NCBI GenBank assembly: GCA_001443365.1
Contig: LDXL01000010.1
Location: forward strand, 1 to 52,828
Length of the DNA stretch: 52,828 bases
Direction of reading: 5' to 3'
Origin: Thaumarchaeota archaeon CSP1-1
GTDB taxonomy: Archaea; Thermoproteota; Nitrososphaeria; Nitrososphaerales; Nitrosopumilaceae
In this document: positions 1 to 52,828 of the stretch, piece by piece
How the letters are laid out: the number at the start of each line of letters is the position of its first letter
Position numbering within the stretch: the stretch's first letter is position 1
Made by a program: the position numbers and the translations under genes
Notes under the pieces: model-generated
The model's input: the letters and a program-made list of their open reading frames with translations, nothing else
Databases searched by the model: none
What the model was told of the DNA's origin: nothing

Positions 1-1564
1 CTTCTAGTTTAACGCCTTCTCGTTCTTCCCATTCTTCTACAGTGATAGAATATTTCTTTTGAATTCTATCTCTGTACCATTCTGGGATTACATTAAAGGC
101 ACAGAATGGAACTATTCTAAGATCTGGAGTAAGATAGTGTATATCACATCTTTGCAGTCTTTCAAGGTCTTCATTGTATTTGTCTTGAAAGTGCATCATG
201 CCAAGGAATAGTCCTTTAACATGCCATGATCCTACTGACTCAAAGGATCTCTTCATTAGGATACTTCCAAACATTCGTGCAAGGTCTAATCCTGCGGGTT
301 GTTTTTTGGTATCTACAAAGCCTTTGAGTTTTCTTACTACCTCAAGCATAGTAAAGTACTTGTTTTTGCCGGAGCGAATCTCTTCGGCTTTGTCTTCAAA
401 TAATTCTAACATTCCTTGAATATCACAGAATCTGGGCATTGGTACTAGTTTCTTTGTATCCTCATCTTGAAAGACATAGGTACCAGCACCACATGCAAAG
501 TGAATAGATAATTCGTATTTTGGTTTACTTGAAAATGCCTCAATTACGTTTGTAAGTGGCATGCAGCTTGGAACTGGGTACCAATCATCTACTGTAACCT
601 GACCGCTAGTTTGCTCTTCAATTCTTTGAATACAATCAGGAATGGTAATTCTATATTTCTCACGTTCTTGTTTTCCCATTCTTCCAGTCAGGGAGACTGG
701 TTGGAAGTTTACAGCGTGAACTACATCCATATTTTTTTGAGCATATCTTATAATTCCTCCTAGTTCATGATCATTAATTGATTTGATAACAGTTGGAACA
801 AATACTACGGTAGAGCCTGTTTTTCTACAACTGTCTAGTGCGTATGGAATTTCCCAATGATTCTTTGGATTTGTTCTTGCAGTTACGCCATCAAAACTGA
901 GATAAAGATTGTTACAACCGGCTAGTCTTACTTCACGTGCAGCCTCTGGATCTAAGGCGTGTCTAATTCCGTTTGTATTCATCTGAATATGGTCTACGCC
1001 TTCTTCTTTCATTATCTTGATAACGTCACAAATATCATCTCTTAGCATTGGTTCACCACCAGTAATCTGCATAGAGTTTCCTGGAATTGGTCTTTCAGCC
1101 CTAAGTGTTTTCATCATTGCTCTAACTTGGGTATGATCTGGTTCATACATGTACGCTCCTTCAAGACCTTTCTTTACATAGAAGAAACAGTACCAACATG
1201 TCAGATCACATCTATTAGTCACAATCATGTTAGCAAGTCCACTGTGTGATAGGTGGTTTGAACACAGTCCACAATTGTTAGGACACGAACATTTGTCAGC
1301 CATAATGACGTTAGGTGCATGAGCGCCCTTTCCGTCTACCCAATAAGTGCTAAATTTCTTATACATATCATATGATCCAAAGTAAAGTTCTTCACACTCA
1401 CCGTGAGTGGGACAAGTCTTTGACATGAAGACTTTGCCATCTCTCTCAAAGACTTCTGCATCCAAAATCATATTGCAATCTGGGCAAATACTTTGAGTAA
1501 ACCTAATACTAGATTTTTTTCCTAGTTGTTTGGTAGATTGATTAGCAATCTGAATAAGTGCCAT
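1..1564 (-). CDS. tes: Tes-like radical SAM protein (tetraether lipid synthase family), 3' end outside window
   Basis: The frame is open from an ATG at 1564 down to base 1, so the C-terminus is cut off by the window edge. In order it shows an N-terminal zinc-ribbon-like part (CPDC...KTCPTHGE), a Cys-rich motif CPNNCGLCSNH, and the radical SAM cluster motif CDLTCWYC, followed by the glycine-rich GGEP strand. This architecture is that of the MJ0619/Tes family, known to couple two archaeal lipid chains into GDGT tetraethers; related members include GrsA/GrsB and were once described as pterin methyltransferases. Thaumarchaea make GDGTs, so Tes fits, but a paralogue in the same family cannot be excluded. 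It is divergent from the TrmB-like gene. The family call is firm; the exact reaction is inferred. Confidence 0.66.
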   Translation of the reverse strand, partial: MALIQIANQSTKQLGKKSSIRFTQSICPDCNMILDAEVFERDGKVFMSKTCPTHGECEELYFGSYDMYKKFSTYWVDGKGAHAPNVIMADKCSCPNNCGLCSNHLSHSGLANMIVTNRCDLTCWYCFFYVKKGLEGAYMYEPDHTQVRAMMKTLRAERPIPGNSMQITGGEPMLRDDICDVIKIMKEEGVDHIQMNTNGIRHALDPEAAREVRLAGCNNLYLSFDGVTARTNPKNHWEIPYALDSCRKTGSTVVFVPTVIKSINDHELGGIIRYAQKNMDVVHAVNFQPVSLTGRMGKQEREKYRITIPDCIQRIEEQTSGQVTVDDWYPVPSCMPLTNVIEAFSSKPKYELSIHFACGAGTYVFQDEDTKKLVPMPRFCDIQGMLELFEDKAEEIRSGKNKYFTMLEVVRKLKGFVDTKKQPAGLDLARMFGSILMKRSFESVGSWHVKGLFLGMMHFQDKYNEDLERLQRCDIHYLTPDLRIVPFCAFNVIPEWYRDRIQKKYSITVEEWEEREGVKLE

Positions 1565-1650
1565 TCCTATCAAATGGCATTTTTCTGATATGGTATATAA
1601 TGACTTTCATACTTGCCCCCGTGGGATAAAGGAGATACATTCGTATGGGA

Positions 1651-1657
1651 TTTAAAT
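1651..1657 (+). promoter_or_regulatory. TATA box of the TrmB-like gene
   Basis: TTTAAAT lies about 28 nt upstream of the ATG at 1682. That is the archaeal box A to transcription start distance, so the mRNA should begin at or near the start codon. It argues against the longer reading frame that opens at 1613, since that frame would start upstream of the promoter. Confidence 0.5.
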
Positions 1658-1681
1658 ACCAAAAAAAGACGTTTAGATCGC

Positions 1682-2452
1682 ATGAGTATCTCAGACAAAA
1701 CACGAAAGTCCCTTGATAAGATAGGGCTTACAAGCTATGAGATCAGAACTTTTACTTCGTTACTAAAGGGAGGTGAACTTACTGCGTCCGATTTGAGTCA
1801 GAAATCTGGGGTACCTTATTCGAAAATTTATGAGGTGTTAGGAACTTTAGAAGAAAAAGGGTGGGTCGGTTCAGATGATTCACGGCCTACAAAATATTTT
1901 GCAAAATCTCCATCAACAGCGTTGGAAACTACAAAACAAAAACAAGAATTAGAATTTAAGAACAATCAAAATATTATTTTAAATGAATTAATTCCACTTT
2001 ACGAAAAAAGCGGTACCAGTGAACGCCCAGACATATGGGTACTGTCTGGCATTGTTAATATTGTCTCAAAGGTATTAGAAATGATAGATTCTTGCAAAAA
2101 TGAGGTAATGATTGCTGTACCAAGAGCTAGTGAAGATCTAGTTAAACAAGCATTACCTAAGCTTAGATTACTACATGATAAAGGAGTTGATATAACTATT
2201 CTCATATCTGACACCATAGACAAAGATTCACTCAAAGCAATATCTAGAGTTGCTACAGTAAAGGTGAAAAAAGGTCTTTTTGGAGGAGGTATAATTTCCG
2301 ATAAACGTTATGTGGTGATACTCTTTGGGCCAGAGGTTAGTGATTCTGCTTCTGCTGATATGGTTGCTATTTGGGCAGATCATGCAGGCCTAGCAGGATT
2401 TGCAAGAGAATATTTTGAATATTTATTAAAAGATTCAAAGAAGGTAGAGTAA
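1682..2452 (+). CDS. TrmB-family transcriptional regulator
   Basis: A 256-residue protein. Residues about 12-75 form a TrmB-type winged helix-turn-helix (GLTSYEIRTF, SGVPYSKIYEVLGTLEEKGWV). The remainder resembles the C-terminal PLD-like sensor region of TrmB regulators, which in characterised members binds sugars or other small ligands. An ATG at 1613 would add 23 residues, but the TATA box at 1651-1657 favours 1682. The stop codon directly abuts the ATG of the DtxR-like gene, so the two are probably co-transcribed and translationally coupled. The ligand is unknown. Confidence 0.85.
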   Translation: MSISDKTRKSLDKIGLTSYEIRTFTSLLKGGELTASDLSQKSGVPYSKIYEVLGTLEEKGWVGSDDSRPTKYFAKSPSTALETTKQKQELEFKNNQNIILNELIPLYEKSGTSERPDIWVLSGIVNIVSKVLEMIDSCKNEVMIAVPRASEDLVKQALPKLRLLHDKGVDITILISDTIDKDSLKAISRVATVKVKKGLFGGGIISDKRYVVILFGPEVSDSASADMVAIWADHAGLAGFAREYFEYLLKDSKKVE

Positions 2453-2896
2453 ATGAGTGAAGAAATTCTTTTTGTAGGAACTGCAGAAGCAGAACACGTT
2501 GAGATGTACCTTAAAGCAATTTGGCATATTAAAGAAAAAAATGAATCTGTAAAAATTAGTACGATTGCAAAAATGCTCAATGTTAGGCAACCAAGTGTTG
2601 TTCAGATGTTAAAAAAACTTAATGAGAAAAATCTGGTAAATTATAGTAAAGCGGGAGTAAAACTGACTGAAGAAGGTGAAAAAATAGGTGCTAGTATGAT
2701 GCGTAATAGTAGACTGTTAGAGGTTTTGATGGAAAGTGCACTTAAAGTAGAAATAGATGAGGAAATGGTTTGTGGCATTGAACATCATATGAATAAGCAA
2801 TTTACAGATGCACTATGCACTATGTTAAAACACCCAAGAAAATGCCCACACGAAAATAAAATCCCTCGTGGAGAATGTTGTAAAAATAATTCTTAG
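2453..2896 (+). CDS. DtxR/MntR-family metal-dependent regulator
   Basis: A 147-residue protein. Residues about 12-75 match the DtxR winged helix (YLKAIWHI, VRQPSVVQMLKKL, GVKLTEEGE). The following dimerisation/metal region contains the EMVCGIEHHM segment expected to bind Mn or Fe, and the tail is rich in Cys and His (KCPH, GECC). It has no SH3-like third domain, as in MntR/IdeR short forms. Family members repress metal uptake genes when the metal is bound. It directly follows the TrmB-like gene and is followed by a T8 tract. The targets are not visible here. Confidence 0.9.
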   Translation: MSEEILFVGTAEAEHVEMYLKAIWHIKEKNESVKISTIAKMLNVRQPSVVQMLKKLNEKNLVNYSKAGVKLTEEGEKIGASMMRNSRLLEVLMESALKVEIDEEMVCGIEHHMNKQFTDALCTMLKHPRKCPHENKIPRGECCKNNS

Positions 2897-2906
2897 TTCT
2901 AGAATA

Positions 2907-2914
2907 TTTTTTTT
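2907..2914 (+). terminator. Oligo-T terminator after the regulator pair
   Basis: A run of eight T residues begins 10 nt after the stop codon of the DtxR-like gene. Archaeal RNA polymerase terminates at such tracts without needing a hairpin. None is obvious here. Confidence 0.45.
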
Positions 2915-2982
2915 AATCAATATTTATCATAGGTAATCTAGAAACAGAAAAAGAAGAAATACTACCTCGGAATCTTCATAGT

Positions 2983-3147
2983 ATGACGTGCTTTTGTGGT
3001 TGTCAAATCTTTGAAAAAGATCCAAATGGTTTCAAAGTAGGTTGTGTGAAATGTAATCATGGTGCACAAAATCATGAAGATGAATTCAGAGAAGCTTCAA
3101 GAGCTAATGAGAATCGAAGTCAGAAAAGAGACACTGATTTTGGCTAG
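2983..3147 (+). CDS. Small Cys-rich zinc-binding protein, 54 aa (unknown function)
   Basis: An ATG-started frame of 54 residues beginning MTCFCGCQIF, with CFCGC followed about 15 residues later by CVKC, a likely zinc site. The C-terminal half is charged (EDEFREASRANEN). No ATG occurs upstream in frame before a stop at 2914-2916. It fills most of the gap between the DtxR-like gene and yjbQ and is convergent with yjbQ. The cysteine pattern makes it more than a random frame, but I do not recognise the family. Confidence 0.6.
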   Translation: MTCFCGCQIFEKDPNGFKVGCVKCNHGAQNHEDEFREASRANENRSQKRDTDFG

Positions 3148-3157
3148 AAGAAATTCT

Positions 3158-3577
3158 TTATTCTCCAATAATCTTGACTAGAACACGTTTTTGTCTTCTT
3201 CCATCAAATTCTCCATAAAAAATCTGTTCCCACGGACCAAAATCCAACTTGCCATTAGTTATCGCCACAACAACTTCACGCCCCATTAATTGCCGTTTTA
3301 GATGTGCATCTGCATTATCTTCTCCAGTTTTGTTGTGTTCATATTGATCGATTGGTGCATGTGGAGCTAACTCCTCAAGCCATTTATCATAATCTTTGTG
3401 TAATCCCTTTTCATTGTCGTTAATGAAAACACTAGCAGTAATGTGCATTGCATTTACCAAACATAGACCATCTATGATGTTACTTTTTTTTATTGATTTT
3501 TCAATTTGAGGTGTTATATTTACAAACGCTCTTCTAGTTTTTGTGTTAAATGTTAGATAGTCAGTTAGAGAATTCAT
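3158..3577 (-). CDS. YjbQ/UPF0047 family protein (secondary thiamine-phosphate synthase type)
   Basis: A 139-residue protein with the complete UPF0047 pattern: [10 protein letters not shown]-like strand, [11 protein letters not shown], the histidine-bearing [10 protein letters not shown] helix and the C-terminal [15 protein letters not shown] signature. Some members have weak thiamine-phosphate synthase activity in E. coli; the physiological role is unclear. Length is typical. The C/D-box sRNA lies just upstream on the same strand (39 nt away). Confidence 0.92.
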
Positions 3578-3615
3578 GTTTTACCAAGTGTAGCATATGT
3601 CATAAAAATCCTAAG

Positions 3616-3680
3616 ATGCAGGCTCAGAACTCAAGATCCCTATCATCAAATCAGAGGGATAGAATCATCAACGCCTGCAT
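3616..3680 (-). ncRNA. C/D-box sRNA (2'-O-methylation guide)
   Basis: Read on the minus strand this 65-nt segment has every element of an archaeal C/D sRNA: terminal stem ATGCAGGC/GCCTGCAT (3680-3673 with 3623-3616, 8 bp), box C TGATGA (3670-3665), box D' CTGA (3654-3651), box C' TGATGA (3648-3643) and box D CTGA (3627-3624). The D' guide is 10 nt (3664-3655) and the C'-D spacer is 15 nt (3642-3628). The 11 nt before box D are complementary to AACTCAAGATC, which resembles the anticodon loop of tRNA-Leu(CAA); the +5 rule would place the methyl group on the wobble C34. The D' target is unassigned. Box layout is seen directly; targets are inferred. Confidence 0.85.
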
Positions 3681-3751
3681 AGTAAAATCAGTCTAATACT
3701 AATTGAATTTTTCAAGAACCTTGATAAATGGCTTGTGCCTAAATATCTTAA

Positions 3752-4174
3752 ATGGTTAAGATAGATACTCCAGCGTCAATAGAAAGCTTCAGACGTTTTA
3801 TTATTACTAGTACATGTAGTTCATTTGCTCCAAGTAGCTATCTAGAAGATTACGAAGTTTTTCCAGAACGAGACGATTCACTTGGATCAATCTACGTAGA
3901 AGCAGCTGATAAAGTTACTTTGAAAAAAATTCGTGAGATTACTTTTGTTAATGCAAGAGATGTTTTAGGAATAATCTATAATTCAAAAAGCGGCAATACT
4001 CAATTAAAATGGCGTCAAATTAGGAGACTTAACGGCAAAGTTACAGGTGAAGCATCACCAAATTCACTTGTAAACTTGGCAGAAAGTGGTGTAATAACAA
4101 TGGAATGGGTTGAAAACTACGTACGAAAAAAAGCAGAAGAAGATAAAACAAACGTTAAGGAAATAACGAGCTAG
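3752..4174 (+). CDS. Conserved-looking hypothetical protein, 140 aa
   Basis: I do not recognise this family. The protein is soluble, mixed alpha/beta in composition, with a serine-rich segment near residue 20 (STCSSFAPSS) and an acidic/basic C-terminus (VRKKAEEDKTNVKEITS). It has no membrane segment or cysteine motif. A TATA-like GATAAATG about 25 nt upstream suggests a leaderless transcript starting at this ATG. It lies 38 nt upstream of pelA on the same strand, but a further TATA-like sequence separates them, so co-transcription is uncertain. Confidence 0.75.
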   Translation: MVKIDTPASIESFRRFIITSTCSSFAPSSYLEDYEVFPERDDSLGSIYVEAADKVTLKKIREITFVNARDVLGIIYNSKSGNTQLKWRQIRRLNGKVTGEASPNSLVNLAESGVITMEWVENYVRKKAEEDKTNVKEITS

Positions 4175-4212
4175 CCGCTATTTCTGTATGTTTATAATCA
4201 GATTTCAATAAA

Positions 4213-5265
4213 ATGATTACAAAAATTTTGGATGATAATTCCATTTCATTAATTCCTGAAGAATCAGATGATTTGTTAATCCTCCGTAGGATAATAAAAA
4301 CAGGAGATCGAATTGTAGGTACTACAAGCCGTGTTATCAAACAAGATAAGGAATATTCAAGACCTGATAGAGGAGACAGAGTAAAAATAAGAATTGCATT
4401 AGATGTTGAAAAAATCTCATTAGATAATGTTTTAGATCGACTAAGAGTTACAGGCAAAATTGCCGAATCTAACAATGAATCTGTTCCACATGGTTCTCAT
4501 CATTCTTTTCTGATAAAGGTGAATGAAGGTTTTAATTTAATAAAGAAACATTGGGAAGAGGTTGAAAAAAAATTAATTCATTCTAAAGAACAAAAATTCG
4601 GATTTCTTCTGATTGCTATTGATACAAGTGATTGTGGCATTGGCAGACTAAAAGGAACTCATCTAGAATTAACACCAAATATTTATTCTGGTGCAAGTGG
4701 AAAACAATACAAATCTAATTTTAATATTGAAAAATTTTTTGATATAATTCAAAGAGCTGTTTTTTCATCTCTCAAAGAAGGAGACACTATCATAATTTTT
4801 GGGCCTGGTGAAACTAAGAAAAAATTTAGCAATTATATTCAAAAAACTTCTGTTGGTCAAAAACACAAAATCCAAGTAATTGAAGGAATAGATTCAGGTG
4901 GAGAAGATGGAATCTATACGTTTACGAAATCACAGTCTATGAAGGAAATAATGTCTGAGAGTAAACTTGCTAAGGTTTCATCCATTATTGATGAGATAAT
5001 GTACAGGGCTAATAAGAAAAGTAGGAAATTTACTATGGGTTTTGAAGAAACAAAAAATGCTAATCAATTTGGAGCTATAGATTCTTTGGTATTTTCAGAA
5101 AAAATTATTCAAACCGAAGACGAGGAAAAAATAATTGAATTTTTAAATGATGCTGAGAGCAAGGGGGTCAAAGCATACAGTGCTGATTCAACTACAGATG
5201 TGGGATTGAGAGTAACTGGTTTAGGTGGAATAGTTTCGTTGTTAAGATTTCCAGTGGAAGCCTAA
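4213..5265 (+). CDS. pelA: Pelota homologue, ribosome rescue factor
   Basis: A 350-residue protein with the three eRF1-related domains of archaeal Pelota: an N-terminal Sm-like RNA-binding domain (ILRRIIKTGDRIVGTTSR, DRVKIRIALDVEKI), a central domain about 130-255 without the GGQ motif of release factors, and a C-terminal domain ending GLGGIVSLLRFPVE. Pelota with aEF1A or ABCE1 dissociates stalled ribosomes in no-go and non-stop decay. Its last 4 bases overlap the end of the convergent cutA gene. Confidence 0.95.
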   Translation: MITKILDDNSISLIPEESDDLLILRRIIKTGDRIVGTTSRVIKQDKEYSRPDRGDRVKIRIALDVEKISLDNVLDRLRVTGKIAESNNESVPHGSHHSFLIKVNEGFNLIKKHWEEVEKKLIHSKEQKFGFLLIAIDTSDCGIGRLKGTHLELTPNIYSGASGKQYKSNFNIEKFFDIIQRAVFSSLKEGDTIIIFGPGETKKKFSNYIQKTSVGQKHKIQVIEGIDSGGEDGIYTFTKSQSMKEIMSESKLAKVSSIIDEIMYRANKKSRKFTMGFEETKNANQFGAIDSLVFSEKIIQTEDEEKIIEFLNDAESKGVKAYSADSTTDVGLRVTGLGGIVSLLRFPVEA

Positions 5266-5573
5266 TTCGTTGATTCAATTAACCACTTTAGATATGGTTG
5301 ATTAATTGAGCTAATATTAATTTCTGCAATTTCAGGAATATCATAGGGATGCATTTTTTTGATGGCTTTTTTCAAAGCATTTTTATTTTTTTGAGTTGTT
5401 TTGAAAAGAACTAAAAATTCAGAGGTATTTTCTATTTTTCCCTTCCATGAATAAATCGAAGAAATTTTTGAAATGTTAACACAGGCTGCAAGTCGTTTTT
5501 TAACTAATTCATTTGCAGTTTTTGTTACTGTTTTTTTGTCCGGATAAGTTGATACAATTATCACAGGTTTCAT
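5262..5573 (-). CDS. cutA: CutA1 divalent-cation tolerance protein
   Basis: A 103-residue protein of normal CutA1 length, with ACVNISKISSIYSWKGKIE and the C-terminal HPYDIPEIAEINI signature followed by YLKWL. CutA1 proteins are small, very stable trimers linked to copper or divalent-metal tolerance, though their biochemical role remains debated. The gene is convergent with pelA and divergent from the site-2 protease gene. Confidence 0.95.
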   Translation of the reverse strand: MKPVIIVSTYPDKKTVTKTANELVKKRLAACVNISKISSIYSWKGKIENTSEFLVLFKTTQKNKNALKKAIKKMHPYDIPEIAEINISSINQPYLKWLIESTN

Positions 5574-5616
5574 AGTAAACGATAAATTTACCTGATTAAA
5601 AAAAGTAACAATTACT

Positions 5617-6819
5617 TTGGAACTAGATTTTATTACAGAAAATTCGATTATTTACGTCCTTATGGCATGGGTAGTAATTGTTTTAGTAGCAAAGGGACTA
5701 AAATTAGAAAATCGAGGTTTTGAGATTAAAGCTTACAGCCTAACTTACAAAAATTATGGCGTACAAGCTGCTCTCACAAAAATGTTGAATCGGACAAGAA
5801 GAGGAATTAGAGTTTTTGCAGATATTAGTGTTGTTGCAGGATTTTTAATGATGGGTTTTGCCTTCTGGTTCTTACTAAATAATGTCTCAAATTATTTTGT
5901 AGAACCAACAGAGTTTTCAGAATTAACGGTACTAATTCCAGGGGTTACCTTAACATCTTCAGCTTCAATTACCTACTTTCTGTTATCCATTCCAATTGTT
6001 TTAGTAATTCATGAGGGTGCACATGGAATTGTAGCTACATTAGAAAAAATTAAGATAAAAACTGGAGGCTTTGCTATCTTCATAGCTCTATTTGCAGGAT
6101 TTGTAGAGCCAGATGAAGAAGAATTTAACAAGGCAAAAAAGATCTCAAAACTAAGAGTAATTGGTGCTGGTGCTACATCAAATGTTATTTTTTCCTTTGC
6201 ATTAGGAGCTATCCTACTGACAAATCCTCTTTTTGCAATAGTATTACCTGAGCCAATTCTTGGGTGGATGTATGAAGAACCAGATGGCGTATTGGTATTA
6301 TCCATAATTGAAGGATCTGGAGCAGAAAAAGCAGGACTTCAGCCAAATGATATAATCACAGCAATAAACGGCATTGATGTAAGGACTCCCCTTGATTTTC
6401 AAAAAGCTGACATTGTACCAGGTCAGACAGTTAATGTATCTATTTTACGTGCTGGACAACAATTAGAATTACCAATTGTAATTATGCCTTCTGAAGATGA
6501 TCCTGAACGAGGATTGATTGGTATAATAAGAGATAATTCATTTGCATACAAACCAGTTTATAATTTCATTGAGTGGAATAATCCTTCTTTATCGATGTTC
6601 TTACTATGGTTGTGGATGATTTCATTTTTCATTGGCATCATAAACATGTTACCGTTACCGATACTTGATGGTGGGAAATTCATTCATAGTATTATAGATA
6701 AGAAAATTTCAGAGCGAACAGTCAATGGTCTTATGTGGGGAATTTATGGATTTACTTTTGCATTATTTGGTTTAAACATAGCACTTTCTTATATGAAATC
6801 TGGATGGTTTACCATCTAA
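5617..6819 (+). CDS. Site-2-protease-like M50 membrane metalloprotease with PDZ domain
   Basis: A 400-residue multi-pass membrane protein starting at TTG. The zinc motif HEGAH is at residues 132-136 inside a membrane helix and the third ligand motif LDG is at about 350-352 (LPLPILDGGK). A PDZ domain lies between them at about 225-290 (SGAEKAGLQPNDIITAING). This is the RseP/S2P arrangement, which cleaves transmembrane anchors by intramembrane proteolysis. The substrate is unknown. It is divergent from cutA and followed by the ttuA-like gene after a TATA-rich 60-bp gap. Confidence 0.92.
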   Translation: MELDFITENSIIYVLMAWVVIVLVAKGLKLENRGFEIKAYSLTYKNYGVQAALTKMLNRTRRGIRVFADISVVAGFLMMGFAFWFLLNNVSNYFVEPTEFSELTVLIPGVTLTSSASITYFLLSIPIVLVIHEGAHGIVATLEKIKIKTGGFAIFIALFAGFVEPDEEEFNKAKKISKLRVIGAGATSNVIFSFALGAILLTNPLFAIVLPEPILGWMYEEPDGVLVLSIIEGSGAEKAGLQPNDIITAINGIDVRTPLDFQKADIVPGQTVNVSILRAGQQLELPIVIMPSEDDPERGLIGIIRDNSFAYKPVYNFIEWNNPSLSMFLLWLWMISFFIGIINMLPLPILDGGKFIHSIIDKKISERTVNGLMWGIYGFTFALFGLNIALSYMKSGWFTI

Positions 6820-6879
6820 AATTTTATCATATTTATTAAAATTCATTAAATCTATATCATGCATGGTTAAGTTATTGAT

Positions 6880-7794
6880 ATGAAATGTGATAGATGCCAA
6901 AATGTAGCTGCATACTCCCGTAAATATTCGGGTGAAAACCTATGTTCTATTTGTTTTTCAGATTCAATTTTACGAAAAACTGCTAAAACTATTTCTAAAT
7001 TCAATATGATAAAAAATAATGAGCTTGTTTGTGTGGCTGTATCCGGTGGAAAAGATTCACTAGCATTATTACATATTCTTCATCAAATGTCTAAAAATCA
7101 TAATTTTAGGATTAAAGTGATAACAATTGATGAAGGAATTCCTGATTATAGGAATGAGGCATTAGAAATTGTTAAGAGTTTTTGTGGAAAAATTAACGTG
7201 GATCATTTAGTGTATTCTTACAAGGACATATTTGATCTGACACTAGATGATGCTCTGAATTTAAGAGAAAATGAAAAAATGTCTTCCTGTTCTATATGTG
7301 GAACATTAAGGCGAAGAGCAATGGATTATGCTGCTAAAGATATAGGTGCAGATGTAATTGCAACTGGCCATAATTTAGATGATAATCTTCAAAGCTTTTT
7401 CATCAATATGTTATCAGGAGACACAAACAAAATTGGTTGGATGGATCCTGACACCTCAAAAAACTCTTTGAGGAAGGTAAAACCGTTTTGTGAAATTTAT
7501 GAATCGGAAATTGTTTTTTACGCCTTTACTAATGAAATTCCATTCCAGACAGAGCCATGTCCACATATGAATGAGGGAATACGAACAGAAATTCGTGAAT
7601 TTTTAAATTCTTTGGAAGGACAACATTCAGGAATAAAAAACAATCTTTTCAATTCGTTTCTTAAAATTTCAGGAATAGTGAAGGATTCAAACAATAAAGA
7701 AAGACGAATTTGTCTAAACTGTGGGAATGAATGTACTGGAAAAATTTGTTCTGTGTGTAATTTAGTTCTAAAACTAAATCAAAAGCAATCCTAA
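6880..7794 (+). CDS. ttuA: tRNA 2-thiolation enzyme, TtuA/Ncs6 family
   Basis: A 304-residue protein. An N-terminal zinc site (C3, C6, C22, C25) precedes the PP-loop ATP pyrophosphatase motif SGGKDS at 55-60. The catalytic-domain cysteines follow (CSICG), then ATGHNLDDN, and the C-terminus has a second zinc ribbon (CLNCG...CSVC). This order is diagnostic of the TtuA/Ncs6 group, which thiolates U54 or U34 of tRNA using a ubiquitin-like sulfur carrier and often a 4Fe-4S cluster. Which uridine is modified cannot be decided from sequence alone. It is immediately upstream of the SRP RNA gene. Confidence 0.92.
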   Translation: MKCDRCQNVAAYSRKYSGENLCSICFSDSILRKTAKTISKFNMIKNNELVCVAVSGGKDSLALLHILHQMSKNHNFRIKVITIDEGIPDYRNEALEIVKSFCGKINVDHLVYSYKDIFDLTLDDALNLRENEKMSSCSICGTLRRRAMDYAAKDIGADVIATGHNLDDNLQSFFINMLSGDTNKIGWMDPDTSKNSLRKVKPFCEIYESEIVFYAFTNEIPFQTEPCPHMNEGIRTEIREFLNSLEGQHSGIKNNLFNSFLKISGIVKDSNNKERRICLNCGNECTGKICSVCNLVLKLNQKQS

Positions 7795-7797
7795 TGC

Positions 7798-7806
7798 AAA
7801 TATAAT
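7798..7806 (+). promoter_or_regulatory. TATA box of the SRP RNA gene
   Basis: AAATATAAT is centred about 22 nt upstream of the predicted 5' end of the SRP RNA and directly follows the stop codon of the ttuA-like gene. Confidence 0.4.
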
Positions 7807-7823
7807 AATTCGTATTACAAAAA

Positions 7824-8146
7824 GATGGTAGTAGGTAGGATCAGGGTGCTAGCCGTGCCCTATTCTGAAACCGGCTATATGCAGAGATCAGTAACTGCTG
7901 GATAAATCTCTAGATAGATAGTTCCCGCTTGGTGTATGGAAATGAACTCACGCCGAGGCGGGTGGATGTAGGACTGGGATTATCCGAAGGGATAATTCCT
8001 AAGACCGAACCGTTGAAAGGGATGAGGTCCGGGAGGGAGCAATCCTAAGATGGAACACTCACGCTTCCTCGTCAACGTGGCGGATCTTGTATGCCTTGAA
8101 ATGGGGCTACCCATCTAGACTGGAACCAGCAGGGCTACTACTATAT
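7824..8146 (+). ncRNA. ffs: Signal recognition particle 7S RNA
   Basis: This GC-richer island of about 320 nt without long frames contains the SRP S-domain signature: GACCGAACC, then GAGGTCCGG, then GGAGGGAGCAA and the AAGATGGAACAC segment, corresponding to helix 8 and its symmetric loop. The ends pair (TAGTAG near 7829-7834 with CTACTA near 8138-8143), as in helix 1 of archaeal SRP RNA. The RNA scaffolds SRP54 and SRP19 for co-translational targeting. RNase P RNA was considered, but its conserved core motifs were not found. The end positions are estimates (plus or minus about 10 nt). Confidence 0.87.
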
Positions 8147-8158
8147 ACTTTAAAATAA

Positions 8159-8164
8159 TTTTTT
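8159..8164 (+). terminator. Oligo-T terminator of SRP RNA
   Basis: A T6 tract about 13 nt beyond the closing helix of the SRP RNA, in an otherwise A+T-rich stretch, is the likely termination site. Confidence 0.35.
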
Positions 8165-8169
8165 CATTT

Positions 8170-8502
8170 GTGAATACCTTCTTTTCCTCAGAAAATAAAA
8201 GAACCTATAATGATTTTAAAAAACAAATTTCACCACAAATTCAATCTTTATTTGATTCATTAAGAGATTATTGTTTTTCTTTAGGAAGTAATGTTATTGA
8301 AGATGTACGAATGCATAGAATTGTTTTTTGTAAATCTATTACTTTTAGATGGTTTGTTGATATGGAACCTGAACAAGATACAATTTTACTCAAAATCCAA
8401 AAAAGTAGAAAAGAGCCTCATCAAACTATAAGAATAAAAGCCGACGAAAACCTTGACCAAGTAAAAGATTTTCTTAGAGATGCATTTAATACAATTCACT
8501 AG
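8170..8502 (+). CDS. Hypothetical protein, 110 aa (possibly DUF5655-like)
   Basis: A GTG-started frame of 110 residues. The first half is helical and charged; the second half has a strand-rich pattern (RWFVDMEPEQDTILLKIQKSRKEPHQTIRIKAD) with an ending VKDFLRDAFNTI. This is reminiscent of the small DUF5655 fold, but that link is a guess. It is convergent with acyP, overlapping it by 4 bp. The start is the first possible codon after the SRP RNA terminator. Confidence 0.7.
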   Translation: MNTFFSSENKRTYNDFKKQISPQIQSLFDSLRDYCFSLGSNVIEDVRMHRIVFCKSITFRWFVDMEPEQDTILLKIQKSRKEPHQTIRIKADENLDQVKDFLRDAFNTIH

Positions 8503-8777
8503 TAGAGAACTTCAAATTTTGAAAATTCTCCTTTGTATTTTTCGTTTTTAATTTCAATGTCTTCAACTCTTGCATTTGCAGATCCTGCATGACACCATTC
8601 GATCATAGTACTGACATCAGTATCTTCTCCTTCAAGCAATGCTTCAACTCTTCCGTCCTTTAGATTTCGTACCCAACCGTTTACATTATTCTTTTTTGCT
8701 CTAACTTTTAGAGCCTGTCGGAAAAAGACACCTTGAACTTTTCCTTTTATAAAAAGTCGAACACATAGATTTGCCAT
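8499..8777 (-). CDS. acyP: Acylphosphatase
   Basis: A 92-residue protein of standard length. It carries the acylphosphatase signature GKVQGVFFR with the phosphate-binding R20, and GWVRN with the catalytic N38, followed by DGRVEALLEG. It hydrolyses carboxyl-phosphate bonds of acyl phosphates. It lies downstream of rpl2 on the same strand, and a near-perfect palindrome occupies the space just before its start codon. Confidence 0.96.
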   Translation of the reverse strand: MANLCVRLFIKGKVQGVFFRQALKVRAKKNNVNGWVRNLKDGRVEALLEGEDTDVSTMIEWCHAGSANARVEDIEIKNEKYKGEFSKFEVLY

Positions 8778-8778
8778 G

Positions 8779-8804
8779 TAATGATTTGTTTTAACAAGTC
8801 ATTA
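8779..8804. repeat. 26-bp near-perfect inverted repeat between rpl2 and acyP
   Basis: The two 12-nt arms pair at 11 of 12 positions (TAATGATTTGTT / AACAAGTCATTA) around a central TT, with only a T/G at the seventh pair. It ends 1 nt before the acyP ATG. It could be an operator for a dimeric regulator, a hairpin in the rpl2-acyP transcript limiting acyP translation, or part of a terminator. No second copy was noticed elsewhere in the window. Confidence 0.55.
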
Positions 8805-8835
8805 ATCAATTTTGGCCTTGATAGAATTAAAAAAA

Positions 8836-9567
8836 TTACTTTCGTTCTTTGATTCTAGCACGGCCAGTTTTTCTAGCGGCAATACTACCAACTTTTGCTC
8901 CAGGGGGAGCATTTCTTGATACAGTTGAACTTTGTCCTACATGTTGATGTCTTCCACCTCCATGAGGATGAACGTATGCAGCTTGTGCTACACCTCTTAC
9001 AATTGGGTATTTTTGTCCCTTTGATCTAAATCTGCGCCATTTTACTCCCGCGCGCATAAATGGTCTATCTCCAACACCACCTCCTGCTAAGGTTCCTATC
9101 ATTGCTCTATTTTTTGGATTAATAGTTGAAAATTTTCCTGAAGGAAGCTTAATTGTTACTCCATCTGGTCCATGTGAAAACACTGTTGCATTGGTCCCTG
9201 CTGATTTAATTAGTGAGCCTCCATCTCCAAAATGTTTTTCTACATTACACACAATGGTGCCGTCTGGAATATTCTGAACACTAATTACATTTCCGTCAGA
9301 AATATCTGCTTCTAAACCAAATTGGATTTTTGAACCAACCTTTGTGCCAAGAACTGCAGGAATAAAGGAAATTGAACCATCTTCAAATCTAACCTTTGCA
9401 AGTGGTACATCACGGCCTCTTTCATGAACTAAATCAATAATGTCTCCCAGATGTTTTTCGGTTAAGTTATAGTTTGGGTATTTTGCAGGAGCAAGCTTCC
9501 CAGTTGTAGTAGCTCTAAACTGCATGCCTCCACGGCCTCGTCTTCTAACTAATGGTCGTTTACCCAA
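8836..9567 (-). CDS. rpl2: Large-subunit ribosomal protein L2
   Basis: A 243-residue protein that is clearly archaeal uL2: N-terminus MGKRPLVRRRGRGG, central KRAMIGT-like NRAMIGTLAGGG, and the C-terminal VRGVAQAAYVHPHGGGRHQHVG loop holding the conserved histidine near the peptidyl-transferase centre. Here it stands away from the large S10/spc ribosomal clusters, with cdc48 divergent upstream and acyP downstream. Confidence 0.98.
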   Translation of the reverse strand: MGKRPLVRRRGRGGMQFRATTTGKLAPAKYPNYNLTEKHLGDIIDLVHERGRDVPLAKVRFEDGSISFIPAVLGTKVGSKIQFGLEADISDGNVISVQNIPDGTIVCNVEKHFGDGGSLIKSAGTNATVFSHGPDGVTIKLPSGKFSTINPKNRAMIGTLAGGGVGDRPFMRAGVKWRRFRSKGQKYPIVRGVAQAAYVHPHGGGRHQHVGQSSTVSRNAPPGAKVGSIAARKTGRARIKERK

Positions 9568-9666
9568 GTTGATCGATTTTCAAGGTTAAACAGATTTTAA
9601 GTTTTGTGTTTGGATTGATAGTTTTGCACAAGAATTGATAATTTTGTTAGAATAATACTGCCAAAG

Positions 9667-9674
9667 ATATAAAA
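9667..9674 (+). promoter_or_regulatory. TATA box of cdc48
   Basis: ATATAAAA is centred about 27 nt before the ATG at 9698, the spacing expected for a leaderless archaeal transcript. Confidence 0.5.
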
Positions 9675-9697
9675 ACATAGGAAGAGAGAATTTTCTT

Positions 9698-11884
9698 ATG
9701 AGTCAGAATTCACTTTCTCTTAAGGTTTTAGAAGCATATACCAGAGATGTTGGAAGAGGTGTAGCTAGAATAGACTATGATTCTATGGATACATTAAATG
9801 CGTCTACTGGCGATGTAATTGAAATTAAAGGTAAACGACGTACTGTTGCAAAATGTCTTCCTCTTTATCCATCTGATGAGGGAAAAGGAATTATTAGAAT
9901 TGACGGACTGGGACGAAATAATTCAGGAATTGCAATAGGAGATACAATTGCAGTAAGAAAGATAAAAGCTGTTGCAGCAGAAAAAGTGGTAGTAGCACCT
10001 TTAGAGGCTATTCCTCCAATCGATGAACGATATCTTGCTGATGCGTTAGAAAGTGTTCCTCTAATTAAAGGAGATAATGTAATGGTTCCATATTTTGGTG
10101 GACGATTAACCTTTCAAGTTATTGGTGTTACCCCTGCAGCTGATGCAGTACTTGTAACTCAAAAGACAGTTTTTCATATAGCTGAAAAAGGAGAAACTCT
10201 CAGAGGAGTTCCACAAGTAACGTATGAAGATATTGGTGGCATTGCTGATGAAATCAAAAAAGTTAGGGAAATGATTGAGTTACCACTACGTCACCCAGAA
10301 ATTTTTGAAAAATTAGGAATTGAAGCACCAAAAGGTGTACTCTTGTATGGTCCACCTGGTACTGGTAAAACACTTCTTGCAAAAGCTGTAGCAAATGAAA
10401 GTAATGCTCATTTCATTAGTATTTCTGGTCCTGAAATTATGAGTAAATTCTATGGTGAAAGTGAAGCAAGACTAAGAGAAATTTTCAAAGAAGCACGAGA
10501 AAAGTCACCATCGATTATCTTTGTTGATGAGATTGACTCTATAGCTCCTAAGAGGGAAGAAGTTACTGGGGAAGTAGAACGACGAGTAGTTTCACAAATG
10601 CTTTCATTAATGGATGGATTAGAAGCAAGAGGTAAAGTAATTGTTATCGCTGCAACAAACAGACCAAACGCAATAGATCCAGCTTTAAGACGACCTGGTA
10701 GATTTGACAGAGAAATTGAGATCAAAGTTCCTGATAAGAAGGGACGAAAAGACATCCTTGCAATTCACACTAGAAACATGCCTTTAGCAGATGATGTGGA
10801 TTTAGATAAATGTGCTGCAGTTAGTCATGGGTATGTAGGTGCAGATTTGGAATATTTGTGTAAGGAGGCCGCAATGAAATGCTTGCGAAGATTGCTACCA
10901 GAACTTAATCTAGAAGATGAAAAAATACCTCCTGAAACTTTGGAAAAACTGATTGTAAATGGAGAAGATTACCAAAAGGCGCTAAGAGAAGTCACCCCCT
11001 CAGGAATGCGAGAAGTATTCATTGAAAATCCTGATGTAAAATGGGATGATGTAGGTGGCTTAGTAGAAGTTAAACGTGAACTCCAAGAAGCAGTAGAATG
11101 GCCCATGAAATATCCTATGTTATATGAGAAATTAGGTCATAAAATGCCACGTGGAATTTTGTTACACGGTCCAAGTGGAACTGGAAAAACATTACTAGCA
11201 AAAGCTGTAGCGACTGAAAGTGAAGCTAACTTTGTTTCTGTTCGAGGTCCAGAGCTGTTATCAAAATGGGTTGGAGAATCTGAAAGAGGAATTAGGGAAA
11301 TATTTCGAAGAGCAAGACAAGCATCACCTTGTGTAATATTCTTTGATGAAATTGATTCCATTGCACCCATTAGAGGAGCTGGAGGTGAAACTGCGGTAAC
11401 TGAAAGAGTTGTAAGTCAACTTTTGACCGAACTTGACGGTATGGAAAATATGCGTGGTGTTGTAGTACTTGCTGCAACAAACAGGGCAGACATGATTGAT
11501 AGTGCATTACTCCGACCAGGACGATTTGATAAGATTATACAAATTCCATTGCCTGATAAAGAAAGTAGAAAGAGTATACTAGCGATTAATGCAAAGGAAA
11601 TTCCCATTGTTAATGATCCAAAAAGTCCTGGGTATGTGGATATAGAAAAAATAGCAGAAGTTACAGATGGTCTAAGTGGAGCTGATGTTGCTGCTATTGC
11701 AAATACTGCAGTTTCTCTAGTAATCCACGAATTTCTTGATGCACATCCAGAAGTTAAAGAGGCAGAAAAGGCTTCGGAGGGCGCTAAAGTTACAATGAAG
11801 CATTTCGAAGAGGCTGTGAAGAAAGTTCGAGAACAAAAAGACCTAAAGATTGGCCAGAAAGTCGTCGCATCTTACTACAGGTAG
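9698..11884 (+). CDS. cdc48: Cdc48/VAT-type AAA+ ATPase
   Basis: A 728-residue protein. The N-terminal double-psi-barrel/CDC48 domain (1-165) is followed by two AAA modules. D1 has Walker A GPPGTGKT at 218-225, DEIDSIAP and AATNRP. D2 has GPSGTGKT at 491-498, [10 protein letters not shown] and [10 protein letters not shown]. Archaeal Cdc48 (VAT) is a hexameric unfoldase that feeds the proteasome and remodels complexes. The C-terminus ends ASYYR, lacking an extended HbYX tail; the final YYR may still act in docking. The serine in the second Walker A motif is a minor departure from the usual proline. Confidence 0.97.
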
Positions 11885-11916
11885 TTTTAATAAAATAGCC
11901 AATCTAATCCACCTAA

Positions 11917-13206
11917 ATGTCTGAATATAGAGGCTATACTGGAATGTCTCTAACATTTCTAAAAGAATCTAATGTAAAGGTAGGCGATTCAGTGAAGGTT
12001 ACAGAAGATTTAACATATACAGGCATACTGATGCCCCGTTATGAGCACACTGATGATAAACACATTGTTCTCAAACTAAAAAGTGGTTACAACATAGGAA
12101 TAGAGGTAAATAAAATTAAGAAAATTGAACTACTTTCATCTGAAAAAATAGAAACAAAATCCTCATCTAAGATTAAAATTGACTCATCATTACCAAAAGT
12201 TTTACTTTTGTCAACTGGTGGCACAATAGCAAGTAAAATAGATTATAGAACAGGTGCTGTGACTCCTGCATTAAGTGCAACAGAACTTAATTCTGCTGTA
12301 CCTGAACTTGCTGAAATAGCAAATATTGATGCAGAAGTCATTTTTTCAGAGTACTCTGAGAACTTAGAACCTGAACATTGGAAGAAGATTGCAGAAAAAC
12401 TAGATTCATATGCAAAATCAGACTACAAAGGAATTGTTATTGGACATGGAACAGATACTATGCAGTATACTGCAGCATTTCTTTCCTTTGCATTAGCAGG
12501 TTACCCTATTCCGATAGTTTTAGTTGGTTCACAAAGATCTTCAGATAGACCTTCATCAGATGCAGCATTAAACTTGATTTCAGCATTTAGATTTGTTGTG
12601 GAATCTAATACTCGTGGTGTTTTTGTAGTAATGCATCATAACGAAAGTGATGATTTAGTTGTAGGACATATAGGAACCCGAGTTAGAAAAAATCACACAA
12701 GTAAAAGAAGCGCATTTCAAACTATAGGCAATAATCCAGCTTTCCTTATCTTTGATAAAAAAATTGAAAAAAATTTAGAAAAAGAATTTTTTAAACAAAA
12801 GGAATATGTTCCAAAGTTAAATTTTGATTCACATGTAGCTCTTGTAAAATATCATCCTGGTTACAACCCAAAAATTATTGATTTTCTCGTAGAATCAGGG
12901 TATAAAGCGATAATTTTTGAGGGAACAGGATTAGGACATGTTGGGAAAACTATGTATGAAGGCATCAAAAAAGCCAACGAATCTGGATTATTCATGGGAA
13001 TGACGTCACAATGTATTGATGGACGAGTTGGAATGAATGTCTATGAAAGTGGAAGAGATCTTCTAGAACTTGGAATTGTACCTTTATCAGATATGATTTC
13101 AGAAACTGCTTTGGTAAAGGCAATGTGGGCTTTAGGAAATTCTGGAAGTCCTGTTGAAATGAAAAATTTAATGTTAAAAAACATAGCCTCTGAATTTTCT
13201 GATTAA
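11917..13206 (+). CDS. gatD: Glu-tRNA(Gln) amidotransferase subunit D
   Basis: A 429-residue protein. An N-terminal beta-barrel of about 75 residues is followed by an asparaginase-like domain with STGGTIASKID and GHGTDTMQYTAAFL, the two threonine/aspartate catalytic motifs. GatD releases ammonia from glutamine for GatE. The gatE gene follows 31 nt downstream. GatDE is an archaea-specific route to Gln-tRNA(Gln), and the tRNA-Gln(UUG) substrate is encoded in this window at 21.9 kb. Confidence 0.97.
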   Translation: MSEYRGYTGMSLTFLKESNVKVGDSVKVTEDLTYTGILMPRYEHTDDKHIVLKLKSGYNIGIEVNKIKKIELLSSEKIETKSSSKIKIDSSLPKVLLLSTGGTIASKIDYRTGAVTPALSATELNSAVPELAEIANIDAEVIFSEYSENLEPEHWKKIAEKLDSYAKSDYKGIVIGHGTDTMQYTAAFLSFALAGYPIPIVLVGSQRSSDRPSSDAALNLISAFRFVVESNTRGVFVVMHHNESDDLVVGHIGTRVRKNHTSKRSAFQTIGNNPAFLIFDKKIEKNLEKEFFKQKEYVPKLNFDSHVALVKYHPGYNPKIIDFLVESGYKAIIFEGTGLGHVGKTMYEGIKKANESGLFMGMTSQCIDGRVGMNVYESGRDLLELGIVPLSDMISETALVKAMWALGNSGSPVEMKNLMLKNIASEFSD

Positions 13207-13237
13207 TCTTTTAAGACTGTTTAATGGTTGATAATTA

Positions 13238-15145
13238 GTGTCTGAATTAAAAATGGATAAAATTGGATTAAAAGTAGGACTTGAAATTCATCAGCAGTTA
13301 TCAACTAATAAAAAATTATTTTGCAATTGTTCCCCAAGAGAAACAAATGAGTTTACAGCCAAATTCTCTCGTAAATTACGTGCTTCAAAAAGCGAATTGG
13401 GAGAATATGACCCTGCGGCAATATTTGAAAATATAAAATCTAAGAAGATGATATATTATACAAATCCAAACAGTTGTTGTCTAGTAGAACAGGACGAAGA
13501 ACCACCACATGATCTTGATTCTGATGCAAAAAATATTGCTTTACTGATTGCTAGCTCTTTGAAATCAAATATTTTTAGTGAAATTTATCCAATGAGAAAG
13601 ATGGTAATTGATGGTTCCAATACCTCTGGTTTTCAAAGAACTATGATGGTGTCTCAAGGAGGATATCTTGAAACTGACGGGCAAAAAATTGGAGTGCAAT
13701 CAATTTGTCTTGAAGAAGATGCTGCAAAATTATTAGCAGATCGAGAAACAGAGAGAGATTATAGTCTTGAACGTTTAGGTATTCCACTTGTAGAGATTGC
13801 TTTAGAACCTGTCAGTGCAAGCCCTTCAGAAATGAGAAAGATAGCGCTTACAATGGGTAGACTGTTACGAACAACAAAGAAGGTTACCAGAGGAATAGGA
13901 TCAATTAGACAAGACGTAAATGTTTCAGTTAGTGGTAGCGGAATAGTTGAAGTAAAAGGAGTACAACAGTTAGATCAGCTTGAAAAAGTTGTAGAATATG
14001 AGGCAAAAAGGCAACATGGACTCCTATTAATTTCAGAAAAGTTAAAAAAATTAAAACTTGAAAAAATTTCAAGGCAAGAAGATGTTTTTGATATAACTGA
14101 ACTTATGAAGAATTGTAAATCAAAAATAATACAAAAATCTTTAAAAGATATGTCAATTATCAAAGTTATTAAAATTAAAAATTTTTCAGGAATGTTTAGT
14201 TATTCACCGTATGAAGCCATTAGACTTGGTAAAGAAATAGGTCAACTAGTTAGATTTTTTGGAATTGGTGGAGTATTTCATTCTGATGAGCTTCCAAATT
14301 ATGGAATAGATGATTCAGATATTGAAAAGATTAAAAAATTATTAGATAATAGTGAAAATGATAGCTTCATAATAATTGCTGGAGAAAATTCTAAGATAGA
14401 TTTTGCAATAAATTCCATTATTAATAGAATCGAACAAGCAAAACAAGGTGTTCCTGCGGAGACTAGATTAGCTACACAAACAGGAGAGACAATTTATCTT
14501 AGACCCAGACCAGGGGCCTCGAGAATGTATCCTGAGACAGATATTCCACCCATCATAGTAACTGATGATGAAATAAATTTTGCAAAAAAAAATATTCCTA
14601 AATCATGGAATGAATCTTTATCAGTTCTTCAAAAAAAGTATGATCTTAAACCTCAGCTTGCAGAACAAATTTTTGATTCAGAGTATTTAGAATTATTTGA
14701 AAAGATTTGTACAGATAAGAATAGTTCTCCTAATTTTGTTGCCTCGATACTTTGTTCTACAATTACAAATCTGGAAAGGCGTGATTTGGATGCTAGTTTG
14801 TTAAAATCTGAAGAAATTATCAAATCGTTTGAATTTCTTAACCAAGGTAAAATTACAAAAGAGTCGATAGAAATTATTTTTGAACAGATTATGTCAGGTA
14901 AAACCCAATCAGTTGATGAAGCAATCCAAAAAACATCAATGATCTCTTTAAGTGAAGATGAATTAGAAGAGATTTGTAATACTGTAATTAATGATAATTC
15001 TGCCATTATAGATGCTCAGGGGCTTCGAGCAATTGGTCCATTAATGGGGAGTGTTATGAAAAGTACCCGTGGTAAAGCTTCAGGTGAAAAAGTAAACCTA
15101 TTGTTACAAAAAATGATTAAAGAATACCTTAGCAATAATAAATGA
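13238..15145 (+). CDS. gatE: Glu-tRNA(Gln) amidotransferase subunit E
   Basis: A 635-residue protein starting at GTG. It opens with the GatB-like kinase core (KVGLEIHQQLST, KLFCNCSPRE, RLGIPLVEIALEPV, GIGSIRQDVNVSV). Next comes an inserted domain related to bacterial AspRS (about 280-400), then GASRMYPETDIPP, and it ends in the YqeY-like tail (IIDAQGLRAIGPLMGSVMKSTRGKASG). GatE phosphorylates Glu-tRNA(Gln) and transfers GatD-derived ammonia to it. An ATG 15 bases further on (MDKIGLKVG) is an alternative start. Confidence 0.97.
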   Translation: MSELKMDKIGLKVGLEIHQQLSTNKKLFCNCSPRETNEFTAKFSRKLRASKSELGEYDPAAIFENIKSKKMIYYTNPNSCCLVEQDEEPPHDLDSDAKNIALLIASSLKSNIFSEIYPMRKMVIDGSNTSGFQRTMMVSQGGYLETDGQKIGVQSICLEEDAAKLLADRETERDYSLERLGIPLVEIALEPVSASPSEMRKIALTMGRLLRTTKKVTRGIGSIRQDVNVSVSGSGIVEVKGVQQLDQLEKVVEYEAKRQHGLLLISEKLKKLKLEKISRQEDVFDITELMKNCKSKIIQKSLKDMSIIKVIKIKNFSGMFSYSPYEAIRLGKEIGQLVRFFGIGGVFHSDELPNYGIDDSDIEKIKKLLDNSENDSFIIIAGENSKIDFAINSIINRIEQAKQGVPAETRLATQTGETIYLRPRPGASRMYPETDIPPIIVTDDEINFAKKNIPKSWNESLSVLQKKYDLKPQLAEQIFDSEYLELFEKICTDKNSSPNFVASILCSTITNLERRDLDASLLKSEEIIKSFEFLNQGKITKESIEIIFEQIMSGKTQSVDEAIQKTSMISLSEDELEEICNTVINDNSAIIDAQGLRAIGPLMGSVMKSTRGKASGEKVNLLLQKMIKEYLSNNK

Positions 15146-15201
15146 AAATAAAATTATGGTATACTAAAAAACACTAGATATCGTCAAGAATTGATAATTT
15201 T

Positions 15202-15459
15202 CTATTCGATTTTTCGTCTACCGGTTCCTCGTCCCATGGAAACCCATCTGCCTTTACCTGTTGGTCTGCCAGATGTTTCTGCAATATCGCCGAGTTTAAT
15301 TTTTTTAGTGCCACGTCCCATTGAGACATAAACATCTTTTGCAGCGTCCTTTCGTTTTTTCTGAAGTTCTGCGTAATCTTTTCCGGTCCAATTATCTGCT
15401 TCTTTGTCTGATACTCTTCGTGAGGTGCCTCTGCCACCCACTCTAACTACTTTACCCAT
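15202..15459 (-). CDS. Basic GRGT-repeat protein, 85 aa (unknown function)
   Basis: An 85-residue, strongly basic protein. Its GRGT motif recurs three times: GGRGTSRR near the N-terminus and VSMGRGT at about residues 45 and 73. The repeat in this frame, and not in the overlapping frame at 15174-15437, makes this the likely coding frame. Arg/Gly/Lys richness suggests nucleic-acid binding, but I do not recognise a family. It lies downstream of tRNA-Leu on the same strand and is convergent with gatE. Confidence 0.65.
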   Translation of the reverse strand: MGKVVRVGGRGTSRRVSDKEADNWTGKDYAELQKKRKDAAKDVYVSMGRGTKKIKLGDIAETSGRPTGKGRWVSMGRGTGRRKIE

Positions 15460-15522
15460 ATGACATCTTGTATTTACTATCGTTTAAAGTTGTTCCTAAG
15501 CCCTTTTGGCTTTAAAAATTAA

Positions 15523-15607
15523 TGCGGGAAGTGGGATTTGAACCCACGAACTCCTAGGAGATAAGGATCTGAACCTTACGCCGTTGACCAGGCTAGGCGA
15601 CTCCCGC
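15523..15607 (-). tRNA. tRNA-Leu(CAG)
   Basis: An 85-nt cloverleaf on the minus strand. The acceptor stem is GCGGGAG paired with TTCCCGC plus discriminator A. The anticodon arm is TAAGG-TTCAGAT-CCTTA with anticodon CAG. It has the long class II variable arm of tRNA-Leu and T arm GTGGG-TTCAAAT-CCCAC. No intron and no encoded CCA. It occupies part of the gap between the GRGT-repeat protein and dnaJ. Confidence 0.95.
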
Positions 15608-15693
15608 ACCGTAGATTTAGAGGTCTGAAATAAGTTTCTTTATTGAAATTATACGAAATACAAACATACCCAAGACTAGAATTGTACTAATAA

Positions 15694-15858
15694 TTGGAAT
15701 TTAGAGAGATTTATTGTAACAACTGCAAAAAGATTCTAGGCCGTTACAACGTAAAATACTATTCAGAATCAAAAATTGCTGAATTGATAAAAGATAACCA
15801 TGCATTTCATGTACGACAAGGTCATCATTTGGATATAAGAAAAATTGATAAAATATAA
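15694..15858 (+). CDS. Small zinc-ribbon-like protein, 54 aa
   Basis: A 54-codon frame starting at TTG directly after an in-frame TAA. The product begins MEFREIYCNNCKKILGRYN, with one CxxC pair, followed by an amphipathic charged helix (SESKIAELIKDNH) and a His-rich piece (HVRQGHHLDI) that could complete a metal site. It is convergent with dnaJ and divergent from tRNA-Leu. The function is unknown; composition and motif suggest a real small protein. Confidence 0.5.
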   Translation: MEFREIYCNNCKKILGRYNVKYYSESKIAELIKDNHAFHVRQGHHLDIRKIDKI

Positions 15859-15905
15859 CGTATTCAAAAAAAAGTTAAAATTTTACTAAAGCAATAATCA
15901 TTTTT

Positions 15906-17003
15906 TTAATCAAAAGTTTTTCCGAATTCTTGTAGAAGATTTTTTTGATGTTTGTCAAGTTTTTTAGGAATATTAACAACTAATCTCACGTATTGATCTC
16001 CCCGACTTCGAGAATTTATTCTTGGAAGACCTTTTCCTTTTAATTTAATGATTGTATTTGGTTGGCTGCCTTCTTCAACATTGATTTTTTCTACTCCTTC
16101 TAAAGTTGGAACTTCCATATTTTTTCCAAGAATTGCATCTATTATACTAATTTGTTTGTCATAAAAAATGTCTCCTCCATCTCTCTTAAAGTCCGAATGG
16201 GGAAGAACTCTAATGCGTACAATTAGATCTCCATTTATTCCATCAGAGACTAATTCTCCTTCACCAGGAATAGTGTAATCTCCAGTATCAATACCTGGAG
16301 GAATATCAAATGGTAGATGTCTAATACCTTTTGTTATACCACTACCTTTGCAGTTTTTGCATGGTTTTTCAATTATTTGTCCTTGTCCATGACATGAAGT
16401 ACATGGACCTACAGTAACAAAAGATGCAAATCCCATTTTTCTTGTTTGCCTTACTTGACCTTGGCCATTACATGTTTTACATGTTTTTGGAGATGAACCA
16501 GGAGCAGCCCCAGAGCCTTTACAGGATAAACATTCTACATCCTTATGCAGATCAATTTCCATATGTTTACCATGAAAAACATCTTCAAGTGTTATCGAGG
16601 TTTCGTAAAGTAAATCTGCGCCTTTTTGTCGTCTAAATCCTCCAAAGCCACCGCCTCTACCTAGAAGTGATTCAAAAATTGATTCAAATCCACCTCCACT
16701 TCTACCGAAAAGATCACTAAATACGTCATCAAAGTTTCCACTAGCTCCTTTGAAAATATCTTCTGTACTATACTTTCCATCTACTCCTATGTGTCCGTAT
16801 TGATCATAGAGTTTTCTTTTCTCAGTATCAGATAACACTGCATAGGCCTCTGAAATCTCCTTGAAATGTTCTGAAGCCTCTGCTGATTTGTTTCTATCAG
16901 GATGAAATTTCAGAGCAAGTTTTCTATATTGTGATTTTATTTCATTAGATTGTGCTGTTTTTGAAATTCCTAGAACCTCATAATAATCGCGTTTTGCACT
17001 CAT
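15906..17003 (-). CDS. dnaJ: Chaperone DnaJ (Hsp40)
   Basis: A 365-residue type I DnaJ: J domain with HPD at 34-36, a G/F-rich linker (GRSGGGFESIFESLLGRGGGFGG), four CxxCxGxG zinc repeats (CLSCKGSG, CKTCNGQG, CTSCHGQG, CKNCKGSG), then the two substrate-binding beta domains. It recruits substrates and stimulates DnaK ATPase. It is the last gene of grpE-dnaK-dnaJ, 34 nt after dnaK. The whole Hsp70 set in archaea is generally regarded as acquired from bacteria. Confidence 0.98.
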   Translation of the reverse strand: MSAKRDYYEVLGISKTAQSNEIKSQYRKLALKFHPDRNKSAEASEHFKEISEAYAVLSDTEKRKLYDQYGHIGVDGKYSTEDIFKGASGNFDDVFSDLFGRSGGGFESIFESLLGRGGGFGGFRRQKGADLLYETSITLEDVFHGKHMEIDLHKDVECLSCKGSGAAPGSSPKTCKTCNGQGQVRQTRKMGFASFVTVGPCTSCHGQGQIIEKPCKNCKGSGITKGIRHLPFDIPPGIDTGDYTIPGEGELVSDGINGDLIVRIRVLPHSDFKRDGGDIFYDKQISIIDAILGKNMEVPTLEGVEKINVEEGSQPNTIIKLKGKGLPRINSRSRGDQYVRLVVNIPKKLDKHQKNLLQEFGKTFD

Positions 17004-17037
17004 ACTTATCTTAATAATTTCACGGAGTATAAATTAT

Positions 17038-18900
17038 CTAATTAGAACTATTTTCTTTTGTTGTTCCTTGGTCAGAGGTAGATTCAGATTTTTGTTCTCC
17101 TCCTGTTTGCTTATCTTCTCCTGTTTGTTGGTCTGCATGAGGAGGAGAAACATTTTTGTAAAGTTCTGTAGTTACTTCATTCACTAGTGATTTTAGCGCA
17201 TCTAATTTTGTTTTAATCTGTTTAGCATCTTTGTTAAGAACTTCCTTTAATTCTCGGATTGCATCTGTTATTTTTATGCCCTTTTCTTGTGGGATCTTAT
17301 CTTTAAGATCATGATTTACCAGTTTTTCAGTGGTATAGATGTAACTTTCGGCTTCATTTTTGATATCTATTGCTTCTTTCTTCTTTTTGTCTTCATCAGC
17401 AAATTTTTCAGCGTCTTGTTTTAATTTTTCAATGTCATCTTTTGATAATTTTGAACCTGCCTCAATTGTAATCTTTGCTTCTTTTTTGGTTCCAAGATCC
17501 GTTGCCGTTACATTAAGTATGCCATTTGCATCAATGTCAAATTTTACATCAATTTGTGGAACTCCTCTTGGAGCAGGTGGTAAATCAGTTAGGTTAAAAC
17601 TTCCAAGTGACACATTATCAGCAGCCATTGGTCTTTCTCCTTGTACAACATGAATCGTAACTGCAGTTTGGCTATCTGCAGCAGTAGTGAACACTTTACT
17701 TTTTGAAGTAGGAATAGTTGTATTCCTTTCAATTAGTGGTTCTCTAACACCCCCAAGAGTTTCAATGCCTAGAGTTAATGGAGTTACATCAAGTAGAACT
17801 ATGTCACTAGTAATGTCACCAGCTATGATACCCGCTTGAATTGCAGCACCCATGGCAACAGCTTCCATTGGATCAACTCCAGATTCTGCTTCTTTACCAA
17901 TGAGTGAACTGATGAATTTTCTAACCAATGGTATCCTAGTTGGTCCTCCAATAAGCACAATCTTTGAGATGTCAGATGTAGGCAGTTTAGCATCTTCTAA
18001 TGCTTTTTCAACTGAGGGCTTACATCTTTCTACTATTGGGTTGATTAACTCTTCAAATTTTGCTCTAGTTAGTATAATTTCAAGATTTTTTGTTCCAGAT
18101 GATGGATCATGAAAAATAAAAGGTAAATTAATGTCAGTTTCCATCACAGTTGAGAGCTCAATCTTTGCCTTTTCGGAGGCTTCTCTAATTCTTGTCATTG
18201 CCGTATTATCTGTTGTAAGATCAATCCCAGTTTTTTTTCTAAAATCGTCAACAACATAGTCGATAATTACTTTATCCATATCTGTTCCACCAAGTAAAGT
18301 ATCACCAGAAGTACTCATTACTTCAAAAACTCCACCACCCATTTCCATGATGGTTACATCTAGGGTTCCTCCACCAAAATCAAAAACTAAAATCTTCATT
18401 TCCTGCTTTGATTTATCTAATCCAAATGCAAGAGAAGCAGCTGTAGGTTCGTTGATAATCCTTACAACGTCTAAACCAGCTATTGTACCTGCATCTTTTG
18501 TTGCTTGACGTTGATTATCATCAAAATATGCAGGAACAGTAATAACGGCTTTTTCTATCTTTTCTCCAAGAAATGCTTCGGAATCTTTTTTTATTTTTTG
18601 TAAAATAAAAGCAGAAATTTGTTGAGGTTTGTATTCTTTTCCTTGAAGTTTAAAGATATGATCAGTTCCCATTTTTCTTTTGGCAGCAACTATAGTATTA
18701 TCGGGATTTGTTATAGCTTGACGTCTAGCTGGTTCACCTACAATTAGATCTCCATCCTTACTGATAGCCACATAAGATGGGAAGGCTTTACCGCCAATGG
18801 TAGTACCCTCTGCTGCTGGAATAAGAGTAGGTTTACCTCCCATCATTACTGCAGCAGCTGAATTACTTGTTCCTAAATCAATTCCAATTATTTTAGCCAT
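17038..18900 (-). CDS. dnaK: Chaperone DnaK (Hsp70)
   Basis: A protein of about 620 residues with [15 protein letters not shown] at the N-terminus, the AEAYFDD-like [28 protein letters not shown], and a substrate domain followed by a helical lid and a Gln/Ser/Thr-rich hydrophilic tail. A GTG at 18909 would add three residues, but the ATG at 18900 gives the standard MAKIIGID start and is preceded by GGTGA. It overlaps the grpE stop by 8 nt, implying translational coupling. Confidence 0.98.
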
Positions 18901-19555
18901 TTTGTTCACCGTTTGAATTATCTAATTTTAGTTTTTTTGATATTTCTACTATGGTTGGCCTAATTACTCTGTTTTGAGAAATATATCCCTTCCTGATTTC
19001 TTTTGTTATAGTATCTTCGTCAAGTGAAGAATCCTCCACAACTGAGACTGCCTCATGAAAGTTTGGATTAAAAATTTCTCCTAATGCATTAATTTTAGTA
19101 ACTCCGTATTCAGATAGTAGAGAGTTCATATTTTTTACTATTGATTCTAAACCTGAAACATCTATTTTTTCATCATTCAGAACTTTTTTTGCAAGGATAA
19201 AATCATCATATATTGAAAGAAAACCTAGCATAAACTTGTCAATTTTTAAATTTACACCATTTTCAATATCTAATTTTGTTTTACGTTCCAAATTTTGGAA
19301 GTCAGCTAGTGCATGTTTTAATTTTTCTTGACATACACCTAGTTTTTGTTCTTCTTTTTCTAATTTCTGCTCCAATTCAGATATTAGTGATTCATTGGAT
19401 TCATTTTCTGGTCCTATTTCTTCTTGAACAGTTTTATTTTCAGATTCCTCTTGTATTGGAAGGGATTTCCCTGATTTTGAATCTTGGTGATTTTTTTCTG
19501 ACAAGCCGAAGTTTTTTTCTCTTAAGGTAATTTTACTTTTATCGTATAATCTCAC
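18893..19555 (-). CDS. grpE: Nucleotide exchange factor GrpE
   Basis: A protein of up to 220 residues with a long N-terminal coiled coil (about 55-110, [14 protein letters not shown]) and the GrpE beta domain ([39 protein letters not shown]). It releases ADP from DnaK. The GTG at 19555 overlaps the upstream gene by 17 nt; a TTG at 19504, giving MSEKNHQDS, is an equally plausible start. It is the first gene of the Hsp70 set and overlaps dnaK. Confidence 0.96.
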
Positions 19556-20705
19556 ATAATGGATTTGTTTTAATCATGATTAGATCAGCTTCTTTTCGCT
19601 TTTTCATGATGTTTTCATAATCGTATTTAGAACAAACAACAACTACTGTGGTTTTATCACTATGAAACAAGTCATAATTTGGGCCTTCGAAGGCTTCTAC
19701 ATCGCCAATATAATCCCGTAACTTTAATGTAAGATTTTGAAGCATTTCAATTTTATCTCCTCTCATAGCATGCTGATCCAATGTCCACGAAAGCGCGATT
19801 TTTGTTCGACTAGCTTTTAGATCATTTTTCTTTAGAGTAGACCTAATTTCATCTATTAATCGTTTAATGTAACCATCAATTCCCTTGATGCTTCCATTAA
19901 CCAAATACATTAGAGTATTTGCACCCTCAATAGAAGTTCCTAAGGAACGTAGATCATATAGACTATTTATCATATCATCTAAAAAAATATCATTAAAAGT
20001 ATCAGATGTTAAATCAGATTTAGTATTATCATCTAGTGCAAACTTACACACTTCAAGAACACTACATAATCCAGAAAATCTAGAAAGTATGTTTATCGCA
20101 TGAAAATGTTCTGAAGAAGAAATAGCTACAAATTTTTTTTCTTTTTTACCACTAGAAAGCAATTCGGAAAGCGTTTCATCCTTTTTGCTATTAAAAGAAC
20201 CAATTACGTTTGGTGTTTGAGTTGGATCTGATAGTGGAAAATAGTAATATGAAATAGATTTCCCAACCTCTAATCCCGTTACATGTTCAAGTAATGAAAT
20301 ATTTTCATTATTTCCACCAAATCCAGTGCCAAGATTGTAAATTACAGAACTACCCTTCTTTAGTTGACTAGTTGCATCTTTGAATTTCGAATGAACTTCA
20401 GTTTTAGTATCTTGTCCTGTTTTTCTGATTCGTGGAGTAAAGAAAAGATATTGTGCTTTTGATACAGCAATGTCAATTGGTTCCATTGCCAATAAAGGTT
20501 CATCTTCCTTGAACGAAGAAACATTTGGATATGTTTTTGCAATATCGGCTTTAATGGATATAGCCGATGGTGTAGTTTCATCTATAATTTGGACATCTGC
20601 GCCTTTAATTGCCATTTGGCAGGCAAGGGAGTATCCCTCAGTACTAAGCCCATAAACAACAACTTTAGCTCCCCCCATTTCATTTGAGCTAGGCAAATAA
20701 CCCAA
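19539..20705 (-). CDS. Rossmann-fold, UDP-sugar-dehydrogenase-like protein (function uncertain)
   Basis: A 388-residue protein. Residues about 13-45 form a dinucleotide-binding beta-alpha-beta unit (KVVVYGLSTEGYSLACQMAIKGADVQIIDE). The following region with SSVIYNLGTGFGGNNENISLLEHVTG recalls the first domain of UDP-glucose/GDP-mannose dehydrogenases, but the catalytic cysteine motif is not obvious. It starts at TTG 20705 or at ATG 20678 (MGGAKVVVYG). Its end overlaps grpE by 17 nt, so the genes are probably co-transcribed, and it is divergent from a DUF354 gene. It may have a sugar or redox-related role. Confidence 0.6.
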   Translation of the reverse strand: MGYLPSSNEMGGAKVVVYGLSTEGYSLACQMAIKGADVQIIDETTPSAISIKADIAKTYPNVSSFKEDEPLLAMEPIDIAVSKAQYLFFTPRIRKTGQDTKTEVHSKFKDATSQLKKGSSVIYNLGTGFGGNNENISLLEHVTGLEVGKSISYYYFPLSDPTQTPNVIGSFNSKKDETLSELLSSGKKEKKFVAISSSEHFHAINILSRFSGLCSVLEVCKFALDDNTKSDLTSDTFNDIFLDDMINSLYDLRSLGTSIEGANTLMYLVNGSIKGIDGYIKRLIDEIRSTLKKNDLKASRTKIALSWTLDQHAMRGDKIEMLQNLTLKLRDYIGDVEAFEGPNYDLFHSDKTTVVVVCSKYDYENIMKKRKEADLIMIKTNPLCEIIR

Positions 20706-20743
20706 GAAAAACTTATTGAACTTCCAAATTCAATGAAAAATAC

Positions 20744-21778
20744 TTGAAAATTTGGTTTGATATCCTTACTCCAAAGCAATTACTGTTTTTTGAGCCCATG
20801 ATTAGACAATTTCAAAAAAATCATCATGTAATCTGTACTTCAAGAAATTATCGGGAAGTAACTAAACTAGCAAAATTAAGAAAATCAAACCTAATATTTG
20901 TGGGAAAACATGGAGGGGCTGAAAAATACGATAAACTGAATGCCAGTACCAATAGAATAAATCAGCTTTCAAAGATTATTAACAATCATTTGCCTGATAT
21001 TGCAGTTAGTTTTTGTTCACCTGAGGCATCACGTGTTGCCTATGGATTAGGAATAAAGCACATCGCTTTTTCAGATTCTCCTCACGCTGAAGCAGTAATG
21101 AGATTATCAGTTCCTCTTGTTCAAAAATTACTTATTCCTTGGGTAATCCCAAAAAAAGAATTCATAAGATTTGGAATAGACAAAAAAAATATTTTACAAT
21201 ACAAAGGCATAGATGCTGCATCAATAGCAAAACGAAGTCTTGGTCAGAAAATTAAACTTCCATTTAATAATAAAAGAAAAACTATTCTAATTAGAGTAGA
21301 AGAGGATCAGGCTGCTTACTCTGCTAAAAATACAAAAAAAACTGTTATGATTATCAAAAGTATAATCAAAGAATTTAGTAATGAAAATATTTTGGTTTTA
21401 GGTAGATATGGTTCTCAGATACAATTTCTTAATCGAACATTTGGGAAAAAGATAAAAATTTTAAACAAAGTAATAGATGGAAAGATGTTATTATCAAATG
21501 TAGATGTTTTTGTTGGTTCAGGAGGAACAATGACTGCTGAAGCTGCATTACTTGGAATTCCCACTATTTCCTATAATGCAGTACCAAATTTGATAGAAAG
21601 TTATCTTGTCAAGAACAAACTTGTAAAAAGAGAGATTAATCCTAAACAATTAGTACGATCTATAAGAAAATTCATCAGCTCTTCAAATATCGATTACAAA
21701 AAAAGAGCAAAAAAGGCGCTAAACTCTATGGAAGATCCTTATACTAAACTTGTAAAAGCAATTTGTACATTGGTTTAA
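20744..21778 (+). CDS. DUF354 family protein (glycosyltransferase-B-like fold)
   Basis: A 344-residue protein starting at TTG (MKIWFDILTPKQLLFFEPM). The opening WFDI-TPKQ segment, SFCSPEASRVAYGLGIKHIAFSDSPHAEAV and the C-terminal GSGGTMTAEAALLGIPTIS nucleotide-sugar-binding-like loop match DUF354. This is an archaeal/bacterial family resembling UDP-GlcNAc 2-epimerases and GT-B transferases. It is divergent from the sugar-dehydrogenase-like gene with a 38-bp gap, which hints at a shared carbohydrate pathway. The substrate is not known. Confidence 0.85.
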   Translation: MKIWFDILTPKQLLFFEPMIRQFQKNHHVICTSRNYREVTKLAKLRKSNLIFVGKHGGAEKYDKLNASTNRINQLSKIINNHLPDIAVSFCSPEASRVAYGLGIKHIAFSDSPHAEAVMRLSVPLVQKLLIPWVIPKKEFIRFGIDKKNILQYKGIDAASIAKRSLGQKIKLPFNNKRKTILIRVEEDQAAYSAKNTKKTVMIIKSIIKEFSNENILVLGRYGSQIQFLNRTFGKKIKILNKVIDGKMLLSNVDVFVGSGGTMTAEAALLGIPTISYNAVPNLIESYLVKNKLVKREINPKQLVRSIRKFISSSNIDYKKRAKKALNSMEDPYTKLVKAICTLV

Positions 21779-21870
21779 GTTCTAATATTCAGATTTTTTC
21801 CTTTATTAGATTGCATTGCAGACAATAGAAAATAACATTAAGGGATTCTAAACTTAAAACCACGTCCGGC

Positions 21871-21960
21871 AGCCCGGTAGAGGATTATTCCACCGAATGT
21901 AGTGGTCAAGCATAGGGGCCTTTGGAGCCCTTGACCCCAGTTCGAATCTGGGCCGGGCTA
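21871..21960 (+). tRNA. tRNA-Gln(TTG) with D-arm intron
   Basis: The acceptor stem is AGCCCGG with CCGGGCT and discriminator A. The anticodon arm is GGGGC-CTTTGGA-GCCCT with anticodon TTG, and the T arm CCCAG-TTCGAAT-CTGGG. The D arm only folds if 17 nt (21881-21897) are removed, giving TAGTGTAGTGGTCAAGCAT. The mature RNA is 73 nt. It supplies the substrate for GatDE and has no encoded CCA. Confidence 0.93.
21881..21897 (+). other. 17-nt tRNA intron between tRNA positions 10 and 11 (bulge-helix-bulge)
   Basis: The precursor can form the splicing endonuclease substrate: central 4-bp helix CGGT (tRNA nt 5-8) with ACCG inside the intron, 3-nt bulges AGA and AAT, and an inner GGA/TCC hairpin with TTAT loop. 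Cutting after the second base of each bulge removes exactly the 17 nt that also disrupt alignment to normal tRNA-Gln. The outer exon-exon helix is poor, so this is a relaxed motif. Confidence 0.85.
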
Positions 21961-21993
21961 TTCATTTCTATTAGATCAACCATATGGAAAATT

Positions 21994-22764
21994 CTAGAAG
22001 TCTAATTTGGTAAGTAATTTTGTGGCTACAACAAATAAACCAGAAGCAAGGACAATTAAAATTAACATCTCCAGTAATACAAAATTAGAAAAGCTGCCAA
22101 AAACTCCAGCTCTAATTACATCAACCAGATATGTTAATGGATTAAGATAAAATGCTGAAGCAAGTGGCTCTGGTGTACCTGATGCAGGATAAAATGCAGT
22201 ACTAACGAATGCAAAAAACAAGAACACCGTATTAATAATTACATTAAATCCTTCACTTGACCTTAACCTAGTTGAAATAATTGATGCTATTGAACCAAAC
22301 AAAAGAGAACCTGTAACAGAAGCAAAAATAATAATTGGTATAGTAATTAATGAAAATTCACTTGATTCTGAAAAAACAGGATAAGCTATAAATGCAATCA
22401 AAGTTGCACTTACCAATCCAACAATTCCTATGGTGACAACATTGCTTAGAATGTAATGAGCTCGTGTAAATGGACCAGATAAAATTTGTTCAAACATTCC
22501 ATGTCGTCTATCATTCCAAATGATAATTCCAGAAATTAACGTGCTATTCATTATGTTAAAACCAATCATGCCAGTAGACAAGTATGCAGGATAATTCAAT
22601 TCTCTGTTTTCAAAGGGTACGACGTCAATAAGTGACGTATATGCAAATCCGGCAACAAAAATATAGATTAGAGGAAAGATTACTTGCCATATTAGAAATC
22701 CTGGATTAAGGGCAATGGTGAGATTTCTATTAACTAATCTAAGTATCGGATTCATTTGATTCAT
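21994..22764 (-). CDS. ABC-2 type transporter permease
   Basis: A 256-residue protein with about six hydrophobic segments. It has the ABC-2 permease pattern (NYPAYLSTGMIGFNIMNSTLISG, GMFEQILSGPFTRAHYILSN, SSEGFNVIINTVFLFFAFVSTAFYP, NPLTYLVDVIRAG), typical of DrrB/NodJ-like exporters. It pairs with the upstream ATPase gene on the same strand; its start overlaps the natural end of that gene's reading frame by 26 bp. It probably exports lipid or drug-like compounds; the substrate is unknown. Confidence 0.93.
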   Translation of the reverse strand: MNQMNPILRLVNRNLTIALNPGFLIWQVIFPLIYIFVAGFAYTSLIDVVPFENRELNYPAYLSTGMIGFNIMNSTLISGIIIWNDRRHGMFEQILSGPFTRAHYILSNVVTIGIVGLVSATLIAFIAYPVFSESSEFSLITIPIIIFASVTGSLLFGSIASIISTRLRSSEGFNVIINTVFLFFAFVSTAFYPASGTPEPLASAFYLNPLTYLVDVIRAGVFGSFSNFVLLEMLILIVLASGLFVVATKLLTKLDF

Positions 22765-22954
22765 TCACTACTTTAAGAAATATTTCTTCAAGATTAGTCG
22801 GCATAGCAGAAAGATCTTCTATTGTAATATTATTAGAATTCAAAATTTGTAAAACTTTCATCAATACGACTTCAGATTCATCAGAAATAATTGTAATATT
22901 TGTGCCTGAATTGAAATCAATTTTACAATCTTTAACGTCATTGAATAAAATTTT
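22739..22954 (-). pseudogene. C-terminal remainder of the ABC ATPase after an in-frame stop
   Basis: After the TAA at 22957-22955 the same frame continues for about 70 codons to a TAG at 22741-22739. The translated continuation (KILFNDVKD ... NLEEIFLKVV) is the usual C-terminal domain of DrrA-like ATPases, whose last motif is LEEIFL. It has no good start codon of its own near its beginning. It is therefore the tail of the ATPase gene, separated by one stop codon, and overlaps the permease start as expected for a coupled pair. Confidence 0.75.
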
Positions 22955-23680
22955 TTATTTTTCATTAACTTGAACTAGATGAATTTTTATTGTCTTTTTA
23001 CTTCCAAATCTCTTTTTAAGATCATCTGGAGAATCTACTGCAATTATTCTTCCTTTGTTTATAATCGCAACTTCATCGCAAATGTATTCAGCCTCTGTTA
23101 AAATATGAGTAGTAAAAAAAATTGTTAGCCCATCTTTTACTTTCATTTTTAAAAAATCAAGTAAGTTTCTTCTAGCGGAAGGGTCTAGCCCAATGGTAGG
23201 TTCGTCCAAAAAAAGAAGATCCATATCATGCATAAATTCTCGTGCTACCTGGAGCCTACGTCTTTGACCAATGGATAGATCTTCGGTTTTCTTTTTACGA
23301 ATTTCATTCAAGTCAAAGTCCGAAAGTAATTCCTCTACTCTTTTTTTCCTAATTTTTCCAGGTACGTCCCACATCAATCCATATTTTTCAAGTGATTTTT
23401 CAACAGAAAGAGAAGGTTCGTAACTTGGTTGCTGCAAAACAACTCCTATCCTATGTCGTACTTGTAGAGGATTCTCTTTGGCATTAATTCCTAGAATGGT
23501 CAATTCTCCACTAGTGGGTGGGATCAGAGTAGTCAAAAGTTTAATTGTTGTAGATTTTCCTGCTCCGTTAGGTCCTAAAAACCCAAAAACTTGACCAGAT
23601 TTAACAGAGAGATCTATTCCATCAACAGCATTTACCGAATTATATGATTTGTATAGAGATTTTGCAATTATGCTAGACAT
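22955..23680 (-). CDS. ABC transporter ATP-binding protein (interrupted by in-frame TAA)
   Basis: 241 residues before the stop, containing the whole nucleotide-binding domain: Walker A GPNGAGKST at 36-44, the Q-loop VVLQQPSYEP, signature LSIGQRRRLQVA, Walker B LLFLDEPTIGLD and the H-loop TTHILTEAE. It belongs to the DrrA/CcmA-type exporters. Relatives run to about 310 residues; here TAA follows GAA AAA and the missing tail is encoded in frame just downstream (22954-22739). The NBD may work alone if the stop is real. A single-base sequence error, nonsense mutation or stop readthrough are the alternatives. Confidence 0.88.
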   Translation of the reverse strand: MSSIIAKSLYKSYNSVNAVDGIDLSVKSGQVFGFLGPNGAGKSTTIKLLTTLIPPTSGELTILGINAKENPLQVRHRIGVVLQQPSYEPSLSVEKSLEKYGLMWDVPGKIRKKRVEELLSDFDLNEIRKKKTEDLSIGQRRRLQVAREFMHDMDLLFLDEPTIGLDPSARRNLLDFLKMKVKDGLTIFFTTHILTEAEYICDEVAIINKGRIIAVDSPDDLKKRFGSKKTIKIHLVQVNEK

Positions 23681-23754
23681 AATTTGGTCTGCGATCTGCC
23701 CACTAATTTAGTTAATGTAATTTTTATTAGGACATAATAGTAACAAACACTGAT

Positions 23755-25149
23755 TTGTCTGAATTTGAGACACTTTTGAATAAACTTCTTGAACAAAGAT
23801 CGGAACTTACTAGATCTGATATTGAAGAAAAAATTAAGCAGAAGAAAGAAAAAATTGGAGCTGGATACCTTACCGATCAAGGCGCACTTTTCCTTATAGC
23901 ATCAGATCTTGGCGTATCTCTATCAGAACCTCTAAAAGTTGAAATGGGCTTAAAAGATCTTTACGTTGGGGCAAAAGAAATTTCTTTAGAAACCCGTGTA
24001 TTGAATTTCTCTCCAGCAAAACAATATTCTAGAAAAGATGGCACACCTTTCTTTTTACGAACTATGACTGTGTATGATGGGAATGCAACTGCAAGTGTAA
24101 AGCTTTGGGATGAGAAAGCAAACTTACCTGGGATTGAAGATCTTAAACCTGGAGATCTAATCAAAATCATTAAAGCATATGTAAAATCAGATCTTAATGG
24201 AAGTCCTACAATTAACATTGGTTCAGGGTCTAATATAGAAACCGTTGATATTGACAGTGATATTCCCGCAATAGATTCTATTACAAAAGATGTGAGTTCA
24301 ATTAAAGAAAATGAAAACAACTTGGTAGTTTCAGGAACAATTGATGGAATTATCAATACTATGGAATTTACAAATTCCCGTGGTCAGCCTGGAAAAGCTC
24401 TAAGATTAAGATTGAAAGGAAGTGATGGTAATTCTGTCAGGATTGTTCTATGGGGAAAAGATGAATCATCTATTCCTAAAATGATTTTTCCAGGGGCAAA
24501 ATCTACTCTTTTTGGAGTTCGAACAAAAACTGGCAATCAAGGTCTCGAAATTCATGGTAATGAAGCCACAATAATGAGAATTGAAGGTGAAAAAGAGGTA
24601 AAACCAGTTGTAACCCGAATTTTATCAATTTCAAAAAACGATGCTGGAAAGAGTATGGTACTTAGTGTTGATACTAATAGAAATATGTTCAAAATTACGG
24701 ATTTAGCTGGAAAAATAAAATTATTCAAGGAAGGGGAGATTATTGAATGCATGCCATCAAAAGCATACGGAAACTCTATCGTATTAGATGATGATTCATT
24801 TGTAAGGAAAGTGGAGAATGAAAATATTCCATCCTTATCTGATCTTAGAACAAAAATTTCTGATGTAAAAATAGGTGATGACTATTGTATTGAAGCTATA
24901 ATTTTGAAGAAACTTGAACGCCGTGAAGTTCAAACAAAAACTGGCGAATCAATTTCTTTAGGTGAAATGTATGTTGAGGATGATACTGGTCCTATATCTG
25001 TAAAGGGTTGGAGAAACCAAGCAAGTCTTCTTGACAAGCTTTCAATTGGCGAAGTAGTGTCAGTGACAGGACTTGCCGCTAAAACTGGCTTAGACAATAA
25101 AATAGAATTATTTTTAACACCGTTTTCTACTATCATTAAGAAAAATTAA
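23755..25149 (+). CDS. Replication protein A-like ssDNA-binding protein (multiple OB folds)
   Basis: A 464-residue protein starting at TTG (MSEFETLLNKLLEQ). After an N-terminal helical region of about 65 residues there are successive OB-fold units, recognisable from KDGTPFFLRTMTVYDGNATASVKLWDEKA, then GQPGKALRLRLKGSDGNSVRIVLWGKDE, and a C-terminal copy with EMYVEDDTGPISVKGWRNQ. This is the archaeal RPA/RpaA arrangement without the zinc finger of euryarchaeal forms. It protects ssDNA in replication and repair. The end overlaps the convergent lhr gene by 4 bp. Confidence 0.9.
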   Translation: MSEFETLLNKLLEQRSELTRSDIEEKIKQKKEKIGAGYLTDQGALFLIASDLGVSLSEPLKVEMGLKDLYVGAKEISLETRVLNFSPAKQYSRKDGTPFFLRTMTVYDGNATASVKLWDEKANLPGIEDLKPGDLIKIIKAYVKSDLNGSPTINIGSGSNIETVDIDSDIPAIDSITKDVSSIKENENNLVVSGTIDGIINTMEFTNSRGQPGKALRLRLKGSDGNSVRIVLWGKDESSIPKMIFPGAKSTLFGVRTKTGNQGLEIHGNEATIMRIEGEKEVKPVVTRILSISKNDAGKSMVLSVDTNRNMFKITDLAGKIKLFKEGEIIECMPSKAYGNSIVLDDDSFVRKVENENIPSLSDLRTKISDVKIGDDYCIEAIILKKLERREVQTKTGESISLGEMYVEDDTGPISVKGWRNQASLLDKLSIGEVVSVTGLAAKTGLDNKIELFLTPFSTIIKKN

Positions 25150-27899
25150 GAATCCCAAAAACCTCTAGTCATCACGTATTGTCTTTCTGCTTCGTAAATT
25201 TGCTTGTAAAGAAGCTCTTCATCTATCATATTTCTTAAAATACGTGCAGCAGTATCAGCTCCAACACCAAAACCTGATAACACAACTATAGCTGTTTTAC
25301 CAAAATTTTCAATTAAGGAGGAAACTTTCCATGCACGTTCAAATTTATGATTCTCTTCGGGGGAAATTTTTTTTCCTCCATGTTTTTTTTGGATAATCTT
25401 TTGTAAATCATAGTCAGAATAGAAAGTGGAAGTTATCTGTCTACCTTTGCAATAGGGGCATGATAAGATATCTTTCACATCTTTTGTTTCCACAACTTTT
25501 TCCCATTTACCACATCTAACGCAAACTAGTCGATGTTTAGTTTTTAATAGTCTTGTTTTAACTAAATCTAATATTCCTTTATCAATATTTGAAGGCGAAG
25601 AATAGTATTTTGTGGTGTGATCCAATATGGGTTCCGCTATTTTGGAAAATTCTAAAACATCAAACCATTTAATTTTAATTTCATCATTTTGCAATTTATT
25701 CAATATTATCTCAGTGTTTTTTAGATCATATTTATCATGAAACAATTCACGAAGTGCTTCTTTGACTAGGGGACTTTTAGAATATCTTTCATAAAGAAAT
25801 CTAGCCGATTTTCTTTCATAAATTGCTCCTCTTCCTACTACACCAAATTTTTTCGCAACGCACCATGTCCTCCAATTTACATTGTGAGTTCCTGTTAATG
25901 ATGCAGTAACTATCACTGATAGATCATACTTATCCTGTAAAATATCAGTTACTTGTTTTTCTGAAATCTTAGCTTTGGATGAGAGTACTATCCTGTAAGC
26001 ATCAGAATTTGACTCTACTAAAAATCCCAGTCTTGCTGATAGCATTGAAGAAAGTAATGTAGATAATGTAGCATTAATTTTTGAGCCAAAACATGCATGT
26101 AAAACTATAATACTTTGACTTCGAAGTGATTCTGCAACGACTGTTTTTTCATCTGGAATTGCATCTAGATTAAACTTAGGAATTATATTGTTCTGTAAAG
26201 AAATTTTGCCATCTTTTACTTTACTTCTGAATAAGCCAACTTTATTTGCTGTTTTATAATCAACTGGAATATTTTCTCCTTCCCAATATGGGACGGTTAA
26301 TCCACCAGAACGAAATGGTTCTACATTCACCTTAAATGATTTTTCATCTACATTAAGAATTCTCCATTGTAATCCTCGTAGCACAAAAACATTACCTGAA
26401 TCTCCAAAATCTCCTACGAATCGCTGATCCAATGTTCCTATAATTTTTTTCCCAACGGTATCGAAGACTTTGAATTTTAAGATATCGGGAATAGTTGAAA
26501 GATTTTCAAAATAATATCTGAAGGTACGGCCCTTCTTTTTAAGAATCATTTTTTCTCTATCAAAAAACAATAGATAATTGGAATCCATGAGATCTAATAC
26601 TGCATAAAAATCATCTAAAGTTAAATTTCTAAATGGATAAGCTTTAGTGAAAATTTCAAACGCATGATCAACTGATACTTGACCTAATTGAATGGTAATT
26701 CCTACTAAGTGATGAGCCAGAACGTCTAGGGAGCCGTCATGAATTTTTTGTTCTTCTATTGAACCCTGTTTTATTCGCTCAAGGATTGCATTTGCTTCAT
26801 ACTCATCATCAGCATTGTTTGTTACTATCAATCCTTTTGCTGAAGAACCTTTGCTATGTCTACTTCTTCCAATTCTTTGAATTAGTTTGGATACTTGTCT
26901 TGGTGAGCCATAATGAATTACCAATTCTATTGAACCTATATCTAGACCAAGTTCAAGTGAGGAAGTACAAACTACAATGCCTTTTTTTCCTTCTCTTAAG
27001 GAATCTTCAGTTTCTTCCCTAATCTGCCTTGAGAGGGACCCATGATGCAATTCAATATTTAATGTAGATTTTTCTTTGAGAATTGAAGCCAAAAATTCGG
27101 ATTCGCCCCTAGTGTTGGTAAAAAGTAGTACAGGAGACTGAAGATCTTGCTCAGTCACAAATTCAATGATGTATTGGGCTACATCAGAAATTGTTCCTTC
27201 AATGTATTTCACTTTTACGTCATATTTTCGAATTGTAGTATCTCGAATAATTTTCAATTTCCTCTTTGTACCAACAACAAATTTTCCTGATTCTTCAGGA
27301 TTTCCAATGGTTGCAGATAATCCTATCCTAGTAATTTCTAAGTTTGAATTTAGTTGAAGTCTTTCAAGACTAAGTGAAAGTTGTGAACCACGTTCATTAC
27401 CTAATAATTCATGCACTTCATCAATTACAATCCATTCTAATTCAGATAACGCATCTAACATTTTTTTCTGTGTCAATAGAATTACAAGCGTTTCTGGAGT
27501 TGTGATTAGGATGTCTGGAGGTGAATTTGAAATTTTTTTACGAGTTGATTGTGGAGTATCACCATGCCTTATTTCAATGGACAGCCCATCATTTTCTGCA
27601 TAACGAACTATTCTTCTAAAAACATCTCGATTTAGTGCGCGAAGAGGCGTAACATAAATGGCTTTTATCTTACCTAATTTCTTGGATAGTTTAATGTGAG
27701 AAAAAATTGGTATAACCGAACATTCAGTTTTTCCTGATCCGGTTGGTGCAATAACTAAAGTATCTTTTTTTTGATAGATTATTGGAACGGCTTTTTTTTG
27801 AATTTCTGTGAGTTGTTTGAATCCAAGGGAATAAAACTTGGCAATTAGATTTGGATCAAGTGGTAGGTTCGTCGCTCTGTTTTGTTCTAGCTCGCTCAT
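25146..27899 (-). CDS. lhr: Lhr-type superfamily 2 DNA helicase
   Basis: A 917-residue protein. Helicase motifs: I APTGSGKTE (about 50-60), II DEVHE, III LSATIG, V/VI region SSLELGLDIGSIELVIHYGSPRQVSKLIQRIGRSRH. A winged-helix and DUF-type core follow, then a zinc ribbon (CVRCG...CPYC) around residue 790 and a C-terminal helical part with FGVGADTAARILRN. Archaeal Lhr-group enzymes act in DNA repair or recombination. The ATG lies inside the end of a tiny upstream membrane-protein frame, suggesting coupled translation. Confidence 0.93.
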   Translation of the reverse strand: MSELEQNRATNLPLDPNLIAKFYSLGFKQLTEIQKKAVPIIYQKKDTLVIAPTGSGKTECSVIPIFSHIKLSKKLGKIKAIYVTPLRALNRDVFRRIVRYAENDGLSIEIRHGDTPQSTRKKISNSPPDILITTPETLVILLTQKKMLDALSELEWIVIDEVHELLGNERGSQLSLSLERLQLNSNLEITRIGLSATIGNPEESGKFVVGTKRKLKIIRDTTIRKYDVKVKYIEGTISDVAQYIIEFVTEQDLQSPVLLFTNTRGESEFLASILKEKSTLNIELHHGSLSRQIREETEDSLREGKKGIVVCTSSLELGLDIGSIELVIHYGSPRQVSKLIQRIGRSRHSKGSSAKGLIVTNNADDEYEANAILERIKQGSIEEQKIHDGSLDVLAHHLVGITIQLGQVSVDHAFEIFTKAYPFRNLTLDDFYAVLDLMDSNYLLFFDREKMILKKKGRTFRYYFENLSTIPDILKFKVFDTVGKKIIGTLDQRFVGDFGDSGNVFVLRGLQWRILNVDEKSFKVNVEPFRSGGLTVPYWEGENIPVDYKTANKVGLFRSKVKDGKISLQNNIIPKFNLDAIPDEKTVVAESLRSQSIIVLHACFGSKINATLSTLLSSMLSARLGFLVESNSDAYRIVLSSKAKISEKQVTDILQDKYDLSVIVTASLTGTHNVNWRTWCVAKKFGVVGRGAIYERKSARFLYERYSKSPLVKEALRELFHDKYDLKNTEIILNKLQNDEIKIKWFDVLEFSKIAEPILDHTTKYYSSPSNIDKGILDLVKTRLLKTKHRLVCVRCGKWEKVVETKDVKDILSCPYCKGRQITSTFYSDYDLQKIIQKKHGGKKISPEENHKFERAWKVSSLIENFGKTAIVVLSGFGVGADTAARILRNMIDEELLYKQIYEAERQYVMTRGFWDS

Positions 27900-27975
27900 A
27901 AACCATTACGCCAACAAGCCCAATTGCAAAAAGAATAACTGTGATTGTAGGAATAGAATCAAAAATTCCTGCCAT
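27856..27975 (-). CDS. Single-pass membrane miniprotein, 39 aa
   Basis: An ATG frame of 39 residues starting MAGIFDSIPTITVILFAIGL, with one strongly hydrophobic helix (about residues 9-25) and a positively charged cytoplasmic-type tail (YERARTKQSDE). It lies 22 nt after the RadB-like stop and its last 44 nt overlap the start of lhr in another frame. TATA-like sequence lies upstream. The clean N-out/C-in helix pattern supports a real gene, but it is short enough to be chance. Confidence 0.5.
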   Translation of the reverse strand: MAGIFDSIPTITVILFAIGLVGVMVYERARTKQSDEPTT

Positions 27976-27997
27976 ATTTTATCTCTTATATCCAAGG

Positions 27998-28663
27998 TTA
28001 AATATCTTCGTAAGATGAATCTACCAAACCTTCTTTAGTTATTTGGTACACAAATTCCTTTTTTTGTAGAAATGAAGGAAATATTTCACCAAAATATTTT
28101 GTTTCTTTTTTTAATAATTTAATTTTTATATGTGTAAACATGCTTATTGGTTTAGCTAAGTTTTCTTTTTCTAAATCATCAATTTGTCGAATCATGTTTG
28201 TAACTATTATTGGTAATTTTTTTTGTATAGAGATAAAAGATAACTCATGCATATACTCCATAAAAGTTACATTCTTTTCTAAATTTTGATCTTCTTTATT
28301 AAATTCAAATGAGAATAAATCAGTAACATTATCAATTACAACTAAAGAAAAATTAGTTTCTTTAATCTTGGATAAATATTGAATCTGTTCGCTGGCATTT
28401 GTGATTCTTCCAACCTTTACTCTATCTAGCATATTATGTTCTAGATTACGAGTTTTAATCATGTCAAGCATTCGTTCTGGTCTAAACTGTCCTGTTGTGT
28501 CCTGAAAAAGAACCTGCCCACCGTGTAATAGTGAATTTATAGTAATTTGCATAGCAAGTTGAGTTTTTCCAGTACCAGTAGCTCCAAAAATATCAGTGAT
28601 TATTCCACTTTTAATGCCACCACCAAGAAAATGATCTAATTTTTTGATTCCTGTACTTATCAT
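27998..28663 (-). CDS. radB: RecA-superfamily ATPase, RadB-like recombination mediator
   Basis: A protein of about 221 residues when started at ATG 28663 (MISTGIKKLDHFLGGGI), the usual beginning of RadA/RadB/KaiC-like proteins; a start at 28684 would add seven unconserved residues. Walker A is GATGTGKTQ and Walker B LVVIDNV. It lacks the N-terminal HhH domain of RadA, which fits RadB-type paralogues that help RadA load on ssDNA. It sits close to RPA and Lhr genes, all DNA-repair functions. Another RecA-like paralogue is possible. Confidence 0.75.
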   Translation of the reverse strand: MISTGIKKLDHFLGGGIKSGIITDIFGATGTGKTQLAMQITINSLLHGGQVLFQDTTGQFRPERMLDMIKTRNLEHNMLDRVKVGRITNASEQIQYLSKIKETNFSLVVIDNVTDLFSFEFNKEDQNLEKNVTFMEYMHELSFISIQKKLPIIVTNMIRQIDDLEKENLAKPISMFTHIKIKLLKKETKYFGEIFPSFLQKKEFVYQITKEGLVDSSYEDI

Positions 28664-28768
28664 ATGTAAATATGTAAATAACATTAGAAAATTAAAGCAA
28701 TTTCTTTACGAAAATGATGTGGGCAAGGCTTTTATGCTGGATAAAAAGGAAAGCAGATTGAACAATCG

Positions 28769-29011
28769 TTGTCACAGACAAGCGCAAAGAGACCACTCAC
28801 AACTCTCCAGAAAAATACCAAGAAAAATGTCATAGTTAGACTGAAGAATGAAGTAGAGTACAAAGGGAAGATGGATAACGTAGATTCTTACATGAATTTG
28901 ATAATGACAGATGCTGAAGAGCTAAAGGATGATAAAGTTATTGCAAATTATGGTAGGGTTATCGTGAGAGGAAATAACGTATTATTTATCAAATTAGAAA
29001 GTGATCTATAA
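28769..29011 (+). CDS. LSm/Sm-like RNA-binding protein (SmAP)
   Basis: An 80-residue protein starting at TTG (MSQTSAKRPL). It contains Sm1 (VIVRLKNEVEYKGKMDNVDSYMNLIMTDAEE) and Sm2 (YGRVIVRGNNVLFIKL, with the RG pair). Archaeal SmAPs form heptameric rings binding U-rich RNA. It lies 10 nt upstream of metK and is probably co-transcribed with it; it is divergent from radB. Confidence 0.95.
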   Translation: MSQTSAKRPLTTLQKNTKKNVIVRLKNEVEYKGKMDNVDSYMNLIMTDAEELKDDKVIANYGRVIVRGNNVLFIKLESDL

Positions 29012-29021
29012 TTAAAAAAGG

Positions 29022-30197
29022 GTGTTCAAGGTGGTAAGAAGTTTTCTTTTTACTTCAGAATCTGTAACTGAAGGTCATCCAGACAAGGTTTGCGATCAGA
29101 TTTCTGATGCAATTTTAGATGAATATCTTAGACAAGATCCTGATTCCAGAGTTGCTGTAGAAACAATGGCTACTACTGGATTTGTAGTGGTAGCTGGTGA
29201 AGTTACATCTAAAGCAAAATTTAATGAAAAAGCACAGGATGAACTAGTTAGAAAAGTAATTCGAGAAATTGGTTACGACAAACCTGAATTAGAATTTGAT
29301 GCAAATACCTGTGAGATTATGTTAAGATTACATGCTCAAAGTCCAGATATTAGTCAAGGAATTACAGCTACGGATGATAAAGATCAAGGAGCAGGGGACC
29401 AAGGTTTGATGTTTGGTTACGCAACAAATGAAACTGAAGAACTTATGCCCATGCCAATTATTCTTGCTCACAAATTAACAAAAAAACTTTCAGATGTTAG
29501 AAAATCAAAGGAATTACCTTGGGTAAGACCTGATGGAAAATCTCAGGTTTCTGTTCAATATGAAGATGGGAAACCTAAAAAAATTGAAACTATAGTATTA
29601 TCAACACAACATGCACCAAATGTTTCAAATTCTGAGATAACAAATGCTCTGATAGAGAAAGTTATCAAACCTGTTTGTGGAAGTTTATGGAATGATAAGA
29701 TAAAGATTCATGTAAATCCCACTGGTAAGTTTGAAATTGGTGGACCCCATGGTGACACAGGTCTTACTGGGAGAAAGATAATTGTTGATACATACGGTGG
29801 ACAAGGAAGACATGGCGGAGGTGCATTTTCTGGCAAAGATCCATCAAAAGTAGATAGATCCGCATGTTACATGTGTCGTTATATTGCAAAAAACATTGTT
29901 GCTGCAGGTTTGGCTGATAAATGCGAGGTACAAGTTGCTTATGCAATTGGAGTGGCTTACCCAGTATCTCTTATGGTAAATACATTTGATACAGGAAAGA
30001 TTCCTGAGGAAGATATTGAAAACATTGTTAGAAAAAACTTTGATATGAGACCTTCTGCTATAATTTCACAGTTAGATTTGAAAAAACCATTCTATAGGAA
30101 AACTGCAGCCTATGGACATTTTGGAAGAAACGAACCAGAATTCAAGTGGGAAAATACTGATAAAGCTAATTTATTACGACAAGCTGCAGGATTATAA
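29022..30197 (+). CDS. metK: S-adenosylmethionine synthetase, bacterial type
   Basis: A protein of about 390 residues with the classic MetK motifs: [57 protein letters not shown] and [17 protein letters not shown]. It makes SAM from methionine and ATP. Most archaea use a very divergent MAT instead, so this is a bacterial-type enzyme, as reported for Thaumarchaeota and suggestive of ancient transfer. A GTG at 29031 ([11 protein letters not shown]), preceded by AAGG, is an alternative to the GTG at 29022. Confidence 0.98.
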
Positions 30198-31049
30198 TAT
30201 CTCTCTGATTTTTTTAAATTTAAAGTCACATAATTTTTTCAGTTTGTTATGATTACCTACAAAATCACCAATCATGATATTAAGATCATCTACACCATAC
30301 TTACTTGCTGGATTGTGTAGAGCATCATAATATGCATGTTCAAGATCCATATTTTCAATTTTGAGTTTAGTTTTCCCTTTGAATAGATTGACAAATTCTT
30401 TGAAAGTTACTGTTTCTGGTCCCACTAATTCTATAATTTTATTAGAAAATTTTTTTGAAATTACTGAATTATAAATTACTTTTGCAACATCGTTAACAAA
30501 AATTGGTTGAAGATGATATTTTCCTGAACCTGGAATTATTATCTTTCCTGATTTGATTTGGTCATTAAGATTCTTTGTTAATGGATCATTTTTTCCAATA
30601 ATATAAGATGCTCTCAGTATTGTATAATCTAATCCAGATGTAATTATTTCATTTTCAGCTTTATACTTTGAAATGAAATAGGATGAGACAGTATTATTGG
30701 ATACTCCAAGACCACTAATATACACAATTTTTTTGATTTTTGTTTTCTTACAAAGTTGAAGTACTTTTTTTGTTAGTTCTACATTAACAGATTCATAAGT
30801 AGACTTGATGGTTTGCCGTCCTGTTCCAATTAAATGAATAAGCGCATCACAGTTTTTCAGCTTACTCGAAATATAATTAATGTTGAAATCTGGTGAAATA
30901 ATTTTAGATTCATATTTATTATTTAAAAAATTTTTTCTAGAAATACCAAAAAGCATTACACCCTTTTTGTGTAGTAAATTTCTAGTATTTTTTCCTACAA
31001 ATCCATTTGCGCCGGTTACTGCTATTCGTAATTCTTTAGATTTAATCAT
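30192..31049 (-). CDS. NAD(P)-binding epimerase/dehydratase, atypical SDR (NDUFA9-like)
   Basis: A protein of about 285 residues started at ATG 31049 ([22 protein letters not shown]). An upstream ATG at 31103 would run into the divergent cbiD gene, so it is less likely. The TGANGFVG motif binds NAD(P). The region [30 protein letters not shown] gives the SDR Tyr-x3-Lys, and the rest ([24 protein letters not shown]) matches the NDUFA9/YfcH-like group. The substrate is unknown. It is convergent with metK, overlapping by 6 bp. Confidence 0.85.
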
Positions 31050-31091
31050 CCTCGAGATAAGAGTAAATACGCAAAATAAATCAATTTCAGT

Positions 31092-32186
31092 GTGGCCGAA
31101 CAACAGGAATCAAAAGAAAAGCTTAGAACTGGGTTCACAACAGGAACAGCTGCTGCTGCTTCATCAAAGGCTGCAGTATTAGCGATATTAAATCAAAAAA
31201 ATATAGAATCTGTTGAAGTCACTCTTCCTAAAGGAAATTCAATTCCTATTAAAATTCTAAATTGTGAATTTAACGAAAGTAAAGCCAAGTGTTCGGTAAT
31301 AAAAGATGGTGGAGATGACCCCGACGTTACTCATGGTGCAGAAATCATTGTAGATGTTACTTTGACCCCAAATGTAAATCAAATTGAAATTGATGGAGGA
31401 AAAGGAGTAGGAATTGTAACAAAACCTGGTCTTGGATTAGAAATTAATAAACCAGCAATTAATCCAACGCCAAAAAAAATGATTATTGAAAACATAACTG
31501 AAGTGGCAAAACATATTCTTCTAAAGAATGGAATCAAGATTGTAATATCAGTACCAAAAGGAAAGGAATTAGCATTAAAGACGGATAATCCAAGACTGGG
31601 GATTTTGGGTGGTATTTCGATATTAGGTACTAGCGGTATAGTGATTCCATATTCAACTGCATCATTTGCTGCATCAATAAGACAGAATCTAGATGTAAGT
31701 TTAGCAATGGGCAACGATATTGTTGTACTAACAACTGGTGGACGAAGCGAAGAATTTGCAAAGAAGATAGTTGATTTACCAGAACATTCCTTTGTTCAAA
31801 TGGGAGATTTTGCTGGTTATACCATACAACAGTGTGCAAAAAAAGAAATCAGAAAAGCATACGTTGCAGGATTTATTGGAAAATTTGCAAAGATGGCAGC
31901 AGGAGTAAAACAAACTCATGTAAAGGGCTCCAAAGTCGATACAAATTTTCTTGCAGGCTTAGCTGAGAAATGCGGAGCAGAGGAAAAAACAATTGAAAAA
32001 ATACGAAACGCAAATACTGCCAGACACGTACAAGATATAGTTGTTGAAAACAAGGTAAAAGGATTTTTTGATGAAGTGTGTTTACAGGTCTACAAACAAA
32101 TGAGAAGTCATTCAGAAGAAAAGGTACCAATTGATGTGATACTTTTTGATTTTGATGGCAAGATTTTGGGAAGGCATCCTGTATAG
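31092..32186 (+). CDS. cbiD: Cobalt-precorrin-5B (C1)-methyltransferase CbiD
   Basis: A 364-residue protein starting at GTG. It has the CbiD hallmark RTGFTTGTAAAASSKAA near the N-terminus, DGGDDPDVTHGAEI, and GNDIVVLTTGGRSEEFA. It acts in the anaerobic (early-cobalt) corrin route after CbiG. It is first of a tight same-strand series cbiD-cbiG-cbiX-cbiC. Confidence 0.97.
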   Translation: MAEQQESKEKLRTGFTTGTAAAASSKAAVLAILNQKNIESVEVTLPKGNSIPIKILNCEFNESKAKCSVIKDGGDDPDVTHGAEIIVDVTLTPNVNQIEIDGGKGVGIVTKPGLGLEINKPAINPTPKKMIIENITEVAKHILLKNGIKIVISVPKGKELALKTDNPRLGILGGISILGTSGIVIPYSTASFAASIRQNLDVSLAMGNDIVVLTTGGRSEEFAKKIVDLPEHSFVQMGDFAGYTIQQCAKKEIRKAYVAGFIGKFAKMAAGVKQTHVKGSKVDTNFLAGLAEKCGAEEKTIEKIRNANTARHVQDIVVENKVKGFFDEVCLQVYKQMRSHSEEKVPIDVILFDFDGKILGRHPV

Positions 32187-32221
32187 TAAGGTATTTTATT
32201 AAATTAATAGGGATCGGATCC

Positions 32222-33280
32222 GTGGAAAAAGTATCAATTCTTGCTATCACAAAAAATGGAATAAAGATTGGATTAGAACTAAAAAAATCATCATCTTCAT
32301 GGAAAATTTATGCACCATCTAAATTTTCAGACAATAATCCACAAATAGTTTGGTATTCAGAGGCAACTTCTAACAAAATTGCAGAACTTTTCAAAACAAA
32401 TGATGCGCTTGTTTGTATTTTTTCATTAGGTGCGGTAATCAGACTAATATCACCATACATTAAAGACAAAAAAACTGATCCAGCAGTTTTGGTAATAGAT
32501 GACAAGGCAAAGTTTGTGATAAGTATTTTGTCTGGACATATTGGTGGTGCCAATCAGCTTACAGAAGAAATCGCAAGTAAACTTGGGAGTATTGCAGTTG
32601 TGACTACAGCAGCTGATGTAAATAAAACAATTGCAGTAGATCTCTTAGGAAAAGAGTTAGGTTGGAAGATAGATGATGACTCTACAGTTACTAAAGTTAG
32701 TGCTTTTATGGTAAATGAAGAAAAAATTGGAGTTTTTCAAGATGCTGGAAATAAAGATTGGTGGAATAAAAAATTGCCAATAAATGTAACGATATATTCT
32801 TCTATTGAAGAGTTGAAAAATTCACAATCAAAAGGATTTTTGATAATCACTGATAAAGAGGTTGAAGATCCAGAAATTTTAGAAAATTCAGTTGTTTATA
32901 GACCTCCGACTCTTGTAGTTGGAGTAGGTTTGCATGGGGATACTACAAAAGAAACTATCAGAGAAGGTTTGAATTTCTGTCTTAAAAAATACAAACTTAA
33001 TGCTAAATCAGTTGCAAAACTCGTTTCAATTAAGAAAAAACAGGACGTACAAGGACTAATCGATTTGGGAAAGGAAATGAATGTTCCAATTCAGTATTTT
33101 GAAAAAGAAGAATTGGCAACAATAGAAATACCAAATCCCTCTGAGACAGTTCAGGCGTTTGAAGGAACTCCAAGTGTTTCTGAAGCAGCTGCCATTAAAA
33201 GTTCTAATGGCAAGTTAATTGTTGAAAAACAAAAATTTCCTCCAAATTTGACAATTGCCATAGCGAGGATTCCAAATTGA
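32222..33280 (+). CDS. cbiG: Cobalt-precorrin-5A hydrolase CbiG
   Basis: A 352-residue protein starting at GTG. The N-terminal and central domains carry IFSLGAVIRLISPYIKDKKTDPAVLVIDD and SGHIGGANQLTEEIA; the C-terminal CobE/GbiG domain begins TLVVGVGLHGDTTKETI. It opens the delta-lactone ring of cobalt-precorrin-5A, releasing acetaldehyde. The stop overlaps the TTG start of cbiX by 4 nt, indicating coupling. Confidence 0.96.
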   Translation: MEKVSILAITKNGIKIGLELKKSSSSWKIYAPSKFSDNNPQIVWYSEATSNKIAELFKTNDALVCIFSLGAVIRLISPYIKDKKTDPAVLVIDDKAKFVISILSGHIGGANQLTEEIASKLGSIAVVTTAADVNKTIAVDLLGKELGWKIDDDSTVTKVSAFMVNEEKIGVFQDAGNKDWWNKKLPINVTIYSSIEELKNSQSKGFLIITDKEVEDPEILENSVVYRPPTLVVGVGLHGDTTKETIREGLNFCLKKYKLNAKSVAKLVSIKKKQDVQGLIDLGKEMNVPIQYFEKEELATIEIPNPSETVQAFEGTPSVSEAAAIKSSNGKLIVEKQKFPPNLTIAIARIPN

Positions 33281-34029
33281 AGCGAGGAGTTTTACTAATT
33301 GATAGAGGTAGTAGAGAAAAGGAAGCAAAAGAAGAACTAGATTTTATTTGTAAAAAGATAAAAGAAAAAGGAAATTATGTTTTTTCTGATTATTGTTTTT
33401 TAGAAGTATTACCTCCATTTATCGAAGAAGGAGTAAAAAAATGCCTAAAGCAGGATATTGAAGCACTAACAATAGTTCCTTACTTTTTGTATCCAGGAAA
33501 AAAGGTCAAAGCAGCAGTAAATGATGCAATAAAATTCCAGTCAGAAACTGATGTAAAATTTGTTATCTCAAAGCCAATGTCCATGCACAAAACCATGACA
33601 GAATTAGTAGAAAATAGAGTTACATCAGCACTTGAAAAAAATAACATATCTCTAGCTAAGAAAGAAGTTGATGTTTTGATTATTGGTCATGGGAGTAAAG
33701 ATCCAAATGCCCATCTTTCTATCAAATATGTGGTTGATGGTTTGACGAATACTTTTAGAAACATTAGCCATTGTTTTTTAGAAATTGAAGAGCCCAACAT
33801 TCAACAAGGAATAGAAAAATGTCAAAAAGATAATCCAGAGGTTTTGGTAGTTGTGTTTTATTTTTTACATAAGGGTGCCCATGTAAAGAGAGACATTTAC
33901 GAGGATCTTAATCCAGCAATTGAAAAATCTCACTTAAAGAAGGTGTTGACTACTGAACATATTGGAACTGATGAGAAAATGATTGATTTGATATTAGAAA
34001 GAGCGAGAGAGGTAGAACATGCAAACTGA
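33277..34029 (+). CDS. cbiX: Two-domain sirohydrochlorin cobaltochelatase CbiX, N-terminal half degenerate
   Basis: A 250-residue protein starting at TTG and made of two CbiX/SirB domains (about 1-125 and 130-250). In the C-terminal copy both metal-binding histidines are present: GHGS (H138) and GAHVKRD (H202). In the N-terminal copy the equivalents are DRGS (R10) and GKKV (K76), so that half has lost both histidines. CbiX inserts cobalt into sirohydrochlorin. A single domain with its histidine pair is known to be enough for catalysis in related chelatases, so the C-terminal half is probably the active one. It overlaps cbiG by 4 and cbiC by 11 nt. Confidence 0.9.
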   Translation: MKRGVLLIDRGSREKEAKEELDFICKKIKEKGNYVFSDYCFLEVLPPFIEEGVKKCLKQDIEALTIVPYFLYPGKKVKAAVNDAIKFQSETDVKFVISKPMSMHKTMTELVENRVTSALEKNNISLAKKEVDVLIIGHGSKDPNAHLSIKYVVDGLTNTFRNISHCFLEIEEPNIQQGIEKCQKDNPEVLVVVFYFLHKGAHVKRDIYEDLNPAIEKSHLKKVLTTEHIGTDEKMIDLILERAREVEHAN

Positions 34030-34657
34030 AAAAGGACAATCTATTGAAGATCAAAGCATGGAAATAATTGAAAGGGAGATTGGTTCTCATCAATATGATA
34101 AGTTAGAGTGGTCCATTGTTAGACGTGTCATCCATGCCACTGCAGATTTTGATTTTGCAAAGGATAATAAAATAATCTTTCACAAAGATGCAATCAAAAG
34201 TGGTATTAATGCTCTAAGAAATGGCTGTAATCTAATTGTAGATGTTAATGGTGTAATTGGTGGTTTAAACAAACAAAACTTGAATGAGTTTGGAAATAAT
34301 ACAATATGCAATATATCAAACCCAATAATTGTAGAAGAGGCAAAAAAATACAATAAAACAAGAGCCCAAACATCAATGAGAATGGCTGCATCAGAAATGA
34401 ATGGAGGAATTGTTGTAATTGGTAATGCACCTACAGCACTTTTAGAAGTAATTCAGATGATTCAGGAAGGGGTAACGACTCCAGCACTAATTATTGGAAT
34501 ACCTGTTGGTTTTGTATCATCTCCAGAATCAAAAGAGGCACTTCAGGCATTAGATGTACCATTTATCACAAATAAGGGCAGAAAAGGTGGCAGCCCGTGT
34601 GCATCTGCTATAGTTAATGCTCTTTTCAAGCTTTTACGAGAAAGTTCATCTTCTTGA
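34019..34657 (+). CDS. cbiC: Cobalt-precorrin-8 methylmutase (CbiC/CobH)
   Basis: A 212-residue protein with the CbiC catalytic histidine in RRVIHATADFDF (H39), the NGVIGGLNK loop, TRAQTSMRMAASEMNGGIVVIGNAPTALLEV and the GIPVGFVS segment. It moves the C11 methyl to C12, giving cobyrinate. It is the last of the cbiD-G-X-C run; its end overlaps the convergent cbiA by 12 bp. Confidence 0.97.
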   Translation: MQTEKGQSIEDQSMEIIEREIGSHQYDKLEWSIVRRVIHATADFDFAKDNKIIFHKDAIKSGINALRNGCNLIVDVNGVIGGLNKQNLNEFGNNTICNISNPIIVEEAKKYNKTRAQTSMRMAASEMNGGIVVIGNAPTALLEVIQMIQEGVTTPALIIGIPVGFVSSPESKEALQALDVPFITNKGRKGGSPCASAIVNALFKLLRESSSS

Positions 34658-36010
34658 AAACTTCAGACAATTTGTAACAAACTGTCTAGCATAATTTGAA
34701 CTATCAAAGTAAAGATGACCATATGATGCAAGAGTATTGAAGAGTATCAATCCATCTTTGGCGTTTTCAATTCCTTTTCCTATATCCAGAGTATAAGCAA
34801 ATTTAGAATCCTTTGGTAATAAATTAACCTCAGAAAAATGAAATTCATGTCCACGGAGTTTGTTAGAACGCGGTGAAATTATGCATACATTACGTATACT
34901 TCCCTGTGTATAATTTAGTGTCATTTTTTTTGTCATTTCAGTTTCTGCATCGATTAATCCAACCATTGGGAATTTCTTATTGTTATCCTTAATTGATTTT
35001 GTAAGATACATCAGACCACCACACTCTGCATAAATTGGAGTATTTTTTTCAGCTAAGTTTTTGATAGATTTGCGCATCTTCTGGTTTTTTCCTAAAGAAT
35101 TACCAAGTACTTCTGGGAATCCTCCGCCAATATACATTCCATCACAATCTGGTACTTTAGGGTCTGATATAGGACTAAAAAATTTAATTTTTGTACCTTC
35201 TCTTCTTAAGGCGTTAAGATTATCTTGGTAGTAAAAATTGAATGAACTATCTAACGCTACTGCAATTATGGTCTTTGGTTTTAGGTTAGGTTTATCATGA
35301 ATTTTATGCAGATTAGGGACATTCTTAGTAATTTTAATAATTTTTTCAATAGAAAGTGACTCAGAAATTTCCTTTGCAACTTTTTCTATTTTCTTGTTCA
35401 ATGATTCCTGTTCTGATATTGGAATCAATCCTAGGTGTCTTGAATCCAAAATAAGTTCAGAGTTTTTGGGAACTGAACCTAGAATTGGGATCTTCAATGG
35501 TTCTAGAGCTTTCCTACATAGTTCTTCGTGTTTTTTGCTTCCTATTTTGTTTAGAATAAATCCGACAATCCGAGAATTTTTATGAAATTTTGTAAATCCT
35601 AATGCAGTTGCAGCAATTGAGCGTGCAGTTTTACTGGCGTCTAATACTAAAATGGTTGGAGATTTCAGAAGAGTTGCAATATGATGAGTACTTGAATAAT
35701 TCGAGTCTCCTGAGAATCCATCATAATAACCCATTACTCCTTCAATAATAGAAATGCTAGATTTGGAATTTCTAACAAAACTTTTGATGAGTTCTTGTTT
35801 TCCCATTAACCAGACGTCCAAATTTATCGTATCATTTTTAGCAATGGCTGAAAGATAGCTTGGATCAATGTAATCAGGTCCGGCTTTGAAAGGTTGAACG
35901 GAATAACCTCTTTTTTTAATTCCATAAATTATTGCTGATGTAATCGATGTTTTTCCTACGCTACTAGTGGTTCCAGCAAGAACTAATCTAGGAATTTTCA
36001 ATTGCATCAT
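34646..36010 (-). CDS. cbiA: Cobyrinate a,c-diamide synthase (CbiA/CobB)
   Basis: A 454-residue protein. N-terminal dethiobiotin-synthetase-like ATPase domain with the P-loop GTTSSVGKTSI, and a C-terminal class I glutamine amidotransferase domain with the nucleophile in AECGGLMYLTKS and the histidine in SYGHLYFDS. It amidates the a and c side chains of cobyrinate using glutamine. It is convergent with cbiC and divergent from the adenosyltransferase gene, so the cobalamin block is split over two strands. Confidence 0.97.
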   Translation of the reverse strand: MMQLKIPRLVLAGTTSSVGKTSITSAIIYGIKKRGYSVQPFKAGPDYIDPSYLSAIAKNDTINLDVWLMGKQELIKSFVRNSKSSISIIEGVMGYYDGFSGDSNYSSTHHIATLLKSPTILVLDASKTARSIAATALGFTKFHKNSRIVGFILNKIGSKKHEELCRKALEPLKIPILGSVPKNSELILDSRHLGLIPISEQESLNKKIEKVAKEISESLSIEKIIKITKNVPNLHKIHDKPNLKPKTIIAVALDSSFNFYYQDNLNALRREGTKIKFFSPISDPKVPDCDGMYIGGGFPEVLGNSLGKNQKMRKSIKNLAEKNTPIYAECGGLMYLTKSIKDNNKKFPMVGLIDAETEMTKKMTLNYTQGSIRNVCIISPRSNKLRGHEFHFSEVNLLPKDSKFAYTLDIGKGIENAKDGLILFNTLASYGHLYFDSSNYARQFVTNCLKFSRR

Positions 36011-36021
36011 TTGATCACATT

Positions 36022-36031
36022 TTTATTTAAA
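36022..36031 (+). promoter_or_regulatory. TATA box before the corrinoid adenosyltransferase gene
   Basis: TTTATTTAAA would place the transcript start near 36050. This makes the in-frame ATGs at 36002 and 36035 unlikely starts and supports ATG 36101. Confidence 0.4.
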
Positions 36032-36100
36032 TGGATGTACGATAAGAGGAATTTTTTACGTACCAATCTTTTTAGTTGGCTAAAACATTTACCATTCGAA

Positions 36101-36634
36101 ATGGGAAAGGATGGTTTAGTCATAGTTTACACAGGAAATGGTAAAGGAAAAACAACTGCTGCTTTGGGGATGGCTTTGAGGGCAATAGGATACAACCACA
36201 AAATTTGTATGATTCAATTTATCAAAGGTTCGTGGCCTTATGGAGAAATGGAATCAGCAAAAAGACTAAAACCAGAATTAGAATGGGTAGTTTCTGGTAA
36301 GGGTTTTGTTGGTATTATCGATGACAAAAGTCCTCGTGAAGATCATGAAAAAATAGCTAAAGAAGCCATTCAAATAAGTAAGGAAAAAATTCAATCTGCA
36401 AAGTATGATATCGTAATTCTTGATGAAGTAAATTATGCAGTAAATCTTGGCTTGGTTAGCATCAAAGATGTTTTAGATTTGATTAATTCCAAACCAGCTA
36501 ATCTCAACCTTGTTCTAACTGGTAATCATGCTAAAAATGAGATTATTGAAGTGGCAGACCTAGTTACTGAGATGAAGGAGATAAAACATCCCTTCAAATC
36601 AGGAATAAAAGCAAAAAAAGGCATAGATTTCTAA
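36101..36634 (+). CDS. cobA: Corrinoid adenosyltransferase (CobA/CobO/BtuR type)
   Basis: A protein of 177 residues starting MGKDGLVIVYTGNGKGKTTAALG, with the P-loop almost at the N-terminus as in CobA/BtuR. It also has MIQFIKGSWPYGE and the Walker-B-like YDIVILDEVNYAVNLGLV. It transfers the adenosyl group of ATP to Co(I) corrinoids. Upstream in-frame ATGs at 36002 and 36035 add residues with no family similarity and lie at or before the TATA box. Confidence 0.93.
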   Translation: MGKDGLVIVYTGNGKGKTTAALGMALRAIGYNHKICMIQFIKGSWPYGEMESAKRLKPELEWVVSGKGFVGIIDDKSPREDHEKIAKEAIQISKEKIQSAKYDIVILDEVNYAVNLGLVSIKDVLDLINSKPANLNLVLTGNHAKNEIIEVADLVTEMKEIKHPFKSGIKAKKGIDF

Positions 36635-36672
36635 CCAGCAACAATAAATTATACACGTAAAAATTTGAAACA

Positions 36673-37476
36673 ATGACAACCGAAATACAAGAGTTACCTG
36701 AAGTTGGAGAAATTGTTATTGCTACTGTAAGCAAAGTTTCAGATCATGGGGCATATGTTACTCTTGATGAATACAATAACATTCAGGGATTTTTACATGT
36801 TTCAGAAATTGCTCCTGGTTGGGTAAGAAACATAAGCAGGTATGTAAAAGAAGGAGAAAAAAAAGTACTATTAGTAAAAAAAGTAAGGTCTGAAAGATCA
36901 GAGATTGATCTATCACTGAAACAGATTTCAAAAGATCAAAAAAAGAAAAAATTGTTAGAAGTAAAAAGATACGAAAAAGGAAGAACTATTATTCAAAGTG
37001 TAAAAGAGGCTGCAGATCTTTCGCAAAAAGATGTAGAAAAATTGGAGGAGGTAATTTTTTCAAAATATGACTCGATTTATGATGCATTTTTGGATGTTGT
37101 TAGAAAGGGAATTATTGTTTTAAATGATCTAGCACTACCGAAAAAAACTATTTCAGCAATAGAAGAGGTTAGCTCCAAAATTAGATTACCATCAGTAGAA
37201 ATTCGTGGAATTTTAGAGATAACAAATTCCAAACCAGATGGAGTAGAAATAATTAAAAAAATACTTAGCAATGCAATTAAGAATGATGATGAATCTAAAG
37301 TGGAAATAACCTATGTAGGAGCACCAAAGTATAGAATTACTGTTTCTGCTCAAGATTTCAAAGCTGCAGAAAAAACCCTTAAACCGATTGTATTAGATAT
37401 TCAAGAGTCTATAGAAAAACAAAAGGGTACATTCAATTTCGTAAGAGAAGATTCGAAGAAAACGAGAGAAGGATAA
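36673..37476 (+). CDS. eif2a: Translation initiation factor aIF2 subunit alpha
   Basis: A 267-residue protein. It opens with an S1 domain (GEIVIATVSKVSDHGAYVTLDEYNNIQGFLHVSEIAPGWVRNI), then a helical domain and a C-terminal alpha-beta domain (VEITYVGAPKYRITVSAQDFKAAEKTL). It is part of the heterotrimer delivering Met-tRNAi; aIF2-gamma is encoded 4 kb away on the other strand. One base separates its stop from the nop10 ATG. Confidence 0.97.
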   Translation: MTTEIQELPEVGEIVIATVSKVSDHGAYVTLDEYNNIQGFLHVSEIAPGWVRNISRYVKEGEKKVLLVKKVRSERSEIDLSLKQISKDQKKKKLLEVKRYEKGRTIIQSVKEAADLSQKDVEKLEEVIFSKYDSIYDAFLDVVRKGIIVLNDLALPKKTISAIEEVSSKIRLPSVEIRGILEITNSKPDGVEIIKKILSNAIKNDDESKVEITYVGAPKYRITVSAQDFKAAEKTLKPIVLDIQESIEKQKGTFNFVREDSKKTREG

Positions 37477-37477
37477 A

Positions 37478-37633
37478 ATGCATTTCCAACTTAGAAAATG
37501 TGTTTCTTGTAATCATTATACTCTCAAAAATGAATGCCCCAAATGTAATGAAAAAACGAAAACATCACATCCTGCAAAATTCTCTCCTGATGATAAGTAC
37601 ATGAAATATCGTCTAGCAGAAAGATACGAATAA
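37478..37633 (+). CDS. nop10: Nop10, H/ACA RNP protein
   Basis: A 51-residue protein (MHFQLRKCVSCNHYTLKNEC). It has the archaeal Nop10 zinc ribbon with CVSC and CPKC pairs followed by SHPAKFSPDDKYMKYRLAER, which matches the conserved linear motif packing on Cbf5. It stabilises the pseudouridine synthase in H/ACA guide RNPs. It starts 1 nt after the aIF2-alpha stop, an operon pairing common in archaea. Confidence 0.95.
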   Translation: MHFQLRKCVSCNHYTLKNECPKCNEKTKTSHPAKFSPDDKYMKYRLAERYE

Positions 37634-37656
37634 AATTTTCATCTAAGTAAATTTAA

Positions 37657-40335
37657 TTATTCAGCCTGAATGATGGTAATTTTTTCTATTATTGACATAT
37701 CAGGATCAATTGGTTGGTCCTGAGAATTTGTTTCTAGTGATGCAATTTTGTCTACTATTTCAAATCCAGAAATTACCTCTCCAAATACTGTGTATTTACC
37801 ATCCAACCAAGGGGCATTATCTAAAACAATAAAAAATTGAGATCCTGCACTGTTGATATCAGCCCCACGTGCCATTGAAACGATATATTTTTCATGTTTG
37901 ATATTACTAAATTCTGCATCAATTGAATATCCTGGTCCCCCTTGACCCCAAGTATCACGACTTCCTGAAATGGTGTTAGGATCTCCACCTTGAATTACAA
38001 AACCAGGCACTATCCTGTGGAAAATTGTTCCGTCATAGAATCCTGAATTAGCTAAATTTTTGAAGTTTTCTACAGTTTTTGGTGCAATATCATCTTTTAA
38101 TTCTATCCTGATGTCCCCAAAAGTAGTCACAATCACTGCAGTATCCTTACTATCGGTTAGCTGTGCAGAAATTGGTACTTCTTGAATGGGTACATAGTCT
38201 TTGTTTATTTCATAAATGAAGACTCCACTTATAGGTCCTGGAGTAGTTCGAGCAAAGCTAGGAGATGAATAAACCAATTTAAGCGGTCCATCGCCATCAG
38301 CTGGATATTTTATATCCTTAGTGTAAAGAGCTGTAAAACCAGGCTGATATGTTTCTGATTGTAAATTAGAAGCAAAATTAACATAGATTTCTGGAGAAAA
38401 TGGAAACATTTTACCTAACAAAGTATTCTGCCAAAAATAATCAGTTCCACTTATTCCATCTGCTTCAACATATCTAGAAACAGGTTCGCCTGCTATACGC
38501 ATAAACCACTGTTTTTTACTTTCATCTCCACCACCCTGAAGTAAATAGATTGGGTCTTCTCCTTCGTTTGTTATTAGTTGAGCTGCAACATATACTAAAA
38601 CATAATCAGCATCTAATTCTTGCAATAATTCCCAAGCTTGATCTGGAGAACTTAATAACATACGGGCAATTTTTTGTATTTGTAAAGTACTAATGGTTGC
38701 ATTATCAGCTAAAGATATTTTTTCTCCTAGTGTAGTAATCCAATAGCCATAATCCCACCAAGCAGCTACCACTGCGTCCTTGGGAGTATTATTTTTTAAC
38801 CATTCCATTGCTACAGGCCAATCGTCTGTTGCGATGTTGAAATTAGTTCCTCCGTTTAGTATAGTAGGTGGAGCTTTTATGCCAGTAATCCAACTTGCAG
38901 CACCAGGTAATGCTGAAGGAATTATAAGTAATGTTATTATTACAACAATGAAAGAAATTTTTGTAATAGTTTTAGGCGAATGGGTAACTTTTTTTAAATC
39001 ATAACTTTTCTTTTTAAGAATTTCCGCGGTAATTATGGATAATCCTATTGATGATAAAATGATTACCGAGATAGATGCATAAAGTTCTAATCTTACAAAA
39101 GCAGAGCTTATGTAAACTCCAATAAGACCAATGATGAGCGCAAATGTTGCCATATCGTTTTTTAAAATTATCACTTGTTCTTTGGAGTGGAATTTGGATC
39201 TAAAGATTAACCATATTCCAATTCCAGAAAATATCATAAGAATTGAGAGAAAATAGAATGATTGTGAGATGGTTAAGCTTGCATGTTCAGCGACAGAATC
39301 TACTAGGGGATCTTGAGTTGTCAGGAATGGATTAATTGCATTCAGATAACGAAAACTAGGTAGAGGAAGAAATTGGGCAGTGGCGTTTATCATAATGAAT
39401 GAGACGCCAGCCACAATGGTTCCTCCTAGTAAGGCAAGACCATTTCGTAATCTTTTTTCTTCTTTGCTCAATTTTTGAATCATAATACAAACTACAAGAA
39501 ATATGGTAGGACCAATTAATGCGAATCCTCCAATTCCTACAACAAAATCTATACCAGGTCTCTCAAATGCGAGTACAGTTACAATTACTGACGATACAAA
39601 AATTGGTATTGCCCAGAGCATAAATTTATGATCGTTTCGCATGAATGGTAATGCTAAGAAAAATAACCCTAATGGAAGGATAAAGAATTGAATACCTCCC
39701 CAAGAGGCAAGACCAAAACTTAGAAAAATGCCTCCGCCAATTAACTTTGCAATTGAGATTTTCCTATTTTGAGATCTTATTCCACTAAGAAATAAGTAGA
39801 TTCCAAGTAATCCATAAAAAAGTCCTAACGGTTCAGACTTGAACCAACCGATTGTTCCTCGAATTATCACAGGAACAGATAGGGAAAAGAATAATGCTGC
39901 AAAGAGTCCTGCTGTAGTTCCACCAATAACTCTCACTAGTGCAAAAATAATAATCGTAGTTAAGGAGCCAATTACAACTGGAAATAATATTGTGAAAGTA
40001 TAGAGATCATTTCCTGCTCCAAAGATTTGATAGAGTGTTGCAGCAGTTATGTGAAGCATTACTTGTGAATTGCTAGATATATCTCTTCCATATGGGTGCC
40101 AGCTTCTATCATCATGCCACTCAAAATAAGCAGTAAAGCCATTATCTACTAAGAATTGTGTTGCTCTATAGTTAAAAAATGGATCAAATTCATTTAATTC
40201 AAAACCATAATCCGCAGCTTGTGATCTTACCATAAATGACATTGAAAATGAAATTACTAAGATGCCAATTATTAGTAAATGTTGTAAGCGAAATTGAAAA
40301 TTTCCAACATTAAATAGCTGTAGATTTGAGATCAA
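37657..40335 (-). CDS. aglB: STT3/AglB oligosaccharyltransferase fused to a cyclophilin peptidyl-prolyl isomerase
   Basis: An 892-residue single frame. Residues 1-480 are a polytopic STT3 membrane domain with the metal/substrate motif around ELNEFDPFFNYRAT (47-59) and the SVAEH loop (347-351, TIXE-like). The soluble part has WWDYGYW at 526-532. From about 733 to 890 follows a complete cyclophilin domain: TTFGDIRIEL, the catalytic FHRIVPGFVIQGGD (772-785), SQFFIVL and APWLDGKYTVFGEV. STT3 moves lipid-linked glycans onto Asn of secreted proteins; its C-terminal domain faces the outside, so the isomerase should too. No frameshift or repeat marks the junction. The domain assignments are firm; the coupled function is inferred. 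Confidence 0.93.
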   Translation of the reverse strand: MISNLQLFNVGNFQFRLQHLLIIGILVISFSMSFMVRSQAADYGFELNEFDPFFNYRATQFLVDNGFTAYFEWHDDRSWHPYGRDISSNSQVMLHITAATLYQIFGAGNDLYTFTILFPVVIGSLTTIIIFALVRVIGGTTAGLFAALFFSLSVPVIIRGTIGWFKSEPLGLFYGLLGIYLFLSGIRSQNRKISIAKLIGGGIFLSFGLASWGGIQFFILPLGLFFLALPFMRNDHKFMLWAIPIFVSSVIVTVLAFERPGIDFVVGIGGFALIGPTIFLVVCIMIQKLSKEEKRLRNGLALLGGTIVAGVSFIMINATAQFLPLPSFRYLNAINPFLTTQDPLVDSVAEHASLTISQSFYFLSILMIFSGIGIWLIFRSKFHSKEQVIILKNDMATFALIIGLIGVYISSAFVRLELYASISVIILSSIGLSIITAEILKKKSYDLKKVTHSPKTITKISFIVVIITLLIIPSALPGAASWITGIKAPPTILNGGTNFNIATDDWPVAMEWLKNNTPKDAVVAAWWDYGYWITTLGEKISLADNATISTLQIQKIARMLLSSPDQAWELLQELDADYVLVYVAAQLITNEGEDPIYLLQGGGDESKKQWFMRIAGEPVSRYVEADGISGTDYFWQNTLLGKMFPFSPEIYVNFASNLQSETYQPGFTALYTKDIKYPADGDGPLKLVYSSPSFARTTPGPISGVFIYEINKDYVPIQEVPISAQLTDSKDTAVIVTTFGDIRIELKDDIAPKTVENFKNLANSGFYDGTIFHRIVPGFVIQGGDPNTISGSRDTWGQGGPGYSIDAEFSNIKHEKYIVSMARGADINSAGSQFFIVLDNAPWLDGKYTVFGEVISGFEIVDKIASLETNSQDQPIDPDMSIIEKITIIQAE

Positions 40336-40424
40336 TCATGCTGTCTGAAATTAGATTGTTTATTACTGTTTTGTAAGAATTCTATTGATATCAATGAATA
40401 AAATAATTTTATTAACAATTAAAG

Positions 40425-40880
40425 TCACGGAGCAAAAGTACCTTTGAGTATGGCTTGATCTAGAATTTGACCATTCATTTCTTCTTCAAGTTGAGCTTTC
40501 GTAGAACCTTTTTTCAAATCTAATTTTCTTTTAAGTGCAAATAGTTTGAAAATATAGGTATGTCTTTTATCAGGAGGGGCAGGTCCTCCATAACCAATTT
40601 CATCAAAATCTGTTTTACCTTCAATTGAACCGGATGGTGATGACCCTTCAGAAATTTCTGATATGGTGGGATCAATATTCCATATGACCCAATGAACCCA
40701 AACCTTTCCAACAGCTTTCATTGCATCTGGATCATCCATAATAAGAGCAAGCGAGCTAGCATCTGATGGAACTCCTCTTATCTTAATTGGAGGGTTGACA
40801 TTATAATTTTTGTATCCATATTTTTTTGGAATTTCTCCGCCAGATGAAAAAGCTGAACTTTCAATACGTAATTCTCCCAT
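40425..40880 (-). CDS. PEBP / YbhB-YbcL family protein
   Basis: A 151-residue protein with the phosphatidylethanolamine-binding signature: SLALIMDDPDA, VHWVIWNID, GYGGPAPPDKRHTYIFKLFAL. The length is typical of the prokaryotic Raf-kinase-inhibitor-like group. Ligand and role in archaea are unknown. It lies downstream of the PIN-domain gene on the same strand. Confidence 0.95.
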   Translation of the reverse strand: MGELRIESSAFSSGGEIPKKYGYKNYNVNPPIKIRGVPSDASSLALIMDDPDAMKAVGKVWVHWVIWNIDPTISEISEGSSPSGSIEGKTDFDEIGYGGPAPPDKRHTYIFKLFALKRKLDLKKGSTKAQLEEEMNGQILDQAILKGTFAP

Positions 40881-40914
40881 TGTATTGTGTTGTTTTTGTT
40901 TAAGTTAAATTTTA

Positions 40915-41283
40915 CTAGGATTCTAAAACAACTCGATCATTAGATAATGACATAATTGACCCGCCAGAATTCTTCACTTTATCCTTCAATTCTTTATCTA
41001 GGGTCCCAATAATTCCTCCATGCAGTTTAACATGATCAATTAATGCTTTATCAGCAAATTCTCCAACAATAGATATTTTTTTCAGATTTTTACTAAAATC
41101 TAGTGTTGCCAAAACTAATTTTTGTTTTTTATCTTGGGAACCAAGTTTTTGAAGTTCGTTAATTACGACATCTGGTACAACAAATTGGATTTGGCCAACA
41201 TCAGTTTCGAGGCTAGAGATATTTTTTATTCGTTTAGTAGCAATGTGTATTAAGAAACTAGTATCACAAATAACTTCAACCAA
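40915..41283 (-). CDS. PIN-domain protein (Fcf1/Utp24-like) linked to aIF2-gamma
   Basis: A 122-residue protein beginning MVEVICDTSFLIH with the first acidic residue at D7, VVINELQKL, and GTLDKELKDK as the later acidic cluster. Its place directly after aIF2-gamma (8-bp overlap) follows the conserved archaeal S6e/aIF2-gamma/PIN order, which points to an rRNA-processing or ribosome-linked nuclease rather than a VapC toxin. There is no antitoxin-like gene beside it. Confidence 0.88.
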   Translation of the reverse strand: MVEVICDTSFLIHIATKRIKNISSLETDVGQIQFVVPDVVINELQKLGSQDKKQKLVLATLDFSKNLKKISIVGEFADKALIDHVKLHGGIIGTLDKELKDKVKNSGGSIMSLSNDRVVLES

Positions 41284-42538
41284 CTACACCTGCTCCAATT
41301 AATCTCCATCTTTCTGCAATACGCCTACTGATTGCTATATTACCACCCTCAAAAACACACACTGGTCTTCTAAATTGAATTTCTATATTATTTGATTTCA
41401 CTTTGGTAACTTTGGAAAGAACAGGTGCAGTACCAATATTTACTCTTAATGATTCTCCAATCTGGATTGGTAAAACCTTAGTTTCATCAGTAGTTCCAAC
41501 AGCAGAATCAAACAAATTAACTTCCACGTTTGCAGTCAAGGAATTTTCTGGAAGAGTATTTGGTTTTCCTATTACTGAACCGATAAATGAGTCACTTCTT
41601 GTAAGAGATGGATCAAGTTTTGTACCTATTGCGACTAGTCCTCCTGGTTTCACTACCTCAACTCTGCCAGAACCAGTACCTAGTGATACAATTTCTGTCT
41701 GAATAGGCTCGTATGACTTTTTTTTCTCATTAAATATACCTGGTTTGATCTCGATTTCATCACCTATTTTGAAGGTACCTTGGATAAGACTACCTCCTAT
41801 CACACCTCCTTTGATATCTTTTATTTTTGCTCCTGGTTTGTTTACATCAAAAGATCGTAAAACATGCATTACACCATTTTTTGATTCGTCACGTTTTGGA
41901 GTTTCTATTGTATCTTCAATGGCTCCAATCAAGGCATCAATATTAAGACCAGATTGAGCCGAAACCGGAATTATTGGAGATTTTGCAGCATTTGTTCCTT
42001 TTACAAATTTTGCAATATCATTATAATTTGATACTGCTTCTTTATACGATATTAAATCAACTTTATTCTGAACTACCACGATCTGTTTAATTCCCAAAGT
42101 TTCTAATGCAAGAAGATGTTCTCTTGTTTGTGGTTTAGGTACTTGTTCATTTGCAGCTATTACTAGAATTGCTCCATCCATCAAGGCTGAACCGGAGAGC
42201 ATATTTGCCATCAAGCTTTCGTGTCCTGGACTATCCACAAAACTTACCACTCTAGATAATTCGCTTTCTTTTCCACAGTTAGGACATTTTGGAGTAGTTG
42301 AATATCCTAATGGAGATTCACAGTTCTTACACTTGTAAAAAGCAGCGTCAGAATAGCCAACTCGTATTGTAATACCTCTTTTGAGTTCTTGACTATGGAC
42401 ACTTGTCCAAATTCCAGTAAGTGCTTGAATTAAAGATGTTTTTCCGTGATCAACATGACCTGCGGTTCCAATATTTACACAAGGTTGGTATCCATATTTT
42501 TTTACATACCATTCAGGAAGTGTTTCACGCCAGTGCAA
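41276..42538 (-). CDS. eif2g: Translation initiation factor aIF2 subunit gamma
   Basis: A 420-residue GTPase: G1 GHVDHGKTS, G3 DSPGHE, G4 NKVD and SAQSG. It has the archaeal zinc knuckle (CKNC...CPNC) inserted in the G domain and two EF-Tu-like barrels ending GGNIAISRRIAERWRLIGAG. It carries Met-tRNAi to the ribosome with alpha and beta subunits. It follows S6e and overlaps the PIN-domain gene. Confidence 0.98.
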   Translation of the reverse strand: MHWRETLPEWYVKKYGYQPCVNIGTAGHVDHGKTSLIQALTGIWTSVHSQELKRGITIRVGYSDAAFYKCKNCESPLGYSTTPKCPNCGKESELSRVVSFVDSPGHESLMANMLSGSALMDGAILVIAANEQVPKPQTREHLLALETLGIKQIVVVQNKVDLISYKEAVSNYNDIAKFVKGTNAAKSPIIPVSAQSGLNIDALIGAIEDTIETPKRDESKNGVMHVLRSFDVNKPGAKIKDIKGGVIGGSLIQGTFKIGDEIEIKPGIFNEKKKSYEPIQTEIVSLGTGSGRVEVVKPGGLVAIGTKLDPSLTRSDSFIGSVIGKPNTLPENSLTANVEVNLFDSAVGTTDETKVLPIQIGESLRVNIGTAPVLSKVTKVKSNNIEIQFRRPVCVFEGGNIAISRRIAERWRLIGAGVVG

Positions 42539-42569
42539 TATTAGAAATGAAAAATAGGATTATGTTAAT

Positions 42570-43022
42570 CTATGCCTTTTTTGCTTCGCCTTTAACTTCT
42601 TTCTTAGCTGAATCATCTTTTTTTGGTGCTTCTTTAGCTGAATCTACCTTGTCGTCGGCTTCTGGTGTTTTTTCAATTTTTATTTCACCATCAAATCGGC
42701 AGTTTATCTGATAGATTTCTTCAGAAATGGTGTTTCCCCTTACGAGTTTACGAACTCTTTCTCCTTTTTCAGCATCGTTCAGTCCAACTCCTTTTGATAA
42801 CAAAACATACTTTCTTGCGCCACCGTGAATATCAGCGCGCATTGGAACCCCCGATTTATCACTACCTCCAGTAATTTTCATTTTTCCACTTAACCCTACA
42901 GTAGTAGCATCAACGTCATTACCGATGTTTAAACCCACAAAGGGGTTGGCATCACTTTCTTTGAGCTCTTTTGTAATGGATTTTCCTTTCATATCGGATA
43001 TCGTCAGTTTGAAATTAGCCAA
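42570..43022 (-). CDS. rps6e: Small-subunit ribosomal protein S6e
   Basis: A 150-residue protein with the eS6 core: TISDMKGKSITKEL, GLNIGNDVDATTVGLSGKMKITGGSDKSGVPMR and RKYVLLSKGVGLN...GERVRKLVRGNTISEEIYQINCRF. The C-terminus is a low-complexity Lys/Glu/Ala/Asp tail of about 35 residues. It is first in the S6e/aIF2-gamma/PIN block. Confidence 0.97.
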   Translation of the reverse strand: MANFKLTISDMKGKSITKELKESDANPFVGLNIGNDVDATTVGLSGKMKITGGSDKSGVPMRADIHGGARKYVLLSKGVGLNDAEKGERVRKLVRGNTISEEIYQINCRFDGEIKIEKTPEADDKVDSAKEAPKKDDSAKKEVKGEAKKA

Positions 43023-43110
43023 CTACTCAAAAAAAAATTGAACTCCTAATTAACCTTTGGACAAAATATTTCTCTAAAAATCTTTAACTGAACCACACCT
43101 TAATCATATT

Positions 43111-43232
43111 ATGGGTGAGGCGATAAAATGCCCCAGATGTGAAAAAAAATGATTGCTATGCAATCTTGCCACATGGTCTGCACAAATTGTGGAGCACATC
43201 TTGATTGTTCCGATAAGGGTAGTTTTTGGTAA
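43111..43232 (+). pseudogene. Zinc-ribbon miniprotein gene with a one-base frameshift in an A8 run
   Basis: Frame 1 starts at ATG 43111 and reads MGEAIKCPRCEKK before TGA at 43150-43152. Frame 2 from ATG 43149 reads MIAMQSCHMVCTNCGAHLDC and so on to TAA 43232. Adding one A to the run of eight (43142-43149) joins them into one protein of about 40 residues with CPRC and CTNC pairs, a complete zinc ribbon. Either one base is missing in the sequence, or the run allows transcriptional slippage. The second part alone would be a 27-aa peptide with half the site. Confidence 0.6.
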
Positions 43233-43406
43233 TTAAAATCCCGGTCTATCAGGAATATAGTCAGCTGCCATGTTTACAGCATTTTCTTTCATGATGTCTA
43301 TGTAAGAGTCATAAGAAGCTTCAAAACCACAATGAGGACACTTGACATTTGTAATATCATCTGAGAGAACAGCTACTTTTTCACATTTAGGACAGCGTGC
43401 ATCCAC
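43233..43406 (-). CDS. Zinc-ribbon protein, 57 aa
   Basis: A GTG-started frame of 57 residues beginning MDARCPKCEKVAVLSDDITN, with CPKC and CPHC pairs 18 residues apart, then an amphipathic helix and ending ADYIPDRPGF. Such ribbons often bind RNA polymerase, ribosomes or other proteins; the family is not recognised. Its stop directly abuts that of the frameshifted miniprotein on the other strand, and its start faces the tRNA-Gly promoter. Confidence 0.72.
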   Translation of the reverse strand: MDARCPKCEKVAVLSDDITNVKCPHCGFEASYDSYIDIMKENAVNMAADYIPDRPGF

Positions 43407-43427
43407 GAATATGTTAATTCATCAAAC

Positions 43428-43435
43428 TATATAAT
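43428..43435 (+). promoter_or_regulatory. TATA box of tRNA-Gly
   Basis: TATATAAT is centred 28 nt upstream of the first base of tRNA-Gly(CCC), the expected box A distance. Confidence 0.55.
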
Positions 43436-43458
43436 GCTAGACGAAAAAGTCGATTTGC

Positions 43459-43532
43459 GCGGAGTTAGTCTAGACTGGCAGGACGTCAGCTTCCCAAGCT
43501 GAAGGTCGCGTGTTCAAATCCCGCACTCCGCA
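43459..43532 (+). tRNA. tRNA-Gly(CCC)
   Basis: A 74-nt cloverleaf. The acceptor is GCGGAGT with ACTCCGC and discriminator A, D arm GTCT-AGACTGGCA-GGAC, anticodon arm TCAGC-TTCCCAA-GCTGA (anticodon CCC), T arm GCGTG-TTCAAAT-CCCGC. The T stem has one T-C mismatch at 52:62 where G-C is usual. No intron. Confidence 0.95.
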
Positions 43533-43577
43533 TTGTGTTAAGGTTAAAATATTCAAAATTAGAATCTGTGAAAAGAC

Positions 43578-43703
43578 ATGATAAAAAAACTTGAACTTAA
43601 GGTAAATGAAAAAGGAGAAATTACATCTCCTACATATCACGAAATAGTTTCTAAGATAAACGAGTTAATTGAAAAACGAAACTATGAAGAAGATTTAAGA
43701 TAG
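43578..43703 (+). CDS. Small hypothetical protein, 41 aa
   Basis: An ATG frame of 41 residues (MIKKLELKVNEKGEITSPTY...), highly charged and mostly helical in composition. It is convergent with the amidotransferase gene and 45 nt after tRNA-Gly. No family is recognised; coding status rests on a clean frame and protein-like composition. Confidence 0.4.
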   Translation: MIKKLELKVNEKGEITSPTYHEIVSKINELIEKRNYEEDLR

Positions 43704-43708
43704 AATCA

Positions 43709-44269
43709 TTAAAGAGAAACAAAAGCGTCTATGATAGTCTTACCATCAGTACTCATTTCTGGATGAAATTGTGTCCCAAATATGTTAAGTTCAATATGTT
43801 GAATCATTTCAAACATACAGTTTTTTGATTGAGCAATATCAATTAAAGAACTACCTAGTCGTGAAATTTCATAATTATGGCTCTCAAAAACCCTAATTCT
43901 TCCTCTGCAAAGGGGATTTCCCTTTAGTACAGAAATCTCTTGTTCACCTTTTTCAAGTACATTCATTTTCTTTATTGTACCTCCAAGAGTTAGTGCTAGT
44001 ATTTCAGCACCATAACATATCCCCAATAGATTTTTTTTTTCTGAAACTGCATGTTGAATAATTTTTGAATTTAAGGAATTCATTTCTTTGTTATTTTGAC
44101 GACGTCCTGAGAGAATGAATGAATTAAATTCTTTAATTTTAGAGAGGTTAACTTGATTGTGTTTAAGATTTGTAAATTTTATTTTTTTCTCGGACAGAAA
44201 GTCTATTAAATTTTTAGTGTATACTGAACCATTATCCACAACTAATAGTAATTTATTTGCCAATCTCAA
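43709..44269 (-). CDS. Class I glutamine amidotransferase (GMP-synthase glutaminase-like)
   Basis: A 186-residue stand-alone glutaminase domain: oxyanion/N-terminal VVDNGSVYTKNL, SFILSGRR, nucleophile elbow GICYGAE with C85, and FGTQFHPE with H169 and E171. It resembles the GuaA small subunit of archaea and TrpG, but the substrate-side partner (GuaB-type ATPPase or TrpE) is not adjacent, so the acceptor is uncertain. Its start overlaps the end of the UPF0182 gene by 17 nt on the same strand, indicating co-transcription. Confidence 0.88.
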   Translation of the reverse strand: MRLANKLLLVVDNGSVYTKNLIDFLSEKKIKFTNLKHNQVNLSKIKEFNSFILSGRRQNNKEMNSLNSKIIQHAVSEKKNLLGICYGAEILALTLGGTIKKMNVLEKGEQEISVLKGNPLCRGRIRVFESHNYEISRLGSSLIDIAQSKNCMFEMIQHIELNIFGTQFHPEMSTDGKTIIDAFVSL

Positions 44270-47108
44270 TCGAGATGTAATGCATCTCTGGAATACTTTC
44301 TACAAGTACTATTGTTCCAAAATTAATTACGTTGTCTTCTTCCCACATGAATACTCGTTCTGTTCGAGGTTTGACAAAGTCGTCAATAAATTTAGAGATT
44401 AACTTTTCAGTATCTTCAAGATCAGATTGTGTAAAGAATGCAATTTTTCCTTCGTTAAACGATAGAGGAATTTGAATATTAGATGGACTTAGGAGTTGAA
44501 GCTCTGCTTCTTCAATAATTGATTTAATTTTTTCCATTCTTGCTTCTCTATCAAATTCGAGATTAAACTCTCCATTAGTGGAAGTAGTAGAAGCCACGCC
44601 GGAGAGTTTTTGAAGATATGCTTCAAAGGCTTTTTGTTGGGTTTCACCTAAACCAACATAGTATTCACCTGTAAATGCAGCACCTACTGCAGCAATTGTA
44701 CCTAATTGAGCAACAACTCCACCTGCACCTGCAGTATAAACTGGAATAAAGTAAATATCTTGATCTCCTACTCGATATAATATATTGTCACCAATTCTAG
44801 GATTTCTCAATAAAGTTTTTAGCTGTGCAAAGTCTGGATCTCTATCAAGGGCTTCACCAACTGCAGTTGGGCCTATTAGTTTTGTTGTTGCATTCAATGG
44901 AACTTCATAAAATTGCATATACCCAAGATTGGTTAGGTCATTTTCTACTATCATATAGCCTGCCAAGTTTCTTCCCTGAGATCCTCTCAATTCAAGGGAT
45001 AACAAACCAATGAATTTTGGTTCTTCAAATCCAGGTGGTTTTGCTTCAATATAGTATGTTTCTAATCCACGAGGAATTTCATAGAATTCTTTTGCTTGAA
45101 TGAATGTTTCTACATCAGTAACATGGTAGATATTATACATCTCAGTTTTCCAATTAAATAATTCAACTGGGTACCGAATCTGTTCTTCAAGCCAAGGAGG
45201 AATTTCAATAAATTGGTCTTCGTATTGATTAGCAAACATTTCACTAAAGAAATCATCACCAGTTTTAATTAATTGAATAGAACCATCATAGGTATCTATC
45301 AATCCATATCCAACTAATCTAAGATATGGATTTCCAACTGACCAAGGAACATCATGAGTATCAAAACCAACTATTAACGGAACCAACCAATATGTATTTG
45401 TACCATCAGTTACTGGTAAAGAATCCAACTCCTTTCCAAACAAATTATACAGAAAATAAGGATAGAGTATTTCCATTCGCTGTTGAATATCCTTGTATCG
45501 CATTATGTGAACTGGTTCAGCAGGAAATGACAAAAGGAAGTTTGGTTCAAAAATCCAGCTAGTTGGGGGGGTTAGGGTTAAACCTCCTGTACCGCTATAG
45601 AATGCATTATTTAATTCAGCACTAACATCTCCTCTATTCACAGGATATGTAGACCAGGTTTCTGCTAATAATCCTCCTTCACCATAATAGATAGATCTTT
45701 GTTTGAAGAACTTAGCACTATCAATAATATTGCCATCAGTTGCACCTAATGTAAGAAGACCGTTTGGAACATATGTATAAACAAGATGTTCGTTGTACCA
45801 TCGATTTTCTGAACTTACTGATGGAGGTAGAATTGGTTTCATGGATGCAGTCCAATAAAGAGTATTGTTGAACCTTAAGATGTCATTGTCCTCAAAATCA
45901 ACATAAGGTATCAAACCAATTTCAGGTTTTAATTTTGCAAATGCGGCGTCCCAATCCCAAACTCTTATAACATTTAGCACGTCTGCGTTTTGATTAACAT
46001 AGTTTTTGATGTTATTTGGAGATACTGATTGTAACTGAACATTATGTGTATTTTCTTGAACTTTGTATAGCTCTCCTAGGTATCTATTTACTCCTATTTG
46101 TTGGGCAGTATAAGGTCCAAGAAATTCTAGCTTTCTAGCATCTGCTATGCTATTATTTACTGACATTATAGCTCCAACTATGATAGCGATTGCAATTATT
46201 GTTAATACTCGAATGTAGATATCTCGCTTGATTGGGTGAGTAAGTATTTTTGCTCGTATCCTATCTAGGAATGAAAATGTAATTAGTGCAAACCCTGCTA
46301 CAAAGGTTCCTCCAATTACATATCGGGTATTGTAATCTATCTGGTCTGTAAAGAACATGCTAAAAGCAGCCCATAAAACTCCAATTCCGATTATTCCTTC
46401 TAAGGTTGATATGTAATTAAGAAATCGTGGTTTACCTTCTGATGAATCTTGAATATAGGAAGTTACAACTCCAATAATAGAGTGTAATCCAACGTACAAA
46501 ACTAGACGAAGTCCTATAGCACCAAGAATTGGTGGTATTAAAATAATCAGAGCAGGTATCATTGGCACTACATTATCGAATGCATAAGAGGTATCAGTAG
46601 GTGGGGTTAAGAATGGTAACTGAAATAATGTTGGTAATGTATCAATCCCAAGATAATTTCCATCAATAACAGATATTGTTGCAAATCCAAACATTACGTT
46701 AGTAAAGAAGGCGCCAAAAAGAAGAACTTTAGTGATTTGCCAGATAACAAAACTTGGAATACTTAATTTGTAATCTCTGAAACTTGTAATGTTTCTAGTA
46801 ACTGGATCATTTGTTCCACGATTAAGAAATGTTATGGCAGAACTGAGGCCGTACCAAAAAATTGAAGATCTTTTTAGAATATTTACTCGAATTAAAGCTA
46901 CTGCAGAAAGAACTACGGCAGAAACTACGCCGTAAAAAAGAGGTTTAGTAAATTTTTCCCCAAATTCACTAATATTCATTGATATTATAATTCCTTGATT
47001 ACCCACAATTGCAAAAATTATTAGTCCAATTGCTACTACAATTCCTATTCTGATGTATTTTCCAGCATCAGATGGAGATGCACTTTCCTGTTTTGGCTTA
47101 CTATACAA
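44253..47108 (-). CDS. UPF0182 (COG1615) large membrane protein
   Basis: A 951-residue protein. The N-terminal third has about seven membrane helices; the rest is a large extracytoplasmic domain. The UPF0182 fingerprint is clear: YPVNRGDVSAELNNAFYSG-like, FLLSFPAEPVHIMRY, IRYPVELFNWKTEMYNIYHVTDVETF, and a C-terminal part with LIGPTAVGEALDRDPDFAQ and YFIPVYTAGAG. The family is widespread in cyanobacteria, actinobacteria and firmicutes and has no known function. It is followed by, and overlaps, a glutamine amidotransferase gene. Confidence 0.9.
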   Translation of the reverse strand: MYSKPKQESASPSDAGKYIRIGIVVAIGLIIFAIVGNQGIIISMNISEFGEKFTKPLFYGVVSAVVLSAVALIRVNILKRSSIFWYGLSSAITFLNRGTNDPVTRNITSFRDYKLSIPSFVIWQITKVLLFGAFFTNVMFGFATISVIDGNYLGIDTLPTLFQLPFLTPPTDTSYAFDNVVPMIPALIILIPPILGAIGLRLVLYVGLHSIIGVVTSYIQDSSEGKPRFLNYISTLEGIIGIGVLWAAFSMFFTDQIDYNTRYVIGGTFVAGFALITFSFLDRIRAKILTHPIKRDIYIRVLTIIAIAIIVGAIMSVNNSIADARKLEFLGPYTAQQIGVNRYLGELYKVQENTHNVQLQSVSPNNIKNYVNQNADVLNVIRVWDWDAAFAKLKPEIGLIPYVDFEDNDILRFNNTLYWTASMKPILPPSVSSENRWYNEHLVYTYVPNGLLTLGATDGNIIDSAKFFKQRSIYYGEGGLLAETWSTYPVNRGDVSAELNNAFYSGTGGLTLTPPTSWIFEPNFLLSFPAEPVHIMRYKDIQQRMEILYPYFLYNLFGKELDSLPVTDGTNTYWLVPLIVGFDTHDVPWSVGNPYLRLVGYGLIDTYDGSIQLIKTGDDFFSEMFANQYEDQFIEIPPWLEEQIRYPVELFNWKTEMYNIYHVTDVETFIQAKEFYEIPRGLETYYIEAKPPGFEEPKFIGLLSLELRGSQGRNLAGYMIVENDLTNLGYMQFYEVPLNATTKLIGPTAVGEALDRDPDFAQLKTLLRNPRIGDNILYRVGDQDIYFIPVYTAGAGGVVAQLGTIAAVGAAFTGEYYVGLGETQQKAFEAYLQKLSGVASTTSTNGEFNLEFDREARMEKIKSIIEEAELQLLSPSNIQIPLSFNEGKIAFFTQSDLEDTEKLISKFIDDFVKPRTERVFMWEEDNVINFGTIVLVESIPEMHYISIEIGK

Positions 47109-47168
47109 AGCAAAGTTCGTTGTTAAAGCCGTAAATTAATGTCTTGCCTGTTGAAATGATAGAAAGAT

Positions 47169-48308
47169 TTAGTTTTGTATTAAAGTGGTATTAGCAAGAC
47201 CTTTACAAATCAAATAAATTGCGGCATATTTAGGAATGGTAACTTTTTCATTTTTATATGGTCCAAATTTTATGTTCTTGAGCGTAAATTGAGTTGGGCA
47301 GTTTGCAAGAACATTTGTTTTTTCATCATCAATAAAGCAGCTATCCTGAAATGGATTAAATTTGTCTATATTTTCACAGAGAACCTTCGACATTCCGCTT
47401 TTGCTATTAAGTGAACCAGGAAGTCTAAAAATTCTATGAATGTCTATGGTCACATTTGGGTCGATTTTAACTCCTATAATATCCTTCAAACTATCTAGTC
47501 TATGCTGAACAATAGAGTAACCATCACTATTCTTGATAATTTCAGAAATTGTTTTAGAACGATTTGATTTAGATCCAAAAATATGTTTAGAAGCTCTTCC
47601 TCTCCAACCCTTTTCATTAATATCTGCAAAAGAAGATCTCTCTGGTTTGTATTTTTTCATACCAAAAGTTTCAGGCATTGCACCACGAAACATTATGTAA
47701 TCTACCAATTCGTTTCTTTCTCTTGAACCTAGTAGTTGATATGGAGAATCAGTTACATGAACATGAAATCCTTCATTTCCTGAAAAGTAAACTTGGATTT
47801 TTTCTTTCTTTATATCAAGATCATCTTCAAGTATTTTTTTGAGTTTAACTACTTCTTCCTTTGCACCATTAATACAATTTTTACATGTAAGAGATTTTAT
47901 TTCTATTTTCGTTGATTTACAACTAGGACAAGTAGATTGTAATGCAGAAACTTCATCACATGAAATACATTTGATACAAGTATGTTCTTGTCTACAATCA
48001 AGATTAAGATCCTTTGCATCTATATCAAAAATCAAATCTGCTCCTTTCCAATCTTTTTCTGACATAGGAAGATTTGGAAATGAATAGTAAGCGTTGGAAC
48101 AATAAACATCGGATGGTATGTTAGTGATTAGCATTAATCGGAGTTCTTCATTTGATTTAATTGAAATATGCCTATTCATTCCTCCATTAAATTTTTGATA
48201 ACCAAACTCTCTTTCAGATGACCTTTCAGGTATTAGAAGCAAATCAAAGTGATCAAAATAATATTTTTTGAAAGCTACCTCTACTAATTGTAAATCTTGT
48301 TCAAGCAT
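47169..48308 (-). CDS. priS: DNA primase small (catalytic) subunit PriS
   Basis: A 379-residue protein. Catalytic aspartates lie in DLIFDIDAKD (D95, D97) and the third acid region VTIDIHRIFRLPGSLNSKSG. A zinc motif with two CxxC pairs is inserted at about 112-140 (CIKCISCDE, CPSC), followed by VYFSGNEGFHVHV. With PriL it makes primers for replication. Its start overlaps the priL end by 8 nt. Confidence 0.97.
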   Translation of the reverse strand: MLEQDLQLVEVAFKKYYFDHFDLLLIPERSSEREFGYQKFNGGMNRHISIKSNEELRLMLITNIPSDVYCSNAYYSFPNLPMSEKDWKGADLIFDIDAKDLNLDCRQEHTCIKCISCDEVSALQSTCPSCKSTKIEIKSLTCKNCINGAKEEVVKLKKILEDDLDIKKEKIQVYFSGNEGFHVHVTDSPYQLLGSRERNELVDYIMFRGAMPETFGMKKYKPERSSFADINEKGWRGRASKHIFGSKSNRSKTISEIIKNSDGYSIVQHRLDSLKDIIGVKIDPNVTIDIHRIFRLPGSLNSKSGMSKVLCENIDKFNPFQDSCFIDDEKTNVLANCPTQFTLKNIKFGPYKNEKVTIPKYAAIYLICKGLANTTLIQN

Positions 48309-49320
48309 TTAGAGTCTTTTTCTTCTTAAATTGTAATGGATTAATAATACCATCACAGTCTGAGGTGGCAAAACAAAGATCCTTACTTTTTACTCGTTCA
48401 CATGATGGACATTTGTATTCAGTACCACTCCCAGAGCTGCCTTTGAGATGATTAAGCTGGTACATTGTAATTTTTTCATTATAATCTGGTGCGTTCTTAA
48501 ACAGTGGAGCAATTTGTTCTATGTTTTGTCCATTTCCCAAGAGATATGTAGCAAGCAGAAATCTTCCTGAATGAGGCAGGTTTTCACCTTTATCAAGTAC
48601 TTCAATTGCATGCTTAATGCATGGTGGGTATTCTGTTGATACTACAGTAGGAACTGAAAATTTCTTTCCTAGGGATACTAATCTTTCAACTGGTTTTTTT
48701 AGTGCCTCAAGCATTGAAGGTGTTCCTGTAGAACGTATTTTGGAGGCGATATAGTTATCGAGTTCTTTTCGAATAAGTCTCACTGTTTCATGAGATGATA
48801 GAATTACCTTCCCATGTTCTACTTGTCTGTTAATTAGCTTCCATTCTCTTTCATGAAAATTTACTGCATGTTTTAGATAATCGGATATAGGAATAACAAA
48901 AAAATTTTCTCTTTTCTCAACATTGATAGAGAATAGTTCTTTGATTATTCTGGTAGCTAATTCTTCTTTTGTTTTGTTTGAAAGATCAGCTAAATCTTTT
49001 TCAAGATATTTTTCTGCTCTTCGCGCTTCAGCGAGAGAAAATCGTCGGATTAAAGTATTCATTCCACTTAGTTTAAGTAAGATTACAGCCAAAAGAAATG
49101 AGAAAACTTCTAAATCAAGATCTTCAAGACTCGTAACCTCTGAGCGATAAATCTTTCCTGTTGTAGCAATTTCAATTCTATTATAGGCTTTGTCTAAAAT
49201 AGGTTTGAGGTCAGGATCTGTTCCAAATTGATCAAGACTAAATCCTTTATCTTTCAGATATTGCCCTGCCTCTGTCAAAAAAGGATACTTTGCCATCTCG
49301 TCTGTTCCAAGGTTTAACAT
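48301..49320 (-). CDS. priL: DNA primase large subunit PriL
   Basis: A 339-residue protein with the iron-sulfur domain at the C-terminus: YPPCIKHAIEVL, HSGRFLLATYLLGNG and CPSCERVKSKDLCFATSDCDG provide the four conserved cysteines of the 4Fe-4S cluster. PriL regulates and extends primer synthesis by PriS, which is encoded next in the same transcript. Confidence 0.97.
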   Translation of the reverse strand: MLNLGTDEMAKYPFLTEAGQYLKDKGFSLDQFGTDPDLKPILDKAYNRIEIATTGKIYRSEVTSLEDLDLEVFSFLLAVILLKLSGMNTLIRRFSLAEARRAEKYLEKDLADLSNKTKEELATRIIKELFSINVEKRENFFVIPISDYLKHAVNFHEREWKLINRQVEHGKVILSSHETVRLIRKELDNYIASKIRSTGTPSMLEALKKPVERLVSLGKKFSVPTVVSTEYPPCIKHAIEVLDKGENLPHSGRFLLATYLLGNGQNIEQIAPLFKNAPDYNEKITMYQLNHLKGSSGSGTEYKCPSCERVKSKDLCFATSDCDGIINPLQFKKKKTLNA

Positions 49321-49398
49321 GTATTCTTATTGTTGTTACTTGACCTTAAAAATTTGGATCGTTTAAAAAATGATTTTTTTATCAAAAAACACTACTGA

Positions 49399-49407
49399 TT
49401 TAAATTA
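49399..49407 (+). promoter_or_regulatory. TATA box of nfo
   Basis: TTTAAATTA is centred 26 nt before ATG 49429. This fits a leaderless transcript and supports that ATG over the TTG at 49420. Confidence 0.45.
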
Positions 49408-49428
49408 TGCAATTTTGAGTTGTTTCCT

Positions 49429-50268
49429 ATGCAAATTGGTTGTCATGTATCAATTTCTGGTTCAATTCATCATGCAGTTGATAATGCAATAGAAAGAAAA
49501 TGTTCTGCATTTCAAATATTTACACGCAGTCCAAGAAGTTGGCACGTAAAGGAATTAACAAAAGATGATATCAAAAACTTCAAAACGAAACTTGATGATA
49601 GTAAAATAGATCGATTTGCTACTGCGGCTCATATGCCTTACTTGCCAAATCTTTCTTCACCAGCACATGATGCTTATGCTAAATCAGTTGATGCCTTAAA
49701 AGAAGAGGTAAAAAGATGCGGTGATCTTGGTATTCCATATTTAGTTACTCATCTTGGAAGTCATTTAGGGACAGGCGAAGAAAAAGGAATAGAGAGACTT
49801 AGAAATGGTTTGATGGAAGCAGCTAAAATAAAAAATGATGTTACAATCTTGCTTGAAAATACTGCAGGACAAAAAAATTCTGTAGGTTCAAATTTTGAGC
49901 AATTCGCTTCTATTTTCTTTAGTTTAAAACCCTCACACAGATTTGGAATTTGTTTTGATACATGTCATGCATTTGCAGCAGGTTACGACCTAAGAACTGA
50001 AAAAGTGGTAAAGGAAACTTTTGATAAATTTGATAAAGCAGTAGGATTAGATCATCTAAAAATAATGCATCTTAATGATTCTAAAGGTAAAATCGGATGC
50101 AAATTAGATAGACATTACCATATAGGGTTAGGTCACATAGGAGAAAAAGGGTTAAGTAAAGTGGTAAAAATGATGAATGAACGAAAAATTCCAATGGTTT
50201 TAGAAACTCCTATTGATGATACACGAGATGATTTTGAAAATATCAAAAAGGTAAAAGAACTTGCCTAA
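49429..50268 (+). CDS. nfo: Endonuclease IV (AP endonuclease)
   Basis: A protein of 279 residues starting MQIGCHVSISGSIHHAVDNA. Metal-binding signatures: FTRSPRSW, HMPYLPNLSSP, VTHLGSHLG, LLENTAGQ, GICFDTCHAFAAGYDL, HLNDSK and LDRHYHIGLGHIG, which form the three-zinc active site. It nicks DNA 5' to abasic sites in base-excision repair. A TTG three codons upstream is possible, but the ATG fits the family start. Confidence 0.97.
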   Translation: MQIGCHVSISGSIHHAVDNAIERKCSAFQIFTRSPRSWHVKELTKDDIKNFKTKLDDSKIDRFATAAHMPYLPNLSSPAHDAYAKSVDALKEEVKRCGDLGIPYLVTHLGSHLGTGEEKGIERLRNGLMEAAKIKNDVTILLENTAGQKNSVGSNFEQFASIFFSLKPSHRFGICFDTCHAFAAGYDLRTEKVVKETFDKFDKAVGLDHLKIMHLNDSKGKIGCKLDRHYHIGLGHIGEKGLSKVVKMMNERKIPMVLETPIDDTRDDFENIKKVKELA

Positions 50269-50307
50269 TAAATTAAAAATTTATTTTGTGATACGAGTAG
50301 CACCATT

Positions 50308-51504
50308 ATGAAATATGAAGATTTAATGAAATTGGCGCTAGAGCGCGGTTTCTATTTTCCTAGCTGTGAGATATATGCAGATGCACAAGCTGGCTTTTGG
50401 GAGTATGGTCCTGCTGGAGTTAGTTTAAAAAATAAATTTCTTGAACTTTGGAGACGAGAACTTGTAAGACGTGATCGCATGCTTGAGATAGATGGTTCAC
50501 AGATAATGTCACAATCTGTTTTTGAGGCATCAGGACATTTAGCAAGTTTTGCAGATCCAATTATCAAATGTAAAAATTGTAAAGCAACATTCAGAGCAGA
50601 CAGATTAATTGCTGAAACTGTTAAAGTTGAGATTCCTGAAAGCGCAGATCTTAAAGATTTTGATAAAATAATTTCTGAAAAAAATGTAAAATGCCCTAAA
50701 TGTCAAGGTGAATTTGAAAACACTCGTAAATTCAATATGATGTTTAAGGTAGGGATTGGTCCGGAGGGAGAAGCAGCTTATCTGAGGCCAGAAACTTGCC
50801 AATCAATCTTTGTAGACTTTCCAAGATTATTTAAGACAATGCGGGGAAAACTTCCATTAGGAATAGCACAGATCGGAAAAAGCTTTAGAAATGAGATTTC
50901 TCCTCGCCAGAGTCTTTTGAGATTAAGGGAATTTTATCAAGCTGAAATTGAGATTTTTTGTAATCCTAACAAACTAAATGAGTTGGATAAATTTTCAGAG
51001 ATTAAAGATACAAAGATTCGAGTTCAAATTGAGTCGGAACCAAAGATAATGACTTGCCAAGAGGCAGTTGATTCAGGCACTATCTCAAACAAGCTTGTTG
51101 CATACTATTTAGGAATATTAACAGAGTTTTATGAAAAAACTGGAATAGATATCACTAGAAGTAGATTTAGAAAACTTGGAGAAAAAGAAAAAGCGTTTTA
51201 CGCAGAAGTTGCCTTTGATTTTGAGGTAGAGACATCAATTGGTTGGCTTGAGCTAGTTGCTTGTAACTATAGGTCTGATTATGATTTATCAAATCATGCT
51301 AAAAAAAGTAAGGAAAAATTTGAGGTAATTGATGATGATCAAAAGGTTCTGCCCCATGTTTTTGAGATTTCTATGGGAATAGATCGTAGTCTATATTCCA
51401 TACTTGAACACAGTTCACGAATTGATACAGAGAACGAAAGGACTGTTCTATCTTTAAAACCATATTTGGCTCCTATTCATGTAGGAATTTTATCATTAGT
51501 TTAA
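50308..51504 (+). CDS. glyS: Glycyl-tRNA synthetase, catalytic part (frame ends early)
   Basis: 398 residues of a class II eukaryotic/archaeal-type GlyRS: motif 1 area [25 protein letters not shown], zinc ribbon CKNC...[19 protein letters not shown], motif 2 [33 protein letters not shown], and motif 3 [18 protein letters not shown]. It stops at TAA 51502-51504, just inside the anticodon-binding domain ([11 protein letters not shown]). The rest of that domain is encoded in the +1 frame from 51503, so the gene appears broken by one extra base. Thaumarchaeal GlyRS should be one chain. Confidence 0.93.
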
Positions 51505-51514
51505 AAAAGATGGA

Positions 51515-51766
51515 TTGAAAGAAAAAACTGATGAGATTTTTATGAATATTAAAACAAAATGTGATGCTTTTTTGGATCATTCAGGAGCTATAGGAAGACG
51601 ATATAGAAGATTAGATGAAGTAGGTGCACCACTAGCTGTTACCATTGACCATCAAACACTTGAAGACAATACTGTGACTGTTAGAGAACGAGATTCTATG
51701 AGTCAAGATCGAATTAAGATATCTGAACTTGAAACATATTTAATAAAACAAACTGCATTTCCTTAA
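51515..51766 (+). CDS. glyS: C-terminal anticodon-binding part of glycyl-tRNA synthetase, +1 frame
   Basis: An 83-residue frame from TTG 51515; the frame is in fact open from 51503 ([13 protein letters not shown]). It contains [40 protein letters not shown], the canonical end of GlyRS/ProRS-type anticodon-binding domains. It cannot work as an isolated start-to-stop gene in any obvious way. It joins to the upstream frame if one T of GTTTAAAAAAG is skipped or is an error. Confidence 0.85.
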
Positions 51767-51782
51767 GGATTTGTAAATTTCA

Positions 51783-52828
51783 CTAAATTTCAAGGGATTT
51801 TTGATATCTACTTTTAACAGCTATCGCAACAACTGATAAAATCAAAATAATAATTGCGAAGATAATAATTCCAAATATTGTATTTCTATCACCATCTGTC
51901 GAGACATCAAGTGAAGGTGGAACATCATTGTTTAGAATCCCACCCATACCTGAGTTTGAGTCATCTATAACAAAACTCATTTGGGACTTTATAGGGATAC
52001 CAAGGGAATCTTTTCTAATATCATTACTTGAAGACATCTCAATTAGGTATTCGCCAGTTGGTAGCTCAGAAAGCAAACCAACTCGAAAATTATTTCTTGT
52101 GAACTCCCAAACATCGGAATTCTTTTGATTTACATTGTTTAGAACAATATCATTCCAGATCTTTTGTCCGTTTGGAGCAAAAATATCTACAATTGGATAT
52201 CCTTCTAAATCAATCCAATTATCTAGTTCACCTTTTATGTCAATTGAGGGAGTTTTGTTATCTGCTTTATCGATTGTATTTGGATTTATTGAAGTCAGTC
52301 TAACAAATGTTCCCAAAGTTTGTGGAACAAGTGTAGGATTTTGATTCTCTTCATAATCAAATGAAGATTCGTTTCCAACATTTATCGTAAATTTATTAGA
52401 TTCTTGTATTACATCACCTTGTAATTGAATCCAATAGACAGCTATTGGTCCTTTAGAAATTAATGCCCATGGAATGGATGCTGATATTATTGAAAGTGTT
52501 GGATTTCCTGGTAGATCATCAATATCCATCTTGATTGCTGAATATTCATCATAGCTTTGATAGGAATTAACAAATCTAAGCTCTGCACGATTGAAATCAA
52601 TTGGTTTTTGAACTATAGCAGAAACAGTTAGAGGTTTGCCATCTAATGATTCTTTGAAGGTTTCTGAAGCACTAACTGCCTTAGTTGGACTGAGATGTAC
52701 CAGAACAGTTGTGAGCTCAGCTGATGGGTTGATTAATTCAACTGTGATATCAAAGAATTTGATGGGTTGGTCTTCCTCTGAGGTAATTTTACCGCCGAAT
52801 TCAATTGTTTCCTGTTCCTCTAGTGGTT
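51783..52828 (-). CDS. Surface-anchored beta-rich protein, N-terminus outside window
   Basis: The frame is open from the window edge (52828) to a stop at 51783, about 347 residues visible. Most of it is strand-rich with repeated polar/hydrophobic alternation and Asn/Ser/Thr (DITVELINPSAELTTVLV, GEYLIEMSSSNDI), resembling Ig-like or CARDB-type extracellular domains. The C-terminus has a single membrane helix (IFGIIIFAIIILILSVVAIAV) and a short basic tail. An ATG at 52529 is internal. Probably cell-surface, with potential N-glycosylation sites for AglB. Function unknown. Confidence 0.75.
   Translation of the reverse strand, partial: PLEEQETIEFGGKITSEEDQPIKFFDITVELINPSAELTTVLVHLSPTKAVSASETFKESLDGKPLTVSAIVQKPIDFNRAELRFVNSYQSYDEYSAIKMDIDDLPGNPTLSIISASIPWALISKGPIAVYWIQLQGDVIQESNKFTINVGNESSFDYEENQNPTLVPQTLGTFVRLTSINPNTIDKADNKTPSIDIKGELDNWIDLEGYPIVDIFAPNGQKIWNDIVLNNVNQKNSDVWEFTRNNFRVGLLSELPTGEYLIEMSSSNDIRKDSLGIPIKSQMSFVIDDSNSGMGGILNNDVPPSLDVSTDGDRNTIFGIIIFAIIILILSVVAIAVKSRYQKSLEI

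Follow-up and report, generated by a model that had tools for sequence, protein, structure and literature searches.

An oligosaccharyltransferase STT3/AglB joined in one reading frame to a cyclophilin domain in ammonia-oxidising archaea

The window, which is the whole stretch of 52,828 nucleotides analysed here, carries on its minus strand a frame that runs from a TTG at 40335 to a TAA at 37659-37657, 892 codons with no internal stop. A TGA stands in frame immediately before the TTG, and no ATG occurs in this frame near the 5′ end. Two Pfam families match the translation: STT3 (PF02516) at residues 42-426 (E 6e-25; 88.9 bits vs a gathering score of 24.5) and cyclophilin (PF00160) at residues 735-882 (E 4.5e-49; 167.2 bits vs 21.7). 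The cyclophilin match spans profile positions 4-154 of 159, a complete domain. Among sequences of solved structures, the STT3 part is nearest to human STT3A (E 2.5e-56, residues 21-585) and the cyclophilin part to spliceosomal-type cyclophilins. The features are as follows.

37657..40335, minus strand: whole fusion ORF, STT3/AglB oligosaccharyltransferase (OST) plus cyclophilin, 892 codons, TTG start (Pfam and full-length homologues)
38911..40287, minus strand: STT3 membrane part, residues about 17-475, 13 predicted transmembrane helices (hydropathy, positive-inside count, AlphaFold2 helices, Pfam)
40180..40194, minus strand: first acidic motif NEFDP, with D51, the metal/catalytic Asp of STT3 (alignment to human STT3A)
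39832..39840, minus strand: second acidic motif KSE, residues 166-168, with Lys at the human STT3A Asp position (alignments)
39283..39297, minus strand: SVAEH loop motif, residues 347-351 (alignment)
38188..38898, minus strand: STT3 C-terminal catalytic domain, residues about 480-716, predicted outside the cell (Pfam, AlphaFold2, Foldseek, hydropathy)
38746..38760, minus strand: WWDYG motif, residues 526-530 (invariant in 74 sequences)
38143..38187, minus strand: flexible linker, residues about 717-731, about 15-63 residues long in relatives (pLDDT, linker table, dN/dS)
37669..38142, minus strand: cyclophilin domain (PF00160), residues 732-889 (Pfam, AlphaFold2, Foldseek)
37981..38022, minus strand: cyclophilin active-site motif FHRIVPGFVIQGGD, with R774, F779 and Q782 equivalent to R55, F60 and Q63 of CypA (alignment)
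37831..37842, minus strand: cyclophilin SQFF motif, with F835 equivalent to CypA F113 (alignment)
37807..37809, minus strand: W843, equivalent to CypA W121 (alignment)

A 158-residue cyclophilin thus runs on in frame from a 718-residue STT3, and on the sequence such a junction cannot be chance. The sequence-only reading of this DNA had described the 892-codon frame joining the two domains; the frame is real, and we add its strand. The motif positions given there are also right (SVAEH 347-351, WWDYG 526-530, FHRIVPGFVIQGGD 772-785, SQFF 832-835, and W843). The source genome (1.36 Mb, 98% complete) has one STT3 copy, the fusion itself, and two further cyclophilins, both away from the fusion ORF; one of them is a 178-aa protein with no obvious export signal. 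As for the surroundings, an unrelated cobalamin-biosynthesis-like gene cluster (CbiD, CbiG, CbiX, CbiC, CbiA, and CobA-type by eye) adjoins the fusion at 31092-36634 of the window, and a 951-aa polytopic UPF0182 protein of unknown function is encoded at 44253-47108.

Two genes could in principle have been joined by misassembly or by a missed stop, and two MAG copies of the fusion (L022 and L068) are indeed split by a frameshift near the cyclophilin, most likely through sequencing errors. The fused architecture is, however, shared by dozens of independent archaeal assemblies, closed genomes and one RefSeq strain record (L065) included. Of 400 genomes of the class searched in six frames, many contain the full-length fused frame, several of these being single-contig genomes, and in a scan of GTDB representatives it appeared under the record names Nitrosotalea, Nitrosotenuis, Nitrososphaera, Nitrosocosmicus, and Nitrosopumilus sp. 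b1. These full-length homologues from independent assemblies are 45-78% identical to the fusion ORF. Coding constraint holds on both sides of the junction: across 11 pairs, dN/dS ranges over 0.04-0.17 in STT3 and 0.04-0.23 in the cyclophilin, with mostly higher values for the linker, up to 0.9. Both domains are under purifying selection, and the linker evolves fast. The many independent full-length copies rule out an assembly join at the junction, and we give an artefact of either kind next to no chance. One fused pair, L007 and L065, shows a synonymous divergence of 1.06 in STT3 and 0.21 in the cyclophilin, a contrast that suggests recent recombination limited to the C-terminal domain.

From a collection of 168 STT3 proteins we derived a tree of 121 rows x 707 columns, restricted to the STT3 part and rooted on the unfused outside groups. 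It holds 97 ammonia-oxidiser rows, 54 fused and 43 unfused, and 24 rows from other families of the class, fused in 0/24; the tree position of these 24 suggests that they are not ammonia oxidisers. On this tree the fused/unfused label requires 7 state changes, vs 39.9 in shuffles. The sequence-only reading had proposed mapping the fusion over all archaeal AglB proteins on a species tree. Our mapping covers genomes of the class and the phylum, and within that scope parsimony on the rooted STT3 tree supports a single gain at the ammonia-oxidiser base, with several losses afterwards. Families f3 and f5 and genus g31 of f2, which branch early among the ammonia oxidisers, have the fused form, and it extends through the Nitrososphaeraceae, the Nitrosotalea-, Nitrosotenuis-, and Nitrosocosmicus-like lineages, and the source organism's own genus. 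Losses are seen in a large clade of Nitrosopumilus and Nitrosarchaeum, in Cenarchaeum and related rows, in two rows of a genus that we take to be Nitrosopelagicus, in L057, and in three Nitrososphaeraceae rows; nearly all Nitrosopumilus, Nitrosarchaeum, and Cenarchaeum are thereby unfused. Support is weak for some of the middle branches, and L019, a fused row, stands among unfused ones; the number of losses is approximate, and the starred branches force at least 4 changes. Among the matches listed from 250 genomes of the phylum, none was a fusion outside the ammonia oxidisers. On the genomes covered, the fusion is characteristic of ammonia-oxidising archaea and, by parsimony, was lost secondarily in most marine members.

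Two observations from the same survey concern the records themselves. One STT3 that is Nitrosarchaeum-like (L062) comes from a record titled Chitinophagaceae bacterium, a binned contaminant contig. No STT3 was found with PF02516 in genomes G067, G077, G080, G098, G163, and G360 (f2 g23, which we assume may be Nitrosocaldus), nor in G123, G146, G289 (g15), G097, G229, and G153. Several of these are >95% complete, and AglB N-glycosylation seems to be absent from them.

How the unfused proteins end bears on how the domain was lost. All of them share the same junction: the unfused STT3 finishes directly behind its last strand (...FVYEINKDYIPxN-stop), at the very point where a linker would begin. 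Cyclophilin domains searched with tblastn around the unfused STT3 genes revealed no cyclophilin remnant beside them, the best match being 46 residues long at E 0.02. With the unfused proteins ending at the linker start and no remnant following, the loss looks like a truncation and not like one gene splitting into two. A stop and start between two separate genes in close relatives, which would have spoken against a true fusion, did not turn up; the relatives without the fused domain do not have it as an adjacent separate gene either, and that arrangement is ruled out by the same search. Three unfused proteins (L121, L122, and L229), and probably L148, carry at the linker position a long low-complexity tail rich in Ser/Thr/Pro or in acidic residues, probably a relic of the lost fusion's linker.

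The STT3 part has the active-site anatomy of its family. D51 of the first acidic motif and E350, the Glu of SVAEH, are invariant in the aligned STT3 sequences, and conservation of the first acidic motif, SV[AS]EH, and WWDYG is the same in fused and unfused proteins. The idea that unfused STT3 proteins had lost their catalytic motifs is therefore ruled out. The second acidic motif is different: Asp-Asn-Glu of human STT3A becomes Lys-Ser-Glu in every ammonia oxidiser examined (87/87 in one count) and in their close relatives, so that the fusion STT3 has no DxD/DxE second motif with a metal-binding Asp. The Asp replaced by Lys is a metal ligand in solved OSTs. Both the rows that we presume to be Nitrosopumilus maritimus and Nitrososphaera viennensis carry KSE. 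Because N. maritimus has KSE yet is N-glycosylated (PMC11153153), KSE is a lineage variant of the second motif and no argument against OST function or membership. On these alignments, a second DxD/DxE motif is common but not universal in AglB/STT3. Glycan transfer to N-X-S/T is documented in N. viennensis at the level of the organism and not with purified enzyme (PMC12153357).

Hydropathy gives 13 helices in the STT3 membrane part. Lys and Arg number 23 in about 110 residues of the predicted inside loops and 9 in about 170 residues of the outside loops before the C-terminal domain. Such a topology, with thirteen helices and Lys/Arg-rich inner loops, has the N-terminus on the inner side and all residues beyond 479 on the outer side. 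The STT3 C-terminal domain generally lies outside the cell, where glycan is transferred to the N-X-S/T of chains leaving the translocon. An AlphaFold2 prediction of the fusion (74 homologues) has a mean pLDDT of 90 and a pTM of 0.79; both domains are mostly above 90, and residues 720-728 fall below 50, a disordered linker. The proposal that the cyclophilin sits outside the cell, next to the OST active site, fits the helix count, the positive-inside pattern, and this confident model, and on these grounds an extracellular location is very probable. From the model we claim tethering only, with no fixed position of the cyclophilin relative to STT3. In a Foldseek search the top match is STT3A of human OST-A, followed by further STT3 proteins of human and yeast, A. 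fulgidus AglB and PglB, and then PPIL-type cyclophilins, with an rmsd of 1.2-2 Å for most cyclophilin matches.

The cyclophilin part has equivalents of CypA Arg55, Phe60, Gln63, Ala101, Phe113, and Leu122 (R774, F779, Q782, A822, F835, and L844 by what is our own mapping of CypA numbering), and these six positions are identical in 52-54 of the 54 fused domains (R, F, Q, A, and L in 53-54). The H126 position is Tyr in the fused domains. Both domains look catalytically complete, as had been claimed from the motifs, and isomerase activity can be predicted for the cyclophilin with good reason. The domain could instead be a binding or adaptor module that holds chains or recruits partners at the translocon and is not an isomerase. 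In favour of such a role, the W121 position is not conserved, 20 of the 54 fused domains having Trp there and 24 having Phe, and human FKBP11 at OST-A has a buried catalytic site and is a proposed adaptor (PMC12804085). Yet Phe at this position is also common in free cyclophilins of the same set (36/43), and near invariance of the Arg, Phe, Gln, and Leu in the 54 fused domains is unexpected for a pure adaptor. We consider this explanation improbable.

The cyclophilin tree, built on 164 columns, is poorly resolved. A single clade of fused domains with nested free Nitrosocosmicus copies was not rejected in an AU test (p-AU 0.53), a result that allows one origin of the fused cyclophilin and does not prove it; 164 columns are too few to decide whether the fused domain derives from one particular free family. 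In Nitrosocosmicus-like genomes (G099, G126, and G092), three separate proteins (L172, L173, and L191) have a cyclophilin domain whose place in the tree is within the fused ones, likely a copy of the fused domain that was transferred to a different surface protein. A different free cyclophilin, L003 (550-2094), is an exported 514-aa protein with a PsbP-like domain and a C-terminal membrane helix, found in the source genome and in most Nitrosopumilaceae. Since Nitrosopumilaceae, fused or unfused alike, carry a separate exported cyclophilin, the fused copy may be redundant in this family. Among the Nitrososphaera-type genomes that we examined, the sole other cyclophilin found (L174-L176) has no obvious export signal, so the fused copy may be their only surface cyclophilin.

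We propose that the AglB/STT3-tethered cyclophilin is an accessory folding factor at the site of glycosylation and exit, acting on exported chains, and put the probability of this at about 0.55. The single OST of an ammonia-oxidising archaeon would hold a cyclophilin-type prolyl isomerase on its outward C-terminus by a flexible linker. STT3 would move a lipid-linked glycan onto the N-X-S/T sequons of chains emerging outside the membrane, and the cyclophilin, present at high local concentration, would through its tether be the first to meet those same chains and would isomerise their prolyl bonds or hold segments while they fold. That it acts on the OST's own acceptor chains, and that it is coupled directly to glycan transfer, we only infer; the sequence-only reading had suggested such a coupling for newly exported chains, and S-layer proteins, its example, are possible substrates.

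The physiology of three organisms bears on this coupling. The presumed N. viennensis (G131) carries the fused form; N. piranensis has an unfused STT3, as does the row that we take to be N. maritimus. N-glycosylation of the S-layer protein and multicopper oxidases is reported for N. viennensis, with AglB detected in the proteome, and in N. piranensis N-glycosylation was not seen and AglB was lower (PMC12153357). N. maritimus has 17 N-glycans per S-layer subunit (PMC11153153). A rule by which presence of the domain means N-glycosylation, suggested by the first two organisms, is ruled out by the unfused and heavily glycosylated N. maritimus. Because this organism still N-glycosylates its S-layer, glycan transfer can proceed without the fused cyclophilin; the domain is accessory and any coupling not essential.

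Other points count against an accessory folding factor at the glycosylation site. The domain was lost several times with STT3 left in place, and the linker, which is long, variable, and disordered, also suits STT3 as a plain membrane anchor. STT3 might then serve as the anchor only, and the cyclophilin would be a general surface folding enzyme with no mechanistic tie to glycosylation, the fusion replacing the own-helix anchor of membrane-anchored cyclophilins in related archaea. Indeed, non-ammonia-oxidising relatives have separate cyclophilins with one N-terminal membrane helix (e.g., L177, L178, and L187), and the Nitrosopumilaceae keep L003 as another exported cyclophilin. The fusion partner, however, is the one membrane enzyme that acts on emerging chains, and it is kept in both main ammonia-oxidiser families. 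We think this explanation fairly unlikely. A stronger form of our folding-factor reading is a covalent machine for glycosylation plus folding: proline isomerisation beside the OST active site would tune sequon choice and the folding of S-layer and multicopper-oxidase proteins, and marine lineages would have dropped the domain as their S-layer or habitat changed. We offer this as a tentative possibility.

Whether the N-glycosylation of exported proteins is physically tied to their folding has long been asked, with work in eukaryotes on the multi-subunit OST and accessory factors of the translocon. Here one polypeptide holds both functions in abundant archaea of the nitrogen cycle. Because the fusion was kept in both main families and lost several times, fused and unfused orthologues (about 60% identity) are directly comparable, and the unfused ones are natural knock-outs. 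For annotators, the fusion explains why proteins of 890-980 aa match both families. Automatic database annotations surely carry both domain matches. In the open-access papers searched we found no description of an STT3-cyclophilin fusion. A 2021 survey of archaeal PPIases counts thaumarchaeal cyclophilins, gives the multidomain ones an N-terminal isomerase domain, and leaves STT3 unmentioned (PMC8530231), and the text of a 2024 survey of archaeal fusions does not mention this one (PMC11237513). As far as could be searched in the open-access literature, this AglB domain architecture was undescribed before.

Compared with archaeal AglB and eukaryotic STT3 (A. fulgidus AglB 7e9s; human STT3A 6s7o and 9n9j), the fusion shares the fold of the membrane part and of the C-terminal domain, WWDYG, SVAEH, and the first DxD motif; unlike them, it adds a C-terminal cyclophilin and has KSE rather than DxE as its second acidic motif. 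By Foldseek its STT3 is nearer to eukaryotic STT3A than to A. fulgidus AglB. With single-domain cyclophilins (PPIL1/ppi1 3jb9_d, bacterial PpiA/PpiB; PF00160) it has in common a complete domain, the catalytic residues, and the fold, but its domain is tethered to an OST and predicted to lie outside the cell. The cyclophilin-PsbP-like L003 is likewise a surface cyclophilin of the same organisms, but is unattached to STT3 and falls in a separate clade of the cyclophilin tree. Yeast Ost3p/Ost6p (7oci contains Ost6p) also function as a folding-type domain, thioredoxin-like, within a glycosylation machine; they are separate subunits of another enzyme class, with no sequence relation. The closest analogue is human FKBP11 at the OST-A/SEC61 translocon (9n9j, PMC12804085), a prolyl-isomerase-type protein beside STT3 at the translocon exit. 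In contrast to the fused domain, FKBP11 belongs to the FKBP family, and is a separate polypeptide recruited in trans; in its known structure CCDC134 buries the active site. An isomerase role at this translocon has been argued against (PMC12804085), and the burial of the FKBP11 site calls for caution in deducing isomerase action from proximity. The fused domain is a cyclophilin and does not have the FKBP fold, and its likeness to FKBP11 is one of arrangement, not of family.
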